Shown here piece by piece: positions 1 through 64,000 of a DNA stretch of 64,000 nt. The stretch covers positions 3,906,001 through 3,970,000 of the forward strand of contig NZ_CP135971.1 in NCBI RefSeq assembly GCF_032463525.1, given 5' to 3'. The translations under genes were made by a program, and so were the position numbers. Below the pieces are notes generated by a model. The model was not told the origin of the DNA. It made no database searches and was given only the letters and a program-made list of their open reading frames with translations. Source of the stretch: Pseudomonas sp. DTU_2021_1001937_2_SI_NGA_ILE_001. GTDB lineage: Bacteria > Pseudomonadota > Gammaproteobacteria > Pseudomonadales > Pseudomonadaceae. Each line of letters starts with the position of its first letter. Positions within the stretch are counted from its first letter, which is position 1.

Positions 1-177
1 GAGGCTGAAACCCAGGCGCTGGGCGTCGCGGATGAAGTGCACCAGTTGAGCGATTTCTTCCGGGTAGTCGCGGTAACCGTTGGCCAAGCGTCGAGCTTGA
101 ATGAGCCCGCGTTCTTCATAGAAACGCAGCGTATCGCGGCTGACGCCGCAGACCTGGGCGAGTTCGCCAATGCGCAT
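1..177 (-). CDS. MerR-family transcriptional regulator, N-terminal part (cut by window edge)
   Basis: Reading leftwards from an ATG at 177-175, the first 59 residues form the winged HTH of the MerR family: MRIGELAQVCGVSRDT, then LRFYEERGLI and NGYRDYPEE. These are the helix-turn-helix and the wing with the family RFYEE signature. The C-terminal effector domain lies outside the window, so the inducer (metal, redox or drug) cannot be told. The gene is divergent from the small membrane protein at 262. The intervening DNA carries a MerR-type promoter with an overlong spacer and a dyad, which fits repression and activation by DNA distortion. Confidence 0.9.
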   Translation of the reverse strand, partial: MRIGELAQVCGVSRDTLRFYEERGLIQARRLANGYRDYPEEIAQLVHFIRDAQRLGFSL

Positions 178-197
178 GAGCACTTCCTTATTCGGGC

Positions 198-229
198 TTG
201 ACCTTGGAGCTTACTCCAGGCTTTAGCCT
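198..229 (+). promoter_or_regulatory. MerR-type promoter/operator with long spacer
   Basis: A -35 box TTGACC (198-203) is followed after 19-20 bp by TTAGCC/TAGCCT (223-229). The spacer holds the dyad TGGAG-CTTA-CTCCA (205-218). A 19-20 bp spacer spanned by an inverted repeat is the hallmark of MerR-regulated promoters. It points rightwards to the membrane protein gene and lies between that gene and the divergent MerR gene. The assignment of regulator to operator is inferred from adjacency. Confidence 0.65.
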
Positions 230-261
230 GATGCCTTCGTTGATTCGAGGGAGTGCAGCAA

Positions 262-684
262 ATGTGGACAACCGCCCAATATCGTCAGTTGGTGCGTGCC
301 AGTGGTCTCTACGACCTGATCATTACAATCGGTTTCGTGACGCCCTGGAGCTTCGCCCTGCTGCAGCAGTGGCTGGGTTCGCTGCACGGCATGCTCGGTT
401 TGAGTGGCCAGATGCCGCTGTTTGAGCCGATGCACGTGATGATGGCCAACCTGATGGGGTCTATCGTCTGCGTTTGGTCCTGGTTGAGGATTCGTCATCC
501 GCAGCGACGCTTCGGCCGCTACGATGCCGCCGGGCGGATCCTGTTTGCCATATGGCAGTTGTATGCCTTGGCTCATGGTGCATCCGGTCTGCTGTGGGTG
601 ATCTTCTCGTTCGAGGTGCTGTGGGCGATCGCACAATGGGCACCGGTCAGGGCGCGGCGCACAGTGGAGCCTCGATGGGCTTGA
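262..684 (+). CDS. small inner-membrane protein, function unknown
   Basis: A 140-residue, strongly hydrophobic protein with about four membrane spans (around residues 13-35, 55-75, 95-112 and 115-130) separated by short loops. A loop RHPQRRFGRYDAAGR carries positive charge, so it should face the cytoplasm. The ATG at 262 was chosen because GAGGGAG (247-253) sits eight bases upstream; a GTG at 253 would overlap that ribosome binding site. I do not recognise a named family. Its only informative context is the MerR-type promoter in front of it, which suggests induction by the divergent MerR regulator. Confidence 0.75.
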   Translation: MWTTAQYRQLVRASGLYDLIITIGFVTPWSFALLQQWLGSLHGMLGLSGQMPLFEPMHVMMANLMGSIVCVWSWLRIRHPQRRFGRYDAAGRILFAIWQLYALAHGASGLLWVIFSFEVLWAIAQWAPVRARRTVEPRWA

Positions 685-814
685 GAGGCTTATAGACCGT
701 GTGTATCACTATCCTGGTCTACAACGCCACCATAGTGCAAATTGCCTGCACCCTGGGTGCCAGTTGGCAGAGATTAATCGATGGCGTTTTTGGCAATTCA
801 GTGTGGGGGACCTA

Positions 815-1723
815 ATGCTTCATAAGCAGCTGATCCGACGGCTAGACTTGATCACCTTACAGCTCTTTGTGGCTGTGCACGAAGAAGGCACGCTGACGCG
901 AGCGTCTTCAAGGGAGGCTATTGCGGTCTCGGCCGCTAGTAAACGGTTGATGGAGCTCGAGGAGGCTTTAGGCGTTCCGCTTTACTCCCGTACAGCCAAA
1001 GGCATGGACCTTACTGCTGCTGGGGAGACGTTGCTACATCACGCTCGACGCATCCTCACTGAGGTGGAGAAGGTTGGAATTGAGGTGGGTGAGCACCTGC
1101 AAGGGCTCAGAGGCTATGTACGGATGCTTGCGAACCTCTCTGCGATCATCCAGTTCCTGCCCGAGGATCTGCACGATTTCGTGCTCAATCACTCTCAGGT
1201 AAAGGTGGATTTGGAAGAGCGCCCGAGCGATGGTGTCGTGCAGGGGATCATCGACGGTGTCGCCGATCTGGGTATTTGTTCGATGGACAGTGAGACCCAC
1301 GGTCTATACCGGGTGCCATATCGTCACGATCGACTGGTGGTAGTGACGCGCAGCGACCATCCACTCGCAGAGCGTGGGCAGGTCGCATTTGTTGAAACGC
1401 TGATGTACGACCACATTGGGCTGCACTCGGCCAGTTCGATCAATAATCGCATCCATGCTGCGGCGAAGGCTTTAGGACAACCCCTCCGTTTACGTATTCA
1501 TGTTCCTGGCTTCGACGCCGTGTGTCGCATGGTCCAGGCCGACATGGGCATAGGTATTTTGCCGTTTAAAGCATTCGAACTGTTTGGCCGAGGTCTGGGG
1601 TTGACAGCGGTGCAACTCAGCGACGAGTGGTCAGATCGAACCTTGGTTCTATTGGTGCGTGAGGGCGAAGCGCTATCGCCAGTCAGCCAACTGCTGTTCG
1701 ACCACCTGCAGCAGCCCCGCTAG
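815..1723 (+). CDS. LysR-family transcriptional regulator of the adjacent catabolic cluster
   Basis: A 302-residue LysR-type regulator. The winged HTH occupies roughly residues 10-70 (LQLFVAVHEEGTLTRAS, then LMELEEALGVPLYSR), followed by the effector-binding domain of LysR_substrate type (about 95-295). The ATG at 815 gives the normal family length and has GGGGA (807-811) just upstream; an in-frame start further upstream would add 38 residues without family character. It is transcribed in the same direction as the CoA-transferase gene 107 bp downstream rather than divergently. A palindromic T-N11-A motif lies in that gap. It probably senses the substrate or an intermediate of the pathway encoded at 1831-7650. 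Confidence 0.9.
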   Translation: MLHKQLIRRLDLITLQLFVAVHEEGTLTRASSREAIAVSAASKRLMELEEALGVPLYSRTAKGMDLTAAGETLLHHARRILTEVEKVGIEVGEHLQGLRGYVRMLANLSAIIQFLPEDLHDFVLNHSQVKVDLEERPSDGVVQGIIDGVADLGICSMDSETHGLYRVPYRHDRLVVVTRSDHPLAERGQVAFVETLMYDHIGLHSASSINNRIHAAAKALGQPLRLRIHVPGFDAVCRMVQADMGIGILPFKAFELFGRGLGLTAVQLSDEWSDRTLVLLVREGEALSPVSQLLFDHLQQPR

Positions 1724-1732
1724 CCTCGTCCG

Positions 1733-1747
1733 TTCGCGAAACGCGAA
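1733..1747. promoter_or_regulatory. Palindromic LysR-type box upstream of CoA-transferase gene
   Basis: TTCGCG-AAA-CGCGAA is a perfect dyad of six-base arms with a three-base centre. Within it T1734 and A1746 are separated by 11 bases, the T-N11-A spacing of LysR-family sites. It lies just after the LysR gene stop and 83 bp before the first structural gene. It lacks a T-tract, so it is unlikely to be a terminator. Confidence 0.45.
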
Positions 1748-1830
1748 AGCCACTTTCCGATATACCGTTGGAGTTTGTTCAACGTGAGCCCCTAGTCTTG
1801 GTGCAAATTCCAAGAAACAGAGGTTGCACC

Positions 1831-3021
1831 ATGACTGCTCTCAACGGACTTCGGGTGATCGAGATCGGTACGCTTATAGCGGCACCGTTTGCTGCCCGCA
1901 TGATGGCCGAGTTCGGCGCCGAGGTAATCAAGATCGAGTCCTTGGGACAGGGAGACCCTCTTCGTAAATGGCGAAAACTGCACGAGGGGACGTCGCTGTG
2001 GTGGTACCTGCAATCCAGGAACAAAAAGTCCATTGCATTGAACCTGAAGTCAGCGTCTGGCATTGCCATCGTCAAGCAATTGGTTGAAAGCGCCGATGTT
2101 CTGATCGAAAACCTGCGCCCTGGGGCGCTGGAGAAGTTAGGCATCGGTTGGGACGTGCTCCACGAGTTGAATCCGAAACTGACTTTGGTACGCATCTCGG
2201 GTTACGGCCAGTCGGGCCCTTACCGAGATCGCCCCGGTTTTGGTGCCATCGGTGAAGCCATGGGCGGAATCCGCTATACCACTGGTACACCCGGCATTCC
2301 ACCTGCCCGCGTAGGCGTAAGTCTGGGTGACTCGCTTGCCTCCATGCACGCCGTAATTGGTGCGCTCATGTCCGTATTGCGTGTCAAGACGGGGCAAGGT
2401 GACGGACAGGTGGTTGATGTATCTCTCGCAGAAAGCGTTTTCAACGTCATGGAAAGCTTGGTACCTGAATACGACATGCTTGGTCATGTCCGGGAACGTA
2501 GCGGAGGTGCTTTGCCTGGCATCGCGCCATCCAACACTTATCCGACGGTAGACAAAGCGTATGTTGTTATCGCAGGCAACAGCGATCCGATCTATAAGCG
2601 CTTGATGACTACGATTGGTCGGCCGGATCTCAGGGATGATCCCGCGTTTGAGCACAACGACGGTCGAGCGGCACAGTGCGAGCTGTTGGATGAGGCAATA
2701 ACTCAGTGGAGCTCCAAGCTGCCCATTGATGCCGTGCTTGAAGCCTTGGAAAAAGCCGAGGTTCCGGCAGGGCGCATCTACTCCGTAGCAGACATCGTGG
2801 CTGATCCACACTACCAAGCGCGCGACATGATTTTGAATGCGGCGCTGCCTGACGGAACTACGGTGAAAATGCCGGGCATCGTACCGAAGCTGTCGGACAC
2901 TCCAGGCTGTGTCAATTGGCAGGGGCCAAGCCTCGGCCAGCACACCCAGGTTGTTCTCGGTGATTTGGGATTGCCTGAAGAAACGATCCAACGTCTGAAG
3001 GATGAGGGAGTCGTGCAATGA
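1831..3021 (+). CDS. Class III (CaiB/BaiF) CoA-transferase
   Basis: A 396-residue member of the CaiB/BaiF family, which moves CoA between carboxylic acids through an aspartyl-CoA thioester. The N-terminal part reads GLRVIEIGTLIAAPFAARMM and EFGAEVIKIE, followed by NLRPGALEKLGIGWD, as in the family. The probable catalytic Asp is D196 in GQVVDVSLAES. The ATG at 1831 follows AGAGG (1819-1823). The gene overlaps the next one by ATGA (3018-3021), so translation is probably coupled. Next to an HMG-CoA-lyase-type enzyme, the natural role is to activate a hydroxy-dicarboxylic acid (citramalate- or 3-hydroxy-3-methylglutarate-like) using succinyl-CoA or acetyl-CoA. The actual substrate is not determined. 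Confidence 0.92.
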   Translation: MTALNGLRVIEIGTLIAAPFAARMMAEFGAEVIKIESLGQGDPLRKWRKLHEGTSLWWYLQSRNKKSIALNLKSASGIAIVKQLVESADVLIENLRPGALEKLGIGWDVLHELNPKLTLVRISGYGQSGPYRDRPGFGAIGEAMGGIRYTTGTPGIPPARVGVSLGDSLASMHAVIGALMSVLRVKTGQGDGQVVDVSLAESVFNVMESLVPEYDMLGHVRERSGGALPGIAPSNTYPTVDKAYVVIAGNSDPIYKRLMTTIGRPDLRDDPAFEHNDGRAAQCELLDEAITQWSSKLPIDAVLEALEKAEVPAGRIYSVADIVADPHYQARDMILNAALPDGTTVKMPGIVPKLSDTPGCVNWQGPSLGQHTQVVLGDLGLPEETIQRLKDEGVVQ

Positions 3022-3953
3022 TCACCGACTACTCCCAACGCCTCATCATCCAGGAGGTATCGCCTCGTGATGGTTTGCAGATCGAACCGGTCTGGGTCGA
3101 AACTGCAGACAAGATCAAGCTCATCAACGAGCTGTCCTTGAGTGGCTTCAGTCGGATTGAAGCCGGCTCATTTGTATCGCCGAAGGCAATTCCTGCTCTG
3201 CGCGATGGCGAAGCAGTATTTCAGGGAATAGAACGTCGACCCGGTGTGGTTTATGTGGCGCTTGTGCCGAATCTGAAAGGTGCCCAGCGAGCCCTGGCGT
3301 CCAAAGCTGATGAGTTGAACTTGGTGTTGTCAGCTAGCCAGAGCCACAATAAAGCCAATATGCGCATGACGCGGGAGCAGTCACTTGCTGCATTCAGCGA
3401 TGTCGTATCGCTCGTCCGGGGCACCCCAGTAACGTTGAATGGCACTGTGGCGACAACGTTTGGTTGCCCTTTCGAAGGCCGCATCGATGAAGATGTAGTC
3501 ATGCGCTTGATTGGCGCTTATCACGAGCTTGGAATGCAAGGTATTACGTTGGCCGACACAACGGGTATGGCAAATCCACGCCAAGTCTACCACCTTATAA
3601 AAAGAGTGCTGACTCAACTTCCCGCCTCACAGCTGACCTTGCATTTTCATAATACCCGGGGTCTTGGGCTGAGCAATGTGTTGGCTGCATACGAGGCAGG
3701 CGCTCGCCGATTCGATGCTTCGCTGGGTGGGCTGGGTGGCTGTCCTTTTGCGCCAGGTGCCTCAGGCAACATCTGCACGGAGGACCTGGCCAATCTTTGC
3801 GAAGAGGTCGGGATCGATACAGGAATTGATCTTCCACATTTGCTCACGTTGTCTCGCTCGCTGCCCTCCTTAGTGGGGCATGAGACGCCGGGGCAAGTGG
3901 CAAAAGCAGGCCGAAATTGCGACCTTCATCCGCTACCTCTAGGTAACGGCTGA
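3018..3953 (+). CDS. HMG-CoA lyase family (HMGL-like) acyl-CoA lyase
   Basis: A 311-residue TIM-barrel lyase of the hydroxymethylglutaryl-CoA lyase family. Visible features are the N-terminal metal site SPRDGLQ (D18), the H-F-H metal ligands (209-211) in LHFHNTRG, and the signature GLGGCPFAPGASGN with the catalytic Cys at about C242. All key residues are present, so it should cleave a 3-hydroxy-3-methyl-type acyl-CoA into acetyl-CoA and a keto acid. Leucine-pathway MvaB/LiuE normally sits with liuABCD genes. Here it is coupled by a 4-bp overlap to a CoA-transferase, which points to a distinct substrate such as a citramalyl-CoA- or HMG-like thioester. That specificity is inference. Confidence 0.9.
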   Translation: MITDYSQRLIIQEVSPRDGLQIEPVWVETADKIKLINELSLSGFSRIEAGSFVSPKAIPALRDGEAVFQGIERRPGVVYVALVPNLKGAQRALASKADELNLVLSASQSHNKANMRMTREQSLAAFSDVVSLVRGTPVTLNGTVATTFGCPFEGRIDEDVVMRLIGAYHELGMQGITLADTTGMANPRQVYHLIKRVLTQLPASQLTLHFHNTRGLGLSNVLAAYEAGARRFDASLGGLGGCPFAPGASGNICTEDLANLCEEVGIDTGIDLPHLLTLSRSLPSLVGHETPGQVAKAGRNCDLHPLPLGNG

Positions 3954-4036
3954 TACCTGCCAAAGCGAAACTGTCGCCAGCCAGACAACAAAAACAATTA
4001 GAGCATTCCCAAGGGACGCTCGCCTGGAGAAACTAA

Positions 4037-5368
4037 ATGTCTATTTCCGTTTCCGCTACTGATGACGGCATTCCTGTCACTTCAATCGACGAAAAAAAGT
4101 TAATATCGAAAGTAGCATGGCGCCTCATGCCATTGATTATGATCTGCTATCTCTTTGCGTTTTTTGACCGTATCAATATCAGTTTCGCGAAGTTTCAATT
4201 GCAGGCGGATCTTAGCCTCAGTGATACAGCCTACGGACTCGGCGCTGGCCTGTTTGTCGTGGGGTACGTCCTGTTTGAAGTTCCGAGCAACATGATGCTG
4301 TACAAAGTTGGAGCCAGACGCTGGATCGCCCGCATCATGATGTCCTGGGGACTTGCTACTGCGCTGATGGTCTTCGTCACAGCAGAGTGGCAATTTTACA
4401 TCTTGCGATTTCTGATCGGTGCCATGGAGGCGGGCTTTGCCCCTGGGGTGCTCTACTACCTCACTCTTTGGTTCCCGCAAAACTATCGTGGTCGAATCAC
4501 CTCCATGCTCTTCTTGGCGTCGGCGTTTGCAGGTCTCATCGGAGCACCCGTTTCCGGCTTGGTGTTAGGCCACATGGACGGATTGTTCGAGATGCGTGGC
4601 TGGCACTGGTTGTTTCTGCTCGGGGGACTTCCCTGCATCGCACTGGGTCTGGTCGTTCTGCTCACCCTGAAAGACCGCATCAGTGACGCCAACTGGTTGA
4701 GCTCGGATGAGAAGTCCTATCTCGCTAGCCGGATCGCGAGCCATGAATTGAACAAGCATGAAGGGTCTCTGCTGACGGCACTACGGCTTCCAGGATTTCT
4801 GATGCTGGCGTTGATCTACTTCCTGATCCAAGTAGCATCCTACGGTCTGAATTTCTGGGCTCCGCAGCTCATTCGTAGCGCCGGCATAGAAAGTGCGACA
4901 ACCATCGGGCTGCTGACCGCAGTGCCTTATGTGTGTGGGGCTATCAGTATGGTGGTAGTCGGTCGTTTGTCCGATGCCACGGGCGAGCGGAGAAAGTTTG
5001 TATGCGGCTTGGTCACCATCGGTTCTATTGGCTTCTTTAGTGCCGGTATTTTTGAGGCACATATTCTTTATCTCACCGTGGCGCTGGCACTCTTGGGTGC
5101 AGGTATTATCGCCTCTATCCCTACCTTCTGGTCACTCCCTCCTAAACTGCTTGCTGGCGCAGGGGCCGGAGCTGCTGCGGGGATTGCGCTCATCAATACG
5201 ATGGGACAGGTTGGCGGAATTGTGAGTCCTGTAATGGTGGGCTTTATTAAAGACGTTACTGGTAGCACCACCCCGGCGCTCTATTTGATTGGTGCTACCT
5301 GCCTGATTGCAGCGGCACTGTTGATCTGGGCATTGCCTGAGAGCTTGAGGAAGTTGGATAAAAACTGA
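4037..5368 (+). CDS. MFS transporter, anion:cation symporter (ACS) type
   Basis: A 443-residue major facilitator protein with about 12 membrane spans. The N-terminus reads WRLMPLIMICYLFAFFDRIN, with the ACS-family FFDRINISFAK motif before TM2. A cytoplasmic loop between TM6 and TM7 lies near residues 200-240. ACS carriers in Pseudomonas commonly bring in organic anions (phthalate, tartrate, glucarate, 4-hydroxyphenylacetate types) with protons. A ribosome binding site GGAGAAAC (4025-4032) precedes the ATG. It sits between the lyase gene and the LeuC/LeuD pair, so it probably imports the substrate of this pathway. Confidence 0.9.
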   Translation: MSISVSATDDGIPVTSIDEKKLISKVAWRLMPLIMICYLFAFFDRINISFAKFQLQADLSLSDTAYGLGAGLFVVGYVLFEVPSNMMLYKVGARRWIARIMMSWGLATALMVFVTAEWQFYILRFLIGAMEAGFAPGVLYYLTLWFPQNYRGRITSMLFLASAFAGLIGAPVSGLVLGHMDGLFEMRGWHWLFLLGGLPCIALGLVVLLTLKDRISDANWLSSDEKSYLASRIASHELNKHEGSLLTALRLPGFLMLALIYFLIQVASYGLNFWAPQLIRSAGIESATTIGLLTAVPYVCGAISMVVVGRLSDATGERRKFVCGLVTIGSIGFFSAGIFEAHILYLTVALALLGAGIIASIPTFWSLPPKLLAGAGAGAAAGIALINTMGQVGGIVSPVMVGFIKDVTGSTTPALYLIGATCLIAAALLIWALPESLRKLDKN

Positions 5369-5586
5369 GGACTTATACAGGCCTGGATGTCTCGAACACC
5401 CTCGGTAGATCCAAAGTAACCTCGGTATTAAATGTCATTAGGTACTTAAGAGGCCGTGCTCTATGAGCGTGCTCTCGGCTAAGTACTGCCCGCGTCCGCT
5501 TATCCGGTTCCGCTTTGCCCCATCCCCCCGCACAACGCAGGGTCAAAGTGGAGCCGGGTTCGCTGGCCCCTAATAAGAGAATTGCA
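5369..5586. other. 218-bp gap before the leuC-like gene
   Basis: No open reading frame of note and no clear terminator. The sequence is less GC-rich than its surroundings and could hold a separate promoter for the leuC-like/leuD-like pair. I cannot point to a convincing -35/-10 pair, and the LysR palindrome at 1733 is not repeated here. Confidence 0.3.
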
Positions 5587-6990
5587 ATGAGCCCGATTAC
5601 CCTTTTTGAGAAAATTTGGCGTCGTCATGCGGTTCTAGATACGGATGATGGCCAAACTCTGCTGTATATCGATTTGCAGCTGATCAATGAAGTAACAAGC
5701 CCCCAGGCATTCGATGCTCTGCGGATGAATGGACTCCGTCCATGGCGCGCAGATTCTGTGCTGGCCACTGCCGATCATAACGTTCCGACCAAGGATCGCC
5801 CCAAAGGCATCACGGACGACATTGCACGCCGCCAAGTCAATACGCTTGAGCGAAATTGCGCAGAATTCAACCTGACGCTTTTCGGTATGGACGATCACCG
5901 TCAAGGGATCCTTCATGTAATCGGGCCTGAACAGGGGCTTACGCTTCCTGGGATGTCGATCGTGTGCGGCGACTCTCACACCACAACCCATGGTGCCTTT
6001 GCTGCACTCGCTTTTGGAATTGGTACGTCGGAAATTGAGCACGTTCTGGCAACGCAATGTCTTTCGATTAGAAAGCTCAAAAGCATGCGTGTCACCATTG
6101 ATGGCAATCTTAATCCTTACATAACGTCAAAGGATCTCGCCTTAGCGCTGATCGGTAGCATGGGTACCGCCGGCGCTACCGGGTATGCCATTGAGTTTGC
6201 GGGCTCTACAGTCGAATCCATGTCTATGGAAGCGCGTATGACACTTTGCAACCTGGCAATCGAGGCCGGTGCGCGTTGTGCCATGGTGGCATTTGACGAC
6301 ACGACCGCAGCGTACATCCGAGGCAAGCCGATGGCACCGACGGGCCAGCGGTGGGACGATGCCGAGCGCTACTGGCGTACGCTGCGCAGCGATGCGGGGG
6401 CGGTGTTCGACGCAGAAATTCGCATGGAGGCGAGCTCGATCAGGCCGCACGTCACGTGGGGGACCTCTCCGGAAATGGTCACGAGTATCGACGGATGTGT
6501 GCCCTCTCCTCAGGAAGAGCTCGACCCGGTCAAGCGCCAAAGTATTGATCGGGCTTTAAAGTACATGAACCTGAAACCTGGCACGGCAATACGTGACATC
6601 TTTCTGGATAAGGTTTTCATTGGTTCCTGTACGAACTCTCGGATTGAAGATCTGCGCCTGGCCGCGTCCGTAGTCGCAGGCAAGAAGGTAGCCAAAAATA
6701 TTAAACAGGCACTTGTCGTTCCTGGCTCGGGCTTGATCAAAAAGCAGGCCGAGTCTGAGAGGCTTGATCGTATCTTCATCGATGCCGGCTTTGAGTGGCG
6801 GGACGCCGGATGCTCGATGTGTCTGGGAATGAACGAGGACCGGCTGACTGCCGGGGAGCGTTGTGCCTCGACCTCAAATCGAAATTTTGAAGGACGCCAA
6901 GGCCCAGGGGGGCGGACTCATCTTGTCAGCCCAGCAATGGCAGCTGCTGCCGCCATTGCAGGTCACTTTGTCGATATTGAAGAGGTATAA
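5587..6990 (+). CDS. leuC: LeuC-type hydro-lyase large subunit (3-isopropylmalate dehydratase family paralogue)
   Basis: A 467-residue aconitase-superfamily protein close to bacterial LeuC in length and motifs. It has [49 protein letters not shown], and the three cluster cysteines in GSCTNSR (C348) and CSMC (C409, C412) that bind the 4Fe-4S cluster. AAGAGA (5575-5580) precedes the ATG. The housekeeping leuCD of pseudomonads normally sits next to leuB and asd, so this pair beside a CoA-transferase and lyase is probably a catabolic paralogue. LeuCD enzymes also hydrate citraconate to citramalate, which would feed the neighbouring enzymes. The exact substrate is unproven. Confidence 0.88.
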
Positions 6991-6996
6991 GCCACT

Positions 6997-7650
6997 ATGC
7001 GCCCATTCACATATCTCAAAGGCAAGGTTGTTCCATTAGACCGCGCCAATGTGGACACTGACGCCATCTTGCCAAAGCAGTTTTTGATGATCATCGAGCG
7101 CAGCGGTTTTGGCCAGCACCTGTTCGATGAGTGGCGTTATCTGGATCATGGGGAGCCCTATCAGGACTGCTCTAAGAGGCCTCTTAATCTAAGCTTTCCA
7201 TTGAACCAGCCTCGTTTTGAGGGGGCTGAAATTTTGCTGGCTCGGGGCAACTTCGGTTGTGGTTCTAGCCGTGAACATGCACCGTGGGCTTTGCATGACT
7301 GGGGGATCAGGGCAATTATTGCCCCGAGTTTTGCTGAAATATTTTATGGAAATTGCTTCAAAAACGGGATTCTGCCAATCGTGCTTGACGAGGCTACTGT
7401 CGAAAAGCTGTTCGTCGCCGTTGAGCGCATGCCAGGCTACCAACTCTGGGTTGATCTTGAAACACAGTCGGTCATAGATGATCAGGGCCTCCGAGTTGAG
7501 TTTGATGTGGACCCGTTTCGAAAGCATTGCTTGCTTAATGGTTTGGACGAAGTCGGTATGACGTTGCTGAAGTCCAGCACCATCAGGGAGTTCGAGAAAG
7601 CTCGAATAGCATTGGAACCGTGGCTGTATGACAGACTCCAGCGACAGTAG
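6997..7650 (+). CDS. leuD: LeuD-type hydro-lyase small subunit
   Basis: A 217-residue swivel-domain subunit of the LeuC/LeuD heterodimer. Typical motifs are [12 protein letters not shown] near the N-terminus and [20 protein letters not shown], which holds the substrate-binding Ser-Ser-Arg, followed by [19 protein letters not shown]. It starts six bases after the leuC-like stop, with GAAGAGG (6979-6985) as ribosome binding site, so the two subunits are made together. It is the last gene of the cluster, and an 11-bp perfect inverted repeat follows at 7660-7699. Family assignment is firm; its use in a catabolic rather than a leucine role is inference. Confidence 0.88.
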
Positions 7651-7659
7651 TGACTTTCA

Positions 7660-7699
7660 CCCCTACTACAAGAAGTTCTTCACTGGTCTGTAGTAGGGG
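7660..7699. terminator. Perfect 11-bp inverted repeat after leuD-like gene
   Basis: CCCCTACTACA (7660-7670) pairs exactly with TGTAGTAGGGG (7689-7699) across an 18-base loop, which itself contains the small palindrome AAGAAGTTCTT. No U-tract follows, so termination may be weak or Rho-assisted. It lies 9 bases after the leuD-like stop and about 185 bases before the convergent comM stop. Confidence 0.5.
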
Positions 7700-7883
7700 G
7701 GGCGCGGATCTGGAGCAAGTGCCGGCCTTATCGCCGAAAAGCCGGCGTCTGAAAAGCGCGTCATTTTTCGAACAGCGTCCAGGAGTGGTCAATATTGGCG
7801 CAATGCCTTGTCGTTGCATACGCGTCAGCACTTTCGGTTCGATGCCTGGAATCTGACCTCGGGTTACTACCGCTTCAGCTTGA

Positions 7884-9377
7884 CTACTGACTCGCCGGTC
7901 GATACTGCAACGCCTCGGCCAGGTGCCCGCGACTTATCTCTGCCTGCCGCTCAAGATCTGCCAGGGTGCGCGCCACCTTGAGCAAGCGGTGTGCGGCACG
8001 CAGCGACAGGTTGAGGCGTTCGCACGCGGTTTCCAGCCAGCTTTCGTCGGTTGGGGATAACTTGCAGTGCTGGCGCAGGCCGGGCAGGTCGAGAAAGGCG
8101 TTGGCACAGCCTTGGCGGCGCTGTTGCAGCTCGCGGGCTTCGGCGACCTTGGCGGCGGCGCTGGCGGTGGTTTCGCCACCGCCCGGCAAGGCCGAAAGGC
8201 TGGTGGCTTCGCGGGCCACGGTGAGGTGCAGGTCGATGCGGTCCAGCAGCGGCCCGGACAGCTTGTTGCGATAGCGTTGAATCTGTTCGGTGGAGCAGCG
8301 GCAGCGACCACTGGGCTCGCCGAGATAGCCACAAGGGCAGGGGTTCATCGCCGCCACCAGCTGGAACCGCGCCGGAAAGCGCACCCGGTCGCGGGCCCGC
8401 GACACCACGATATGACCCGACTCCAGCGGCTCGCGCAGCACTTCCAGTACCCGACGGTCGAACTCCGGCAACTCATCGAGAAACAATACGCCGTGATGCG
8501 CCAGGGTAATTTCTCCGGGTTGCGGGCGGCTGCCACCCCCCACCAGCGCCGGCCCGGACGCCGAATGGTGCGGTTGACGGAACGGTCGCAGCGGCCAACT
8601 GCTCAGCGGCACCTGGCTGGCGACCGAATGAATTGCCGCCACTTCCAGCGCTTCCTGTTCATCCAGCGGCGGCAGCAGGCCGGGCAGGCGGCTGGCCAGC
8701 AGGGTCTTGCCGGTGCCCGGCGGGCCGCTGAACAGCAGGTTGTGGCCTCCGGCTGCTGCCACCACCAGCGCCCGCTTGGCCGCCAGCTGGCCCTGCACTT
8801 CGCTGAGGTCCGGGTAGGGTTGGGCCTGGGGCAGCAGGCCGTTGGCGCGGTAGGGCGTCATGGGGGTCTGGCCGTTGAAATGGGCGACCAGCTCGCGCAG
8901 GTGATTCACCGCAATCACCGTCAGCCCCGACGCCAGGCAGGCTTCTTCGGCATTGGCGGCGGGTACGATCAAGGTGCGCTGTGCCTGGCGTGCCGCCAGC
9001 GCCGCCGGCAACACGCCCTGCACCGGGCGCAACGCGCCAGACAGTGCCAGCTCGCCCAGGCATTCGATGTCCTGCAGGGCCGTCAGCGGAATCTGCCCAT
9101 TGGCGCCAAGCAGGCCCAAGGCAATCGCCAGGTCGAAGCGCCCGCCGTCCTTGGGCAGGTCGGCGGGCGCCAGGTTGAGGGTGATGCGCCGGTCGGGGAA
9201 TTTCAGCCCGGAATTGACGATGGCACTGCGCACCCGGTCTTTGCTTTCCTTCACTGCACCTTCAGGCAGGCCCACCAGAGTGAGGGCCGGCAGGCCGTTG
9301 GCGAGGTGGGTTTCGACCGTGACGGCAGGCGCCTGCACCCCGACCTGGGCGCGGCTGTGGACGATGGCGAGGGACAT
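7884..9377 (-). CDS. comM: ComM/YifB-family magnesium-chelatase-like AAA+ ATPase
   Basis: A 497-residue protein. The N-terminal ChlI-like Lon-fold domain covers about residues 20-140, the AAA+ Mg-chelatase domain about 190-395 with Walker A GPPGTGKT (218-225) and Walker B VLFLDELPEF, and a C-terminal Mg_chelatase_C lid follows. ComM is a hexameric helicase that drives branch migration during natural transformation and other recombination. The ATG at 9377 gives the canonical start MSLAIVHSRAQVG; an upstream in-frame start would add 32 residues of low-quality sequence. By recalled gene order, comM in P. aeruginosa lies next to ubiK and glnK, but here about 11 kb of other genes intervene. Confidence 0.95.
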   Translation of the reverse strand: MSLAIVHSRAQVGVQAPAVTVETHLANGLPALTLVGLPEGAVKESKDRVRSAIVNSGLKFPDRRITLNLAPADLPKDGGRFDLAIALGLLGANGQIPLTALQDIECLGELALSGALRPVQGVLPAALAARQAQRTLIVPAANAEEACLASGLTVIAVNHLRELVAHFNGQTPMTPYRANGLLPQAQPYPDLSEVQGQLAAKRALVVAAAGGHNLLFSGPPGTGKTLLASRLPGLLPPLDEQEALEVAAIHSVASQVPLSSWPLRPFRQPHHSASGPALVGGGSRPQPGEITLAHHGVLFLDELPEFDRRVLEVLREPLESGHIVVSRARDRVRFPARFQLVAAMNPCPCGYLGEPSGRCRCSTEQIQRYRNKLSGPLLDRIDLHLTVAREATSLSALPGGGETTASAAAKVAEARELQQRRQGCANAFLDLPGLRQHCKLSPTDESWLETACERLNLSLRAAHRLLKVARTLADLERQAEISRGHLAEALQYRPASQ

Positions 9378-9749
9378 GGCAGCTTCTTCCTTGAAAGGGA
9401 CGAAGCGGCATCGTGAAGCATTGGCAAGGTGCGGGCGTGAGGGAATGGCTACAGGGTGTGAAAGCGACGGCAAGGCCGGTTCTTCAGGTCTGGACGGGCG
9501 CCACGCCGGGTTGCATGGGCGTGACCGGCTGCGGCGTTGTGGACTCGCCGCCGGGAATCTTCAGCGAAGCGTTGAAACTCTTCCGTTGCCCAGGGGATGT
9601 CTGGCGAAGGTCGTGCTGGATAACTTAAAGCGCATACCCCGTCCTTTCGTATCTTTCCGATGAAAACCACTTGGTCGGTCGTCCAGTCAATTCATCTGAG
9701 CATGCGGATCGATAACAGATGCCCACCACCGACCAGAGTGTTACCGATC
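9378..9749. other. 372-bp divergent intergenic region
   Basis: The region lies between comM (leftward) and the binding-protein gene at 9750 (rightward). No coding pattern with family character is seen on either strand. It should contain both promoters, but I cannot fix a convincing -35/-10 pair. Confidence 0.4.
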
Positions 9750-10553
9750 ATGCCCAAGGTTATCCGTTTAGGACACATCGATCTGAGTTTTCACGCCGCC
9801 AGCGCAGCGCTGGTGCATCGCGTGCTGGAAAGGTACGGCTATGAGGTCGAGGTTCGAGCTGCACCTCATGAGGCGATGTTCAAACTGTTCGGCGAAAGAC
9901 AGATAGACCTCTTGGTCTCTGCCTGGTTGCCAGCCAGCCATGGGGCCTACCTTGCAGCCTGTGAGGTGCCCTATACGTGCCTGACGGTGCTCTATCAGCC
10001 CTATTGCATCTGGGGGGTGCCCGACTATATCTCTGTGGAAGACGTCGCTTCGGTTGCCGACCTGCTCAAGCGTGATGTCGCCGCCCTGATGAACCGGCGT
10101 ATTCAAGGTATCAATCCCGGGGCGGGTATCAGTCGCTTTTCGAAAGCGATGGTAAGGGCCTATGGCCTTGATTCGTTGGGCTATTACTTTGCGGATGGCA
10201 CCGAAGCAGACTGCTTCAACCGCTTTGAAGCGTCTTATGCCAGGAATGAGTGGTTCGTAGTCCCTTTGTGGCACCCTCAGTATCTTCATCATTCGTACAG
10301 TATTCGAGCGCTCGATGAACCCCTGGGGCTTCTAGGTGGTACCGATGAAGCCACGCTCATCGCCACCCGTGAGCAGGTACAGTCCATGCCGGAGCCCCTG
10401 CTGGCGGAACTTGCTGCCTTGCGGCCGGGCAACGCGGCTATCAGTGAAATTGATTTTCTCATCCACCGCGCAAAGCGCTCCGCGCTTGAGGCCGCCGACC
10501 ACTGGTTGGAGTTACGCTGTAATGAGGGCTCGAAAGGCGAGCGCAGGTCATGA
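9750..10553 (+). CDS. Glycine betaine/proline-type (OpuAC) substrate-binding protein without signal peptide
   Basis: A 267-residue protein resembling the type II periplasmic fold of the OpuAC family. It begins VIRLGHIDLSFHAASAALVHRV, contains LLVSAWLPASHGAYL near residue 60 (a ligand-cage tryptophan position), and later AGISRFSKAMVRAYGLD and FVVPLWHPQYLHHSY. The ATG at 9750 starts directly on the mature-like domain. No hydrophobic leader is seen in the 30 in-frame codons upstream, so the protein seems cytoplasmic. No ABC permease or ATPase gene is near. It may be a soluble quaternary-amine binding or sensing protein, or an orphan receptor. Confidence 0.7.
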   Translation: MPKVIRLGHIDLSFHAASAALVHRVLERYGYEVEVRAAPHEAMFKLFGERQIDLLVSAWLPASHGAYLAACEVPYTCLTVLYQPYCIWGVPDYISVEDVASVADLLKRDVAALMNRRIQGINPGAGISRFSKAMVRAYGLDSLGYYFADGTEADCFNRFEASYARNEWFVVPLWHPQYLHHSYSIRALDEPLGLLGGTDEATLIATREQVQSMPEPLLAELAALRPGNAAISEIDFLIHRAKRSALEAADHWLELRCNEGSKGERRS

Positions 10554-10561
10554 TGCCTGGA

Positions 10562-11479
10562 CTAGAACGCCATATAGCCTTCAAGGCGCTCGGCCAGGAA
10601 GGATTTCAGCATCTGGATAGCCGGAGTCAACGAGGTTCGGTGCGCGCACACCAACTGAAGTGGCGCGGCCTGTCCATAGACTTCTGGAAAAAGCTCAACT
10701 AGCCGGCCATTACGCAGGTCATCCATTACATCGATTCTGGACTTGTAGATAATCCCGAAGCCGGCCAAGGCCCAACGGCGGACAATATCGGCGTCGTCAC
10801 TGATACGGTCGCCACTGACCTGTACGGTTTGCCCGCCGCCTGGCAGGTTGAAATTCCACCGTTCATGGGTTTGATCGCCCATCACGTATCGCAGGCAGTT
10901 GTGACGAGCCAAGTCCGCTGGTGTCGCTGGCCGGCCATGCCGTTGCAGGTACGCGGGCGATGCGCAGACCGTTCTTCTATTGAACGGCGACAGCGACAAG
11001 GAGACCAGACTGGAGTCGGTTAGCTGGCCATAACGAATGCTGGCATCCAGATGCTCGCTGAATAAATCGGCCACCTGATCACTGATGCGCAGTTGCAGCC
11101 GAACCTTCGAATGCATTTCCTTGAACTCGTCAAGCCACGGCAGCAGCACGTTTCTTCCCACGTCTGAAGGCATCGACAATCGGATGGTTCCAGCAATGTC
11201 CTGACGCCCTTGCGTCAACAGGTGCTCGCCGTTTTCCAGTACATCCAGTGCCTGTCGTGCATGTGGCAGATACCGCTCTCCATCATCAGACAGCCTGAGC
11301 CGCCGTGTAGAGCGTATGAAGAGCCGGACGTTCAGGCAGCTCTCCAGGCGCTGTACGGCGCTGCTTGCCAAGGCAGGAGAAATCGACAGTAACCGGGCGG
11401 CAGCCGAGAAGCTTCCAGCTGTGGCCGTGGTGACGAAAACCTGCAAGTCATCAAGTCGGACGATTTTCTTCAATTTCAC
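10562..11479 (-). CDS. LysR-family transcriptional regulator
   Basis: A LysR regulator with HTH near the N-terminus (RLDDLQVFVTTATAGSFSAA, then LLSISPALASSAVQRLE) and the C-terminal effector domain (VLLPWLDEFKEMHSKVRLQL, LDASIRYG). A GTG at 11479 gives 305 residues, the usual family length. An in-frame ATG at 11542 would add 21 residues but has no ribosome binding site and would overlap the leader of the divergent gene, so I prefer the GTG. It is divergent from the secreted beta-propeller gene at 11560 and is the likely local regulator of that gene. Confidence 0.85.
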   Translation of the reverse strand: MKLKKIVRLDDLQVFVTTATAGSFSAAARLLSISPALASSAVQRLESCLNVRLFIRSTRRLRLSDDGERYLPHARQALDVLENGEHLLTQGRQDIAGTIRLSMPSDVGRNVLLPWLDEFKEMHSKVRLQLRISDQVADLFSEHLDASIRYGQLTDSSLVSLSLSPFNRRTVCASPAYLQRHGRPATPADLARHNCLRYVMGDQTHERWNFNLPGGGQTVQVSGDRISDDADIVRRWALAGFGIIYKSRIDVMDDLRNGRLVELFPEVYGQAAPLQLVCAHRTSLTPAIQMLKSFLAERLEGYMAF

Positions 11480-11559
11480 GAAATTCTTTATGTGGTGTTG
11501 GCATTTTTCATCATAAGCATAGCAATGAAGATTGCCCAGCATTCAAACAGGAGCTGGCA

Positions 11560-12645
11560 ATGAATCGACTCAAACGCTTTGCACTGTCTGCCATCATGTC
11601 AGGCCTGATGGCGACGGCCCAGGCGGCGGAACAGTATGACCTGCAGGTCGTGGCCCAATCAGATACGGCCGTATGGAACGCGGTCGCGGTGGATAACTCA
11701 GGCGCACTCTACGTATCAGGACCCAGATGGATGGGGTCACAAGGACCCTCTGTTTCGAAGCTTGACGGCAAGGGGCAACCACACCCGTTCCCTGATGCCC
11801 GGTGGAACAGTGAAGATCCCAAGATTCCCGCCCAACAGCGGTTCATCAACGTCAATGCCATGCGAGTGGATGATAAGCAGCGGCTTTGGATCGTCGATGC
11901 CGGAGTCACGGACTTTGGGGGCAAGGTTGTTCCTGGTGGGGCGAAGCTGGTGGTTGTTGACCTCGACAGTGGTCTGGTCGAGAAAGTCATACCCTTCGAG
12001 TCCAGCATCGCCCAGGCCGGTAGCTACATTGATGATGTCCGTCTTAATGGCGGCCACGCTTATCTGACAGATGCCGGCGTTCCCGGGATTATCGTGCTGG
12101 ATCTCGCAACACAAAAAGCTCGTCGAGTGCTTTCCAGCAGTCAGGCAGTGCGTGCTCCTGAAGACCGCGACATTATCGTAGGTGGCAAGGTACTACGGGC
12201 GCCTGATGGCCGCGCATTGCGGGTGCATGCGGATCCGCTCGAAGTTTCTAACGATGGAAAATGGCTTTACTTCGCGCCTCTGACAGGACCTTGGTACAAG
12301 ATCGAAACCCGCTGGTTGGATGACCCCAGCGTGGCGGAAGAGGCGCTCGCACAAAAAGTCGAATATTGGAAAGACCTTCCTCCTGTCGGAGGAACCGTGA
12401 TGGATAAAAGCGGTAACTTTTACTTCAGTGACCTGGCTCAAGACAGTGTGAAGCGTATCGCTCCGGATGGCGAGGTGCGAACCCTTGCGACTGACAAACG
12501 ACTGCACTGGGTGGATGCGCCAGCTTTTGATCGTCAAGGCAGGTTGTATCTTCCGGCCGCACAAGTTGACCGTGTCAGTCTGTTCAATAACGGCGCGTCT
12601 CAAGTGCAGCGCCCCCTCGAGATCTACCGACTGAATCTTGAGTGA
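11560..12645 (+). CDS. Secreted beta-propeller protein of MRJP/yellow (SMP-30-like) type
   Basis: A 361-residue protein with a Sec signal peptide (MNRLKRFALSAIMSGLMATA, likely cut after AQA at 22). The mature part has repeated propeller-like strands: WNAVAVDNSGALYVSGPRW, NAMRVDDKQRLWIVDAG, GGHAYLTDAGVPGIIVLD and GTVMDKSGNFYFSDL. These resemble bacterial major-royal-jelly/yellow-family proteins and, more loosely, gluconolactonase-type SMP-30 proteins. The reaction and substrate are unknown; periplasmic lactonase or binding roles are possible. AGGAG (11549-11553) precedes the ATG. It diverges from a LysR regulator and converges on an ABM monooxygenase gene. Confidence 0.75.
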   Translation: MNRLKRFALSAIMSGLMATAQAAEQYDLQVVAQSDTAVWNAVAVDNSGALYVSGPRWMGSQGPSVSKLDGKGQPHPFPDARWNSEDPKIPAQQRFINVNAMRVDDKQRLWIVDAGVTDFGGKVVPGGAKLVVVDLDSGLVEKVIPFESSIAQAGSYIDDVRLNGGHAYLTDAGVPGIIVLDLATQKARRVLSSSQAVRAPEDRDIIVGGKVLRAPDGRALRVHADPLEVSNDGKWLYFAPLTGPWYKIETRWLDDPSVAEEALAQKVEYWKDLPPVGGTVMDKSGNFYFSDLAQDSVKRIAPDGEVRTLATDKRLHWVDAPAFDRQGRLYLPAAQVDRVSLFNNGASQVQRPLEIYRLNLE

Positions 12646-12725
12646 TGCAGTCTCATCAGGGCTCGCGCTTGTGAAGGCCAGCCCTGATGGCGTCAAGAGA
12701 GTGTGCCTTTGCCGGGAGTGCTCGA

Positions 12726-13076
12726 TCAGGGCAAGCCATTGCCGATCCAGAAGCTCGGCCTTATCGTGGAGTGTTCGCCAGAGTTCAGGGCGACAGGCGC
12801 AAGCCGGAATACCACGATGGTCGCTTTATCCTCAATTGCACGGCTCAATGCCCTGAATGCATCGCCTGTTGTGTGCTTGACCAGCGCGGCCTCGCTCTGC
12901 CAGGCCTCGAGCATTGTCCAGTTGGCGGGATTGTCCAGAACTCGAAATAAATCGTAATGCAGGCATCCCTCTTCGCTTCGAGTCTCTTCGACTGCTTTTA
13001 ATAACGCCTCATAGACGTCCTTGACCGAGGATGGCTCAGCGGTGATATGCGCAACTGTGTATATAGGCTGGGGCAT
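12726..13076 (-). CDS. Antibiotic biosynthesis monooxygenase (ABM) domain protein
   Basis: A 116-residue protein with one ABM ferredoxin-like domain over about residues 5-95 (YTVAHITAEPSSVKDVYEAL, EEGCLHYDLFRVLDNPANWT, LEAWQSEAALVKHT). Members are small cofactor-free or quinol-type monooxygenases, such as YgiN, or dimeric alpha-beta barrels of unknown role. The C-terminal 20 residues are an unusual tail. It is convergent with the beta-propeller gene, which ends 80 bp away. Family call is good; substrate unknown. Confidence 0.8.
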   Translation of the reverse strand: MPQPIYTVAHITAEPSSVKDVYEALLKAVEETRSEEGCLHYDLFRVLDNPANWTMLEAWQSEAALVKHTTGDAFRALSRAIEDKATIVVFRLAPVALNSGEHSTIRPSFWIGNGLP

Positions 13077-13400
13077 GGCCGTCTGCTCTGGTTTTACATC
13101 AGAGCTTGCATCAGCGCTGTACCTGTCGATAGCTGAGCGAGTGGCGAAATAGTTTATTCAAATTGGCGAAAATACTTACTGTTTCGGCCAAATGTCGCGG
13201 TAAGTTTGGCAGGGCTGCGTGTGAAGGATTACCGTTTGGCGAAACGAAATTGCATCGCTGAATTGCCCTCACGGTCGCCCGGAAAACTGCATCGGAGCCT
13301 GATGTCCATTCGCAGCGATATGGCGCTGGGAAACCGCTCAAGATTCGCCTGTTCTGCCGATATTACTGGCATCCTAATATCAAAAAAATCGGGGCGCGGT
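13077..13400. other. 324-bp intergenic region with chemoreceptor promoter
   Basis: The region between the ABM gene (leftward) and the chemoreceptor gene (rightward). It is less GC-rich than its surroundings in the part near 13140-13200. Its right end holds a FliA-type promoter listed separately. Nothing else is recognised. Confidence 0.4.
13338..13363 (+). promoter_or_regulatory. Candidate FliA (sigma-28) promoter for chemoreceptor
   Basis: TCAAGATT (13338-13345), ten bases, then GCCGATAT (13356-13363). This matches the flagellar consensus TAAAGTTT-N11-GCCGATAA at six of eight and seven of eight positions, one base short in the spacer. It ends 37 bp before the chemoreceptor ATG, as expected for a FliA-driven chemotaxis gene. 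Confidence 0.5.
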
Positions 13401-14984
13401 ATGAAATGGAACATTCGCAACAAGGTTCTTTTGCTGGCCATCATTCCGGCCTTTCTCACTGCCTTGGTCCTGCAGCTTCTGGCATTCTCCGAACAGAAGG
13501 CACTCAGTGAGCGCAGCCTGGAAGAGACCCGACAAAACCTGATCAAGACCCGCAAGGAAGAGCTGCTGCATTACATGGACATCGCCTTCACGGCGATCAA
13601 GCCCCTGTATGATCGCCCCGATGCCCAGTCGCCCGAAGTGCGCAAGGAAGCGGCGGAACGCTTGCGTGGGCTGCGCTACGGCGCCGATGGTTACTTCTTC
13701 GTCTACACCGACAATGGCGACCGTGTGGTGCTGGCCGGCAAGGACGAGGGCAAGAACTTCTGGGACCTGAAGGACACCAACGGCTTTTACCTGATCCGCG
13801 AGCTGATCGGCGCGGCCAAGCGCGGCGGCGACTTCGTCACCTACTACTTCCCCAAGCCGGGTGGCAGCACCTCGTTCCCGAAGCTGTCCTATTCCCGCTA
13901 TCTGGAAAAATGGGGTTGGACGCTCGGCGCCGGTTTCTACATCGACGGTGTCGACGCGCTGATCGATGACCAGATGCAGCAACAGCAGAAAGCGCTGGAT
14001 GAAATGCGCTGGAAACAAGGCCTGACACTGGCCGTGCTGTTGATCATTCTCGCGGCGCTGGCCTCCTGGGTGGCGGCTTCGCTGGTGCGGCCCATCAAGT
14101 TGCTAACCAACAACCTGCAGTTGCTGGCCTCCGAGGACGGCGACCTGGCGCATCATCTGCCGGTCGACGGCAACGAGGAAACCGCCGCGATGGCGCAGGC
14201 GTTCAACCTGTTCGTCAGCAAGATCCGCGACATGATTCTGGAGTTGACCCGTTGCGTGCAGGCGCTTCAGGAGCGTAACGAGCAGCTGCGTCAGAGCACC
14301 CAGCAGGCTGCTGATGCCCTGGTTCGCCAGAACGATGATGCCGAGCAGGTTGCCCACGCGATGGAGCAGATGGCGCAAGCCACGCATAACGTTTCGGAGT
14401 CGGCGCAGAGCGCGGCGCAGATGACCCGCAACACGGATGACCAGGCGCGTGCCATTCAGGTCAACGTCGATGAGACGATCCAGTCGATCAGTGGCCTGGC
14501 GTCGGATATCGGCACGGCGGCGCGGGATATCCAGACCCTCGGCCAGGATGTGGAATCCATCGGCTCGATTCTGGATGTGATTCGCGCCATCGCCGAACAG
14601 ACCAACCTGCTGGCCTTGAACGCGGCCATCGAGGCGGCCCGTGCGGGTGAGCAGGGGCGCGGCTTTGCCGTGGTGGCCGATGAGGTGCGGTCGCTGGCCT
14701 CGCGCACGCAGAAGAGCACCCAAGAAATCCAGGAAAAGATCAGCCAGTTGCAGCAGGGCTCACGCGCGGCGGTGGCCGCCATGCAGAACAGCATCAAGGT
14801 GAGTGAGGTGGCGGTGGCCAAGGCCAACGGCACCGGGCAGATCCTCGCGGGTGTCAGCCAGGCGGTGTCGGACATCAGCGGCGTGAACAACCAGATTGCG
14901 ACGGCGGCCGAAGAGCAGTCGAGCATCAGCGCCGAGGTGAACCACAACCTGACGCAGATCTCCCGTCATATCAGCCAGACCTAG
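13401..14984 (+). CDS. Methyl-accepting chemotaxis protein with Cache domain, ending at an in-frame amber codon
   Basis: A 527-residue transmembrane chemoreceptor: TM1 at about 9-28, a periplasmic single-Cache (sCache_2) domain with [14 protein letters not shown] and [15 protein letters not shown] (about 35-190), TM2 at about 205-225, HAMP, then the signalling domain with the conserved tip [20 protein letters not shown]. sCache_2 receptors usually bind small organic acids. The ATG at 13401 starts on [14 protein letters not shown]; the longer frame upstream overlaps the promoter. The frame stops at TAG (14982-14984), but the next 29 codons, to a TGA at 15072-15074, encode GMTAQNNEMSLELELL and a final LIKRFKV, which look like the natural end of the helical bundle. 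So a nonsense change seems to have trimmed the tail. Confidence 0.88.
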
Positions 14985-15074
14985 GGCATGACGGCGCAGA
15001 ACAATGAGATGAGCCTGGAGCTGGAACTCCTGGCGCGTGAGTTGGATCAGCTGATCAAGCGCTTCAAGGTCTGA
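14985..15074 (+). pseudogene. Detached C-terminal tail of the preceding chemoreceptor
   Basis: Twenty-nine codons in the same frame as the chemoreceptor, separated from it by a TAG only. The amphipathic heptad-like sequence ends in RFKV and a TGA, as in intact receptors of this group. It has no ribosome binding site of its own and would be translated only by readthrough. Confidence 0.65.
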
Positions 15075-15089
15075 GTTTCGATCCGTCGT

Positions 15090-16094
15090 TCAGGAAGCGG
15101 CCTGGCCGTTCCTGAACGCCCCCGGCGTGCAGGCATACCAGCGATTGAAGGCCTTGTGGAAGGCGCTGTGATCGCAGAAGCCGAGCTTTTCCGAAATCGC
15201 CGTGATGGTGTCGGTGGTGGAGTAGAGCAGCTGGCGCGCCAGGTCGCGGCGGCATTCGTCGACGATGAGCTGAAAGCCGCTGGCCTCGTCGTCCAGGCGG
15301 TTCTGCAGGGTACGCATGCTGAGGTTCAGGTCGCGTGCCACCTGCTCCAGCGATACCACGCCTTTGCCGGTGGTGAGGCCGATCAGCACCAGGTTCTTCA
15401 CCATGGCGCTGACTCGCTGCTGGCTCTTGAACAATTCCTCATCGGAAAAATTCAGGTGGTACAGGCGCAGGGTCGGGTTGGCGGTTTCCAGCGGCTTGGC
15501 GCAATCCGCGAGGGAAAAGGCGAGCTTGTTGACCGGGCTGGAGAAGCTCAGGTGCGGGCCGAATACGGCTTCGAGTCGTGAGCGGTCGGCAGGCTCAGGG
15601 TAACTGAACGCAGCCTTCAGGGGCATGGGGCGGTGCTCCGGCTCCAGCCAGTGCACCATGGCCATGAAGATCGACATGCAGCAGTCGATGTATTGCCGCG
15701 GCACGCCCAGGCTGTCCAGGCAGAGAAAGTGGAAGCCGACTTCATGCTCGTCCTCGACCAGCGCCTGCGGGGCGCCGTCGCTGAGCAGCACCGAATAGCG
15801 CGCCATGGTCTTGAGCGCCTCACCCAGCGTGGCGCTGGACATGATCGCGTACAACTGGGAGTCGTACTGGCCTGGCCGGAAATAATCATAGGCGCTGGCC
15901 CCCGCATCGGCGCTGCCGGTTTCTTCAGTGATCTGCACGATCAACCTAAGGGCTTCGTCAAGGTCCAGTCTAGAGCCGTCGCTCAGGGTGCGATCAATAT
16001 GCGAGCACAACTGTGTAAGTTTGGAGGAAGGCGCCTCCACACAATTAACCAGTTGCAGGACCAGACGAGCACAGGAAACAGAGAGTGTGGGCAT
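15090..16094 (-). CDS. AraC-family transcriptional regulator
   Basis: A 334-residue regulator. An N-terminal arabinose-binding-type (PF12625-like) domain covers about residues 20-205 (FRPGQYDSQLYAIMSSATLG, EVGFHFLCLDSLGVPRQYID). The C-terminal double HTH of AraC covers about 235-330 (LEQVARDLNLSMRTLQNRL, then ISEKLGFCDHSAFHKAFNRW and TPGAFR). The ATG at 16094 has GAG about eight bases upstream, whereas an in-frame ATG at 16127 has none. It is convergent with the chemoreceptor and divergent from the small gene at 16379. Related regulators control amino-acid or fatty-acid catabolism; the effector here is unknown. Confidence 0.88.
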   Translation of the reverse strand: MPTLSVSCARLVLQLVNCVEAPSSKLTQLCSHIDRTLSDGSRLDLDEALRLIVQITEETGSADAGASAYDYFRPGQYDSQLYAIMSSATLGEALKTMARYSVLLSDGAPQALVEDEHEVGFHFLCLDSLGVPRQYIDCCMSIFMAMVHWLEPEHRPMPLKAAFSYPEPADRSRLEAVFGPHLSFSSPVNKLAFSLADCAKPLETANPTLRLYHLNFSDEELFKSQQRVSAMVKNLVLIGLTTGKGVVSLEQVARDLNLSMRTLQNRLDDEASGFQLIVDECRRDLARQLLYSTTDTITAISEKLGFCDHSAFHKAFNRWYACTPGAFRNGQAAS

Positions 16095-16378
16095 GTTCAA
16101 TCTCGGACAGCGATCGGGGGGCAGCATGCCAAAACACTAAGGCACTCACAAGTGTGGATCCATTTTTGTTTTTTATAGCCTGCTTTCAGGGGACATTACG
16201 CGCGAGGCGGCAATAAAAAAGCAAAGCTTAGTTAAGTTGTCAGATGACTGCTAAGACGCTGATAGTTGTCGCTTGAAAAAAAGAAGTTTGGCATCTGCGG
16301 ACATTGAATATTGCGTCTCAGGATACAGCTGGCGTTATCCGTACATGCTTCAATGGCTGAAAGATCCAGTGAGGAGCC

Positions 16379-16696
16379 ATGATGGCCAAGGGCGTCAAAC
16401 CCGCACCACTACGGGAAATCGACATTGATGACGATGTCCTCTCATGCCTCAATCAGTTGGTGGCGGCGGCCATTTCCGGGACCCAGAGCGCTGAGCCTGT
16501 CGCCGCATTCCTGATGGCTTGGCACGACGCCGAGCGTCATGGAGGATTCGACTTTTCGGAACTTCCGCGCATGCAACCGGCCGCGCGCCAAGCTGCTGTA
16601 AAACTGTTTGGCTGGCTCAGCGAAAATCCGGTAACGCCCGGCGATTTGGGGCTGGACATCATCTTTCAAGCTATCGGTACGCGCTGGGCTTATTAA
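16379..16696 (+). CDS. Small conserved-looking protein, function unknown
   Basis: A 105-residue soluble protein with no signal peptide or membrane span. A strong ribosome binding site GAGGAG (16371-16376) precedes tandem ATG codons at 16379 and 16382; the second gives 104 residues. The central part AFLMAWHDAERHGGFDFSEL and the end IIFQAIGTRWAY recall small DUF7673-like proteins (fLlaWh.a..hGGfdl pattern), but I am not certain of this family. It is divergent from the AraC gene, with 284 bp between the two starts. No enzyme motif is visible. Confidence 0.65.
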   Translation: MMAKGVKPAPLREIDIDDDVLSCLNQLVAAAISGTQSAEPVAAFLMAWHDAERHGGFDFSELPRMQPAARQAAVKLFGWLSENPVTPGDLGLDIIFQAIGTRWAY

Positions 16697-16744
16697 AGCG
16701 CTAACGTCATAAAGCACGTTGCGTTAGACGCACCTCCAATTGAT

Positions 16745-16772
16745 TAAAGTATTCGATGGAATCGTTCGATCA
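16745..16772 (+). promoter_or_regulatory. Possible FliA promoter before second chemoreceptor
   Basis: TAAAGTAT (16745-16752) matches the sigma-28 -35 box at seven of eight bases. Twelve bases on, TTCGATCA (16765-16772) matches GCCGATAA at only five of eight. The receptor ATG is 166 bp downstream. This is tentative because the -10 part is weak. Confidence 0.3.
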
Positions 16773-16938
16773 ATTCGAAAGGTGCGTATGGGGAATTAAC
16801 GACGGACGTGCGCTGCCATGAATGGCGCACGCAGCGGCAAAGACCGCCCCGGTTCAAAAGTTTGCGGTGTGAAGCCTGCCACAAGAATGCCTTCCTATTT
16901 CTTTCCCTGTGGCCTTCAAGGTCGCGATGTGAGTTCAC

Positions 16939-17949
16939 ATGACGCTTCGTTATTTCAGGATTTCAAGCCGGACACTGACAGGCTTCGGCATTCTAGCCGT
17001 CATCGTGTTCGGTCTCGGGCTGGTCGGCCTGCAGGCGTTGTCCAACATCCGAGGTCAAGGGCCCGGGGTCGAGAACAAGGGTGTGTCGGGTATCGTGGCA
17101 GCCGACAACCTGGCCATCCAGTTGTCGCGTACCCGCGTGGAAGCCCTGCGCCTGCTGGCCGTGCCCGATCCTGAATCGGTGGCGGCTACACGCAAGAAGA
17201 TCGATGAGTTGACCCACAGCGTTCAGCAGAGCCTGGAGCGTTACCGGCAGATGGCCGATGACGAAGACGAGCTTGGTGAGCTGGCAGCACTGGCGCGCAT
17301 GCACGATGAATACCTGGCGGGTATGCGGCAGGCAGCGGATTTGCTGGCTTCCGGCAAGATCGATGTGGCACGCACCCTGGTGCAGGGCAGAATGGCCCAG
17401 CTGGGTGGCCAGATGAACCAGAGCACCGAGCGCCTGCGCGGCATCAACCAGGAGCGCATCCGTAAGTCGGCTGCTGGCTCCGGCGTCGCCTATGGCGAGG
17501 CCAGGATGATGACCTGGGGGGCGATTCTCATTGCGCTGTGCCTGACCCTGTTGCTGGCCTGGCAGCTGATCCGCAGCCTGGCCAAGCCGATCAACCAGGC
17601 GGTGCAAGCGGCACGCTCCATTGCCCAGGGCGACCTTGGCGAGACGTTAGAGGGGGAAGGACGCGACGAGGCCGCACAACTGCTGCAGTCGATGCAGCAG
17701 ATGCAGTCGCGTTTGCGCGATACCCTGGTCCTGGTCAGTAAGTCTTCGGCACAGCTCAGCAGCGCTGCCGAGCAGATGACGAACGTCATGCATGACAGTG
17801 CACAGGGTCGGCGGCGACAGAATGGCGAAATCGACAGGGCAGCCACCGCCGTGACGGGCAATGTGTCGTGTTCCAGCGAGCAGGCTAGCCAGCAGCTGGC
17901 GGCACTGGCTGTCGTGCTCAACGAGCGGCTCAAGGGCTTGCATACCTGA
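16939..17949 (+). CDS. Internally deleted methyl-accepting chemotaxis protein lacking the signalling tip
   Basis: A 336-residue receptor-like protein: TM1 at about 12-32, a four-helix-bundle (4HB_MCP) periplasmic domain (about 35-190), TM2 at about 192-212, then HAMP (about 213-265, SLAKPINQAVQAARSIAQG). After the start of the first methylation helix (SSAAEQMTNVMHDSAQG, DRAATAVT) the sequence jumps to EQASQQLAALAVVLNERLKG, which resembles the very end of normal receptors. The roughly 200 residues holding the CheW/CheA-contacting hairpin are absent. The frame is open, so this is an in-frame internal deletion, not a frameshift. It can hardly control CheA. It may be a decaying gene or a ligand-binding decoy. 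Confidence 0.8.
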   Translation: MTLRYFRISSRTLTGFGILAVIVFGLGLVGLQALSNIRGQGPGVENKGVSGIVAADNLAIQLSRTRVEALRLLAVPDPESVAATRKKIDELTHSVQQSLERYRQMADDEDELGELAALARMHDEYLAGMRQAADLLASGKIDVARTLVQGRMAQLGGQMNQSTERLRGINQERIRKSAAGSGVAYGEARMMTWGAILIALCLTLLLAWQLIRSLAKPINQAVQAARSIAQGDLGETLEGEGRDEAAQLLQSMQQMQSRLRDTLVLVSKSSAQLSSAAEQMTNVMHDSAQGRRRQNGEIDRAATAVTGNVSCSSEQASQQLAALAVVLNERLKGLHT

Positions 17950-18020
17950 GCGTTCGACCGGCAGGACCGGTTTTGGCCGCCATACCGTTCGGTTGGAGCG
18001 GGTAGGCTTCAGCCCAATAA

Positions 18021-18053
18021 AAAACCCCATCCGGCCAGGCCGGATGGGGTTTT
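18021..18053. terminator. Bidirectional Rho-independent terminator
   Basis: AAAACCCCATCCGGCC, one base, then GGCCGGATGGGGTTTT: a perfect stem flanked by A and T runs on either side. It sits between the convergent chemoreceptor fragment and the mqo gene and can end transcription from both sides. Confidence 0.92.
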
Positions 18054-18074
18054 CTGTAACCGCTGAAGCGAGTC

Positions 18075-19718
18075 TTACAGCGCCATGTCGGTGGCGGCGT
18101 TGCTTTCACGCGGCTTGGCTGGAGCAGCAGCCGGAGCGGCAGGTGCGGCGCCGTTTACAGCTGGCGGGGTCGGCAGCATCAGGACTTCGGCGGTGTACGC
18201 CCATTCCTTGGCGACGGCTTCTGGGCTGTTGTTCAGCTTGGTGCCGTAGCTAGGAACGATCTGGTGCAGTTTTTCCTGCCAGGCCGGGGTGGCTACCTTG
18301 TCCTTGAAGACTTTTTCCAGGACGTTGAGCATGATCGGCGCGGCGGTCGAGGCACCCGGCGAAGCGCCCAGCAGGCCGGCGATGCTGCCGTCCTTGGAAG
18401 CGACGACTTCGGTGCCCAGCTTCAGCACGCCGCCCTTCTCTTCGTCACGCTTGATGATCTGCACGCGCTGGCCGGCCTGCCACAGACGCCAGTCTTCTTT
18501 CTTGGCGTTCGGGAAGTACTCGCGCAGGGCTGCCATGCGGTCGTCGTCAGACAGCATGACCTGGCCGGCGAGGTACTCGATCAGCGGGTATTCCTTGATG
18601 CCGACCTTGGTCATCGGCCAGATGTTGTGCGTATTGGTGCTGGTCAGCAGGTCGAAGTACGAGCCGTTCTTCAGGAACTTGGTGGAGAAGGTCGCGAAGG
18701 GGCCGAACAGGATGACGCGCTTGCCGTCCAGGACGCGGGTGTCCAGGTGCGGAACCGACATCGGTGGCGCACCGACCGAAGCCTTGCCATAGGCCTTGGC
18801 CAGGTGGGCCTCGGCGATCTTCGGGTTGTCGCTGACCAGGAACGAACCGCCTACCGGGAAGCCGGCGTAGTCCTTGGCTTCTTCGATGCCCGACTTCTGC
18901 AGCAGGTGCAGGGCGCCGCCGCCGGCACCGATGAACAGGAACTTGGCGTCGGTAGCGCTTTCGGTACCGTCCTTCAGGTTCTTGTAGGTTACGCGCCAGC
19001 TGCCGTCGGCATTGCGAGTGATGTCTTCGACTTCGCTGGAGAGCTTCAGGTCGAAGTTCTGCTTGGTCTTCAGGTGGCCTACGAACTGGCGGGTGATTTC
19101 ACCGAAGTTCATGTCGGTACCGATCGGTGCCCAGGTGGCGGCGACCTTCTGGTTCGGGTCACGGCCTTCCATCATCAGTGGGACCCACTGCTTGATCTGC
19201 GCCGGATCTTCGGAGTACTGCATGCCGCTGAACAGCGGGCTGGCTTTCAGGGCTTCGTAGCGCTTCTTGAGGAACGCGACGTTGTCGTCACCCCAGATGA
19301 AACTCATGTGCGGGGTGTAGTTGATGAAGGAGCGCGGGTCCTTCAGTACACCGCTCTTGACCTGCCAGGCCCAGAACTGACGCGAGATCTGGAAGGCTTC
19401 GTTGATTTCGATGGCCTTGGAGATGTCGATCTTGCCGTTCTTGTCTTCCGGGGTGTAGTTCAGCTCGGCCAGGGCGGAGTGACCGGTACCGGCGTTGTTC
19501 CAGCCGTTGGAGCTTTCTTCCGCCACGCCGTCCAGGCGCTCGACCATCTGCATCGACCAGGTAGGCTCCAGCTCGTTCAGCCAGATACCCAGGGTCGAAC
19601 TCATGATCCCGCCGCCAACCAGCAGGACGTCAACTTTCTTGACCTCGGCGGCCTGGGCGGACATGAAGCTCGCCGAGAGCGCCAGGCCCAGCAAGGCCGT
19701 GTTCACTTTCTTAAACAT
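18075..19718 (-). CDS. mqo: Malate:quinone oxidoreductase with N-terminal signal-like segment
   Basis: A 547-residue FAD enzyme of the Mqo family, which oxidises malate to oxaloacetate and reduces quinone at the membrane. The FAD-binding Rossmann motif [20 protein letters not shown] is at about residues 30-50. [19 protein letters not shown] and [17 protein letters not shown] are typical. Before the FAD fold lies a lysine-led hydrophobic segment ([20 protein letters not shown]) ending AQA, like a Sec signal peptide. The C-terminus carries a Pro/Ala-rich tail ([15 protein letters not shown]). The ATG at 19718 has AGGAA (19726-19730) upstream. It is monocistronic, with a strong terminator behind it. 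The enzyme itself appears intact. Confidence 0.93.
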
Positions 19719-20228
19719 GTTGTAGTTCCTAGGATTAATGCCGTCCCTCCTGCCACTCTTGTACCGCAGGTGGCCGGGAACAGGCATCCAGTGCCAGGAA
19801 CTCCAGGGCCAGCCGGGTAAGACTGGAAGGGCGACTCACCAGATCGACGCGGATCGATCCCATTGTTATGTCCCTCCCGTGCTGACTTCTTGTAAGTTGT
19901 TGGCTTCAGCGACTTCGATGACACATCTACAGCAGGGCGGCCCGATGTCTTGGCATCGGGCGAACCCCTGACTCACACCCCACCATGGATCACGAGCCCT
20001 TGCGTTCAGGCACCCGGCAGGCAAGGCCGGGCGTAGTCCAACCGCCTTCATGAAATGGGCAGGAATGGGGCCTGAACGATTCAGCCGGGCATTTTAGCCG
20101 AAAAAGTGCGACAAAAAGACACTTAATCCATAGGGGCTTGGCGTGATAGCCCTGTGAAAGCGACAAAGTGCCGTTATGAATCGGCGGCGATGCGCCGATC
20201 TTGAGCGGCCAGCGGCGGCGCCAGGCGA
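19719..20228. other. 510-bp intergenic region upstream of mqo
   Basis: The region lies between the mqo start and the ubiK stop, both minus strand, so it should hold the mqo promoter and the 3' end of ubiK. The part near 20060-20165 is relatively AT-rich and is a likely promoter zone. No protein with family character and no RNA gene is recognised. Confidence 0.4.
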
Positions 20229-20492
20229 TCAGTCCTGGCGTTCAGGACGAGCGGCATTTTCCAGTTCCGCGACCTTGGCTTCCAGGGCTTCCAGACGAGC
20301 GCGGGTGCGCGCCAGCACGGCCATCTGGCTGTCGAATTCCTCGCGGCTGACCAGGTCGAGCTTGCTGAAGGCGCCTTGCAGGAGAATCTTCAATTGCGCC
20401 TCGAATTCGCTGCGCGGCAGGGGCTTTTCGGCATTGAACAGGCGTGAGGCGTGATCGCTCAGGGCGTCGAGGAGGGCTTTGGGGGCGAGCAT
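20229..20492 (-). CDS. ubiK: Ubiquinone biosynthesis accessory factor UbiK (BMFP/YqiC family)
   Basis: An 87-residue protein that is nearly all helical. The N-terminal amphipathic part LLDALSDHASRLFNA is followed by a coiled coil (SQMAVLARTRARLEALEAKV) that mediates trimer formation. UbiK helps assemble the UbiJ-UbiK-containing ubiquinone synthesis complex and binds lipid. The length and the SREEFDSQMAVLARTRARLE stretch match the family. Among pseudomonads, as I recall, it sits beside glnK, as here (divergent, 417 bp apart). Confidence 0.92.
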   Translation of the reverse strand: MLAPKALLDALSDHASRLFNAEKPLPRSEFEAQLKILLQGAFSKLDLVSREEFDSQMAVLARTRARLEALEAKVAELENAARPERQD

Positions 20493-21248
<756 letters not shown>

Positions 21249-21280
21249 GCCGCCAAACCCAACGCCCCAGGAGAAACAAT

Positions 21281-22618
21281 ATGACTCTGCGTCAATTCGC
21301 AGGGCTAGGAGCCCTGTTGTCCCTCGCTTTACCTGGTCTGGCCCTGGCGGCTGAACCGGCTGCCGAACCTGTGCTCAATTCGGGCGACACCGCCTGGATG
21401 CTCACCGCCACCGCCCTGGTGCTGTTCATGACCATCCCGGGCCTGGCGCTGTTCTACGGCGGCATGGTGCGCTCCAAGAACCTGCTCTCGGTGATGATGC
21501 AGTGCTTCGCCATTACCGGCCTGATCAGCGTGCTGTGGGTCGTCTACGGCTACAGCCTGGCGTTCGACACCACCGGCATGGAAGCGGGCGTGGTCAACTT
21601 CAGCTCTTTCGTTGGCGGCTTGCAGAAAGCCTTCCTGGCCGGCGTGACGCCTGCCAGCCTGACCGGCCCCACCGCGCTGTTCCCTGAAGCCGTGTTCGTG
21701 ACCTTCCAGATGACCTTCGCGATCATCACCCCGGCGCTGATCGTCGGTGCCTTCGCCGAGCGCATGAAGTTCTCCGCGATGCTGGTGTTCATGGGCGTGT
21801 GGTTCACCCTGGTCTACGCACCGATCGCCCACATGGTATGGAGCGGTGTCGGCGGCCTGATGTGGGACTGGGGCGTTCTGGACTTCGCAGGCGGTACCGT
21901 CGTGCACATCAACGCCGGTGTCGCCGGTCTGGTGGCCTGCCTGGTGCTGGGCAAGCGCAAAGGCTACCCAACCACTCCGATGGCTCCGCATAACCTCGGC
22001 TACACCCTGGTCGGTGCTGCCATGCTGTGGATCGGCTGGTTCGGCTTCAACGCCGGTTCCGCTGCGGCGGCCAACGGCACTGCCGGCATGGCGATGCTGG
22101 TCACCCAGATCGCGACCGCCGCTGCCGCGCTGGGCTGGATGTTCGCCGAGTGGATCACCCACGGCAAGCCAAGCGCGCTGGGTATCGCCTCGGGCGTGGT
22201 GGCCGGCCTGGTTGCCATCACTCCGGCAGCCGGTACCGTCGGCCCGATGGGCGCTCTGATCATCGGCCTGGTAGCGGGTGTGATCTGCTTCCTGTGTGCC
22301 ACCAGCCTCAAGCGCAAGATGGGTTATGACGACTCGCTGGACGCCTTCGGCGTGCATGGTATCGGCGGCATCGTCGGTGCGATCCTCACCGGCGTCTTCG
22401 CTGCGCCTGCCTTGGGCGGCTTCGGCACCGTCACCGACATCGGCGCCCAGGTCTGGGTGCAGTTCAAGGGCGTCGCCTTCACCGTGGTCTACACCGCTGT
22501 GGTGACCTGGGTCATCCTCAAGGTGCTGGACGTGGTCATGGGCCTGCGGGTTACCGAAGAAGAAGAGGTCGTGGGTCTGGACCTTGCGCAACACAACGAG
22601 CGTGGCTACAACCTGTAA
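21281..22618 (+). CDS. amtB: Ammonium transporter AmtB
   Basis: A 445-residue Amt/Rh channel with an N-terminal signal peptide ([20 protein letters not shown], cut after ALA) and 11 membrane spans. Family motifs include [14 protein letters not shown], the pore segment FGLxxx-like [10 protein letters not shown], and [20 protein letters not shown] with the second pore His. It moves ammonium into the cell and is plugged by GlnK. It is co-transcribed with glnK and ends in a terminator at 22635. Confidence 0.97.
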
Positions 22619-22634
22619 GCCAGCCTGTAAAAAG

Positions 22635-22660
22635 TGCCCGGTTCTGCCGGGCATTTTTTT
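22635..22660 (+). terminator. Rho-independent terminator after amtB
   Basis: TGCCCGG, loop TTCTG, CCGGGCA, then seven T. It lies 16 bp after the amtB stop. Confidence 0.92.
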
Positions 22661-22854
22661 GCCTGAATTTTAGGGATCAAGCGCACTTCGGCGCTGTCAT
22701 TGATTGTGCACGCGGCGATGTTATAGAACCTCTGTGCCGCCCATGGCAGAGCATCTGCCAGCCTTGGGTGAAGCAGACGGGCAACTCGGTTTATCGCGCG
22801 CTTTGCTTTTTTCTCAGGCGAGTTAGAATGCGCGCCGAACGTGCGGAGAACAGT

Positions 22855-23280
22855 ATGTGGCAGCAAGCTGTGATAACGCTCAGGGCCAGGCCCCGCGGGT
22901 TTCACTTGGTGACCGACGAGCTCGTGGCAGGTCTGCCCGAGCTGCGCAGTTGTCGTGTCGGCTTGCTGCATCTGTGGTTGCAACACACCTCGGCTTCGTT
23001 GACCGTCAACGAAAATGCCGACCCGGCTGTACGTCGTGATTTCGAACGCTTTTTCAACCGCCTGGTCCCTCAGGATGTGGCGGGGTTCGAACACAACGAC
23101 GAAGGTCCCGATGACCTGCCGGCGCACTTCAAGGCCAGTTTGCTAGGCTGCCAGCTGATTTTGCCGGTTTCCGCCGGACGTCTGGCGCTGGGCACGTGGC
23201 AAGGTGTTTATCTCGGCGAGCATCGCGATCATGGCGGTGCTCGCCGGGTTCTGGCCACCCTGCAGGGTGACTGGGAATAA
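22855..23280 (+). CDS. YjbQ-family protein (secondary thiamine-phosphate synthase family)
   Basis: A 141-residue beta-barrel protein of the UPF0047/YjbQ family. Motifs are [22 protein letters not shown] and [22 protein letters not shown], then [14 protein letters not shown] with the conserved His cluster. E. coli YjbQ has weak thiamine-phosphate synthase activity; the physiological role is unclear. GGAG (22845-22848) precedes the ATG at 22855, and the extension upstream has no family match. It lies between amtB and sutA. Confidence 0.9.
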
Positions 23281-23296
23281 CCGCTGGTTTCAGCGG
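23281..23296 (+). terminator. Short hairpin directly after yjbQ-family gene
   Basis: CCGCTG, loop GTTT, CAGCGG, starting at the base after the TAA stop. No T-run follows, so it may protect the 3' end or terminate weakly. Confidence 0.35.
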
Positions 23297-23315
23297 TGCT
23301 GGTTCTGAAGGCGGC

Positions 23316-23343
23316 TCGACTTTAAAGGCTGCTCGGCTATAAC
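23316..23343 (+). promoter_or_regulatory. Candidate promoter of sutA
   Basis: TCGACT (23316-23321), 16 bp, TATAAC (23338-23343). The start of sutA is 31 bp downstream of the -10 box. The -10 is good and the -35 moderate. Confidence 0.4.
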
Positions 23344-23374
23344 TAATCTGCTTTCGCAAGTCATGAGGTAGAAC

Positions 23375-23707
23375 ATGAGCGACGACGACAACGACAATGA
23401 CGATCTGGTAGACGATCTGGAAGGCGAGGACGACGGCGAGGAGCTCAGTGCTGCGCCCGAGGACGACGCCCCTGATGCCGAAGACGGTGCCGAGGCTTCG
23501 GCCACGCCCGCCAAAGGTAAGGCCAAGGCTGCGGTTTCGGTCGATGAGCTGCCCAGCATCGAAGCCAAGCAAAAGGATCGCGACGCTCTGGCACGTGCCA
23601 TGGAAGAGTTCCTCGCTCGTGGCGGCCAGGTGCAGCAAGTGGAGGCCAATGTGGTCGCCGATCCGCCCAAGAAGCCGGACAACAAGTACGGCAGCCGCCC
23701 TATCTGA
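23375..23707 (+). CDS. sutA: SutA, RNA-polymerase-binding regulator for slow growth
   Basis: A 110-residue protein. The N-terminal 45 residues are very acidic and probably disordered (MSDDDNDNDDLVDDLEGEDD). A Lys/Ala linker follows, then a conserved helix KQKDRDALARAMEEFLARGG and a C-terminal tail ADPPKKPDNKYGSRPI. This layout matches P. aeruginosa SutA as I remember it. SutA binds RNA polymerase and raises transcription of rRNA and maintenance genes in growth-arrested cells. The neighbourhood (amtB, YjbQ) also fits the P. aeruginosa order. A terminator follows at 23718. Confidence 0.9.
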   Translation: MSDDDNDNDDLVDDLEGEDDGEELSAAPEDDAPDAEDGAEASATPAKGKAKAAVSVDELPSIEAKQKDRDALARAMEEFLARGGQVQQVEANVVADPPKKPDNKYGSRPI

Positions 23708-23717
23708 GGCGTGCTGA

Positions 23718-23750
23718 AGAAAAAGCCCGCTGTCGCTGCGGGCTTTTTCT
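23718..23750. terminator. Bidirectional terminator between sutA and the HAD gene
   Basis: AGAAAAAGCCCGC, loop of seven, GCGGGCTTTTTCT. A and T runs on both sides let it serve the convergent sutA and HAD-hydrolase operons. Confidence 0.93.
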
Positions 23751-23773
23751 TGTCTGGCGTATTGATTGGCTGG

Positions 23774-24466
23774 TCAGGCCCAGCGCGCCAGGACTTCGGG
23801 CAGTTGCGACAAATTGTGGATCTGCGCGTCGGGGCGATGCGCTGCATCCCAGGCGTTGCCCTGCGGGTTGAACCAGATGGTTTTCAGCCCGGCGCGCTGG
23901 GCCCCGCCGACATCGTCTTGCGGATGATCGCCAATGTGCACGGCCTGGTCGGCCGCGCAGTCGGCACGGCGCAGCGCCTCCTGGAAGGGCGCCGGGTCGG
24001 GCTTGCCGATGCCCAGGTCCTCGGCACACAGGGCGAAGTCGAAATAGTCGGCCAGCCCCAGGCGACGGATATCGGCGTTGCCGTTGGTGATCACGCCCAA
24101 GGTGTAGGTCTTGGCGAGGATCTCCAGGGTCGGCACCACCTCCGGGAACACCTGCACCTGATGGCGCTCCTGCAGAAAGGCCTCGAAGCTGCGTTCTGCG
24201 AGGTCCATGGCCTGGTCCTGGTCGTAGCCGACATCGCGCAAGGCGTGGAACAGCACCTGGCGGCGCAGGGCGCTGATGCGGTGCTTCAGGCCCGGCTCGG
24301 CGGCCACCAGCCGGGCGCGGATGGCCCCCAGATGCTCTACAGGCACCGAGCCCAGGCGTGGGGCGTGCTCGACCAGCCAGTTGCGCAGCAGGGCTTCGGC
24401 GCCCTGAATGGCCGGGACGTTGTCCCACAGGGTGTCGTCCAGGTCGAAGGTAATCAGCTTAATCAT
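23774..24466 (-). CDS. HAD-family hydrolase (YigB-like)
   Basis: A 230-residue haloacid-dehalogenase phosphatase. The nucleophile motif I is [10 protein letters not shown] at residues 7-16, a helical cap follows, then motif [18 protein letters not shown] and motif [19 protein letters not shown] with [19 protein letters not shown]. coli YigB, also next to xerC, dephosphorylates FMN and other small phosphates, so a riboflavin-related role is possible. Its ATG at 24466 overlaps the end of xerC by 8 bp. It is the last gene of the lptM-lysA-dapF-DUF484-xerC operon. Confidence 0.9.
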
Positions 24467-25358
24467 CGGTTTTGCCCTTGCGTCTGGCCCTGGGGTGGGC
24501 GCTGTCGTACACGGTGGCCAGGTGCTGGAAGTCCAGGTGGGTGTAGATCTGTGTGGTGCTGATATCGGCGTGGCCGAGCAGCTCCTGCACCGCACGCAGA
24601 TCCTGGGACGACTCCAGCAGGTGACTGGCAAAGGAATGGCGCAGCATGTGCGGGTGCAGGTTCTGTCCCAGTTCTCGCTCGCCAGCGGCCTTCAGGCGCA
24701 GCTGGATCGAGCGCTGGCCCAGGCGCTTGCCATGCTGGCCGATGAACACTGCCTCGTCGCGTGGGTTGGCCAGGGCACGCAGGTGCAGCCACGCCTGCAG
24801 CGCCTGGCGGGCCTTGCTGCCTACTGGCAGGACGCGGGTCTTGTTGCCTTTGCCGGTAACCTGCACCAGGCCGTCGTCCAGGTCCAGCTGGTCAAGGTCC
24901 AGCCCGGCCAGTTCCGAGAGGCGCAGCCCGGAAGAATAGAACAGCTCCATGATCGCCTGGTCGCGGCGGGCCAGAAAGTCATCTTCCACGGCTCCATCGA
25001 GCAGTTGCGCGGTGCGGTCGGTGTCCAGGGTCTTGGGCAGCCGGCGTTCGCCCTTCGGCGGTGACAGGCCGGCGGCCGGATCGTGCTGACAAAGCCCTTC
25101 TCGATTGAGGTACAGGTACAGTCCGCGAACCGCCGAGAGCAAGCGTGCCAGGCTGCGCGAGGACTGTCCTTGCTGATGCTGGCGGGCGACGAAGCTGCGC
25201 AACTGCTGCGGGTCGAGGGCCGACCAGCTGGTGAGCTGTTGCTGACGGCAGTGCGCCAGGACCTTGTCCAGGTCCCGGCGGTACGCCAGCAGGGTGTGCA
25301 GTGACATCTGGCGCTCACTGCGCAGGTGCGTGCAGTAGGCCTCCAGCTGCTCTTCCAA
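24459..25358 (-). CDS. xerC: Tyrosine recombinase XerC
   Basis: A 299-residue integrase-type recombinase that with XerD resolves chromosome dimers at dif. The N-terminal SAM-like core-binding domain spans about 1-85 and the catalytic domain about 105-295. Catalytic residues visible: R146 (SGLRLSEL), K170 (TGKGNKT), H237 and R240 (HPHMLRH), H263 (LGHADIST) and Y272 (TQIYTHLDF). All are intact. The gene begins 2 bp after the DUF484 gene and overlaps the HAD gene, the usual housekeeping arrangement, so it is not a mobile-element integrase. Confidence 0.96.
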
Positions 25359-25360
25359 CG

Positions 25361-26092
25361 CTAGCGCACCGAACGCAGGGCGTGGGTGAAGCGTGGCAGC
25401 AGGCGGCTCAGCACCTGGGCGATGTAGCCAAGGAACAGGGTGCCGATCGAACTCTTGTAATGCTGTGGGTCATGGCTGCCCACCGCCAGGACACCATGCA
25501 GGCCCTGATGGTTGAGGGTCACCAACGCGGTCGAACCCACGTCCTTGGCCTGCTCGGCGCCGAACAGGAACGCCAGCTCGTGCTCGCGCAGTGCGCCACA
25601 CACGGCCTTGTCGCCCATCAGCCCGCCAATCGCCTTCTGTGCTTCGGCGCTGCTGACCCAGCGGCCCACGGGCATGCCGTTTTCACCGAACAGGATCAGG
25701 CTGACGAAGGGCACTTGGAAGTCATGACGCAAGCCGTCCTCGACCGCCATGATCAGCTCTTCGAGGCTGCCGGCGTCCATCAGCGCCAGGTTCAGGCGTC
25801 GGGTCTTCTCGAACAGTCGATCATTGTCCCGGGCGACGTCCATCAACTGTGACAGCCGGTGGCGCATCTCGATGTTGCGTTCGCGCAACAGCTTGAGCTG
25901 GCGCTCGACCAGCGAGACGCTGTCGCCACGCTGATGCGGAATGCGCATGCTCACCAGCAGCTCATCGTGCTCGGCGAAGAACTCCGGGTGCTGGAGCAGG
26001 TAGGCGATGACCGCCTCTGCTTCCAGGTTGGGCGCCGCGTCCTGGTGGGGCGGCAGCTCGGTGATGGTTGAAGCAGGAGGCTGATCGGTCAT
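25361..26092 (-). CDS. DUF484 family protein
   Basis: A 243-residue soluble protein. A short N-terminal segment [20 protein letters not shown] is followed by a coiled coil (residues about 60-100) and a GAF-like domain to the C-terminus ([53 protein letters not shown]). The family is found between dapF and xerC across gammaproteobacteria; its function is unknown. The gaps to dapF (13 bp) and xerC (2 bp) show operon membership. Confidence 0.92.
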
Positions 26093-26105
26093 CGCATTTG
26101 CTCAC

Positions 26106-26936
26106 TCATAGACGAACCTGACCTTCGTAGACACGCACCGCCGGCCCGGTCATCAACACCGGTTGGCCCGGCCCCGCCCATTCGATGGACAGGCGTCCGC
26201 CGGGCAGGTCGATCAGCACCGGGGAGTCCATCCAGCCCTGGCTGATCGCTGCCACGGCTGCGGCGCAGGCGCCGGTGCCGCAGGCCTGGGTTTCCCCGGC
26301 GCCGCGTTCCCAGACGCGCAGCTGCGCACGCTGACGATCCACGACGTGCAGGAAACCGACGTTGACCCGCGCCGGGAAGCGTGGGTGGTGTTCGATTTTC
26401 GGTCCCAGTTGATGCACGGGCGCGTTGTTGATGTCATCCACCCGCAGCACCGCATGGGGGTTGCCCATCGACACGGCGGCCAGCTGCACGGTGCGACCGT
26501 CGACTTCCAGGTCGTAGCTGTCGGCCTGCTGGTCGGCCTTGAACGGGATCTGTTCCGGCACGAAGCGCGGGGGCCCCATGTCGACGCAGATCTGACCGTC
26601 GTTGCGTACGTTCAGTTCGATGATGCCGCTCTTGGTCTCGACGCGGATCTTGCGTTTGGCGGTGAGGCGTTTATCCAGCACGAAGCGGGCGAAGCAGCGC
26701 GCGCCGTTGCCGCACTGCTCGACCTCGGAACCGTCGGAATTGAAAATCCGGTAGCGGAAGTCGACGTCCGGGTTGTTCGGCGCCTCGACGATCAGCAACT
26801 GGTCGAAGCCGATGCCGGTGTGCCGGTCCCCCCACTGCTTGGCGTGCTTGGGTTGGATATGCGCGTGCTGGCTGACCAGGTCGAGGACCATGAAGTCATT
26901 GCCCAGGCCGTGCATCTTGGTGAAACGCAGCAGCAT
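26106..26936 (-). CDS. dapF: Diaminopimelate epimerase
   Basis: A 276-residue cofactor-independent racemase that interconverts LL- and meso-diaminopimelate for lysine and peptidoglycan synthesis. The two catalytic cysteines lie in [13 protein letters not shown] and [18 protein letters not shown]. The start [15 protein letters not shown] is canonical, so the ATG at 26936 is chosen over a longer frame. lysA lies 4 bp upstream. Confidence 0.96.
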
Positions 26937-26940
26937 GGGG

Positions 26941-28188
26941 TCACTCCGGCAGCAGGCTTTCGCCGGCGAACAGCTCGGTGAGGGTTTCCCGACGGCGGAC
27001 CTGGTGAACCTCGGTGCCGTCGACCAGCACTTCGGCGGCGCGGCCACGGGTGTTGTAGTTCGAACTCATCACGAAACCATAGGCGCCTGCCGAGTGAACC
27101 GCCAGCAGATCGCCTTCGGCCAGTGCCAGTTCGCGGCCCTTGGCGAGGAAATCGCCGGTCTCGCAGATCGGCCCGACGATGTCGTAGTTGCGTGGCCGCG
27201 CATCGCGCGGCTTGACCGCCGTGACGTTCATCCAGGCCTGATACAGGGCCGGGCGGATCAGGTCGTTCATCGCCGCGTCGACGATGGCGAAATCCTTGTG
27301 TTCGGTGTGCTTGAGGTACTCGACCTGGGTCAGCAGCAGCCCGGCGTTGGCGACGATGAAGCGGCCTGGTTCGAACACCAGGCCCAGGTCGCGGCCTTCG
27401 AGACGCTTGCGCACGGCCTCGATGTAGGACTGGGCCAGCGGTGGTTCCTCGTCACGGTAGCGCACGCCCAGGCCACCGCCCAGGTCGATGTGGCGCAGGT
27501 GGATGCCGCAGTCGCCCAGACGGTCGACCAGGTCCAGCAGGCGGTCCAGTGCGTCGATGAACGGCTCCAGGGTGGTCAGTTGCGAGCCGATGTGGCAGTC
27601 CACGCCGATCACTTCCAGGTTCGGCAGCTGCGAGGCACGCACGTAGACGTCTTCGGCCTGGGCGATGGCGATACCGAACTTGTTTTCTTTGAGGCCGGTG
27701 GAGATGTACGGATGGGTACCGGCATCGACGTCCGGGTTGACCCGCAGCGACACCGGCGCTCGTACGCCCAGTTCGGCGGCGACGACTTGCAGGCGTTCGA
27801 GTTCTTCGCTGGACTCGACGTTGAAGCAGTGCACGCCGACCTCCAGGGCACGGCGCATGTCGTCGCGGGTCTTGCCCACGCCGGAGAAGACGATCTTGTC
27901 GGCGCTGCCGCCGGCGGCCAGTACGCGCTCCAGCTCGCCGCGCGAAACGATGTCGAAGCCTGCGCCCAGGCGCGCCAGGACATTCAGCACGCCCAGGTTG
28001 GAGTTGGCCTTGACGGCGAAGCACACCAGGTGCGGCATGCCGGCCAGGGCGTCGGCGTAGGCCTTGTACTGCGCCTCGATGTGGGCGCGCGAATAGACGT
28101 AGGTGGGGGTGCCGAAGCGTTCGGCGATGGCAGACAAGGCCACGCCTTCCGCGAACAGCTCACCGTCGCGGTAGTTGAAAGCGTCCAT
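26941..28188 (-). CDS. lysA: Diaminopimelate decarboxylase
   Basis: A 415-residue fold-III PLP enzyme that decarboxylates meso-diaminopimelate to lysine. The PLP lysine is in [14 protein letters not shown] near residue 60. GGGLGVRY holds the phosphate-binding glycines, HIGSQL is conserved, and [20 protein letters not shown] is the family C-terminal signature. Length is normal. It lies between lptM and dapF. Confidence 0.96.
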
Positions 28189-28197
28189 GGAGATACC

Positions 28198-28344
28198 TTA
28201 GTAGTGCTTGTGCGATTGCGACTTGCCCTGCGCGTCGGCAGATTTGGTGTCGTCAGGCAGGTACAGCGGGCCCTTCTGGCCGCAGGCGGTGACGAGGCAG
28301 GCAACCGCGACGAGCGCAGCAAGCGAGGCGATCAGGCGCTTCAT
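28198..28344 (-). CDS. lptM: LptM/YifL-type small lipoprotein
   Basis: A 48-residue lipoprotein: signal MKRLIASLAALVAVACLV, then TAC lipobox with the acylated Cys, then GQKGPLYLPDD. The CGxKGPLYLP motif is diagnostic of LptM, which helps LptD fold and form disulfides in the outer membrane. It is the first gene of the lysA operon, 9 bp before lysA. The C-terminal tail is short and polar. Confidence 0.9.
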   Translation of the reverse strand: MKRLIASLAALVAVACLVTACGQKGPLYLPDDTKSADAQGKSQSHKHY

Positions 28345-28589
28345 GGCGAAATCCTTTGTATAAGCTTTGATTGGCGCCGAGTATACCGGCCACCCGGCGG
28401 CTTGCCTATGTGGCGGCCTTTCCGTCCGGCGGGGCTTTGACGCGACCGGCGGTCTGCGCCGCAGGCCACGCGGAATATTGACGATGGCGCGTCGCCCTGC
28501 ACCATCACGCTTTGCATTTGCCCGGCGGCAGCCGTATCGTGCGCGCCATGTGACAGACGACACGCCGCCATTTTTCCGAGGTTCACGTT

Positions 28590-28922
28590 ATGAGTTTGAC
28601 CGAAGCCCGCTTTCACGACCTGGTCGATGCCACCCAGCAGGCGCTGGAGGACATCTTCGACGAGAGCGACCTGGACCTTGACCTGGAAAACTCCGCCGGC
28701 GTGCTGACCATCAAGTTCGACAACGGCTCGCAGATCATCATCAGCCGCCAGGAGCCGCTGCGCCAGCTGTGGCTGGCGGCGCGCTCGGGCGGTTTTCACT
28801 TCGACTATGACGAAGAAGAGCAGCGCTGGGTGTGCGACACCAGCAACGAGCTGCTCAGCGAGATGCTGGTGCGTATCACCCGTGAACAGGCGGGTGTCGA
28901 GTTGGACTTCGACGAGATCTGA
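28590..28922 (+). CDS. cyaY: Frataxin-like protein CyaY
   Basis: A 110-residue frataxin homologue that regulates Fe-S cluster assembly by binding IscS and iron. Features are MSLTEARFHDLVDATQQALE, then an acidic ridge (IFDESDLDLDLENSAG) and FHFDYDEEEQRWVCD. The acidic first helix is the iron-binding site. It is divergent from lptM and followed 2 bp later by the DUF1289 gene. Confidence 0.95.
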   Translation: MSLTEARFHDLVDATQQALEDIFDESDLDLDLENSAGVLTIKFDNGSQIIISRQEPLRQLWLAARSGGFHFDYDEEEQRWVCDTSNELLSEMLVRITREQAGVELDFDEI

Positions 28923-28924
28923 TC

Positions 28925-29149
28925 GTGACCGCTCCTGCGACCCCGCGCCCGCCCAAGCCTCTCTATAGCAACGTCAGCACGGCGGTGCCGTCGCCCTGCG
29001 TCAGCCTGTGCCGGCTCGACGACGAGCGCGTGTGCATGGGCTGCTTCCGCCACGTCGACGACATCCGCGAATGGCGCTCGGCCGATGACCAGCGCCGTCG
29101 CGAGATCCGCGAAGCTGCCGAACAGCGCCGCCTCCAGGCTGGCGCCTAG
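28925..29149 (+). CDS. DUF1289 domain protein
   Basis: A 74-residue protein with the family cysteine pattern SPCVSLCRLDDERVCMGCFR, followed by the helix EIREWR-like DDIREWRSADDQRRREI. The four cysteines suggest a metal or Fe-S site. A GTG start at 28925 is two bases after the cyaY stop, so translation is probably coupled. The exact role is unknown. Confidence 0.82.
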   Translation: MTAPATPRPPKPLYSNVSTAVPSPCVSLCRLDDERVCMGCFRHVDDIREWRSADDQRRREIREAAEQRRLQAGA

Positions 29150-29171
29150 TCATTCCAGGGCTGGAATCATC

Positions 29172-29349
29172 GGGTAGGCGCGGCTTCAGCCGCGCTGCAT
29201 GCTCCTGCCCCGTTCCCGGCTAAAGCCAATACTGTTCGGTTAAGCGGCATGGGGCCCGGTGGGAGCGGCTTTAGCCGCGAAAGCGTCAGGAAACTCACTG
29301 CATCTGCTGTGAACAGGCGGTCGCTTCGCGGCTGAAGCCGCTCCTACCC
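29172..29349. repeat. Cluster of REP-like palindromes
   Basis: Three related palindromic units lie between the DUF1289 gene and cyaA: GGCGCGGCTTCAGCCGCGCT (about 29177-29196), GGGAGCGGCTTTAGCCGCGA (29261-29280), and the same type in reverse, TTCGCGGCTGAAGCCGCTCC (about 29325-29344). The last two face each other about 45 bp apart, the usual REP-pair arrangement of pseudomonads. They occupy the space between convergent genes. Confidence 0.8.
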
Positions 29350-29406
29350 AGTCTAATTGACCAGTATTGCGGCTAAAGCCGGTCGACACTCCTGCCATTG
29401 TTCGCC

Positions 29407-32247
29407 TCAGGCCTGGTCCAGCGCCTCGTTGAGGAGCTTTTCCAGGCGCGCCTTGTGGCGCAGGTAGAGGATGGTCTGGCCGTGGCCGTCGTCCAGCAGC
29501 CCTGAAAGATCCAGGTCGGTGATGTAGCAACGGTAGCGCGCCGGTTCGTGACGCCTTCCGAGAATCTGCCGGGCCACCACCGTATACAGCTGGTCACCCT
29601 GTTCGAGTTCGGAAAACTCCTGGCTGTCGCAGTACAGCGAGGTGTTCAGCTGCCCGGGAGAGCTTTCCTCGATGATTGCCTGCACTTCGAAAAACGCTTT
29701 GTCCGACGCCCTGGGCGCGGGGCGGGGTTCGATGTTGCGAGCACGTCCGGCGCCGCCGGGCAGCAGTTGGTAATAGAGCACGTCCAGGGCGGCCTGCTCC
29801 TGCGGGCCGTCCAGCGGCAGTGAGGCGCCCCGGCGATAGATCAACGAGTGGAAGAAGCGCTGCAGCGGCAGCAGCAGGCTCTGTTCATCGTGCCAGGGCA
29901 GGTTCTGGTGCCACAGTGCATTGTGCTCGTCGAGCACGTAGAGGTCGGCGCGCGTGTCGTTGACCCGATAGAACACCTGGATGCATTCCGGCTGGCCGTA
30001 GGGGGCGATCAGTGACAGGTCGTGGTCTTCCAGCGCATGGGGGTCGAAGTACAGCGGGCTGTAGCAGGGCAGTTCTTCGCCCAGGTAGGTGAACAGCCCT
30101 GGCAGGCTATTGACCACCACCTGGGTCATGGTGCCGGGCAGCATGGCCAGAATGTGGTACTGCTGCTGGATCTGGATCAGGTAACGGTAGTTGAGGCCAG
30201 TGGCCTGCAACTGGCGGGCGGTCGCGACGATCTCCTCGACCCGCTGGGCGATGGCCTGGGCACGGTTATGGCAGAAGCAGCGCACTCGCACCTGCGGTTG
30301 TTGCGCGCCTTCGGGCAGGCTGCCCAGCAGGTCGGTGAGGCAATCGAGCAGCGCATGCGGGCCGTCGTAGCGGCTCACCTGGGTCTCGTTCCAGCTGTTG
30401 AGGGTCACCTGGTCGAGGGTCAGCACCAGGTTGTCACGCACGCCGGCATAACTGAGCGAGTCGGTGCGCTCGGTGGTCATCAGGATGTTCAGCTCCCGAT
30501 GATGGCGCAGCGGGTCGACGCCGACGTTGACCAGCAAGAGAATTTCCCGCGGCTCGCTGGCCTTGAGCAACTGCTCGTCGCTGATAGCCGGCAAGGGCAG
30601 GGCAATGCTTTGCTGCAAGGCACCGATCAGGTTGAACAGCTCCAGTTCGCTCAGGTCGCTGCTGCCGGGGTGCAGGGCCAGACGAGTGCTGGCGTCGATC
30701 ACGCCGTTGCGGTGGACCCAGGCCAGCAGCTCGACCAGCTCGCGGCTGCGCTTGATCGGCAGGAAGTTCTCGTACTCATGGATACCCAGGTTGCCGTTGT
30801 ACAGGCTCCACTGGTTTTTTCCCGGCTCGCGGCGGTTGCTCGAATGCACCAGGGTCAGGGTGTCTTCGGCCAGGTCCGGGGCGATGCCGGGATTGATGAG
30901 TTCGATCTTGCCGGCCTTGCGTTCGAAGGCCGCATACAGACGTCGGCCAAGCACGTTCATGTCGCGCGTGGTGATCGAGCTGGCCGTCTGCTGGAGGCGA
31001 GCGAACTGGGTCAGGAAGCGGTAGCTGTAGTTCAGCTCGTTGACCAGCGAGCGGCGTTCATGGCTGACCTGGCGGACTTTCCAGTGCTGGCGGCTGTCGA
31101 GCAGGGCCAGCTGGCGTTCGTCCCAGCCCCATTCGGCGGTCAGTTGCTCCATCAGTGGACGTTGCCAGCCGCTGCTGCGCTGCCGGCCGCTGAGCTTTTT
31201 GTTGACCTTCAGGTACAGGCTGTGACGGACCAGTTCCAGGCGCTCGGGCTCGTTACGCGCCAGCAGGTGTTCTTCGATGCGCCGGTAGGCGACCACATAG
31301 GGGTCGAGTTCGTCCGGGTCCTGCTGGTGGGCGAATACGGCTTCCTTGTAGCGCAGGCTGAGGCAGCGCACCCGCGGGTACTCACTGGCGTAGACCTCGA
31401 TGAGCAGCAGCTTTAGCACGGATTTGTAGGGCGACTCGATGCCCTTGAACAGCTGCCACAGGCCGGCACCGACGAACTCCCCGGCGGGGATATGTGCGAG
31501 GTGGCCGAGGTCGAGCACTTCGTCGGCGCGGATGAAGCGCTTGGACAGCAGCGTGTGCGTGTATTGCTCGTAACGCGACTCTTCGTAGACCGGCACCATC
31601 CACCACATGGGCGTGCGGCCAGCGAGCCAGATCGCGGTGCGGTAGAACTCGTCGAGCAACAGGTAATGCTGGGTAGTGCCGCAGTCGTCGGAACTCAACT
31701 GGGTGTCACGCTCGCCCTGGCGGAAGCGCTGCGGGTCGATGAGGAAAAAGTGCGCTTCGCTGCCCTGCGTCTCGGCCCAGGCTTCCAGCGCCTGGCACTT
31801 CCTGCGCAGTTCAGCGATGGCTTCGGCGGATAGCTCGCTGTCATGGCAGACCCAGACATCCATATCGCTCTGGTCGGCCTGGGCCAGGGTGCCCAGGCTG
31901 CCCATCAGGAACAGGCCAAGGATCGGCTGCGTCACGTGGCCGGGTCTGGCCTTGTAGGAAAACGAGCGGGTCAGCCGCTGGGCTTCGGCCAGAACCTGGG
32001 CGTCAGGTTCGAAGTTCGACACGCCCGCCGGCGTGCTGCCCGAGACGTAGCCGGGCAACAGCGGGTGGTTGACGTGGAACAGCAGCGGCAGCAGCGCCAG
32101 TACGCTTTGCTGGCGGGTCGACAGCCCCTCTCTGGCACGGGCCAGCCGCCTGTCGTTGAGGGCCAGGAAACGACTCTTGAGCTGGGTGAGGACCTTGCGG
32201 TCGATACCTTCGTCTAGGTCGGGACGGATTTCAAACGGATGCGTCAT
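29407..32247 (-). CDS. cyaA: Class I adenylate cyclase
   Basis: A 946-residue class I adenylate cyclase, close to the usual length of pseudomonad CyaA. The catalytic nucleotidyltransferase-like part is N-terminal, with GLFLMGSLGTLAQADQSDMD then VWVCHD (around residues 110-135) carrying the Gly-Ser and Asp-x-Asp metal motif. The C-terminal regulatory half (about 550-946) lacks clear motifs. It makes cAMP for CRP/Vfr. The start MTHPFEIRPDLDEGID is preceded by a region with a 12-bp palindrome at 32339-32350. Confidence 0.95.
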   Translation of the reverse strand: MTHPFEIRPDLDEGIDRKVLTQLKSRFLALNDRRLARAREGLSTRQQSVLALLPLLFHVNHPLLPGYVSGSTPAGVSNFEPDAQVLAEAQRLTRSFSYKARPGHVTQPILGLFLMGSLGTLAQADQSDMDVWVCHDSELSAEAIAELRRKCQALEAWAETQGSEAHFFLIDPQRFRQGERDTQLSSDDCGTTQHYLLLDEFYRTAIWLAGRTPMWWMVPVYEESRYEQYTHTLLSKRFIRADEVLDLGHLAHIPAGEFVGAGLWQLFKGIESPYKSVLKLLLIEVYASEYPRVRCLSLRYKEAVFAHQQDPDELDPYVVAYRRIEEHLLARNEPERLELVRHSLYLKVNKKLSGRQRSSGWQRPLMEQLTAEWGWDERQLALLDSRQHWKVRQVSHERRSLVNELNYSYRFLTQFARLQQTASSITTRDMNVLGRRLYAAFERKAGKIELINPGIAPDLAEDTLTLVHSSNRREPGKNQWSLYNGNLGIHEYENFLPIKRSRELVELLAWVHRNGVIDASTRLALHPGSSDLSELELFNLIGALQQSIALPLPAISDEQLLKASEPREILLLVNVGVDPLRHHRELNILMTTERTDSLSYAGVRDNLVLTLDQVTLNSWNETQVSRYDGPHALLDCLTDLLGSLPEGAQQPQVRVRCFCHNRAQAIAQRVEEIVATARQLQATGLNYRYLIQIQQQYHILAMLPGTMTQVVVNSLPGLFTYLGEELPCYSPLYFDPHALEDHDLSLIAPYGQPECIQVFYRVNDTRADLYVLDEHNALWHQNLPWHDEQSLLLPLQRFFHSLIYRRGASLPLDGPQEQAALDVLYYQLLPGGAGRARNIEPRPAPRASDKAFFEVQAIIEESSPGQLNTSLYCDSQEFSELEQGDQLYTVVARQILGRRHEPARYRCYITDLDLSGLLDDGHGQTILYLRHKARLEKLLNEALDQA

Positions 32248-32338
32248 CGTGACTCGAGCCCTTGGCGGGCGCTACGGAAGTGGCCTGTGCCGTCTGCCGG
32301 ATTCGACGATGCGTTGGGCGTGAGCGGCGTCATTTGAT

Positions 32339-32350
32339 TTTGACGTCAAA
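32339..32350. promoter_or_regulatory. Perfect palindrome TTTGACGTCAAA upstream of cyaA
   Basis: A 12-bp perfect palindrome nested in a wider dyad CATTTGA...TCAAATG (32331-32352), 92 bp before the cyaA ATG. The AT-rich context contrasts with neighbouring DNA, so it may be an operator. The protein that would bind it is unknown. Confidence 0.4.
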
Positions 32351-32421
32351 TGTATAACGCCGCCGGGTCGTTCGCGTGAAGGGCCTGGCGAGGTTTTTTT
32401 CGTCTGGCCCTGGCTCTGGCG

Positions 32422-32670
32422 TCAGGCTGCCTGGCGAGAGACGTCGAGAATGGTCAGTAGGGCTTGGGCATGCCGGGCCGCTTCCAGCCCCAGGCTGGTC
32501 AGGTAGCCGCCGTCGACCTGAGAGGTCAGGCCCTTGTCGTAGAGACGCTGTGCTGCAGCGATGGCGCTGGGGGCTGCGACGTGGTGAACCTTGAGGCCTT
32601 CCAGGGTGTTGTCCAGGTTGAACAGGGCGAGGATTTCGAGTTCGGCAACCAGCTCAGGGGAATAAGACAT
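32422..32670 (-). CDS. TIGR02647-like small protein
   Basis: An 82-residue soluble protein with MSYSPELVAELEILALFNLD at the N-terminus and GYLTSLGLEAARHAQALLTI near the end, a pattern I associate with the TIGR02647 family of small gammaproteobacterial proteins, sometimes called putative DNA-binding. The alternation of helices and LTSLGLEAARHAQ resembles a winged-helix end. Function unknown. The longer in-frame extension upstream was rejected as atypical. It is followed by cyaA on the same strand. Confidence 0.78.
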   Translation of the reverse strand: MSYSPELVAELEILALFNLDNTLEGLKVHHVAAPSAIAAAQRLYDKGLTSQVDGGYLTSLGLEAARHAQALLTILDVSRQAA

Positions 32671-32762
32671 AGCAGTACCAGCCTTTTTTTGTAATGAGTG
32701 CCCGACTCGGACAGGGGGCTTGAGCAGTGTAGTCCTGCTGTGCTGGCTTTGCCGCTGCCAAT

Positions 32763-33053
32763 TCAATCTTCCGCTGGCAGCTCCGGCAGGGCGCGCAGGG
32801 CGCTTTCATACCACTGGCTGTCGAAGGGCCGGTCGGCTTCGAGCATGGCATCGATCTCGATGGCCAGTACATGGGCCATCAGTTCGAGGATTTCTTCGCG
32901 TTCATAGCCGACCAGGGTCAGCTTGTTGTACACGGCCTTGGCTGCGGGCGGCTCGCCGTTCTCCAGTTGATTCTCGATGGCCTGGATCAGCGTCGAGGCG
33001 GTGAAGGCCTCTTCGTCGTCGGCTTCGGGGCTGTGTTCGGGGGTGTCGTTCAT
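32763..33053 (-). CDS. Conserved-looking hypothetical protein
   Basis: A 96-residue acidic soluble protein starting MNDTPEHSPEADDEEAFTAS, with helical segments LIQAIENQLENGEPPAAKAV and REEILELMAHVLAIEIDAML. The ATG at 33053 has GGAGAC upstream. No known catalytic motif; I recall similar short proteins near argH in other pseudomonads. It lies between argH and the TIGR02647-like gene on the same strand. Confidence 0.75.
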   Translation of the reverse strand: MNDTPEHSPEADDEEAFTASTLIQAIENQLENGEPPAAKAVYNKLTLVGYEREEILELMAHVLAIEIDAMLEADRPFDSQWYESALRALPELPAED

Positions 33054-33070
33054 GGGAGTCTCCAGATGGC

Positions 33071-33126
33071 CTTTCGCGGCTGAAACCACCCCCACCGTGC
33101 AGCGGGAGCGGCTCAGCCGCGAAGCG
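33071..33126. repeat. REP-like inverted pair between argH and hypothetical gene
   Basis: TTCGCGGCTGA (33073-33083) pairs with TCAGCCGCGAA (33113-33123). The right half, GGGAGCGGCTCAGCCGCGAA, has the same core as the REP units at 29172-29349. Confidence 0.65.
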
Positions 33127-33130
33127 TGGG

Positions 33131-34525
33131 TCAGCGAGCGGCGAGCAGTGCCTGGCCGCGCGCCACGGCGGCGCTGACCTGGGCTGGCGCGGTACCGCCG
33201 ATGTGGTCGCGGGCGTTGACCGAGCCTTCAAGGGTCAGCACGGCGAACACGTCTTCGTCGATCTGGTCGCTGAACTGGCGCAGTTCTTCCAGGCTCATTT
33301 CCGCCAGGTCCTTGCCGGTGTCTACGCCGTATTTCACGGCATGGCCGACGATTTCATGGCAATCGCGGAACGGCAGGCCACGACGCACCAGGTAGTCGGC
33401 CAGGTCGGTGGCGGTGGAGAAACCGCGCAGTGCCGCTTCGCGCATGATCGCGTGGCGCGGCTTGATGGCCGGCACCATGTCGGCGAAGGCGCGCAGCGAG
33501 TCGCGCAGGGTGTCGGCGGCGTCGAACAGCGGTTCCTTGTCTTCCTGGTTGTCCTTGTTGTAGGCCAGGGGCTGGCCTTTCATCAGGGTCAGCAGGCCGG
33601 TAAGGGCGCCGAACACGCGGCCGCTCTTGCCGCGCACCAGTTCCGGAACGTCGGGGTTCTTCTTCTGCGGCATGATCGAGCTGCCGGTGCAGAAACGGTC
33701 TGGCAGGTCGACGAACTGGAACTGTGCGCTGGTCCACAGCACCAGTTCTTCGGAGAACCGCGACAGGTGCATCATCGCCAGCGAGGCGGCGGCGCAGAAT
33801 TCGATGGCGAAGTCACGGTCCGACACGCCGTCCAGCGAGTTGCCACTGACCGCTTCGAAGCCCAGCAACTGGCAGGTCAGCTCGCGGTCGATGGGGTAGG
33901 TGGTGCCGGCCAGTGCGGCGCTGCCCAGGGGCATGCGGTTGACGCGCTTGCGGCAGTCGACCAGGCGCTCGTAGTCGCGGCTGAGCATTTCGAACCAGGC
34001 CAGCAAGTGGTGGCCGAAGGTGACCGGCTGGGCGGTCTGCAGGTGAGTGAAGCCGGGCATGATGGTTTCGGCTTCGCGCTCGGCCTGCTCCAGCAGGCCC
34101 TTCTGCAGGCGGGTGATTTCGCCGAGGATCAGGTCGATTTCGTCACGCAGCCACAAGCGGATGTCGGTGGCGACCTGGTCGTTGCGGCTGCGCCCGGTGT
34201 GCAGTTTCTTGCCGGTGATGCCGATGCGGTCGGTCAGCCGCGCTTCAATGTTCATGTGCACGTCTTCGAGGTCGACACGCCACTCGAACTGACCCGCCTC
34301 GATCTCGCCCTGGATGGTCTTCAGGCCGTCGATGATGGTGTCGCGCTCGGCCTCGGTCAGCACGCCGACCTGCGCCAGCATGGTGGCATGGGCAATGGAG
34401 CCCATGATGTCGTGGCGGTACAGGCGCTGGTCGAAGTTGACGGAGGCGGTGAAACGCGCGACGAAGGCGTCGACGGGCTCACTGAAACGGCCGCCCCAGG
34501 ACTGATTGGTCTTGTCGGTGCTCAT
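33131..34525 (-). CDS. argH: Argininosuccinate lyase
   Basis: A 464-residue fumarase/aspartase-superfamily enzyme that splits argininosuccinate to arginine and fumarate, the last step of arginine synthesis. Motifs: [20 protein letters not shown] at the N-terminus, [19 protein letters not shown]-equivalent [14 protein letters not shown], and the mobile signature [15 protein letters not shown]. All are intact. It diverges from algZ with a gap of 129 bp. Confidence 0.97.
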
Positions 34526-34654
34526 GGTTTCGCTCGTTGCTCGGCTCTAGGGGTACAAAGTGCGTCGATCATAGCAGGATGGCGTGTTTTTATCCTTGAG
34601 GCGCTTGCCGCTCCGACCGGGCGGGTCGAGACTGGGGGCCTGCGCGAGGGCACC

Positions 34655-35725
34655 ATGACGATCGAAAAAGACAAGACTGCGGCCGAGAAAGACTTCTTCC
34701 TGCCTGAACTGTGCCTGCCCCAGGCGCTGCTGGTACTGGTGCTGCTCGCCGAGCTGCTGGTGCTGGCGCTGATCCTCGTCGAACCCATGCCTGAGGGATT
34801 TCCCTGGGTGCGCGTGGCACTGATGTCACTGTTCGTGCAATGGATCGTGCTGCTCTCGGCCGCCGTGCTGTGCGGGTTGCGCCCCTGGCTGGCGCGCCTG
34901 CCGAGCGGCCTGGCGGGGCTGCTGGGCTGCCTGCTGGTGGTGGTTCTGACCTTGCTTTGCACCGCCGTGACCGACATCTGCCAGTTGTCCGGGCGCATCA
35001 GCTTCGATGGCCGGGTCGAGCGCTACATCCGCTATGCGGTGATCGCCCTGATCATGTCTGCTTTGATGTTGCGCTACTTTTATCTGCAGAGTCAGTGGCG
35101 CCAGCAGCAGCAGGCCGAGTCGCGGGCGCGGATCGAGGCTTTGCAGGCCCGTATCCGTCCGCATTTTCTGTTCAACACGCTCAACAGCATCGCCAGCCTG
35201 GTGGCCAGCGACCCGGTTAAGGCCGAGCAGGCGGTGCTCGACCTCTCGGACCTGTTCCGCGCCAGCCTGGCGAGGCCCGGGACCCTGGTGACCTGGCGCG
35301 AGGAACTGGACCTGGCCAGAAGATATTTGTCGATCGAGCAATATCGTCTCGGCGAACGTCTACAGTTGGAATGGGCGGTCAGTGCAATTGCGGACGATGT
35401 ACCGATTCCACAGCTGACGCTGCAGCCATTGCTGGAAAATGCCTTGACCTATGGCATCGCTCCGCGTGTCGAAGGGGGTGTGGTACGGGTCGAGGCGAAC
35501 TACGAGGGGGGAGAGTTCATATTGTGTGTCAGCAATCCCTATGACGAAGTTGCCCCGAGGCAGACGTCCAACGGCACTCAACAGGCCCTGTTGAATATCG
35601 GTGCGCGCATTACGGCACTTTTTGGCCCGCACGCCAGTCTGAGCGTGGAGCGCCGTGACGGTCGTCACTACACCTGTCTACGCTATCCTTGTGCGAGACT
35701 CACGCAGGAAGCCAAAGCAATATGA
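34655..35725 (+). CDS. algZ: Sensor histidine kinase AlgZ (FimS)
   Basis: A 356-residue membrane kinase of the LytS/HisKA_5 (His_kinase) type. About four membrane spans occupy residues 20-145. The phospho-acceptor helix RIEALQARIRPHFLFNTLNS carries His170, then an ATPase domain has LTLQPLLENALTYGI (N box). The G boxes are weak, as in the AlgZ group. It senses an unknown signal and controls AlgR, which governs alginate, type IV pili and other traits. The ATG at 34655 has GAGG nine bases before it, and the stop overlaps algR by ATGA. Confidence 0.93.
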   Translation: MTIEKDKTAAEKDFFLPELCLPQALLVLVLLAELLVLALILVEPMPEGFPWVRVALMSLFVQWIVLLSAAVLCGLRPWLARLPSGLAGLLGCLLVVVLTLLCTAVTDICQLSGRISFDGRVERYIRYAVIALIMSALMLRYFYLQSQWRQQQQAESRARIEALQARIRPHFLFNTLNSIASLVASDPVKAEQAVLDLSDLFRASLARPGTLVTWREELDLARRYLSIEQYRLGERLQLEWAVSAIADDVPIPQLTLQPLLENALTYGIAPRVEGGVVRVEANYEGGEFILCVSNPYDEVAPRQTSNGTQQALLNIGARITALFGPHASLSVERRDGRHYTCLRYPCARLTQEAKAI

Positions 35726-36468
35726 ATGTCCTGATCGTTGATGACGAACCCCTGGCCCGGGAACGATTAAGCCGCATGGTCGGTGAAATCGAGGGCTATC
35801 GGGTATTGGAACCCAGCGCCGCCAATGGCGAAGAAGCCCTGGCGCTGATCGACAGCCACAAACCGGATATCGTGCTGCTGGACATCCGTATGCCAGGCCT
35901 CGACGGCCTGCAGGTCGCAGCCAGATTGTGCGAGCGGGAAGCCCCGCCTGCCGTGGTGTTCTGCACAGCGCACGATGAATTCGCCCTGGATGCTTTCCAG
36001 GTCAGTGCCGTCGGCTACCTGGTCAAGCCGGTGCGCCCGGAGCATCTTGCCGAGGCGCTGAAGAAGGCCGAGCGTCCCAACCGCGTGCAACTGGCGGCCA
36101 TGACCCGGCCCGCGTCGGAAAGCGGCAATGGCCCGCGCAGCCACATCAGCGCCAGGACCCGCAAGGGGATCGAGCTGATTCCGCTGGACCAGGTGATCTA
36201 CTTCATTGCCGACCACAAGTACGTGACCTTGCGTCACGAGGGCGGCGAAGTGTTGCTCGACGAGCCGCTCAAGGCACTGGAAGACGAGTTCGGCAACCGT
36301 TTCGTGCGCATCCACCGCAACGCGCTGGTGGCCCGTGAGCGCATCGAGCGTCTGCAGCGTACCCCCTTGGGGCATTTCCAGCTGTTTCTCAAGGGGCTCA
36401 ATGGCGATGCCCTGGTCGTCAGCCGCCGCCATGTGGCGGGGGTTCGCAAAATGATGCAACAACTCTGA
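35722..36468 (+). CDS. algR: LytTR-type response regulator AlgR
   Basis: A 248-residue regulator. The receiver domain (1-120) has the phospho-acceptor D54 in VLLDIRMPGLDG, and K106 in VKPVR completes the acidic pocket. The LytTR DNA-binding domain spans about 145-245 (KGIELIPLDQVIYFIADHKY, RIHRNALVARERIERL). In P. aeruginosa, AlgR activates alginate and pili genes. It overlaps algZ by 4 bp, so kinase and regulator are co-translated. Confidence 0.95.
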   Translation: MNVLIVDDEPLARERLSRMVGEIEGYRVLEPSAANGEEALALIDSHKPDIVLLDIRMPGLDGLQVAARLCEREAPPAVVFCTAHDEFALDAFQVSAVGYLVKPVRPEHLAEALKKAERPNRVQLAAMTRPASESGNGPRSHISARTRKGIELIPLDQVIYFIADHKYVTLRHEGGEVLLDEPLKALEDEFGNRFVRIHRNALVARERIERLQRTPLGHFQLFLKGLNGDALVVSRRHVAGVRKMMQQL

Positions 36469-36751
36469 GGCCAGGCGGACGATCTGCAGTTCGTCCGCGC
36501 TCTCTGGCGTAAATCGGCATTTCAACGCTGTTTTCAACAAAGCGCTTTCGGCGCCTGTCGGTTATCGTCCAAACCCGATCCCAGGTAGGCGTCGGAACAC
36601 AGGCGGTGCCGCTGCGTCTAACCGTATCGGCTGCGCCTGGCCTGTTCCTTGACGTGTATCAGTGGCTCTGGCGGAGTTTGCCGGCAGCACTCAAGCCGCT
36701 ACGGCCGAACTGTTATCATCCGCGGTCTTTACCTCCAGTACGGATCGATCC

Positions 36752-37693
36752 ATGTCCATTCGCGAAATCCGCATCGCCACCCGCAAGAGCGCGTTGGCCC
36801 TCTGGCAGGCCGAGTACGTCAAGGCCCGTCTCGAACAGGCACACCCCGGGTTGCGGGTGACGTTGGTGCCCATGGTCAGTCGCGGCGACAAACTGCTCGA
36901 TTCGCCGCTGTCGAAAATCGGCGGCAAAGGCCTGTTCGTCAAGGAACTGGAGACCGCCCTGCTGGAAGACCAGGCCGACATCGCCGTGCACTCCATGAAG
37001 GATGTACCCATGGAGTTCCCGCAGGGTCTGGGGCTGTTCTGCATCTGCGAGCGCGAAGACCCGCGCGATGCCTTCGTTTCCAATCGTTTTGCCAGCCTCG
37101 ATGCGATGCCAGCGGGCAGTGTCGTCGGCACCTCCAGCTTGCGTCGCCAGGCGCAGCTGCTGGCCTTGCGCCCTGACCTGAAGATCCAGTTCCTGCGTGG
37201 CAACGTGAATACGCGCCTGGCCAAGCTCGATGCCGGTGAATACGACGCCATCATCCTGGCCGCTGCCGGGCTGATCCGCCTGGGTTTCGAGTCGCGCATC
37301 ACCGCCAGCCTGAGTATCGAGAACAGCCTGCCAGCGGGTGGCCAGGGTGCGGTGGGCATCGAATGCCGCAGTGCCGATGCTGAAGTGCACGCGCTGCTGG
37401 CACCTTTGCACCATGCCGACACCGCCGTACGGGTCATGGCCGAGCGGGCGCTCAACCGCCATCTCAATGGCGGCTGCCAGGTGCCCATCGCCTGTTACGC
37501 CGTACTTGAAGGGGAGCAGCTGTGGTTGCGGGGTCTGGTCGGCGAGCCTCAGGGCGGCCTGCTGCTGCGTGCCGAGGCGCGGGCTTCCAGGGATGCGGCG
37601 CAAGCCCTCGGCGTGGAAGTGGCCGAGGCGCTGCTGGCCCAGGGCGCCGGGCGCATCCTGCAGGCCGTGTATGGCGGGTCTCGCGAGCCATGA
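36752..37693 (+). CDS. hemC: Porphobilinogen deaminase (hydroxymethylbilane synthase)
   Basis: A 313-residue enzyme that joins four porphobilinogens into hydroxymethylbilane. Cys242 in [13 protein letters not shown] carries the dipyrromethane cofactor. [19 protein letters not shown] and [12 protein letters not shown] are substrate-binding segments. The start [20 protein letters not shown] is canonical. It lies 283 bp after algR and overlaps hemD by 4 bp. Confidence 0.97.
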
Positions 37694-38466
37694 GCGGCTG
37701 GCGTCTGCTGCTGACCCGCCCGGCGCAGGAGTCGGCAGCCGTGGCCCAGGTGCTGGCGCAGGCCGGTGTCGCCTGCAGCAGCCTGCCGCTGCTGGAAACC
37801 GCGCCGCTGCCGCTCAGCGATGCGCAGCGGTCGCTGGTGTTCGACCTGATGACCTTCCAGGCGGTGATCGTGGTCAGCAAGCCGGCGGCGCGGCTGGCCG
37901 TGGAACTGCTGGATGAAATCTGGCCACAACCGCCGCTGCAACCCTGGTTCTGCGTGGGTGCGGGCACCGGCCAGATCCTGCTCGACTACGGCCTGATCGA
38001 TGTCAGCTGGTCGACGCAGGGTGATGACAGCGAAGCGCTGGTCGAAGTGCCTGCGTTGCAAAAGGCAATCGCCATACCCGGAAGCCGTGTGTTAATCATG
38101 CGCGGTGAGGGTGGCCGCGAATGGATGGCCGAGCAGTTGCGTGAGCAAGGTGTGAAGGTCGAGTACCTGTCGCTGTACCGCCGTTATCTGCCCGACTACC
38201 CGCCTGGCGCCTTGCTGCAGCGGGTGAGGGGGGAACGCTTGAACGGCCTGGTGGTCAGCAGTGGGCAGGGTCTGGAGCATCTGCTGCAGCTGGCGGGCAC
38301 GTCGTGGCCCGAGCTGGCCGACCTGCCGCTGTTCGTGCCAAGCCCCAGGGTCGCCGAGCTGGCGCGTGCCGCTGGCGCCCGTCATGTGGTCGATTGCCGT
38401 GGCGCCAGCAGCGCAGCCCTGCTGGGCGCATTGCAGGCGACCCCTGTACCCGCTCAGGCGGACTGA
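37690..38466 (+). CDS. hemD: Uroporphyrinogen-III synthase
   Basis: A 258-residue protein of the two-domain HemD fold, cyclising hydroxymethylbilane with ring D inversion. Sequence is poorly conserved in this family, but [40 protein letters not shown] and [19 protein letters not shown] are typical. The ATG at 37690 overlaps the hemC stop (ATGA). hemX and hemY follow. Confidence 0.93.
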
Positions 38467-38514
38467 TCGAAGAAGTAGCGTCTCTGAAGGCGCCTAACTG
38501 CAAAGGATGGATAC

Positions 38515-39627
38515 GTGAGCGAAACAGCCTTGCCCAAAGATGAAGTCACGCTGTCTAAGACACCGGCAGCGACGCCTGGCCCCGAACGTCCGGGTAACCG
38601 TGCCAGTGGCCTGGCAGTGCTGGCCCTGCTGCTGGGCATCGCCGGTGTGGGTGTGGCCGGCTGGGGGGTATGGCAGTTGCGCATGCTCCAGGCCGGGCAC
38701 CTGCAGCAGCGCAGCCAGGTCCAGGACATCGCCGAGCAGACGCTGGCGCTGGCCCGCAGCGATCAGCAACTCAACGCCCGGCTGGCGCAGTTCCCGCCGG
38801 CCGACCAGATCGAAGACAGCCGTCGCCTGGTAGCCCAGTTGCAAGGCGACCAGCAGCGTCTGAGCCAGCGTCTGGAAACCGTGCTGGGCGCCAGCCGCAA
38901 GGACTGGCGCCTGGCCGAGGCCGAACACCTGCTGCGCCTGGCCAGCCTGCGCCTTTCCGCCCTGCAGGACATCAACAGCGCCCGGGCGCTGGTTCAGGGC
39001 GCCGACGACATCCTTCGCGAGCAGGACGACCCGGGCGCTTTCGCCGCCCGAGAGCAGCTGGCGCGCAGCCTGGCTGCGTTGCACAGTGTCCAGCAGCCTG
39101 ACCGTACCGGCCTGTTCCTGCAGTTGGCGGCGCTGCGCGAGCAGGCTGAGCAGCTCAATGCCTTGGCGCCGGAATATCAGGACAAGGGCGAGTCGCTGCT
39201 GGGCCTGACCTCCGGCCCTCACGAGGATAGCTACTGGTCGCGCTGGTGGGACCAGATCTCGCATTACGTGCGCATCGACTTCAATGCTGACAAGGACATC
39301 CGCCCCGTACTGGCCGGCCAGAGCCTGCAGCAGGTCCGTCTGGCCCTGAGCCTGGCGCTGGAGCAGGCGCAATGGGCGGCATTGAACGGCGAGGCCGAGG
39401 TCTACAAGAAGGCCGTGGCCCAGGCGCGTAGCGTGCTGGACGCCAACTTCAACAAGGACAACCCGCAGAGCAAGGCGTTGGCGGACGGCCTGGCCAGCCT
39501 GGCCGACAAGCCCGTTTCGGTGGTGACCCCGGATCTGGCGCAGAGTCTGAGCGCCGTGCAAGCCTACCTCGAACGCCGTCATGCGGCTTCGCAGCCGGCC
39601 CAGACGCAGCGGGGGACCAGCCCATGA
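38515..39627 (+). CDS. hemX: HemX-like membrane protein (uroporphyrinogen-III C-methyltransferase family annotation)
   Basis: A 370-residue protein: a Pro/Ala-rich cytoplasmic head, a membrane span at about residues 40-60 (LAVLALLLGIAGVGVAGWGV), then a long periplasmic region with coiled-coil heptads (DIAEQTLALARSDQQLNARL) and the HemX core (AEHLLRLASLRLSALQDINS). The family is named after a methyltransferase but lacks its catalytic domain; its role near hemCD is uncertain. It uses GTG at 38515, with GGATA as a weak ribosome binding site. The stop overlaps hemY by ATGA. Confidence 0.88.
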   Translation: MSETALPKDEVTLSKTPAATPGPERPGNRASGLAVLALLLGIAGVGVAGWGVWQLRMLQAGHLQQRSQVQDIAEQTLALARSDQQLNARLAQFPPADQIEDSRRLVAQLQGDQQRLSQRLETVLGASRKDWRLAEAEHLLRLASLRLSALQDINSARALVQGADDILREQDDPGAFAAREQLARSLAALHSVQQPDRTGLFLQLAALREQAEQLNALAPEYQDKGESLLGLTSGPHEDSYWSRWWDQISHYVRIDFNADKDIRPVLAGQSLQQVRLALSLALEQAQWAALNGEAEVYKKAVAQARSVLDANFNKDNPQSKALADGLASLADKPVSVVTPDLAQSLSAVQAYLERRHAASQPAQTQRGTSP

Positions 39628-40868
39628 AACGCTTCTATGTCCTGCTGTTCATCGCCATTGCCGTGGCCGCGCTGATTGGCGTGGCCATGGCCGAGCACAC
39701 CGGTTACGTGCTGATTTCCTACCAGAGCTTCCGTTTCGAATCGAGCCTGTGGGCGGCGCTGGGGCTGCTGCTGCTCGTGTGGCTGCTGGTGGTCGTGGTG
39801 CGCGGGCTGATCGGCCTGCTGACCACCTCGGGCGGGCTGGTCAATCCATGGTCGCGGCGCAACCGTCGGCGTCGTGTGCAAATGGCCGTCTCCCAGGGGC
39901 AGATGGACTTGGCCGAAGGCCGCTGGGCCAGCGCCCAGCGTCATCTGCAGCGTGCTGCCGAGGCCGATCCGCAGCCGCTGCTCTATTACCTCGGCGCGGC
40001 CCGGGCTGCCAACGAACAGGGCCGTTACGAGGAGTGCGACACCCTGCTGGAGCGCGCCCTGCAGCGCCAGCCTCAGGCCGAGCTGGCCATTGCCCTGAGC
40101 CATGCTCAGTTGCAACAGGATCGCGGCGACACCGACGGCGCCCTGGTGACCCTCACGGCCATGCATGAACGCCACCCGCACAACCCTCAGGTGCTGCGCC
40201 AGTTGCAGCGCCTGCACCAGGTGCGTGGTGACTGGTCGGCGCTGATCCGCCTGATGCCTGAACTGCGCAAGGACAAGGTCCTGCCGCCCGCCGAGCTGGC
40301 CGAACTGGAGCGACGTGCCTGGGGGCAGAACCTCAGCCTGGCGCCCTGGCGTGAAGGCGAGGGTGCGCAGGCAACTGGCCTGGCCGCGCTGGACCAGGCC
40401 TGGAAAGCCCTGAGTTCCGCGCAGCGCCAGGAGCCGGCATTGGTGCTGGCCTATGCCGAGCAACTGCGCCGCCTGGGCGCTGAGGCGCAAGCTGAAGAAG
40501 TGTTGCGCGCCGCACTCAAGCGCGGCTATGACAGCCATCTGGCGCGCTTGTACGGGCTGGTGCGAGGCGCTGACAATTCCCGGCAGCTGCAGGCGGCCGA
40601 GGGCTGGTTGAAGGCGCACGCCGATGACCCCAGCCTGCTGCTGACCCTGGGGCGTATCTGCCTGCAGGGACGCCTGTGGGGCAAGGCCCGGGATTATTTG
40701 GAAAGCAGCCTGCGTCTGCAGCCCAACCCGGAAACCTGCGCCGAGCTGGCACGCCTGCTGGCCCAGCTGGGCGAAACCGAGCGCAGCAACCAGCTGTTCC
40801 AGCAAGGCCTGGGCATGCTCGACGAGCGCCTGTTGGCGCGCCCGCTACCGGCGCTGAGCCGCGCCTGA
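39624..40868 (+). CDS. hemY: HemY-like membrane TPR protein
   Basis: A 414-residue protein with two N-terminal membrane spans (about 5-25, 40-62), then the HemY_N segment and tetratricopeptide-type helices to the end (GRWASAQRHLQRAAEADPQP, LLYYLGAARAANEQGRYEEC). It is not the coproporphyrinogen oxidase HemY of Gram-positives. The role is unknown but it accompanies hemX in gammaproteobacteria. A 17-bp perfect stem follows at 40871. Confidence 0.9.
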   Translation: MKRFYVLLFIAIAVAALIGVAMAEHTGYVLISYQSFRFESSLWAALGLLLLVWLLVVVVRGLIGLLTTSGGLVNPWSRRNRRRRVQMAVSQGQMDLAEGRWASAQRHLQRAAEADPQPLLYYLGAARAANEQGRYEECDTLLERALQRQPQAELAIALSHAQLQQDRGDTDGALVTLTAMHERHPHNPQVLRQLQRLHQVRGDWSALIRLMPELRKDKVLPPAELAELERRAWGQNLSLAPWREGEGAQATGLAALDQAWKALSSAQRQEPALVLAYAEQLRRLGAEAQAEEVLRAALKRGYDSHLARLYGLVRGADNSRQLQAAEGWLKAHADDPSLLLTLGRICLQGRLWGKARDYLESSLRLQPNPETCAELARLLAQLGETERSNQLFQQGLGMLDERLLARPLPALSRA

Positions 40869-40870
40869 AT

Positions 40871-40907
40871 CATCGACGCAGGGCCGGTCGCCGGCCCTGC
40901 GTCGATG
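40871..40907. terminator. Perfect 17-bp inverted repeat after hemY
   Basis: CATCGACGCAGGGCCGG, loop TCG, then its exact complement ending CGTCGATG. It starts 3 bp after the hemY stop. No T-tract follows, so it may act with Rho or as an RNA-stabilising hairpin. Confidence 0.6.
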
Positions 40908-41092
40908 TACCGCATTGGCAGCCCTGCTCTCACTTCGGCTTCAGCTCATTCCTACACTGCAAAGTAAAAATGCTGATTTTGTATGTGTATTTTTCCTTTT
41001 GTATTCAGCGATGCATCGGTAGTGTCCTGCCTTGAAAGCTGCGGGCGCTTTCCTCTACCGTAGCGGCCTTTCCTCTCTGTAACGGATTTGCC

Positions 41093-41605
41093 ATGCAGCT
41101 GGCTCGCACGCGCGTTCTGCTTTTCCTCGGCTTCATCGCGAGCGTGTTGTCGCTGGGCGCGGCGTTCTACCTGCAATACGCAGTCGGCCTGGAGCCCTGC
41201 ATGCTGTGCCGCTGGCAGCGTGTGTTGCTGGCCGGCTGTGCGCTGATCTGTCTGGTGGCCTGCCTGCATCGCCCTGCCGCCCGCGGCTGGAATCTCTACG
41301 CCCTGTCGTTGTTGCTGGCCGCCCTGGCGGGATCCGGTGTGGCGGGTGCGCAGGTCTGGCTGCAGACCTCCGCGCTGGAGGAAAAGGGCCTGGCGCTGGG
41401 TATGCTGGAGCGGATCCTGCCGGCGGGGCCGGGCGACCTGCATGCCGAGTTACTGCACTGCGCCGAGATCAACTGGTCGCTGTTCGGCATCAGCCTGCCA
41501 GAGTGGAGCCTGCTGCTGTTCATCGCACTGATGCTGCCCGGCCTGTACGCCCTTTCCGGGCAAGTCGCACGCCGGGTAAGGCGTCGGGATCAAACGTCCG
41601 TATGA
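41093..41605 (+). CDS. dsbB: DsbB-family disulfide bond formation protein (DsbH-like) with a reduced cysteine set
   Basis: A 170-residue inner-membrane protein with four spans. The first periplasmic loop has the active pair C36-C39 in EPCMLCRWQ, which passes electrons to quinone. In E. coli DsbB a second loop pair (C104, C130) reoxidises DsbA. Here the corresponding loop (about 90-130) has only one cysteine, C123 in LLHCAEINWSLFG; the upstream partner position is not Cys. The protein may therefore work through C123 alone or with another partner. By recalled gene order it corresponds to P. aeruginosa dsbH beside algQ. Confidence 0.85.
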   Translation: MQLARTRVLLFLGFIASVLSLGAAFYLQYAVGLEPCMLCRWQRVLLAGCALICLVACLHRPAARGWNLYALSLLLAALAGSGVAGAQVWLQTSALEEKGLALGMLERILPAGPGDLHAELLHCAEINWSLFGISLPEWSLLLFIALMLPGLYALSGQVARRVRRRDQTSV

Positions 41606-41624
41606 ACTTTATCGCCCTTCGAAC

Positions 41625-41651
41625 TTGATGACCCTTCCTTGCGGGCATAAT
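41625..41651 (+). promoter_or_regulatory. Candidate promoter of algQ
   Basis: TTGATG (41625-41630), 15 bp, CATAAT (41646-41651). The algQ ATG is 121 bp downstream. The short spacer makes this tentative. Confidence 0.35.
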
Positions 41652-41771
41652 CTGGCTCGCATGCGTCACGGAAGTTCGCCGTCATGACGCCATTCAGGCT
41701 CGGCTCACAAGGCTGCGACAAGCCTTGGGGTCGCAACAGGACTGCAGCCCCTGAAGGGAAGAGAGAACATC

Positions 41772-42233
41772 ATGCTGGAAAGCTGTGAGAATGCTCAGGA
41801 GCGTTGGGGCGGGGTCAATCTACTGATCGATCGCTGGCTTCATGAGCGCCATGAACTGATCAAGGCCTACGATGCACTGGGCGGGGCGCCTGCCTCGCTT
41901 GGCGACCACAAGGCCAAGCAGCGTTTCTGCCAGTTGCTGGTCGACTATGTATCAGCGGGGCATTTCGAGGTCTATGAACAGCTGAGCGACGAGGCCAAGG
42001 CGTTCAATGACGAACGCGGCCTGGAACTGGCCGATACCCTGTTTCCCCGTCTGGAGGTCATCACGCAGTTCGCGCTGGCATTCAACGATCGTTGCGACAA
42101 GCGTGACTCGTCCGATTGCGCCAGTGACTTCAAGAAGCTCGGTGGACTGTTGCACGAGCGTTTCGAACTTGAAGACTGCCTGATCGAGGTGCTGCACAAC
42201 GCTCATCGCGAAGAGGCCAGCGCCACCGCCTGA
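41772..42233 (+). CDS. algQ: Anti-sigma-70 factor AlgQ (Rsd family)
   Basis: A 153-residue helical protein of the Rsd/AlgQ family that binds the housekeeping sigma-70 and frees RNA polymerase for alternative sigmas. Family-like stretches are [20 protein letters not shown] at the start, [32 protein letters not shown], and [30 protein letters not shown] precedes the ATG. In P. aeruginosa it affects alginate and siderophore genes. A terminator follows at 42256. Confidence 0.94.
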
Positions 42234-42255
42234 CAGGCCAGGGTTGTCGAAGAGA

Positions 42256-42280
42256 AAGGGTGCGCAAGCACCCTTTTTTC
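42256..42280. terminator. Terminator after algQ
   Basis: AAAGGGTGC, loop GCAA, GCACCCTTT with further T residues. It sits between convergent algQ and the FKBP gene. Confidence 0.9.
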
Positions 42281-42338
42281 TTGGCAAGAACTCAGCCGCT
42301 CTGTGCATCATTTTTGCCTGCGACCTTCTGCCGTTGGC

Positions 42339-43013
42339 TCAATGCCCGACCGCCAGCAGCTCGATCTCGAACACCAGCGGGGTGAACGGGTCGATCAGGT
42401 CGCCTGCGCCTTCGGCCCCGTAGGCCTGTGCCGAAGGGATTACCAGTCGCCATTTGGCGCCTACCGGCATGTTCTGCAGGGCCGTGGTCCAGCCACTGAT
42501 CACGCTGTCCAGACGAAACCACTGCGGCTGGCTGCTCTGGTCGAACACCGTGCCGTCTGGCAGGCGCCCGACATATTGCACCTGCACCCGGCCATTGGCA
42601 TCAGGGTGCGGGCCGCTGCCCTTGACCAGCTCGGTCATCAGGATGCCGTCGGCCAGTTCCTTCACGCCCGGCTTGGTTTTTTCCGCGTCCATGAACTTAC
42701 GCTCGGCGGCCAGTGCGGCTTCGGTCTGCGAGTCGGTGCCCGCTGCTTCGGCCTGGGTCATGGCGGCATCGTGATCGGCGAGAATCTTGTCGATGCGCTC
42801 TTGCTTGAGCGCCAGGGGCTTGCCTTGGTAGGACTGCTTCAAGCCTTCGATGAGCGCGGCCAGGTCGAGGTCCGGGACTTCCTGGCGCATGCGCTCACCC
42901 AGGCTCGCGCCCAGGCTGTAGGCGAGGTCATGGGCATCGCTGGAAGGAGCGGTTTGCGCCGCCTGGGCCAGGGGCGTCAGCAGAAACAGCGGCAATAGCA
43001 GGTAGCGCGGCAT
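42339..43013 (-). CDS. Periplasmic FKBP-type peptidyl-prolyl isomerase
   Basis: A 224-residue protein: signal peptide (MPRYLLLPLFLLTPLAQA, cut near AQAAQT), an N-terminal dimerisation domain (HDLAYSLGASLGERMRQEVP, LIEGLKQSYQGKPLALKQER), and the C-terminal FKBP domain (VQVQYVGRLPDGTVFDQS, WTTALQNMPVGAKWRLVIPS, YGAEGAGD, LVFEIELLAV). It resembles FkpA/Mip-type chaperone-isomerases. The ATG at 43013 has GGAGAG upstream; a longer frame further upstream was rejected. It diverges from algP. Confidence 0.92.
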   Translation of the reverse strand: MPRYLLLPLFLLTPLAQAAQTAPSSDAHDLAYSLGASLGERMRQEVPDLDLAALIEGLKQSYQGKPLALKQERIDKILADHDAAMTQAEAAGTDSQTEAALAAERKFMDAEKTKPGVKELADGILMTELVKGSGPHPDANGRVQVQYVGRLPDGTVFDQSSQPQWFRLDSVISGWTTALQNMPVGAKWRLVIPSAQAYGAEGAGDLIDPFTPLVFEIELLAVGH

Positions 43014-43272
43014 GAAGGCTCTCCGGCCGGAAATGTGGGGAACCCGTGGCGTGTCCACAGGTACCGAATGATCGGTGACTTGCGGATTATGCCAGTGCAG
43101 TCCGCCGAGATGAGCACGCCGGCAAGGTGAAATTTTGCTGTTTCTACATGGGCTTGCAAAAACCATGGACGCACACTGCAACGGCGCACTTGCAATGCTG
43201 TCAAGATGAGCTAGCGGCGCTTCAGGCAGAGGTCTAGTATGGGCCGCAATTTCGTCAGTCAGGAGGTAAATC

Positions 43273-44265
43273 ATGTCGGCCAAGAAGAAGCCCGTAAAAA
43301 CTCCATTGCATTTGCTCCAACAACTGTCGGGAAGCCTGCTTGAGCATCTGGAAGAGGCTTGCGCACAAGCCCTGGCCGATGCCGAGAAACTCCTCGCCAA
43401 GCTGGAAAAACAGCGCGTCAAGGCGCAGGAAAAACTGCACAAGTCGCGTACCAAAATTCAGGATGCCGCCGCTGCCGGCAAGACCAAGGCCCAGACCAAG
43501 GCCAAATCCGCTGTCGACGAACTCGAAGCCCTGCTCGATTCGCTGAAGGATCGTCAGAGCGAAACCCGTACCTACATTCAGCACCTCAAGCGCGATGTGC
43601 AGGAAAGCCTGAAGCTGGCACAGGGCGTTGGCCGCGTGCAGGAGGCTGTTGGCAAAGTGCTCAGCAGCCGTGAGGTCAAGCCTGCTGCCAAGGCACCGGC
43701 CAAAGCCGCTGCCGCCAAGCCTGCTGCTGCCAAGGCACCGGCCAAAGTCGCTGCCGCCAAGCCTGCTGCCGCCAAGGCGCCGGCCAAAGTCGCTGCGGCC
43801 AAGCCTGCTGCCGCCAAGGCGCCGACCAAAGCTGCTGCGGCCAAGCCTGCCGCTGCCAAGGCGCCGGCCAAAGCTGCTGCCGCCAAACCAGTTGCCGCCA
43901 AGGCCCCGGCCAAAGCTGCCGCCGCCAAGCCTGCCGCTGCCAAGGCTCCAGTCAAAGCCGCCGCCGCCAAAGCCCCAGCCAAAGTCGCTGCTGCCAAGCC
44001 TGCCGCCGCCAAGGCGCCGGCCAAAGCTGCTGCTGCCAAGCCCGCTGCCGCCAAGGCCCCGGCCAAAGCCGCTGCTGCCAAGCCTGCCGCCGCCAAGGCG
44101 CCGGCCAAAGCTGCTGCTGCCAAGCCTGCCGCTGCCAAGGCGCCAGCCAAGCCCGCTGCCTCCCAGGCGCCAGCCGCTACCGCCCCTGCGGCCAGCAAGC
44201 CAGAGACCACTCCGGCCGCGACCCCTGTGGCCGCCAACAGCGCTACGCCAGGCAACAACGCTTAA
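43273..44265 (+). CDS. algP: AlgP, histone H1-like Lys/Ala-repeat protein
   Basis: A 330-residue basic protein. The N-terminal 130 residues form a coiled-coil domain (KTPLHLLQQLSGSLLEHLEE, EKLLAKLEKQRVKAQEKL). From about residue 137 to 296 it is built of 14-residue AAAKPAAAKAPAKA units, roughly twelve in number with small variants (V, T, P replacing A; one shortened unit). The KPAA-type tail resembles eukaryotic histone H1 and is thought to bind DNA; in P. aeruginosa it affects algD. A strong ribosome binding site AGGAGG (43261-43266) precedes the ATG. The stop TAA overlaps the convergent gene's stop. Confidence 0.95.
   Translation: MSAKKKPVKTPLHLLQQLSGSLLEHLEEACAQALADAEKLLAKLEKQRVKAQEKLHKSRTKIQDAAAAGKTKAQTKAKSAVDELEALLDSLKDRQSETRTYIQHLKRDVQESLKLAQGVGRVQEAVGKVLSSREVKPAAKAPAKAAAAKPAAAKAPAKVAAAKPAAAKAPAKVAAAKPAAAKAPTKAAAAKPAAAKAPAKAAAAKPVAAKAPAKAAAAKPAAAKAPVKAAAAKAPAKVAAAKPAAAKAPAKAAAAKPAAAKAPAKAAAAKPAAAKAPAKAAAAKPAAAKAPAKPAASQAPAATAPAASKPETTPAATPVAANSATPGNNA
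43681..44160 (+). repeat. Tandem repeat array within algP
   Basis: About twelve imperfect 42-base units of the kind GCCAAGCCTGCCGCCGCCAA...GGCGCCGGCCAAAGC, coding the Lys-Ala-Pro repeat. Unit copies differ mainly at third codon positions. Such arrays are prone to slippage, changing repeat number in frame. Confidence 0.9.
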
Positions 44266-44738
44266 GCTTGCCCCCCGGCGTCTTCGAGCGCGGCGCACAG
44301 CCTCTGCAGTGCGTCGTGCTCCTGGCAGGCTTGCGGGCCGCACAAGGTCCGCAGCCAGTCCTGCACATCCGTCGCTTCGTCGATAGGCCACTCTCTGGTC
44401 AACTGCTGCAGACGCGCCAACAGTTGCCGTTCCGCCTGTAACTCCAGTTTCTTGAGTTGCTCACGCAGGTCAGCCAGTGCACTGTCTTGCTGCGCCGCCG
44501 TGCGCCATTGCCGGCGCAAGCCGCGCAGCGGCGTCACCACGTCGGCCTGCCAGGGCCCGGCCAGCGCGACGAGCGCGTCGACCCGTTGTGGCGTGCAGGC
44601 CACGCCCCGTTTACCCAGCCATACGCCACACAGCAGCAGGCACACGTCGGCACCTTCGTCCTGCAGTCTCAGGCAGGCCTGTTCGACACCTGGCCGGGCG
44701 TAGAAATCGAGGGTGAAACTCCATAGATCCGCAGGCAT
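44262..44738 (-). CDS. TIGR02444 family protein
   Basis: A 158-residue soluble protein starting MPADLWSFTLDFYARPGVEQ, with DVCLLLCGVWLGKRGVACTP and the helical middle LREQLKKLELQAERQLL. This start and the YARPGVExACLxLQ pattern are typical of TIGR02444, a pseudomonad/gammaproteobacterial family of unknown function near algP and an ABC-F gene. Its stop codon (TTA on the plus strand at 44262-44264) overlaps the algP stop. It diverges from the ABC-F gene with 46 bp between starts. Confidence 0.88.
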   Translation of the reverse strand: MPADLWSFTLDFYARPGVEQACLRLQDEGADVCLLLCGVWLGKRGVACTPQRVDALVALAGPWQADVVTPLRGLRRQWRTAAQQDSALADLREQLKKLELQAERQLLARLQQLTREWPIDEATDVQDWLRTLCGPQACQEHDALQRLCAALEDAGGQA

Positions 44739-44784
44739 AGTGGTCCACCTGTCCGGGACGAAGCTGGTAGACTCCGCCGCCATC

Positions 44785-46695
44785 ATGATTCGAATTGAAA
44801 ACCTTACCTTACAGCGTGGTCCGCAGCGTCTGCTAGAAGGCGCTGAACTGACCCTGCACGCCGGCCAGAAAGTCGGTCTCATCGGTGCCAACGGCGCCGG
44901 AAAATCCAGCCTGTTCGCCCTGCTGCGTGGTGAGTTGCATCCGGATTCCGGGGACTGCCGGCTGCCCGCCGACTGGCGTATCGCACACATGCGCCAGGAG
45001 GTCGATACCCTGGAGCGCCTGGGCGTCGACTACGTCCTCGACGGTGACGTGCGCCTGCGTGAGATCCAGCGCCAACTGGCCGAAGCCGAGGCGGCTCAGG
45101 ACGGCACCGCCCTGGCGCGCCTGCACGCCGAGTTCGACAGCGCCGACGGTTATACCGCCGACGCCCGTGCCCGCAAGTTGCTGGCTGGGCTGGGCTTCAG
45201 CAACGAGCAGATGGAGCGCCAGGTCGGCAGCTTCTCCGGTGGCTGGCGGATGCGCCTGAACCTGGCCCAGGCCCTGATGTGCCCCTCTGACCTGCTGCTG
45301 CTCGACGAACCGACCAACCACCTGGACCTCGACGCCATCCTCTGGCTGGAAGACTGGCTCAAAGGCTACCCCGGCACCTTGCTGCTGATCTCCCACGACC
45401 GCGACTTCCTCGATGCGGTGGTCGACCATGTCGCCCACGTCGAGCAGCGCAAGATCATCCTTTACCGTGGTGGCTACAGCGCCTTCGAGCGTGCACGCGC
45501 CGAACGCCTGGCGCAGCAGCAACAGGCTTACGAAAAGCAGCAGGCGCAACGTGCGCACATGGAAAAGTACATTGCGCGCTTCAAGGCTCAGGCCACCAAG
45601 GCGCGCCAGGCCCAGAGCCGCATCAAGGCCCTGGAGCGCATGGAAGAACTCTCCGCCGCTCACGTGGACTCGCCGTTCAATTTCACCTTCCGCGAGTCGG
45701 ACAAACTGTCCCGGCCGCTGCTCGATCTGTCCGAAGGTCGTCTCGGCTATGGCGACAAGGTCATCCTCGAGAAGGTCAAGCTGCAACTGGCACCCGGGGC
45801 GCGCATCGGCCTGCTGGGCCCCAACGGTGCAGGCAAGTCGACACTCATCAAGAACCTCGCCGGTGAGCTGCAGCCGCTCGCTGGCCGCCTGCAGGCCGGG
45901 GAAAACCTGTCCGTGGGTTACTTTGCCCAGCACCAGCTCGACTCGCTGGATGCCAAGGCCAACCCGTTGCTGCACCTGCAGCGTCTGGCGCCGACCGAGC
46001 GCGAGCAGACCCTGCGTGATTTCCTCGGTGGCTTCGACTTCCGCGGCCCGCGCCTGGAAGAGCCGGTGGTGAACTTCTCCGGTGGCGAGAAGGCGCGCCT
46101 GGCTCTGGCGCTGATTGCCTGGGAAAAGCCCAACCTGCTGTTGCTCGACGAACCGACCAACCACCTCGACCTGGAAATGCGTCTGGCGCTGACTATGGCC
46201 TTGCAGGAATTCAGTGGCGCGGTACTGGTGGTGTCCCACGACCGGCACCTGCTCAAGAGCACCACCGACAACTTCCTGCTGGTCGCCGACGGCCGGGTCG
46301 AAGAGTTCGACGGTGACCTGGACGACTACACCCGCTGGCTGGCCGATTACCGTCAGCGCAATGCGCCGGTCAGCAATGCGCCGGCCAACGCCGACAAGAC
46401 TGACAAGAAAGCCCAGCGTCAGCAGGCCGCTGCGCTGCGCCAGCAACTGGCGCCGCACAAGCGCAAGGCCGAAAAACTGGAGCAGGAGCTGGGCCAGGTG
46501 CAGGAAAAGCTCGCGGTCATCGAGCAGGGCCTGGCCGACAGCGCCATCTACGAGGCGGCCAGCAAGGACAAACTGCGCGAGCTGTTGTCAGAACAGGCCA
46601 GGCTCAAAGGCCGCGAGGCCGAGCTGGAAGAGGGCTGGATGGAAGCACTGGAGGTGCTGGAAACCATGCAGGCCGAGCTGGAAGCATTGTCGTAA
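44785..46695 (+). CDS. ABC-F family ATPase (YheS/Uup-type)
   Basis: A 636-residue protein with two ABC ATPase domains and no membrane part. Walker A motifs are GANGAGKSS (about 36-44) and GPNGAGKST (about 350-358). Each domain has LLLLDEPTNHLDL as Walker B and a signature (SGGWRMR, SGGEKAR). The linker between the domains carries basic residues for ribosome contact, and the C-terminal coiled coil spans about 560-636. ABC-F proteins act on the ribosome to relieve stalls or mediate antibiotic resistance; this one is probably YheS-like. The ATG at 44785 was chosen for the canonical MIRIENLTL start. Confidence 0.94.
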   Translation: MIRIENLTLQRGPQRLLEGAELTLHAGQKVGLIGANGAGKSSLFALLRGELHPDSGDCRLPADWRIAHMRQEVDTLERLGVDYVLDGDVRLREIQRQLAEAEAAQDGTALARLHAEFDSADGYTADARARKLLAGLGFSNEQMERQVGSFSGGWRMRLNLAQALMCPSDLLLLDEPTNHLDLDAILWLEDWLKGYPGTLLLISHDRDFLDAVVDHVAHVEQRKIILYRGGYSAFERARAERLAQQQQAYEKQQAQRAHMEKYIARFKAQATKARQAQSRIKALERMEELSAAHVDSPFNFTFRESDKLSRPLLDLSEGRLGYGDKVILEKVKLQLAPGARIGLLGPNGAGKSTLIKNLAGELQPLAGRLQAGENLSVGYFAQHQLDSLDAKANPLLHLQRLAPTEREQTLRDFLGGFDFRGPRLEEPVVNFSGGEKARLALALIAWEKPNLLLLDEPTNHLDLEMRLALTMALQEFSGAVLVVSHDRHLLKSTTDNFLLVADGRVEEFDGDLDDYTRWLADYRQRNAPVSNAPANADKTDKKAQRQQAAALRQQLAPHKRKAEKLEQELGQVQEKLAVIEQGLADSAIYEAASKDKLRELLSEQARLKGREAELEEGWMEALEVLETMQAELEALS

Positions 46696-46710
46696 GCGAG
46701 GCGTGAGGTG

Positions 46711-47304
46711 ATGGAAGTATTCGGATGGACCGTGGACGCACACTGGATCGAGCCGATCTGGCTGGGCGTACAGACCCTTCTGATCCTGCTGGCGGGTTAC
46801 CTGATCCAGCGCGTGGTAGGACGGTTTCTGACCCGCCTGGGCGAGCGTTATCCGTTGCCGCCGGAGCTGCTGATGCCGGTTCGAGGCGGTTTGCGCTGGT
46901 TCATCATGGGCAGCGCCTTCGTCATCGTGCTGGGTCGCCTCGGTGTTTCGGCCACGGTGCTGTGGACCGCACTGTCCGGCTTCGTGGCCGTGGCGGCCGT
47001 GGCGTTCTTCGCCATGTGGAGCGTGCTGTCCAACCTGCTTTGCGCGGTGATGATCTTCACCATCGGGCCGTTCCGTATCGGTGACGTGGTGGAACTGGTC
47101 GATACCCTGGACAAGCCGGGGGTGAAGGGCCGGGTCACCGCGATCAACCTGATGTTCACCACCCTCATCGAGCTGCCCGAGCAGGGCGGTGCGCTGGTGC
47201 AGGTGCCCAACAGCCAGTTCTTCCAGAAGGCCGTGCGGCGCTGGCGGGGTACTGACGTGATTCCCCAGGTCATTGCCGACCGGCCCTCTGCCGAAGCGAA
47301 ATGA
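46711..47304 (+). CDS. MscS-family mechanosensitive channel (small)
   Basis: A 197-residue membrane protein with three spans (about 10-30, 55-78, 85-110). The third carries the glycine/alanine pattern of the MscS pore helix (SGFVAVAAVAFFAMWSVLSN), followed by a short cytoplasmic beta domain (FRIGDVVELVDTL, GRVTAINLMFTTLIELPEQG, VQVPNSQFFQKAVRRW). It is at the short end of the family, lacking the C-terminal alpha-beta domain. An ATG at 46711 is used with AGCGAGG upstream. It follows the ABC-F gene closely and is probably in its operon. Confidence 0.88.
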   Translation: MEVFGWTVDAHWIEPIWLGVQTLLILLAGYLIQRVVGRFLTRLGERYPLPPELLMPVRGGLRWFIMGSAFVIVLGRLGVSATVLWTALSGFVAVAAVAFFAMWSVLSNLLCAVMIFTIGPFRIGDVVELVDTLDKPGVKGRVTAINLMFTTLIELPEQGGALVQVPNSQFFQKAVRRWRGTDVIPQVIADRPSAEAK

Positions 47305-47415
47305 TCCTCCGCCGACCTGCCTTGTGCGGCGGTCGGCAGCGCCCTGATAAACATCTGGTCACCTTTGCCGATTGGGCATAACGTTACGGGCATCCGAATC
47401 GAATCGAGGTGTGCG

Positions 47416-48048
47416 ATGACGCTTGAAACATGGCTGGCCTTCTTTGCCGCCTGCTGGGTAATCAGTCTTTCGCCGGGGGCCGGGGCGATTGCCTCGATGT
47501 CCTGCGGCCTGCAGTACGGCTTCTGGCGTGGCTACTGGAATGCCTTGGGCCTGCAGGTGGCGCTGGTGGTGCAGATCGGCATCGTGGCGGCGGGTCTGGG
47601 AGCGGTGCTGGCTGCCTCGGAACTGGCCTTCAACCTGATCAAGTGGTTCGGTGTGCTGTACCTGATCTACCTCGGCGTGCGGCAGTGGCGCGCGCAGCCT
47701 GCCGAACTCAGCCAGGACTCAGCCGAGCGCCCCATTGGCCGTCCTCTCACGCTGGTGCTGCGCGGCTTTCTGGTCAACATCAGCAACCCCAAGGCGCTGG
47801 TGTTCATGCTGGCCATCCTGCCGCAGTTCATCGACCCGAGCGCGCCGCTGCTGGCCCAATACCTGATCATCACCCTGACCATGGTCGCCGTGGATTCGCT
47901 GGTCATGGCCGGCTACACCGGCCTGGCGTCGAGGGTCCTGCGCCTGCTCAGGACCCCACGCCAGCAGAAGCGCCTGAACCGCACTTTCGCCAGCCTGTTC
48001 GTCGGCGCAGCCGGGTTCCTGGCGACCTTGCATCGCGGAACGGCCTGA
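47416..48048 (+). CDS. LysE/RhtB-family amino acid exporter
   Basis: A 210-residue membrane protein with about six spans. The family signature WVISLSPGAGAIASMSCGLQ is at residues 14-33, then GFLVNISNPKALVFMLAILP matches the conserved NPK motif. It probably exports a small amino acid or homoserine lactone-like compound; the substrate is not told by sequence. The ATG at 47416 follows GAGGTGTG. It converges with the lipoprotein operon. Confidence 0.9.
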   Translation: MTLETWLAFFAACWVISLSPGAGAIASMSCGLQYGFWRGYWNALGLQVALVVQIGIVAAGLGAVLAASELAFNLIKWFGVLYLIYLGVRQWRAQPAELSQDSAERPIGRPLTLVLRGFLVNISNPKALVFMLAILPQFIDPSAPLLAQYLIITLTMVAVDSLVMAGYTGLASRVLRLLRTPRQQKRLNRTFASLFVGAAGFLATLHRGTA

Positions 48049-48071
48049 GATCAGCCGGGATGCTTTTCGTG

Positions 48072-48102
48072 ACTGAAGCCGCTCCTGTTGAGCGGCTTCA
48101 GT
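48072..48102. terminator. REP-like hairpin between convergent genes
   Basis: ACTGAAGCCGCTC, loop CTGTT, GAGCGGCTTCAGT. A perfect 13-bp stem using the REP core GCCGCT/AGCGGC. No T-tract. It lies between the LysE gene and the lipoprotein operon. Confidence 0.6.
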
Positions 48103-48117
48103 CGGGGAGGGCGGGGC

Positions 48118-48870
48118 TCAACGCAGGATGCGCGGCGCCTCGTCACGGGGCAGGGTGTTCTGTGGCATGGGTTGCTCGACCCATTCCACTTCGCCGCGCA
48201 GTTGCTCGCGCAGCTGGCGGGTAACGTCCACGCCGATCGACTTGGACACATCGCGCACCACGCGGCCACGGTTGAGCGAGACCTTGATGTCGCGGCTGTT
48301 GACCAGCTTGGTGTCCTGGCCTTCGCCCATCGCCGTGAAGGCCGAGGTGATCTCGAAGGTGCGGGTGTTGATCAGGCTGAAGTCGGCGACCAGGGTGATG
48401 CCCAGCACCGCCGAGTAGCTGTCGGTGTTGGCCAGCTCGTTGATGTCCTGGCGGAAGTCGATATCCGACACGGTGCCGAACAGCACGTAGTCGGCGCCCT
48501 TGAAGTTGCCGTTCTTGATCCGCCGGATCACGTCGTAGACGTCTTCCTTGGAGCTGGCGGTGTAGGGCGTGCCCTGCACCAGCTGGAACATCCCGGACTT
48601 GAGAATCTCGCCCTTGATGTCGCCGCTGAATTTGCGCAGCTCACCCTGCTCGATGTAGCTGTAGCGGGCCTCGTACGAGTCGTAGCTGGCCGAACCGTGG
48701 TAGCCGGCGCTGTAGGCGTTGGCATGCGCACTTTCGTTGACCCGCGCAGAGACGGTACGAATGTACTGCTCCACACGTTCCTGGAAGGCCATGTCCGCTA
48801 CCGCGACCTTGGGCGCGGCCTGCACGCCGAAGGCACACAGCAGGCCGATGATGCCGATCCATGCACGCAT
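48118..48870 (-). CDS. CsgG/LpoB-like exported protein
   Basis: A 250-residue exported protein with signal peptide MRAWIGIIGLLCAFGVQA and cleavage after AQA-type VQA; there is no lipobox. The mature part has a CsgG/LpoB-like core: VAVADMAFQERVEQYIRTVS, GDIKGEILKSGMFQLVQGTP and ADYVLFGTVSDIDFRQDINE, then FSLINTRTFEITSAFTAMGE. It begins 3 bp after the LpoB-like gene stop, so they are an operon and probably act together. Function inferred from LpoB: stimulating peptidoglycan synthases or forming a scaffold. Confidence 0.82.
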   Translation of the reverse strand: MRAWIGIIGLLCAFGVQAAPKVAVADMAFQERVEQYIRTVSARVNESAHANAYSAGYHGSASYDSYEARYSYIEQGELRKFSGDIKGEILKSGMFQLVQGTPYTASSKEDVYDVIRRIKNGNFKGADYVLFGTVSDIDFRQDINELANTDSYSAVLGITLVADFSLINTRTFEITSAFTAMGEGQDTKLVNSRDIKVSLNRGRVVRDVSKSIGVDVTRQLREQLRGEVEWVEQPMPQNTLPRDEAPRILR

Positions 48871-48873
48871 CGC

Positions 48874-49464
48874 TTAGCGCTCCGTGGTCTTGCGGATTTC
48901 TTTCTCGTCCATCCACTCGGCCAGACCGCTCTCGACGTCGATCAGTTGCAGGCTGAATTTGTAGTAGACGTCCTTGTAGTCGCTGCTGCGCTTGACGATC
49001 GAGCTGATCGCGCCTTCCAGGCGGTACTTGGCGGCGATCATGTTGCCGGTCTTGGCTACGGTGGAGTTCTTGTACAGGCCGCTCTGGTTCTGCAGCTTGA
49101 GCTGGTCGACCTGGTTCTGCATCTGGTTGTTGTCGCTGGCGAAGCGTGCGGTGCCGCTCTTCATCAGCTGGGTCTTGATGGTAGTGGTGATCTCGCGGGT
49201 ATCGATGTACTCGCTGGTCTTGTTCTTCACGTCATAGACCTGCACCACCGGGCGGCCTTGCAGCACGCCGGACTGGGCCAGCGAGCGGGTCATGCTTTCA
49301 GCGATCATCTGCAGGTCGGTGGAGCCGAACTCGTTGGTCACGGTCTCGACGGCCTTGGTGTCGCCGTAGCTGATGTTCTTGCTGCCCAGGGTCGGGGAGT
49401 TGTTGGCGCAGCCGGTGGCCAGCAGGGCGATGGCGGCGATGGAGCAAAGGCGGATAAAGGACAT
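48874..49464 (-). CDS. LpoB-like penicillin-binding protein activator lipoprotein
   Basis: A 196-residue outer-membrane lipoprotein: MSFIRLCSIAAIALLATGC, with acylated Cys19 and ANNSPTLG next. The core resembles E. coli LpoB (TNEFGSTDLQMIAESMTRSL, VYDVKNKTSEYIDTREITTT, SGTARFASDN, YRLEGAISSIVKR, FSLQLIDVESGLAEWMDEKE). LpoB activates PBP1b in enterobacteria. In P. aeruginosa that role is attributed to LpoP, so the true partner here is uncertain. It lies between ycfL-like and the CsgG/LpoB-like gene, the same neighbours as E. coli ycfL-lpoB. Confidence 0.86.
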   Translation of the reverse strand: MSFIRLCSIAAIALLATGCANNSPTLGSKNISYGDTKAVETVTNEFGSTDLQMIAESMTRSLAQSGVLQGRPVVQVYDVKNKTSEYIDTREITTTIKTQLMKSGTARFASDNNQMQNQVDQLKLQNQSGLYKNSTVAKTGNMIAAKYRLEGAISSIVKRSSDYKDVYYKFSLQLIDVESGLAEWMDEKEIRKTTER

Positions 49465-49502
49465 GCGGGTGTTCTCTTCAACTTGGCAAAAGGGAAAACG
49501 GA

Positions 49503-49874
49503 TCAAGGCGTGTTGACTTCGATGCGGAAGTCAGTGGCCCGTGGCACGGGTGCGATACCGGGCAGCACGACGCTCTGCGAGCCGTACAGGGGCAGGGTTT
49601 TCCAGGTTTCTTCATCGGCCACCGGGAAGCCATCGTTGCCCAGCCAGGCAAAGCGGTAGTACAGGGTCCTGTTGCGGCTGCTGGTGTTGCTCAGCTGCGC
49701 CTTGACGGTCAGGAAGCCGTTTTCGCGGGCGACGCGAATGGCGCCGACTTCGATGTTCTTGAAGTCGCCCATGGGCACGATCTTGCTGGCCGCGCTGCCA
49801 GGCGCCGGTGGCGGCGGGGTGGCGCAACCGGCGAGCAGCGCCAGGGCCAGGGCGGCGAGGATCTTGGTACGCAT
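49503..49874 (-). CDS. YcfL-family lipoprotein
   Basis: A 123-residue lipoprotein: MRTKILAALALALLAGC, with lipobox LAGC and Pro-rich ATPPPPAPGS next. The mature part reads IVPMGDFKNIEVGAIRVARE, then SNTSSRNRTLYYRFAWLGND and WKTLPLYGSQSVVLPGIAPV, the DUF1425/YcfL pattern. In E. coli, ycfL is beside lpoB, as here. Function unknown; an Ig-like fold is expected. Confidence 0.88.
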   Translation of the reverse strand: MRTKILAALALALLAGCATPPPPAPGSAASKIVPMGDFKNIEVGAIRVARENGFLTVKAQLSNTSSRNRTLYYRFAWLGNDGFPVADEETWKTLPLYGSQSVVLPGIAPVPRATDFRIEVNTP

Positions 49875-49895
49875 TGCGGAGTCTCCGTCGAAGGT

Positions 49896-51287
49896 TTACT
49901 TGGCTACAGCGATGGCTTGCGGCGCGTTGGTCGGGATGACCTGGGCGATCTGGCCGTCGGCGTACACCTGGTTGCCCAGGGCGCGCACGGCGACGACTTG
50001 GTAAGGCTTGTCGATCTTGAACTGCACCTGCGAGCCGCCCAGGGCATTGGGCAATACCACCTGGTGCTGGCCTTGCGGCAGGCGAATGCGCGCTACCAGG
50101 GTGCGGTCCGGCAGGGTGCGCCAGGTGCGGGTGTCGGCGCCTTCGGTGATCGCCGAAGCGATGCCCACCGCCAGGCCGGCCAGCGGGTTCACTTCGTTGA
50201 GCTTCTTCTGCGCCACGCCACGGCTGATGGCGCGTACCGTGGTGCGTACGATGATGCCCGGCATGTCGTCACGCAGGGCGCGGCGCGACATGTCGGTGGT
50301 GCTGTTGAGCAGGGTCAGGTTCAGCGGCTTGCCGTTCAGCGATACCTGATCGAAGCTCGGCGTGCTGCTGTCGGCACGGATCACCGGGAACGACAGCGGG
50401 GTGATGACCAGGTTGCCGCTGATCGGCAGTGGCAGCGGGACGCGTACCGAGTCGCGGGCCGGCGCGAAGCCGCTCTGTACCACCAGCAGGACTTCGCTGT
50501 CGCCGTTCTTGCCGGCGTCGGCGTCGAGCTTCTTCAGTGCGTCCTCGAGCAGCGGGGTGTTGGGGCGCAGTTCAACGGCCTTGCGGTAACCCGGTGCGGC
50601 CAGGCCTTTCTCGCCCAGGGCCTCGTAGACGAAGCCGGACAGGTAATGGCTGAACGCGCTCTGGTAGCTGTTCTTCAGGTTGACCACTTCCGGAGCGTCC
50701 AGCGACGCCACAGGGTAGCCCTGCAGGTCCTTGAACTGAGTGGTGACGCCCTGGCGCTGGGCCTCCTGCTCGCTCTTGAGGTATTCCTTGTCACGCAGCT
50801 CGGCGATCACCGCTTCGCGTTCGTGGGTCTTCTTGATTTCGGTGCGGGCACCGTCGAAGTCGTTGCGTGCCAGCAGGTTGAGGGCCATCTGCGTGGTCAG
50901 CATGACCTTTTCGTAGTCGTAGCCTTCGTAGCGACGCACCTTGTCGTTGACCAGGAAGCTGCCGAACTGCGCCAGGTACTTGTCGGCGTCGAGCTTGACC
51001 GATTCCTCCCAGGTGTAGATCACCCGGTCGGCGGAGTGCCAGGCCGCCTGGCTACCGTCCAGGTCGCCCTTGGCGCGCAGCAGTTCGCCCTTCTCGAAGT
51101 AGTAGAGCAGGTCCTTGTCGGCACTGGTGTTGTTCTTTTCCAGCGTGGCCAGGGCGCCGACGATGTTGCCGGCGGTGAGCTGCTGGTTGGTTTCCTTCAG
51201 TTCGGTGTCGTAGCTGCGGAAGGCGGAGCAGCCTGCCAGCTGGACAGCGGCGAGCAGTGCGAGGGCGGTAAGGGCGCGAGAAGACAT
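49896..51287 (-). CDS. COG3014-type lipoprotein
   Basis: A 463-residue lipoprotein: signal MSSRALTALALLAAVQ, lipobox LAGC, then SAFRSYDTELKETNQQLTAG. The N-terminal half is TPR-like (LLYYFEKGELLRAKGDLDGS, MALNLLARNDFDGARTEIKK); the C-terminal half is beta-rich (SEVLLVVQSGFAPARDSVRV, RTWRTLPDRTLVARIRLPQG). It is the first gene of the four-gene envelope operon. The ATG at 51287 is chosen over an in-frame TTG at 51299. Role unknown; the operon suggests a cell-wall or secretion scaffold. Confidence 0.85.
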   Translation of the reverse strand: MSSRALTALALLAAVQLAGCSAFRSYDTELKETNQQLTAGNIVGALATLEKNNTSADKDLLYYFEKGELLRAKGDLDGSQAAWHSADRVIYTWEESVKLDADKYLAQFGSFLVNDKVRRYEGYDYEKVMLTTQMALNLLARNDFDGARTEIKKTHEREAVIAELRDKEYLKSEQEAQRQGVTTQFKDLQGYPVASLDAPEVVNLKNSYQSAFSHYLSGFVYEALGEKGLAAPGYRKAVELRPNTPLLEDALKKLDADAGKNGDSEVLLVVQSGFAPARDSVRVPLPLPISGNLVITPLSFPVIRADSSTPSFDQVSLNGKPLNLTLLNSTTDMSRRALRDDMPGIIVRTTVRAISRGVAQKKLNEVNPLAGLAVGIASAITEGADTRTWRTLPDRTLVARIRLPQGQHQVVLPNALGGSQVQFKIDKPYQVVAVRALGNQVYADGQIAQVIPTNAPQAIAVAK

Positions 51288-51660
51288 GGAGCGTTCCAAT
51301 CCCTGAAAATCGATGGCGAGAATCAGGGTGACCCGCTATGCCAGTCCCATGGCCAGGCGCGTGCGGGCTGCCTGAATGATGTCCGTATGCCGGAGCCGAG
51401 CGGCCCTGGAAGGTGCGGAAGCGCGGGATTATAAGCGGCGGGCTGGCGATGACAACGGATATTTGTCCTTGTTCCGGAGGTGCTGGGCTTTCAGATGAGC
51501 GGAATGTGAGCTAGCTCACCTGTGCTAGTGCCTTTGGACTAGTCGCGAGCGGCGGACGGCGCAGATGTAATTTTTTGTCACAAATATTCACTCAGAGTCT
51601 TGAGCAGCGTCGGATGTAAGGGAACAATGCTCGGCTTTGCCATCCATTGAGAATCATTTC
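51288..51660. other. 373-bp divergent regulatory region
   Basis: The region separates the lipoprotein operon (leftward) and the FTR1 gene (rightward). It contains a CRP/Vfr-type palindrome (51502-51523), a dyad CTAGT...ACTAG (51525-51542), a T-rich patch near 51568 and a Fur-like box next to the FTR1 start. No gene is seen. Confidence 0.6.
51502..51523. promoter_or_regulatory. CRP/Vfr-type binding site
   Basis: Bases GAATGTGAGCTAGCTCACCT with flank match the 22-bp E. coli CRP consensus at 17 positions, with intact TGTGA and TCAC half sites separated by six. The inner 14 bases (GTGAGCTAGCTCAC) are a perfect palindrome. It lies 138 bp before the FTR1 ATG and 215 bp before the lipoprotein ATG, so either promoter could be cAMP-controlled. 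Confidence 0.65.
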
Positions 51661-51661
51661 A
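51643..51661 (+). promoter_or_regulatory. Fur-like box overlapping the FTR1 start
   Basis: The core TTGAGAATCATT is close to Fur half-sites (GATAATCATT). Over the full 19 bases, about 11 match the Fur consensus. It touches the ATG at 51661 rather than a promoter, so control could be by blocking elongation or initiation just upstream. The iron permease downstream supports it, but the match is partial. Confidence 0.4.
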
Positions 51662-53550
51662 TGTCGTTCCCTGCCCGTTTCCTGGGCTGGCTGCTGCTGC
51701 CGGTATTGGCGCTGTTCAGTTCCAGCCTGCTGGCCGAGCCTGTCGAGGGCGCCGCTCAGGCACTGCACCTGCTCGACTACATCGCCGCCGATTACCCGGC
51801 CACCGTGGCCGACGGCAAGGTGGTCGAAGATAGCGAGTATCGCGAGCAGGTCGAGTTTCTGGGCGCACTGCACGGACTGGTGAACGGGCTGCCGGCGCGT
51901 GCCGGGCGTGATGCGCTGGAGCGCGGGGTCGCTGACCTGCAGCAGGCCGTGGCCAGTCATGAGGACGGTGCTCTGGTGGCCCGCCAGGCGCGTCAGTTGG
52001 GTGCCAGCCTGGCGGCCCTGTATGAGGTCAGCCAGGCGCCGCTGATCACGCCGGACCCGGCCCGGGGCGCACCGCTCTACGCTCAGACCTGCTCGGTCTG
52101 CCATGGTGACAGCGGTGCGGGCGACGGGCCGGCGGGAATCGGCCTGGACCCGGCGCCGTCGAACCTGCGCGATGCCGTGCGCATGGGCCGTCTGAGCCTC
52201 TATGACCTCTACAACACAGTGGGGTTGGGAGTGAGCGGTACCGACATGCCGGCCTTCGCCGAGCTGCTGGACGAGCGCCAGCGCTGGGACCTTGCCGTGT
52301 ACATCGCCAGCTTCAGTGCGCCGGCCACGGCGGCAGCCGACAAGACCTGGAACATTGCCGAGCTGGCTCGCCAGACCCCGGCCGAGGTGGAAGCCAGCGA
52401 CGGCCCGCAGGCTGCTGCGGCATTCCGCGTTCAGCGCGCCAAGCCACCCCAGGCCCAGCGCGGCCCAGCGCAATTGCTGGACTACACGCGTAGCACTCTG
52501 GACAAGAGCCTGGCGGCTTATGCCAGCGGTGACCGTGACCAGGCCTACGACCTGTCGGTGGCCGCTTATCTGGAAGGCTTCGAGCTGGTGGAAAGCTCGC
52601 TGGACAACGTCGATGCCGCGCTGCGCAAGGATACCGAGAAGTCGCTGATGGCCTACCGTCAGGCGGTGCAGGACAGCCTGCCGCAAGAGCAGGTGAAGCA
52701 GCGCCTCGACCTGGCCAAGGTCAAGCTGCAGGCCAGTGCCGAGGCGCTGGGCGGCGATGGCCTGAGCGTATCGCTGAGCTACATTTCCGGTCTGCTGATC
52801 CTGCTGCGCGAAGGCCTGGAGGCGATTCTGGTGCTCGCCGCGATTCTTGCCTTCCTGCGCAACACCGGCCAGGAGTCGGCGGTACGCAGCGTCAACGTTG
52901 GCTGGGGGCTGGCCTTGCTGGCCGGCCTGGGCACCTGGGCGCTGGCTGCTTATGTGATCGATGTCAGCGGTGCGCAGCGCGAGTTGCTGGAAGGTGCTAC
53001 TGCGCTGTTCGCCAGCGTGATGGTGCTGTGGCTGGGTGTGTGGATGCACGACCGGCGGCATGCGGCAGCCTGGCAGGACTACGTCAAGAGCAGCCTGGTC
53101 AGTGGCGGCGGGCGCTTCGGCTTCGCGGTGCTGGCGTTCTTCTCGGTGTATCGCGAGCTGTTCGAGGTGATCCTGTTCTACGAGACCCTCTGGCTGCAGG
53201 CCGGCCCGGCTGGCCACAATGCCGTACTGGCGGGCGGCGCCACGGCGCTGGTGCTGTTGCTGGGGCTGGCCTGGGTGATCCTGCGTGGCTCGGCGAAGCT
53301 GCCGCTGGCGCTGTTCTTCTCGATCAACGCCGCGCTGTTGTGCGCGCTTTCGGTGGTGTTCGCCGGGCATGGCGTCAAGGCATTGCAGGAAGCCGGCATC
53401 TTCGGCACACATCCGGTGAATTTCTTCGAATTCGACTGGCTGGGCATCCATGCCGATGCCTGGTCGCTGAGCGCCCAGGCGCTGGCCTTGCTGGCCGTCG
53501 TAGTGCTCTATGGACGCAGCCGCCTGCAGGAGCGCCGCGCCCAGGTCTGA
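51661..53550 (+). CDS. Cytochrome c-FTR1 family iron permease fusion
   Basis: A 629-residue protein. After a signal peptide (about 1-25) a periplasmic cytochrome c domain has CSVCH at 144-148 with a likely Met ligand in TDMPAF (M196). A helical linker (about 265-365) leads to a membrane domain of about seven spans with the two FTR1 motifs REGLE (383-387) and, later, RELFE in SVYRELFEVILF. The permease takes up ferric iron produced by oxidation of Fe2+; the fused heme could receive the electron. Start ATG at 51661. Fur and CRP-like sites lie upstream. Confidence 0.9.
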   Translation: MSFPARFLGWLLLPVLALFSSSLLAEPVEGAAQALHLLDYIAADYPATVADGKVVEDSEYREQVEFLGALHGLVNGLPARAGRDALERGVADLQQAVASHEDGALVARQARQLGASLAALYEVSQAPLITPDPARGAPLYAQTCSVCHGDSGAGDGPAGIGLDPAPSNLRDAVRMGRLSLYDLYNTVGLGVSGTDMPAFAELLDERQRWDLAVYIASFSAPATAAADKTWNIAELARQTPAEVEASDGPQAAAAFRVQRAKPPQAQRGPAQLLDYTRSTLDKSLAAYASGDRDQAYDLSVAAYLEGFELVESSLDNVDAALRKDTEKSLMAYRQAVQDSLPQEQVKQRLDLAKVKLQASAEALGGDGLSVSLSYISGLLILLREGLEAILVLAAILAFLRNTGQESAVRSVNVGWGLALLAGLGTWALAAYVIDVSGAQRELLEGATALFASVMVLWLGVWMHDRRHAAAWQDYVKSSLVSGGGRFGFAVLAFFSVYRELFEVILFYETLWLQAGPAGHNAVLAGGATALVLLLGLAWVILRGSAKLPLALFFSINAALLCALSVVFAGHGVKALQEAGIFGTHPVNFFEFDWLGIHADAWSLSAQALALLAVVVLYGRSRLQERRAQV

Positions 53551-53560
53551 GGCGTGGTGC

Positions 53561-54235
53561 TCAGGACGCGTCGTCGTGCTCGTGGGTGAGTTCGACGATG
53601 CGGTCGACCAGCTTGTTGATGCCGGCGGCCGCCTCACTGATGCTGCCGGCGAGCATGTAGGCCGGCGTGCTGACCAAGCGGCGTTCGACGTCTTCGACGA
53701 TATCTTCGACGTGGCAATCCTGATGCACACCGCCCATCTGGATGATCGCCGCAGCGGTGTCGGGGTCGTTGCCGATGGTGCTGATGACGCCTTCGCCGTA
53801 GATCCTGGCGGCCAGCGCCGGGGTGATGCAGATCAGCCCGACCGGCTTGCCTGCGGCGGCAAATGACTGCAGCAGGTTCAATACGTCGGGCTGCACCTGG
53901 CAGGCGGCACCTTCGCTGGCCAGGTCGGACAGGTTCTTGGCTGAGCCGAAGCCACCGGGGACGATCACCGCGTCGAAGTCTTCGGCACGGGCCTCGCGCA
54001 CGTCTTGAACCGCGCCGCGGGCGATGCGCGCAGACTCCACCAGTACGTTACGTGTCTCTGCGCTGGGGTTGCCGGTCAGGTGGTTGACGACATGCAGCTG
54101 CGGGATGTCGGGGGCGAAGCATTGCGTCGTTACGCCGCGCTGGTCCAGGCGCAGCAGGGTCAGGACGCTTTCGTGGATCTCTGCTCCATCGTAGACACCG
54201 CAGCCGGACAGGATTACGGCTACTTTCTTGGTCAT
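53561..54235 (-). CDS. elbB: ElbB/ES1-family glyoxalase (DJ-1/PfpI-like)
   Basis: A 224-residue class-I glutamine-amidotransferase-like protein. Features: KKVAVILSGCGVYDGAEIHE at the N-terminus, DFDAVIVPGGFGSAKNLSDL, and the nucleophile-elbow Cys in GKPVGLICITPALAARIYGE. E. coli ElbB has glyoxalase III activity and was linked to isoprenoid synthesis. It converges on FTR1 (10-bp gap) and lies 110 bp after dedA on the same strand. Confidence 0.92.
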   Translation of the reverse strand: MTKKVAVILSGCGVYDGAEIHESVLTLLRLDQRGVTTQCFAPDIPQLHVVNHLTGNPSAETRNVLVESARIARGAVQDVREARAEDFDAVIVPGGFGSAKNLSDLASEGAACQVQPDVLNLLQSFAAAGKPVGLICITPALAARIYGEGVISTIGNDPDTAAAIIQMGGVHQDCHVEDIVEDVERRLVSTPAYMLAGSISEAAAGINKLVDRIVELTHEHDDAS

Positions 54236-54345
54236 CGGCGACACTCTCCGTCTCAGGCCCGACCGGGTGGCGGGCATATGAAACATGGGATCGTATCAGC
54301 AGGCGGGCGTTCAGTGGGCCAACCCGGCAGGGTCGGCCGCGGGGG

Positions 54346-54975
54346 TTAATCGTCGGTTTTCTTGTCGAGCGTGTCGGCTTGCAGGGCTGCACCGGAGGCG
54401 GCTGCCAGCTTCTCTTCGCGCGCCAGGCGTGCGGTACGGATACGCCGACGCAGCCACAGCGCCAGGCCGATCACCAGCAGGCCGCCGAGCACCCACATCT
54501 CGTACTTCTTGATATTGCCCAGCAGGCCTTCCATGAAGGAGCCGAAGTGATAGGCGGCGGCCGCCAGGGCTATGGCCCATACCGCCGCACCGATGCCATT
54601 GAGCAGCAGGTAGCGCCCCGGCGGATAGCCGGACAGGCCGATGGCCACGGGCATTACCGTGCGCAGGCCGTAGACAAAGCGGAAACTCAGAACCCAGAGG
54701 TCGGGATGCTTGCGCACCAGGCGCAGCGCCCGGTCGCCCATAGCCTGCCAGCGCGGCTTGCGGGCGAGGATCCGGCGCCCGTGGCGGCGACCCATGAAGT
54801 ACCACAGCTGGTCGCCAGCGTAGCTCCCGCAGAACGCGACGATCATGACCATATTGAGGTCCATGTAGCCACGAAAAGCCAGGAAACCGGCCAGAACCAG
54901 AATGGTTTCGCCTTCGAAGAAGGTGCCGATGAACAGGGCCAGATAGCCGAAATCGTTGAGAAAATTCTGGAGCAT
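54346..54975 (-). CDS. DedA-family membrane protein
   Basis: A 209-residue protein with about five membrane segments. DedA signatures are YLALFIGTFFEGETILVLAG near the N-terminus, GAYAGDQ-like CGSYAGDQLWYFMGRRHGRR, and FRFVYGLRTVMPVAIGLSGY. The family is thought to scramble or flip phospholipids or undecaprenyl phosphate at the inner membrane. The C-terminal tail is charged. It precedes elbB on the same strand. Confidence 0.92.
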   Translation of the reverse strand: MLQNFLNDFGYLALFIGTFFEGETILVLAGFLAFRGYMDLNMVMIVAFCGSYAGDQLWYFMGRRHGRRILARKPRWQAMGDRALRLVRKHPDLWVLSFRFVYGLRTVMPVAIGLSGYPPGRYLLLNGIGAAVWAIALAAAAYHFGSFMEGLLGNIKKYEMWVLGGLLVIGLALWLRRRIRTARLAREEKLAAASGAALQADTLDKKTDD

Positions 54976-55152
54976 TGTCTGGGTGCTGGCGAAATGAGGA
55001 CGCAGCCTAACCCGCGCAAGGCAAACTGGAAAGCGTCGGTGTGCGTCTGTAGGTTAAAGAATGTTACAACCATAGTCGTGCAAAATACGCCAGCCGCTCT
55101 GCTGCGGCCTTGAGTCGCACATTGCACTTAAAGTGTCACACATTGGTCATAA

Positions 55153-56217
<1,065 letters not shown>

Positions 56218-56237
56218 CCTCCCTCACAGGAACGTTC

Positions 56238-58448
56238 ATGAATACCGAAGGACTCACCCAAGCCACTGTAGAAGTCGATGTTCAGGAGGCTACACCCGTG
56301 GTTGAGCCTGCCGTTGAAACTCCGCAGGTCGTGGAGCCTCCCGTGGCCGCAGCGCCTGCCATCGTCGTGCCGAACCTGGATGACAGCAGCCTGTACATCC
56401 ACCGCGAGCTGTCGCAGTTGCAGTTCAACATCCGAGTGCTCGAGCAGGCGCTGGATGAGTCCTACCCCCTGCTGGAAAGGCTGAAGTTCCTGCTGATCTT
56501 CTCCAGCAACCTCGACGAATTCTTCGAGATCCGCGTCGCGGGTCTCAAGAAGCAGATCAATTTCGCCCGCGAACAGGCCGGTGCCGACGGCCTGCAGCCG
56601 CACCAGGCGCTGGCGCGCATCAGCGAACTGGTTCACGAGCAGGTCGACCGTCAGTACGCGATCCTCAATGACGTGCTGCTGCCCGAACTGGAAAAGCACC
56701 AGGTGCGCTTCATCCGTCGCCGCTACTGGACCACCAAGCTCAAGACCTGGGTGCGTCGCTATTTCCGTGACGAAATCGCGCCGATCATCACCCCGATCGG
56801 TCTCGACCCGACCCACCCGTTCCCCTTGCTGGTCAACAAGAGCCTGAACTTCATCGTCGAGCTGGAGGGCGTGGACGCCTTCGGTCGCGACTCGGGTCTG
56901 GCGATCATCCCGGCACCGCGCCTGCTGCCACGGGTCATCAAGGTGCCGGAAGATGTCGGCGGGCCGGGCGACAACTTCGTGTTCCTGTCGTCGATGATCC
57001 ACGCGCATGCCGACGACCTGTTCCAGGGCATGAAGGTCAAGGGCTGCTATCAGTTCCGCCTGACCCGTAACGCCGACCTGGCGCTGGACTCCGAAGACGT
57101 CGAAGACCTGGCCCGCGCCCTGCGCGGCGAGCTGTTCTCGCGTCGGTATGGCGATGCGGTGCGCCTGGAAGTGGCCGATACCTGCCCGAAACACCTGTCG
57201 GACTACCTGCTCAAGCAGTTCAGCCTGACCGAATCGGAGCTGTATCAGGTCAATGGCCCGGTCAACCTCACCCGCCTGTTCAGTATCACCGGCCTGGACA
57301 GCCACCCCGAGCTGCAACATCCGCCGTTCACGCCGGCGATTCCCAAGCTGCTGCAGAACAGCGACAACCTGTTCAGCGTGATCCGCAAGCAGGACGTGCT
57401 GCTGCTGCACCCGTTCGAGTCCTTCACGCCGGTGGTCGACCTGCTGCGCCAGGCCGCCAAGGATCCACACGTGCTCGCGGTGCGCCAGACCCTGTACCGC
57501 AGCGGTGCCAACTCCGAGATCGTCGACGCGCTGGTGGATGCCGCGCGCAACGGCAAGGAAGTCACGGCGGTCATCGAGCTGCGCGCGCGTTTCGACGAAG
57601 AATCGAACCTGCAGCTGGCCAGCCGCCTGCAGGCTGCCGGTGCGGTGGTGATCTACGGCGTGGTGGGCTTCAAGACCCACTCCAAGATGATGTTGATCCT
57701 GCGTCGCGAAGCCGGGGAAATCGTGCGCTACGCACACCTGGGGACGGGTAACTACCATGCCGGCAACGCGCGGCTGTACACCGACTACAGCATGCTGACC
57801 TCCGACGACGCACTGTGCGAGGACGTGTCCAAGCTGTTCAGCCAGCTGATCGGCATGGGCAAGACCCTGCGCATGAAGAAGCTGCTGCACGCGCCGTTCA
57901 CCCTCAAGAAGGGCATTCTCGACATGATTGCCCGGGAGACGCAGTTCGCCATCGAGGGCAAGCCGGCGCACATCATCGCCAAGTTCAACTCGCTGACCGA
58001 CCCGAAGGTCATCCGCGCGCTGTACAAGGCCAGCCAGGCGGGTGTGAAGATCGACCTGATCGTGCGCGGCATGTGCTGCCTGCGCCCCGGCATCGCCGGC
58101 GTGTCGCACAACATCCAGGTGCGTTCGATCATCGGCCGCTTCCTGGAGCACACGCGGGTCTACTACTTCCTCAATGGCGGCGAAGAGCAGATGTTCCTGT
58201 CCAGTGCCGACTGGATGGAGCGCAACCTCGACAAGCGCGTCGAGACCTGCTTCCCGGTGGAGGGCAAGAAGCTGATCCTGCGGGTCAAGAAGGAGCTGGA
58301 GCTGTACCTCACCGACAACACCCACAGCTGGCTGCTGCAGTCAGACGGTCGCTACCTGCGCAGTTCGCCGACCGGCAACCAGAACGCCCGCAGTGCCCAG
58401 GCGACCCTGCTGGAGCGCCTGAGCAACCCGGTGCTTACCGTGCGCTGA
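56238..58448 (+). CDS. ppk: Polyphosphate kinase 1
   Basis: A 736-residue enzyme that polymerises phosphate from ATP. Domains in order: an N-terminal helical region with [20 protein letters not shown] (about 85-105), a head domain (to about 360), then two PLD-like catalytic domains. His481 in [11 protein letters not shown] is the likely phospho-histidine, and [20 protein letters not shown] is conserved. The first 45 residues form a low-complexity Val/Pro/Ala-rich leader. It overlaps the convergent ppx gene by 14 bp. Confidence 0.95.
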
Positions 58449-59937
58449 AGACGATCCCGACCCGGGTCAGCCACTCCGCTTCCAGCGCGAAGTCGGCCTG
58501 GGTCAGCTGGTTGTTTTCCAGCCAGCCATCCGGGAACTGCGCGTCCAGGTTCGGGCCGTCGGCGCGCAGCACCACGGTCGGCATTTCCTGGGTGCCACGG
58601 ATGTGGTGGAACAGGATGGCGAAGCGCAGCAGCACGCACAGGCGGATCAGCTTGATGCCTTCGTCGCCGAACTCGGCGAACTTGTCCTTGGGGATGTTGC
58701 GCCGGTGGCCACGCACCAGCAGGGCCAGCTTCTGCTGGTCTTCGTGGGAGAAGCCGGCCAGGTCGGAGTGTTCGATCAGGTAGGCGCCGTGCTTGTGGTA
58801 ATGGTAGTGGGCGATGTCCAGGCCCACTTCATGCACCTTGGCGGCCCAGCTCAGCAGCTCGGCGTAGTTTTCATCCTGCAATTCCCAGGCATCGGCCACC
58901 TGCTCCAAAGCCATCAGCGCCTTGCGCTCGACCCGTGCGGCCTGCTCCATATCGACGTGGTAGCGCTCCATCAGCGAGTTCAGCGTGCGCTCGCGCACGT
59001 CTTCGTGATGGTGACGGCCCAGCAGGTCGTAGAGCACGCCTTCGCGCAGAGCGCCTTCGCAGTGGTCCATGCGCTGCAGTTCGAGGGCGTCGAAGATGGC
59101 TTCGAGAATCGCCAGGCCAGCCGGGAAAATCGCCAGGCGGTCGGGCTTGATGCCTTCGAAGTCGATCTTGTCGATGTCGCCCAGCTTGAACAGGCGGCGC
59201 TTGAGCCAGGCCAGGCCCTCGGCGTTCACTTCGCCCGAGCCGTGGCCATTAGCCTTGAGCACGGCACCGATGGCGCGGATGGTACCGGACGAGCCGATCG
59301 CCTCGTCCCATTTCAGGCGGTGCAGAGCCTGCTCGATGCTCATCAGTTCCAGGCGCGCGGCGGTATAGGCCTGGGCATAGCGGGCCGGGGTGATCTTGCC
59401 GTCGCGGAAGTAGCGCTGCGTGTAGCTTACGCAGCCCATCTGCAGGCTTTCGCGCAGCAGCGGCTCGAAGCGCTGGCCGATGATGAACTCGGTACTGCCG
59501 CCGCCGATATCGGCCACCAGGCGCTTGCCGGGGGTGTCGGCGAGGGTATGCGAGACGCCCAGATAGATGAGGCGGGCCTCTTCACGACCGGAGATCACTT
59601 CCACGGGGTGGCCGAGGATGGCTTCGGCGCGATGGATGAATTCGTTGCGGTTGCGTGCTTCGCGCAGGGCGTTGGTGCCGACGATCCGTACGGCGCCCAG
59701 CGGCATGCCGTTGATCAGTTGGGCGAAGCGCTTGAGGCAGTCCAGGCCGCGTTGCATGGACTCTTCGGTGAGCTGACGTTCCTCATTGATACCCGCTGCC
59801 AGTTGAACCTTTTCTCCCAGCCGCTCAAGAATGCGGATGTCGCCTTGATTGGCCTTGGCGACAACCATATGAAAGCTGTTGGAACCCAGATCGATCGCGG
59901 CGATCAGGGAAAAATTCTTGGCTTTGGTATGAGGCAT
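58435..59937 (-). CDS. ppx: Exopolyphosphatase
   Basis: A 500-residue Ppx/GppA enzyme that removes terminal phosphates from polyphosphate. The actin-like ATPase fold starts [20 protein letters not shown] and has the phosphate loop [12 protein letters not shown] (about 145-155). The C-terminal HD-type helical domain spans about 315-500 ([20 protein letters not shown]). The ATG at 59937 was chosen for [12 protein letters not shown]. Its 3' end overlaps ppk by 14 bp, so synthesis and breakdown enzymes face each other. Confidence 0.95.
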
Positions 59938-60144
59938 GGTCAGAAAATTCCGGTCAATGACCGCGCCATCCTGCCACGATCCATGCCGGACGCCAACGCG
60001 CAGCTGCCCGTAGGGCTGCCGGATGAGCCTTTGCAAGCGGGTGAGGTCATTCGTCGGCCAAGCGCCGGTCGATCGCGAGGCAGCAGGGCCTTGGGCTATA
60101 ACCTCTGTCTCGTTCCTTCATAGGCATAGTCAATGACGCCGCGC

Positions 60145-60173
60145 TTCCGCATTGGTAGCGGTGCCGCTATGAT
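60145..60173 (+). promoter_or_regulatory. Candidate promoter of trxA
   Basis: TTCCGC (60145-60150), 17 bp, TATGAT (60168-60173); the start codon is 39 bp downstream of the -10 box. Good -10, weak -35. Confidence 0.4.
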
Positions 60174-60211
60174 GGACGCACGTTTTTTTGCCTAGCAACC
60201 CGGAGAATTCC

Positions 60212-60541
60212 ATGAGTAGCGACCTGATCAAACACGTCACCGACGCCAGCTTCGAAGCCGATGTTCTCCAGGCTCAAGGCCCTGTGCTGGTTGACTACTG
60301 GGCTGAATGGTGCGGCCCTTGCAAGATGATCGCTCCGGTTCTGGACGACATCGCTGCCACCTATGAAGGCAAGCTGACCGTCGCCAAGCTGAACATCGAC
60401 GAAAACCAGGAAACCCCTGCCAAGCACGGCGTGCGCGGCATTCCGACCCTGATGCTGTTCAAGAACGGCAATGTCGAGGCCACCAAGGTCGGCGCGCTGT
60501 CGAAGTCGCAACTGGCGGCTTTCATCGACGCCAACCTGTAA
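60212..60541 (+). CDS. trxA: Thioredoxin 1
   Basis: A 109-residue thioredoxin with active-site W33-C34-G35-P36-C37 in [20 protein letters not shown] and the cis-proline region [15 protein letters not shown]. Length and motifs match E. coli TrxA. It reduces ribonucleotide reductase, PAPS reductase and other targets. The ATG at 60212 follows CGGAG. It has its own promoter and terminator. Confidence 0.97.
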
Positions 60542-60558
60542 CGCCCGAGCGCTTCAAG

Positions 60559-60584
60559 ACCCCGCAAACAGCGGGGTTTTTTTT
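60559..60584 (+). terminator. Terminator after trxA
   Basis: ACCCCGC, loop AAACA, GCGGGGT, then seven T. It lies 18 bp after the stop codon. Confidence 0.93.
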
Positions 60585-60775
60585 GAGCCGCGATACTAGA
60601 CGCTTCCCTGGTCAGGTGTTACATTCGGCCCCGCAACGGCTTTCCCGTTGCCCCCTGCTAGCCGTCGCCGACGCTCTCCTTTCGATTCAGTACGCGATCC
60701 TTTCGCCATCTCCGCGGCGCGGTTTCATTAAGCCCTAGCTTAATTCCCCCTCATATACGATTACTTCATTCCCCT
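60585..60775 (+). promoter_or_regulatory. rho: rho leader
   Basis: A pyrimidine-rich leader (many C and T runs) ending CATTCCCCT directly before the ATG, with no Shine-Dalgarno sequence. In other bacteria, rho is autoregulated by attenuation in its leader, which uses C-rich RNA. The composition here is consistent, but it is not proof. Confidence 0.45.
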
Positions 60776-62035
60776 ATGAACCTGACTGAACTCAAGCAAA
60801 AGCCGATTACCGATCTGCTCGAAATGGCCGAACAGATGGGCATAGAAAATATGGCCCGTTCGCGCAAGCAGGATGTGATTTTTTCCCTGCTCAAGAAGCA
60901 CGCCAAGAGCGGTGAAGAGATCTCCGGTGATGGCGTGCTGGAGATCCTCCAGGACGGCTTTGGTTTTCTGCGTTCTGCGGATGCTTCCTATCTGGCCGGC
61001 CCGGACGATATCTACGTCTCGCCGAGCCAGATCCGCCGTTTCAACCTGCGTACCGGGGACACCATCGTCGGCAAGATCCGCCCGCCGAAGGAAGGCGAGC
61101 GTTACTTCGCCCTGCTGAAGGTCGACTCGATCAACTTCGACCGCCCCGAGAACGCCAAGAACAAGATCCTGTTCGAGAACCTGACGCCGCTGTTCCCCAA
61201 CGAGCGCCTGAAGATGGAGGCCGGCAACGGCTCCACCGAAGACCTCACCGGCCGGGTCATCGACCTCTGCGCTCCGATCGGCAAGGGTCAGCGCGGCCTG
61301 ATCGTCGCCCCGCCGAAAGCGGGCAAGACCATCATGCTGCAGAACATCGCGGCCAACATCACCCGCAACAACCCTGAATGCCACCTGATCGTGCTGCTGA
61401 TCGACGAGCGTCCCGAGGAAGTGACCGAGATGCAGCGCACCGTGCGCGGCGAAGTGGTCGCCTCGACCTTCGACGAGCCGCCGACCCGTCACGTACAGGT
61501 CGCCGAGATGGTCATCGAGAAGGCCAAACGCCTGGTCGAGCACAAGAAGGACGTGGTCATCCTGCTCGACTCGATCACCCGTCTGGCACGTGCCTACAAC
61601 ACCGTAATCCCGAGTTCCGGCAAGGTCCTGACCGGTGGTGTCGACGCCCACGCCCTGGAAAAGCCGAAGCGTTTCTTCGGTGCGGCGCGTAACATCGAGG
61701 AGGGCGGCTCGCTGACCATCATCGCCACCGCGCTGATCGAAACCGGCTCGAAGATGGATGAAGTGATCTACGAAGAGTTCAAGGGTACCGGCAACATGGA
61801 GCTGCCCCTGGACCGCAAGATCGCCGAGAAGCGTGTATTCCCGGCCATCAACATCAACCGTTCCGGCACCCGCCGCGAAGAGCTGCTGACCGCCGACGAC
61901 GAGCTGCAGCGTATGTGGATCCTGCGCAAGCTGCTGCATCCGATGGACGAAGTGGCGGCCATCGAGTTCCTGGTGGACAAGCTCAAGACCACCAAGACCA
62001 ACGATGAATTCTTCCTGTCCATGAAACGCAAGTAA
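60776..62035 (+). CDS. rho: Transcription termination factor Rho
   Basis: A 419-residue hexameric RNA helicase. The N-terminal RNA-binding domain has [15 protein letters not shown] and [16 protein letters not shown] (about 50-115), and the ATPase domain has Walker A APPKAGKT (about 179-186). [17 protein letters not shown] and [14 protein letters not shown] are the conserved Walker B and Q-loop-like parts. It is intact and of standard length. There is no purine-rich ribosome binding site. Confidence 0.97.
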
Positions 62036-62051
62036 CGGACGGTTTCATCGG

Positions 62052-62080
62052 AAATGGCGCCCTCGCGGCGCCATTTTTTT
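62052..62080 (+). terminator. Terminator after rho
   Basis: AAATGGCGCC, loop CTCGC, GGCGCCATTT with further T. It lies 16 bp after the rho stop. Confidence 0.92.
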
Positions 62081-62149
62081 TGCCTGTGCGCTGGCACGTC
62101 CATACAGAGCAGGTACGATGTGCACCTCTTTGTAAAAGTGGCCGGGTCA

Positions 62150-63616
62150 ATGAAATTCAAGGATCTTAGGGACTTCGTGCAGCAGCTTGAGCAGCGCGGA
62201 GAATTGAAACGCATCCAGATGCCCATCTCCCCCGTGCTGGAGATGACCGAAATCTGTGACCGCACCCTGCGAGCCAAGGGCCCGGCCCTGCTCTTCGAAA
62301 AACCGGTGGGCTTCGACATGCCGGTGTTGGGTAACCTGTTCGGTACGCCGGAGCGGGTCGCCATGGGCATGGGCGCCGAATCCATCGCCGAGCTGCGCGA
62401 AATAGGCAAGCTGCTGGCCTTCCTCAAGGAGCCCGAGCCGCCCAAGGGGCTCAAGGACGCCTGGTCCAAGCTGCCGATCTTCAAGAAAGTCATCGCCATG
62501 GCGCCCAAGGTGGTCAAGGACGCGCCCTGCCAGGAAGTGGTCATCGAGGGTGATGACGTCGACCTTGGCCTGCTGCCGGTGCAGACCTGCTGGCCTGGCG
62601 ATGTCGCGCCGCTGATCACCTGGGGTTTGACCGTCACCCGCGGGCCGAACAAGGAGCGCCAGAACCTGGGCATCTATCGCCAGCAGGTGATCGGCCGCAA
62701 CAAGGTCATCATGCGCTGGCTGAGCCATCGGGGTGGGGCGCTGGACTACAAGGAATGGTGCGCGAAGAATCCGGGCCAGCCGTTCCCGGTAGCCGTAGCC
62801 CTGGGCGCCGACCCGGCGACCATTCTCGGCGCGGTGACGCCGGTGCCGGACAGCCTGTCCGAATACGCTTTCGCCGGCCTGCTGCGTGACAGCCGCACCG
62901 AGCTGATCAAGTGCCGGGGCAGTGACCTGCAGGTGCCGGCCAGCGCCGAGATCGTCCTCGAAGGTGTGATTCATCCCGGTGAGATGGCCGACGAAGGCCC
63001 CTATGGCGACCATACGGGCTACTACAACGAGGTGGACAGCTTTCCGGTGTTCACCGTCGAGCGAATCACCCATCGGCAAAAGCCGATCTACCACAGCACC
63101 TACACCGGCCGGCCGCCGGATGAGCCGGCAATTCTTGGCGTGGCGCTCAACGAAGTGTTCGTGCCGATCCTGCAGAAGCAGTTTCCGGAGATCACCGACT
63201 TCTACCTGCCGCCCGAGGGCTGCTCGTACCGCATGGCGGTGGTGACCATGAAGAAGCAGTACCCCGGCCATGCCAAGCGCGTCATGCTGGGTGTGTGGTC
63301 GTTCCTGCGACAGTTCATGTACACCAAGTTCGTTATCGTCACCGACGACGATATCAATGCACGGGACTGGAACGACGTCATCTGGGCCATCACCACGCGC
63401 ATGGACCCCAAGCGCGACACGGTGATGATCGACAACACCCCTATCGACTACCTCGATTTCGCCTCGCCGGTGTCCGGCCTGGGCTCGAAGATGGGCTTGG
63501 ACGCCACCCACAAGTGGCCGGGCGAAACCAGTCGCGAGTGGGGGCGTGCCATCGTCAAGGATGAAGCGACCACACGCCGTGTGGACGAGATCTGGAACCA
63601 GCTGGGAATCGATTGA
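62150..63616 (+). CDS. ubiD: 4-hydroxy-3-polyprenylbenzoate decarboxylase UbiD
   Basis: A 488-residue prFMN-dependent decarboxylase in ubiquinone synthesis. Family stretches are [50 protein letters not shown] (prFMN and metal site), and the catalytic E-x-x-D-type [20 protein letters not shown]. The ATG at 62150 starts the canonical MKFKDLRDF; a longer frame was rejected. The stop TGA shares its A with the next gene's ATG. Confidence 0.95.
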
Positions 63617-64000
63617 TGCGTGTAACCCTGCAGCCCTCCGGCGCCATTCTGCAAACTCTGCCCGGTGAGGCCATCCTGGCGGCGGCGCAGCGTCTGGGCT
63701 ACGAATGCCCGAACAGCTGCCGCAATGGCAACTGCCATGTCTGTGCGGCGCTGCTGGTGGAAGGCCGCGTGGTCCAGGACGGTCAGGAGCACGACCATGG
63801 CGAGGTGTATACCTGCCTGGCACAGCCGCTGGAGGATTGCGTGGTGCTCTGGGACGGCGTGTTGGCGCACGGCGAGCTGCCGGTGCGGCGCCTGGCCTGC
63901 CAGCTCAGTGAATGTGTCGCGGTGGGTGGCGATGTCTGGCGCATCGGCCTGCGCGCCCCAGCGGGCAAGCCGCCGCGCTATCACGCCGGGCAGTACCTGA
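63616..64000 (+). CDS. 2Fe-2S/flavin reductase (CDP-6-deoxyglucoseen reductase-like), cut by right edge
   Basis: The first 128 residues are visible. A plant-type ferredoxin domain has ECPNSCRNGNCHVCAA and later TCLAQP, the four cysteines for a 2Fe-2S cluster. Then an FNR-type oxidoreductase domain begins (VWRIGLRAPAGKPPRYHAGQ, the R-Y-H-A-G-Q flavin contact). It overlaps ubiD by one base, so it is probably translated with it. Related proteins are NAD(P)H-flavin reductases beside ubiD, which may support prFMN or ubiquinone chemistry. The rest lies beyond the window. Confidence 0.88.
   Translation, partial: MRVTLQPSGAILQTLPGEAILAAAQRLGYECPNSCRNGNCHVCAALLVEGRVVQDGQEHDHGEVYTCLAQPLEDCVVLWDGVLAHGELPVRRLACQLSECVAVGGDVWRIGLRAPAGKPPRYHAGQYL

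Follow-up and report, generated by a model that had tools for sequence, protein, structure and literature searches.

The window analyzed here, a 64,000-nucleotide stretch of DNA from Pseudomonas sp. DTU_2021_1001937_2_SI_NGA_ILE_001 (contig NZ_CP135971.1, positions 3,906,001 to 3,970,000), encodes a LeuCD-type hydro-lyase next to a class III CoA-transferase (CoAT), an HMGL-type lyase and an MFS carrier, which raises the question of whether these genes belong to leucine metabolism or to the catabolism of another dicarboxylate. A sequence-only reading had proposed a possible undescribed pathway, in which a substrate is taken up, converted to a citramalate- or HMG-like acid, activated with CoA and cleaved to acetyl-CoA and a keto acid.

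Gene content and catalytic residues of the cluster

The one-strand set of LysR, CoAT, HMGL, MFS, LeuC and LeuD genes named in that reading was recovered as six complete ORFs on the + strand (positions 815-7650), whose names are backed by Pfam and NCBIfam profile matches alike (Table 1). The CoAT stop and the lyase start share 4 bases, and the cluster genes are presumably co-transcribed. The best NCBIfam matches of the MFS carrier, TIGR00893 and HpaX, each score below their cut-offs. The gene downstream of leuD, as read from its ORF, is a ComM-like gene on the opposite strand and not leuB. The GC content of the cluster is 54% vs 62% for the window, with leuCD as low as the other cluster genes; the cluster was possibly acquired horizontally.

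Table 1. Features of the cluster, with positions in the window
Feature	Position	Strand	Evidence
LysR-family regulator, presumed cluster regulator	815..1723	+	Pfam HTH_1, LysR_substrate; LysR in 12/12 close-clade loci
Class III CoA-transferase; proposed succinyl-CoA:(R)-citramalate CoA-transferase	1831..3021	+	PF02515
HMGL-type lyase; proposed (R)-citramalyl-CoA lyase (products acetyl-CoA and pyruvate)	3018..3953	+	PF00682, NF004283
MFS carrier; proposed dicarboxylate uptake	4037..5368	+	PF07690; adjoins lyase in 26/30 orthologous loci
MFS-LeuC gap, 218 bases	5369..5586	+	No terminator-like site found by consensus scan
Accessory LeuC, hydro-lyase large subunit; proposed citraconate hydratase	5587..6990	+	TIGR00170
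Accessory LeuD, hydro-lyase small subunit	6997..7650	+	TIGR00171; loop KQFLMII

The CoAT protein matches PF02515 (CoA_transf_3) over nearly its full length (392.4 bits, residues 3-371 of 395). Residue 167 (Met counted), an aspartate that we take to be the catalytic residue of class III CoA-transferases, is kept in all 82 rows of an alignment that takes in the window protein and P. aeruginosa Ict, which are 31.5% identical to each other.

The lyase matches the HMGL-like domain (PF00682, 161 bits) and NF004283 (334 bits vs a cut-off of 246). Its catalytic residues D18, H209, H211 and C242 are intact, as had been read from the sequence, and R17 is present as well; all five are invariant across an alignment of 18 sequences that includes the window lyase. 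The window lyase thus shares its domain and its metal and catalytic residues with HMG-CoA lyase (LiuE/HMGCL), but it is only 36-42% identical to these enzymes and groups elsewhere. In a midpoint-rooted tree, which includes three loci with an HMGL and no CoAT match (L161-L163), it falls into a clade of 93 rows that is separate from the 8 other HMGL-family rows, among them the LiuE of the same genome (support 100/99). Two positions at strand ends are fixed within each group and differ between them, the clade having N141 and N212 where the LiuE-like rows have Arg and Asp, respectively. We know of no measured activity for any enzyme of this clade. The Acinetobacter lyase 6NDS, 68% identical to the window lyase, goes by the name HMG-CoA lyase, and its structure title describes a complex with both CoA and 3-methylmalate. 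The ligand modelled there is 3-methylmalate rather than its isomer citramalate, and may be fitted to the density only. In excerpts of three papers, PMC5757984 places MvaB beside leucine-catabolism genes, PMC4213383 refers to a putative lyase, ACIAD2820, and to HMG accumulation in A. baylyi, and LeuCD and HMG lyase are absent from the excerpt of PMC12290011.

The LeuCD pair and the conserved core

The window LeuC and LeuD form a full pair, as claimed earlier, and belong to the same protein family as the leucine-pathway isopropylmalate isomerase, passing its curated cut-offs (TIGR00170, 717 bits vs 560; TIGR00171, 261 bits vs 116). LeuC has three cysteines (C348, C409 and C412) in the iron-sulfur pattern. 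However, the pair differs from the leucine-pathway enzyme in its separate LeuC clade, its LeuD loop and the lack of a following leuB. The window LeuC belongs to a 47-row accessory family (SH-aLRT 98) outside the Pseudomonas housekeeping-type clade, and the LeuD loop is KQFLMII instead of KQFLKSI, unlike that of all 8 Pseudomonas housekeeping-type copies aligned. The possibility that these are simply the leucine-pathway copies, raised with the original proposal, was rejected: the genome has a second leuCD locus with asd nearby, whose products are 63% and 61% identical to the window LeuC and LeuD, and a separate LiuE in a liu-type operon, and therefore the cluster genes are not leucine copies. 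The best identity of the window LeuC to any other LeuC is 71% in the genus sample, 67% in the phylum sample, 71% among relatives and 79% in the family sample, these samples overlapping, whereas the protein database holds relatives of up to 93% identity in named Pseudomonas and Stutzerimonas entries (best 120 of 7436).

Orthologs of the lyase were identified in 134 of the 398 sampled Pseudomonas genomes, the window's own included. In 30 orthologous loci, again with the window counted, the lyase gene is flanked by CoAT in all cases and by MFS in 26, and LysR-CoAT-HMGL-MFS forms a conserved four-gene core. LeuCD is an optional and rare addition to this core; its obligate membership is not supported, as most relatives lack the pair nearby. 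LeuC and LeuD were found within the fetched flanks of 2 of the 12 close-clade loci, in one of which they are divergent, on the opposite strand some 2 kb upstream of LysR, and of 3 of the 77 further loci, two of which were picked for their LeuC (L154 and L161-L163 were excluded from these counts). A CoAT-HMGL-LeuCD tandem occurs in the genome G138, another Pseudomonas (probably P. benzenivorans), and on plasmid pBB2 of Cupriavidus necator N-1, both located via their LeuC. The LeuC proteins of these tandems belong to different lineages, outside the window's LeuC family, and their LeuD proteins retain the housekeeping-type loop. The proposed co-occurrence of the gene families in other genomes thus holds for these two tandems, but it is rare and LeuCD stays outside the conserved core. 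Among 44 other LeuC loci, an HMGL or CoAT gene lies within 1.5 kb in G138 only; the lyase ortholog is near LeuC in none of the 6 other sampled genomes that hold both (LeuC above threshold), and no leuC or leuD annotation was found at 8 further lyase-bearing plasmid loci.

Two further genomes from the family (G859 and G819) have the CoAT-HMGL pair next to seven itaconate-operon genes; on another contig they carry a transporter accompanied by a LeuCD that is 78%/71% identical to the LeuCD of the window. A match to LeuC was present in 526 plasmid records, of which four were opened; these hold the pBB2 cluster, a remnant in C. metallidurans CH34 (L154), a locus without annotation (L155) and one leu operon. 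The CH34 locus keeps LeuCD and TctC, its CoAT match is limited to residues 3-219, and a search there for an HMGL match found none. A Comamonadaceae locus (L023) was dropped as added support because its LeuC groups with ordinary LeuC sequences in the tree. We consider the grouping to exceed chance, because CoAT and MFS flank the lyase orthologs and because LeuCD occurs beside CoAT-HMGL with other LeuC lineages.

Proposed pathway and alternative substrates

With moderate confidence, we infer a catabolic role for the cluster: as an operon for branched C5 dicarboxylates in the (R)-citramalate series, it would convert citraconate or citramalate to acetyl-CoA and pyruvate. The MFS carrier would import citraconate, (R)-citramalate or erythro-3-methylmalate, and LeuCD would interconvert these three acids, the hydration of citraconate yielding (R)-citramalate. 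CoAT would then form (R)-citramalyl-CoA from (R)-citramalate and succinyl-CoA, the lyase would split this thioester into acetyl-CoA plus pyruvate, and the cluster genes would be turned on by LysR. The order of hydration, CoA activation and cleavage suggested earlier is chemically and stereochemically coherent; HMG and 3-methylglutaconate, also named there, are poor candidates because the genomic context and the 6NDS ligand favor branched C5 hydroxy-diacids. According to the excerpt of PMC6689899, PA0883 is specific for (R)-HMG-CoA and PA2011 for (S)-HMG-CoA; an enzyme of the HMGL fold would therefore be expected to accept (R)-citramalyl-CoA.

The title of 6NDS would fit a route in which LeuCD converts citraconate to erythro-3-methylmalate, CoAT forms 3-methylmalyl-CoA and the lyase releases propionyl-CoA and glyoxylate. 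We regard this route as unlikely, since the ligand is isomeric with citramalate and may be a fit to density only, and since the 2-hydroxyacid dehydrogenase, GarR-type and glycerate-kinase-type genes of a sister branch fit the release of hydroxypyruvate by an acetyl-CoA-forming lyase better than that of glyoxylate. The substrate could also be 2-isopropylmalate or a larger 2-alkylmalate, with LeuCD recycling the 3-isomer and the lyase yielding acetyl-CoA plus 2-oxoisovalerate, which would reverse the LeuA reaction for scavenging. The high LeuC and LeuD scores against the leucine-pathway cut-offs agree with such a substrate, as does the stereochemistry of the natural compound, which by CIP reasoning matches (R)-citramalate; however, the itaconate-operon genes next to CoAT-HMGL in G859 and G819 and the 3-methylmalate ligand indicate C5 acids, and the LeuD loop departs from the housekeeping type, so that this substrate too appears improbable.

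There is, further, a small probability that LeuCD came to lie beside the core recently and by chance, and that the cluster only uses a ready-made hydroxy-diacid brought in by the MFS carrier. The pair is missing near most relatives and is preceded by the 218-base gap, but it adjoins CoAT-HMGL elsewhere with other LeuC lineages, shares the strand and low GC content of the core with no intervening terminator-like site, and has an identical order in a close relative (L007). Catabolism of itatartarate by the window cluster, with release of hydroxypyruvate, is quite improbable: lactonase-homolog and dehydrogenase genes accompany CoAT-HMGL in sister clusters, but were found in the fetched flanks of none of the 12 close-clade loci, and a lactonase homolog is likewise missing from the window's genome at E <= 1e-15. 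Catabolism of 3-hydroxy-3-methylglutarate to acetoacetate by CoAT and a true HMG-CoA lyase, as the above-cut-off NCBIfam name of the lyase would imply, was rejected as very unlikely given the separate LiuE, the fixed clade residues, the lack of a place for LeuCD and the C5 ligand of 6NDS.

Sister branch and comparison with known routes

The CoAT-HMGL clusters of the sister branch contain a 2-hydroxyparaconate-lactonase homolog and 2-hydroxyacid dehydrogenases, and many of its loci include 2-hydroxyacid dehydrogenase, GarR-type or glycerate-kinase-type genes, a content that predicts an itatartarate pathway. Among the papers listed for itatartarate, none mentions hydroxypyruvate. Tentatively, the clade of HMGL-type lyases that work with partner CoATs may as a whole be a family of lyases for 2-substituted malyl-CoA esters. 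One of its branches, to which LeuCD is sometimes added, would degrade citraconate, (R)-citramalate and 3-methylmalate and so mirror the stereochemistry of the itaconate pathway. The other branch, with the 2-hydroxyparaconate lactonase and hydroxypyruvate reductases, would degrade fungal 2-hydroxyparaconate and itatartarate, with itatartaryl-CoA as the intermediate and acetyl-CoA plus hydroxypyruvate as products.

Acids such as citraconate, itaconate and their relatives serve both as metabolites of the immune system and as monomers for plastics. If the proposal is true, it provides a function for a lyase labelled HMG-CoA lyase in databases, with an ortholog in a third of the sampled Pseudomonas genomes, as well as candidate genes for citraconate and (R)-citramalate, two acids outside the reach of the P. 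aeruginosa itaconate genes as described in the excerpt of PMC9875883. The sister branch would also explain a possible fate of itatartarate, a dead end according to that paper both in P. aeruginosa and in engineered P. putida.

Two known systems resemble the proposed pathway. An (R)-citramalate CoA-transferase and an (R)-citramalyl-CoA lyase are known from Chloroflexus, and the latter belongs to the HMGL family; to our knowledge, that system has neither LeuCD nor an MFS carrier. A literature search found nothing that pairs R-citramalyl-CoA lyase with Chloroflexus or citramalyl-CoA with HMG lyase. In the excerpt of PMC8307300, the CoA-transferase (EC 2.8.3.20) and the lyase (EC 4.1.3.46) are tabulated for (R)-citramalate, and these two reactions are identical to those proposed here. 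The earlier description of the pathway as undescribed therefore does not extend to its last two reactions; what looks novel is the gene set as a catabolic pathway.

The second system is the itaconate operon PA0878-PA0886 (Ich, Mcd, RdoPA, MmgE, Ict, Ccl, TRAP). Neither Ich nor a CitE-type Ccl is among the six cluster genes by profile matches, as had been noted from the sequence, and the genome has no good Ccl (best match 32% identity, E 1.4e-4). In the excerpt of PMC9875883, the itaconate cluster did not enable P. putida to use (R)-citramalate or citraconate. Both systems combine a CaiB-type CoA-transferase with a lyase that converts citramalyl-CoA to acetyl-CoA and pyruvate. However, the itaconate operon relies on a CitE-type CoA ester lyase, its route activates itaconate before hydrating it and is (S)-specific, and the route proposed here would be its stereochemical complement.

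Gene cluster and paralogs elsewhere in the genome

The genome carrying the window (C1:3906001-3970000) comprises 5.66 Mb in two contigs. The sequence-only reading had described co-stranded genes for a LysR regulator, a class III CoA-transferase (CoAT), an HMG-CoA lyase-type enzyme (HMGL), an MFS carrier, LeuC and LeuD; all six genes are complete, and their families agree in Pfam and NCBIfam. The lyase catalytic residues that it had called intact were all found and are invariant across an alignment of 18 sequences, including that of the window. The CoAT and lyase reading frames share 4 bases, LeuC and LeuD are spaced by 6 bases, and a scan of the 218-base MFS-LeuC gap found no terminator-like site. 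The GC content of the cluster is 54.3% versus 62.0% for the window. In 1-kb steps, it is 53-57% from ∼1 kb before the window to ∼8 kb, 62-69% at 8-10 kb and 55-57% at 10-12 kb, and this local drop suggests that the low-GC block may have been horizontally acquired. The block ends near a ComM-like gene, and a gene for a bacterial protein with a Major royal jelly protein (MRJP) domain lies within 10-13 kb.

Positions of the cluster genes and of other features mentioned in the text
Feature	Sequence	Positions	Strand	Remark
Whole cluster	window	815-7650	+	six genes
LysR	window	815-1723	+	regulator
CoAT	window	1831-3021	+	class III CoA-transferase
HMGL	window	3018-3953	+	lyase
MFS	window	4037-5368	+	carrier
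LeuC	window	5587-6990	+
LeuD	window	6997-7650	+
ComM-like gene	window	7884-9473		name read from ORF
MRJP-domain protein	window	11560-12645		PF03022, 77 bits
Apparent cluster remnant with LeuCD	L154	8240-11045		C. metallidurans CH34 megaplasmid

That the LeuCD genes of the cluster are simply the leucine-pathway copies is ruled out by a second LeuCD pair (63% and 61% identity to LeuC and LeuD of the window), whose surroundings read LysR / leuC-leuD ... asd. A P. aeruginosa record annotates a similar order, leuC-leuD-leuB-asd; in the window's genome, the expected place of leuB is overlaid by a reverse-strand frame of the gene finder. The HMG-CoA lyase LiuE is encoded in a liu-type operon elsewhere in the genome, as identified by reading ORFs. 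With the (S)-citramalyl-CoA lyase of P. aeruginosa as query, the best match in this genome has only 32% identity (E 1.4e-4), and the same query gives 71% and 75% in G859 and G819, two genomes of another genus of the family. A 2-hydroxyparaconate lactonase homolog had no match in the window's genome at E <= 1e-15.

Conserved core and accessory LeuCD genes

Orthologs of the lyase were identified in 134 of 398 sampled genomes of the genus, including the window's own (E <= 1e-120; lowest identity 76%). Among the best 30 of these 134 loci, again including the window, 1.5-kb flanks contain an adjoining CoAT in 30 and an MFS gene in 26. The close clade of window-type loci was represented by 12 loci (11 from the homolog search and the plasmid locus L157), all of which possess LysR, CoAT and MFS, whereas LeuC and LeuD are present in two. 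Therefore, LysR-CoAT-HMGL-MFS is the core and LeuCD is accessory. Lactonase and 2-hydroxyacid dehydrogenases are absent from all 12. One of the two LeuCD pairs, in the close relative L007, is of the window type (92%/87% identity); the other, in L017, is divergent (57%/47%) and lies on the opposite strand ∼2 kb upstream of LysR.

In a quick tree, LeuC of the window falls inside a 47-row accessory family (SH-aLRT 98), with the Pseudomonas housekeeping-type clade outside. At E <= 1e-202, LeuC was found in 23 of the 398 genomes (best other match 71%). Six genomes besides the window's contain both LeuC and the lyase ortholog (G018, G059, G101, G146, G312, G343), and by coordinates the two are close together in none. 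The recurrence of the gene set in other genomes, to which the sequence-only reading had looked, holds in part. A CoAT-HMGL-LeuC-LeuD tandem occurs in G138 (62%, 58%, 71% and 64% identity, respectively), and plasmid pBB2 of C. necator N-1 carries annotated LysR, CaiB, HMG-CoA lyase, leuC, leuD and TctC-type receptor genes (HMGL 60%, LeuC 66%); both tandems were located via LeuC and thus give no frequency estimate. On the other hand, G138 is the only one of 44 other LeuC loci with HMGL or CoAT in a 1.5-kb flank, a distance that would miss even the window's own lyase beyond the MFS gene. None of eight further plasmid loci chosen for their lyase has a leuC/leuD annotation. G138 and pBB2 have a LeuC from outside the accessory family, and their lyases form a separate branch (support 99/96). 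The simplest reading would be that LeuCD was added to the CoAT-HMGL pair on two or more occasions.

In G859 and G819, LeuCD (78%/71%) sits after a transporter, which in G859 has MatC_N and CitMHS domains, and CoAT-HMGL is on a different contig. The C. metallidurans locus L154 is an apparent remnant that retains LeuCD and TctC, with a CoAT match limited to residues 3-219 and no HMGL match. In L149 and L151 (from G312 and G010), LeuCD (LeuC 65-66%) lies between two LysR genes in a stretch lacking CoAT-HMGL; the MFS gene of L151 has 47% identity to that of the window. In L145 and L146 (G105, G201), LeuCD adjoins genes read from ORFs as GMC-type oxidoreductase, aldehyde dehydrogenase-like, FAD monooxygenase-like and IclR-like regulator, perhaps a further accessory use of LeuCD.

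A LeuD loop, whose role in substrate choice is known from archaeal relatives, reads KQFLMII in the window, L007, L224 and L225, and KQFLKSI in all eight Pseudomonas copies that we labelled housekeeping-type; LeuD of L144, L153 and L154 keeps the KSI form.

Lyase residues and the sister branch

The close clade was compared with eight further rows of the HMGL family, most of them LiuE-like: where those have Arg, Asp and Tyr, it has N141, N212 and R214, respectively, and there are other changes. Arg at the R214 position is also found in the B. subtilis HMG-CoA lyase 1YDO, so R214 is not distinctive. The close clade and the sister branch of related CoAT-HMGL loci differ at L20/F, G50/T, A145/S, A179/C and F244/Y. 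TIM barrels bind substrate at strand ends; in the lyase model (mean pLDDT 89.3) residues 50, 145 and 179 are each at, or close to, an end of their strand (46-51, 139-145 and 175-179, respectively), and residues 20 and 244 are each two past D18 and C242. The closest relative with a solved structure is an Acinetobacter baumannii protein (6NDS, 68% identity); the title of its entry describes it as bound to coenzyme A and 3-methylmalate, which bears on the substrate class.

The sister branch was scored at E <= 1e-10, at any distance or strand, in 77 further loci, some ending at contig edges (69 from the homolog search and eight hand-picked: L144, L153, L158, L159, L160, L164, L237, L238). CoAT is present at 71 of these loci and LysR at 60. 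A glyoxalase-fold protein of 130 residues, or RdoPA, is encoded at 53, and a D-2-hydroxyacid dehydrogenase or a GarR-type gene at 47; 40 loci combine the first of these two kinds with the second. A glycerate-kinase-type gene was scored at 5 loci, LeuC at 4 and LeuD at 3. In the P. aeruginosa itaconate operon, the VOC protein is, to judge from gene order, PA0880/RdoPA; the glyoxalase-fold protein matches it with 58.9% identity across 129 residues. PMC9875883 shows that RdoPA is a 2-hydroxyparaconate lactonase, with 59.7% identity to fungal Rdo1, and describes itatartarate as a dead end. An itatartaryl-CoA lyase yielding hydroxypyruvate is predicted to need lactonase- and dehydrogenase-type partners such as those of the sister branch. 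This supports the prediction that members of the lyase clade split 2-hydroxy-2-carboxy acyl-CoAs, giving acetyl-CoA and a 2-oxo acid, with the reservation that 24 of the 77 loci have no lactonase homolog.

Sister clusters L018-L086 (e.g., L022, L037, L061) and L164 often carry the RdoPA-type lactonase homolog, D-2-hydroxyacid dehydrogenase and dicarboxylate transporters, and sometimes glycerate-kinase-type genes; they are a candidate route for 2-hydroxyparaconate and itatartarate. On Shinella and Ponticoccus plasmids (L161, L162, L163), an HMGL-clade gene has as neighbors a TRAP transporter and dehydrogenases of the aldehyde and iron-containing alcohol types, and the stretch contains no annotated CoA-transferase.

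Proposed pathway and comparison with the itaconate route

The pathway proposed from sequence alone finds support in outline, with its substrates narrowed to the (R)-citramalate series and LeuCD reduced to an optional module that would admit citraconate to this series. That a 2-substituted malate is activated with CoA and then cleaved is probable; the exact route, from citraconate/(R)-citramalate to acetyl-CoA and pyruvate via LeuCD, CoAT and HMGL, we favor by a small margin over its being otherwise. Classical citraconase enzymology exists. Among the titles and abstract openings listed from the mostly open full-text literature, none puts LeuCD together with a CoA-transferase and an HMGL-type lyase in a citraconate pathway, and none describes a bacterial itatartarate pathway.

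LeuCD-type enzymes act on (R)-2-methylmalate, and one source, protein database entries, names LeuC relatives 3-isopropylmalate/(R)-2-methylmalate dehydratase. By our reasoning from the CIP rules, (S)-citramalyl-CoA corresponds spatially to (R)-HMG-CoA; since the HMGL fold takes (S)-HMG-CoA, (R)-citramalyl-CoA should, by analogy, suit this fold. PMC6689899 ascribes (S) specificity to TIM-barrel HMG-CoA lyases. According to the same paper, PA0883 is specific for the (R) form of HMG-CoA and PA2011 for the (S) form, and Rv2498c cleaves (S)-citramalyl-CoA as well as (R)-HMG-CoA. A table of PMC8307300 gives the CoA transfer and lyase steps as EC 2.8.3.20 and EC 4.1.3.46.

Seven itaconate-operon genes (Ich, Mcd, RdoPA, MmgE, Ict, Ccl and DctP), with 71-93% identity to the P. 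aeruginosa proteins, are found at distances of 0.1 and 1.4 kb from the CoAT-HMGL pair of G859 and G819 (L237, L238), and this neighborhood also bears on the substrate class; a DctM query had no match there. Both loci also hold LysR and a second DctP-type gene. P. putida with itaconate genes is reported in PMC9875883 to use neither (R)-citramalate nor citraconate. On this stereochemical reasoning, the cluster would be expected to form the mirror-image complement of the itaconate route.
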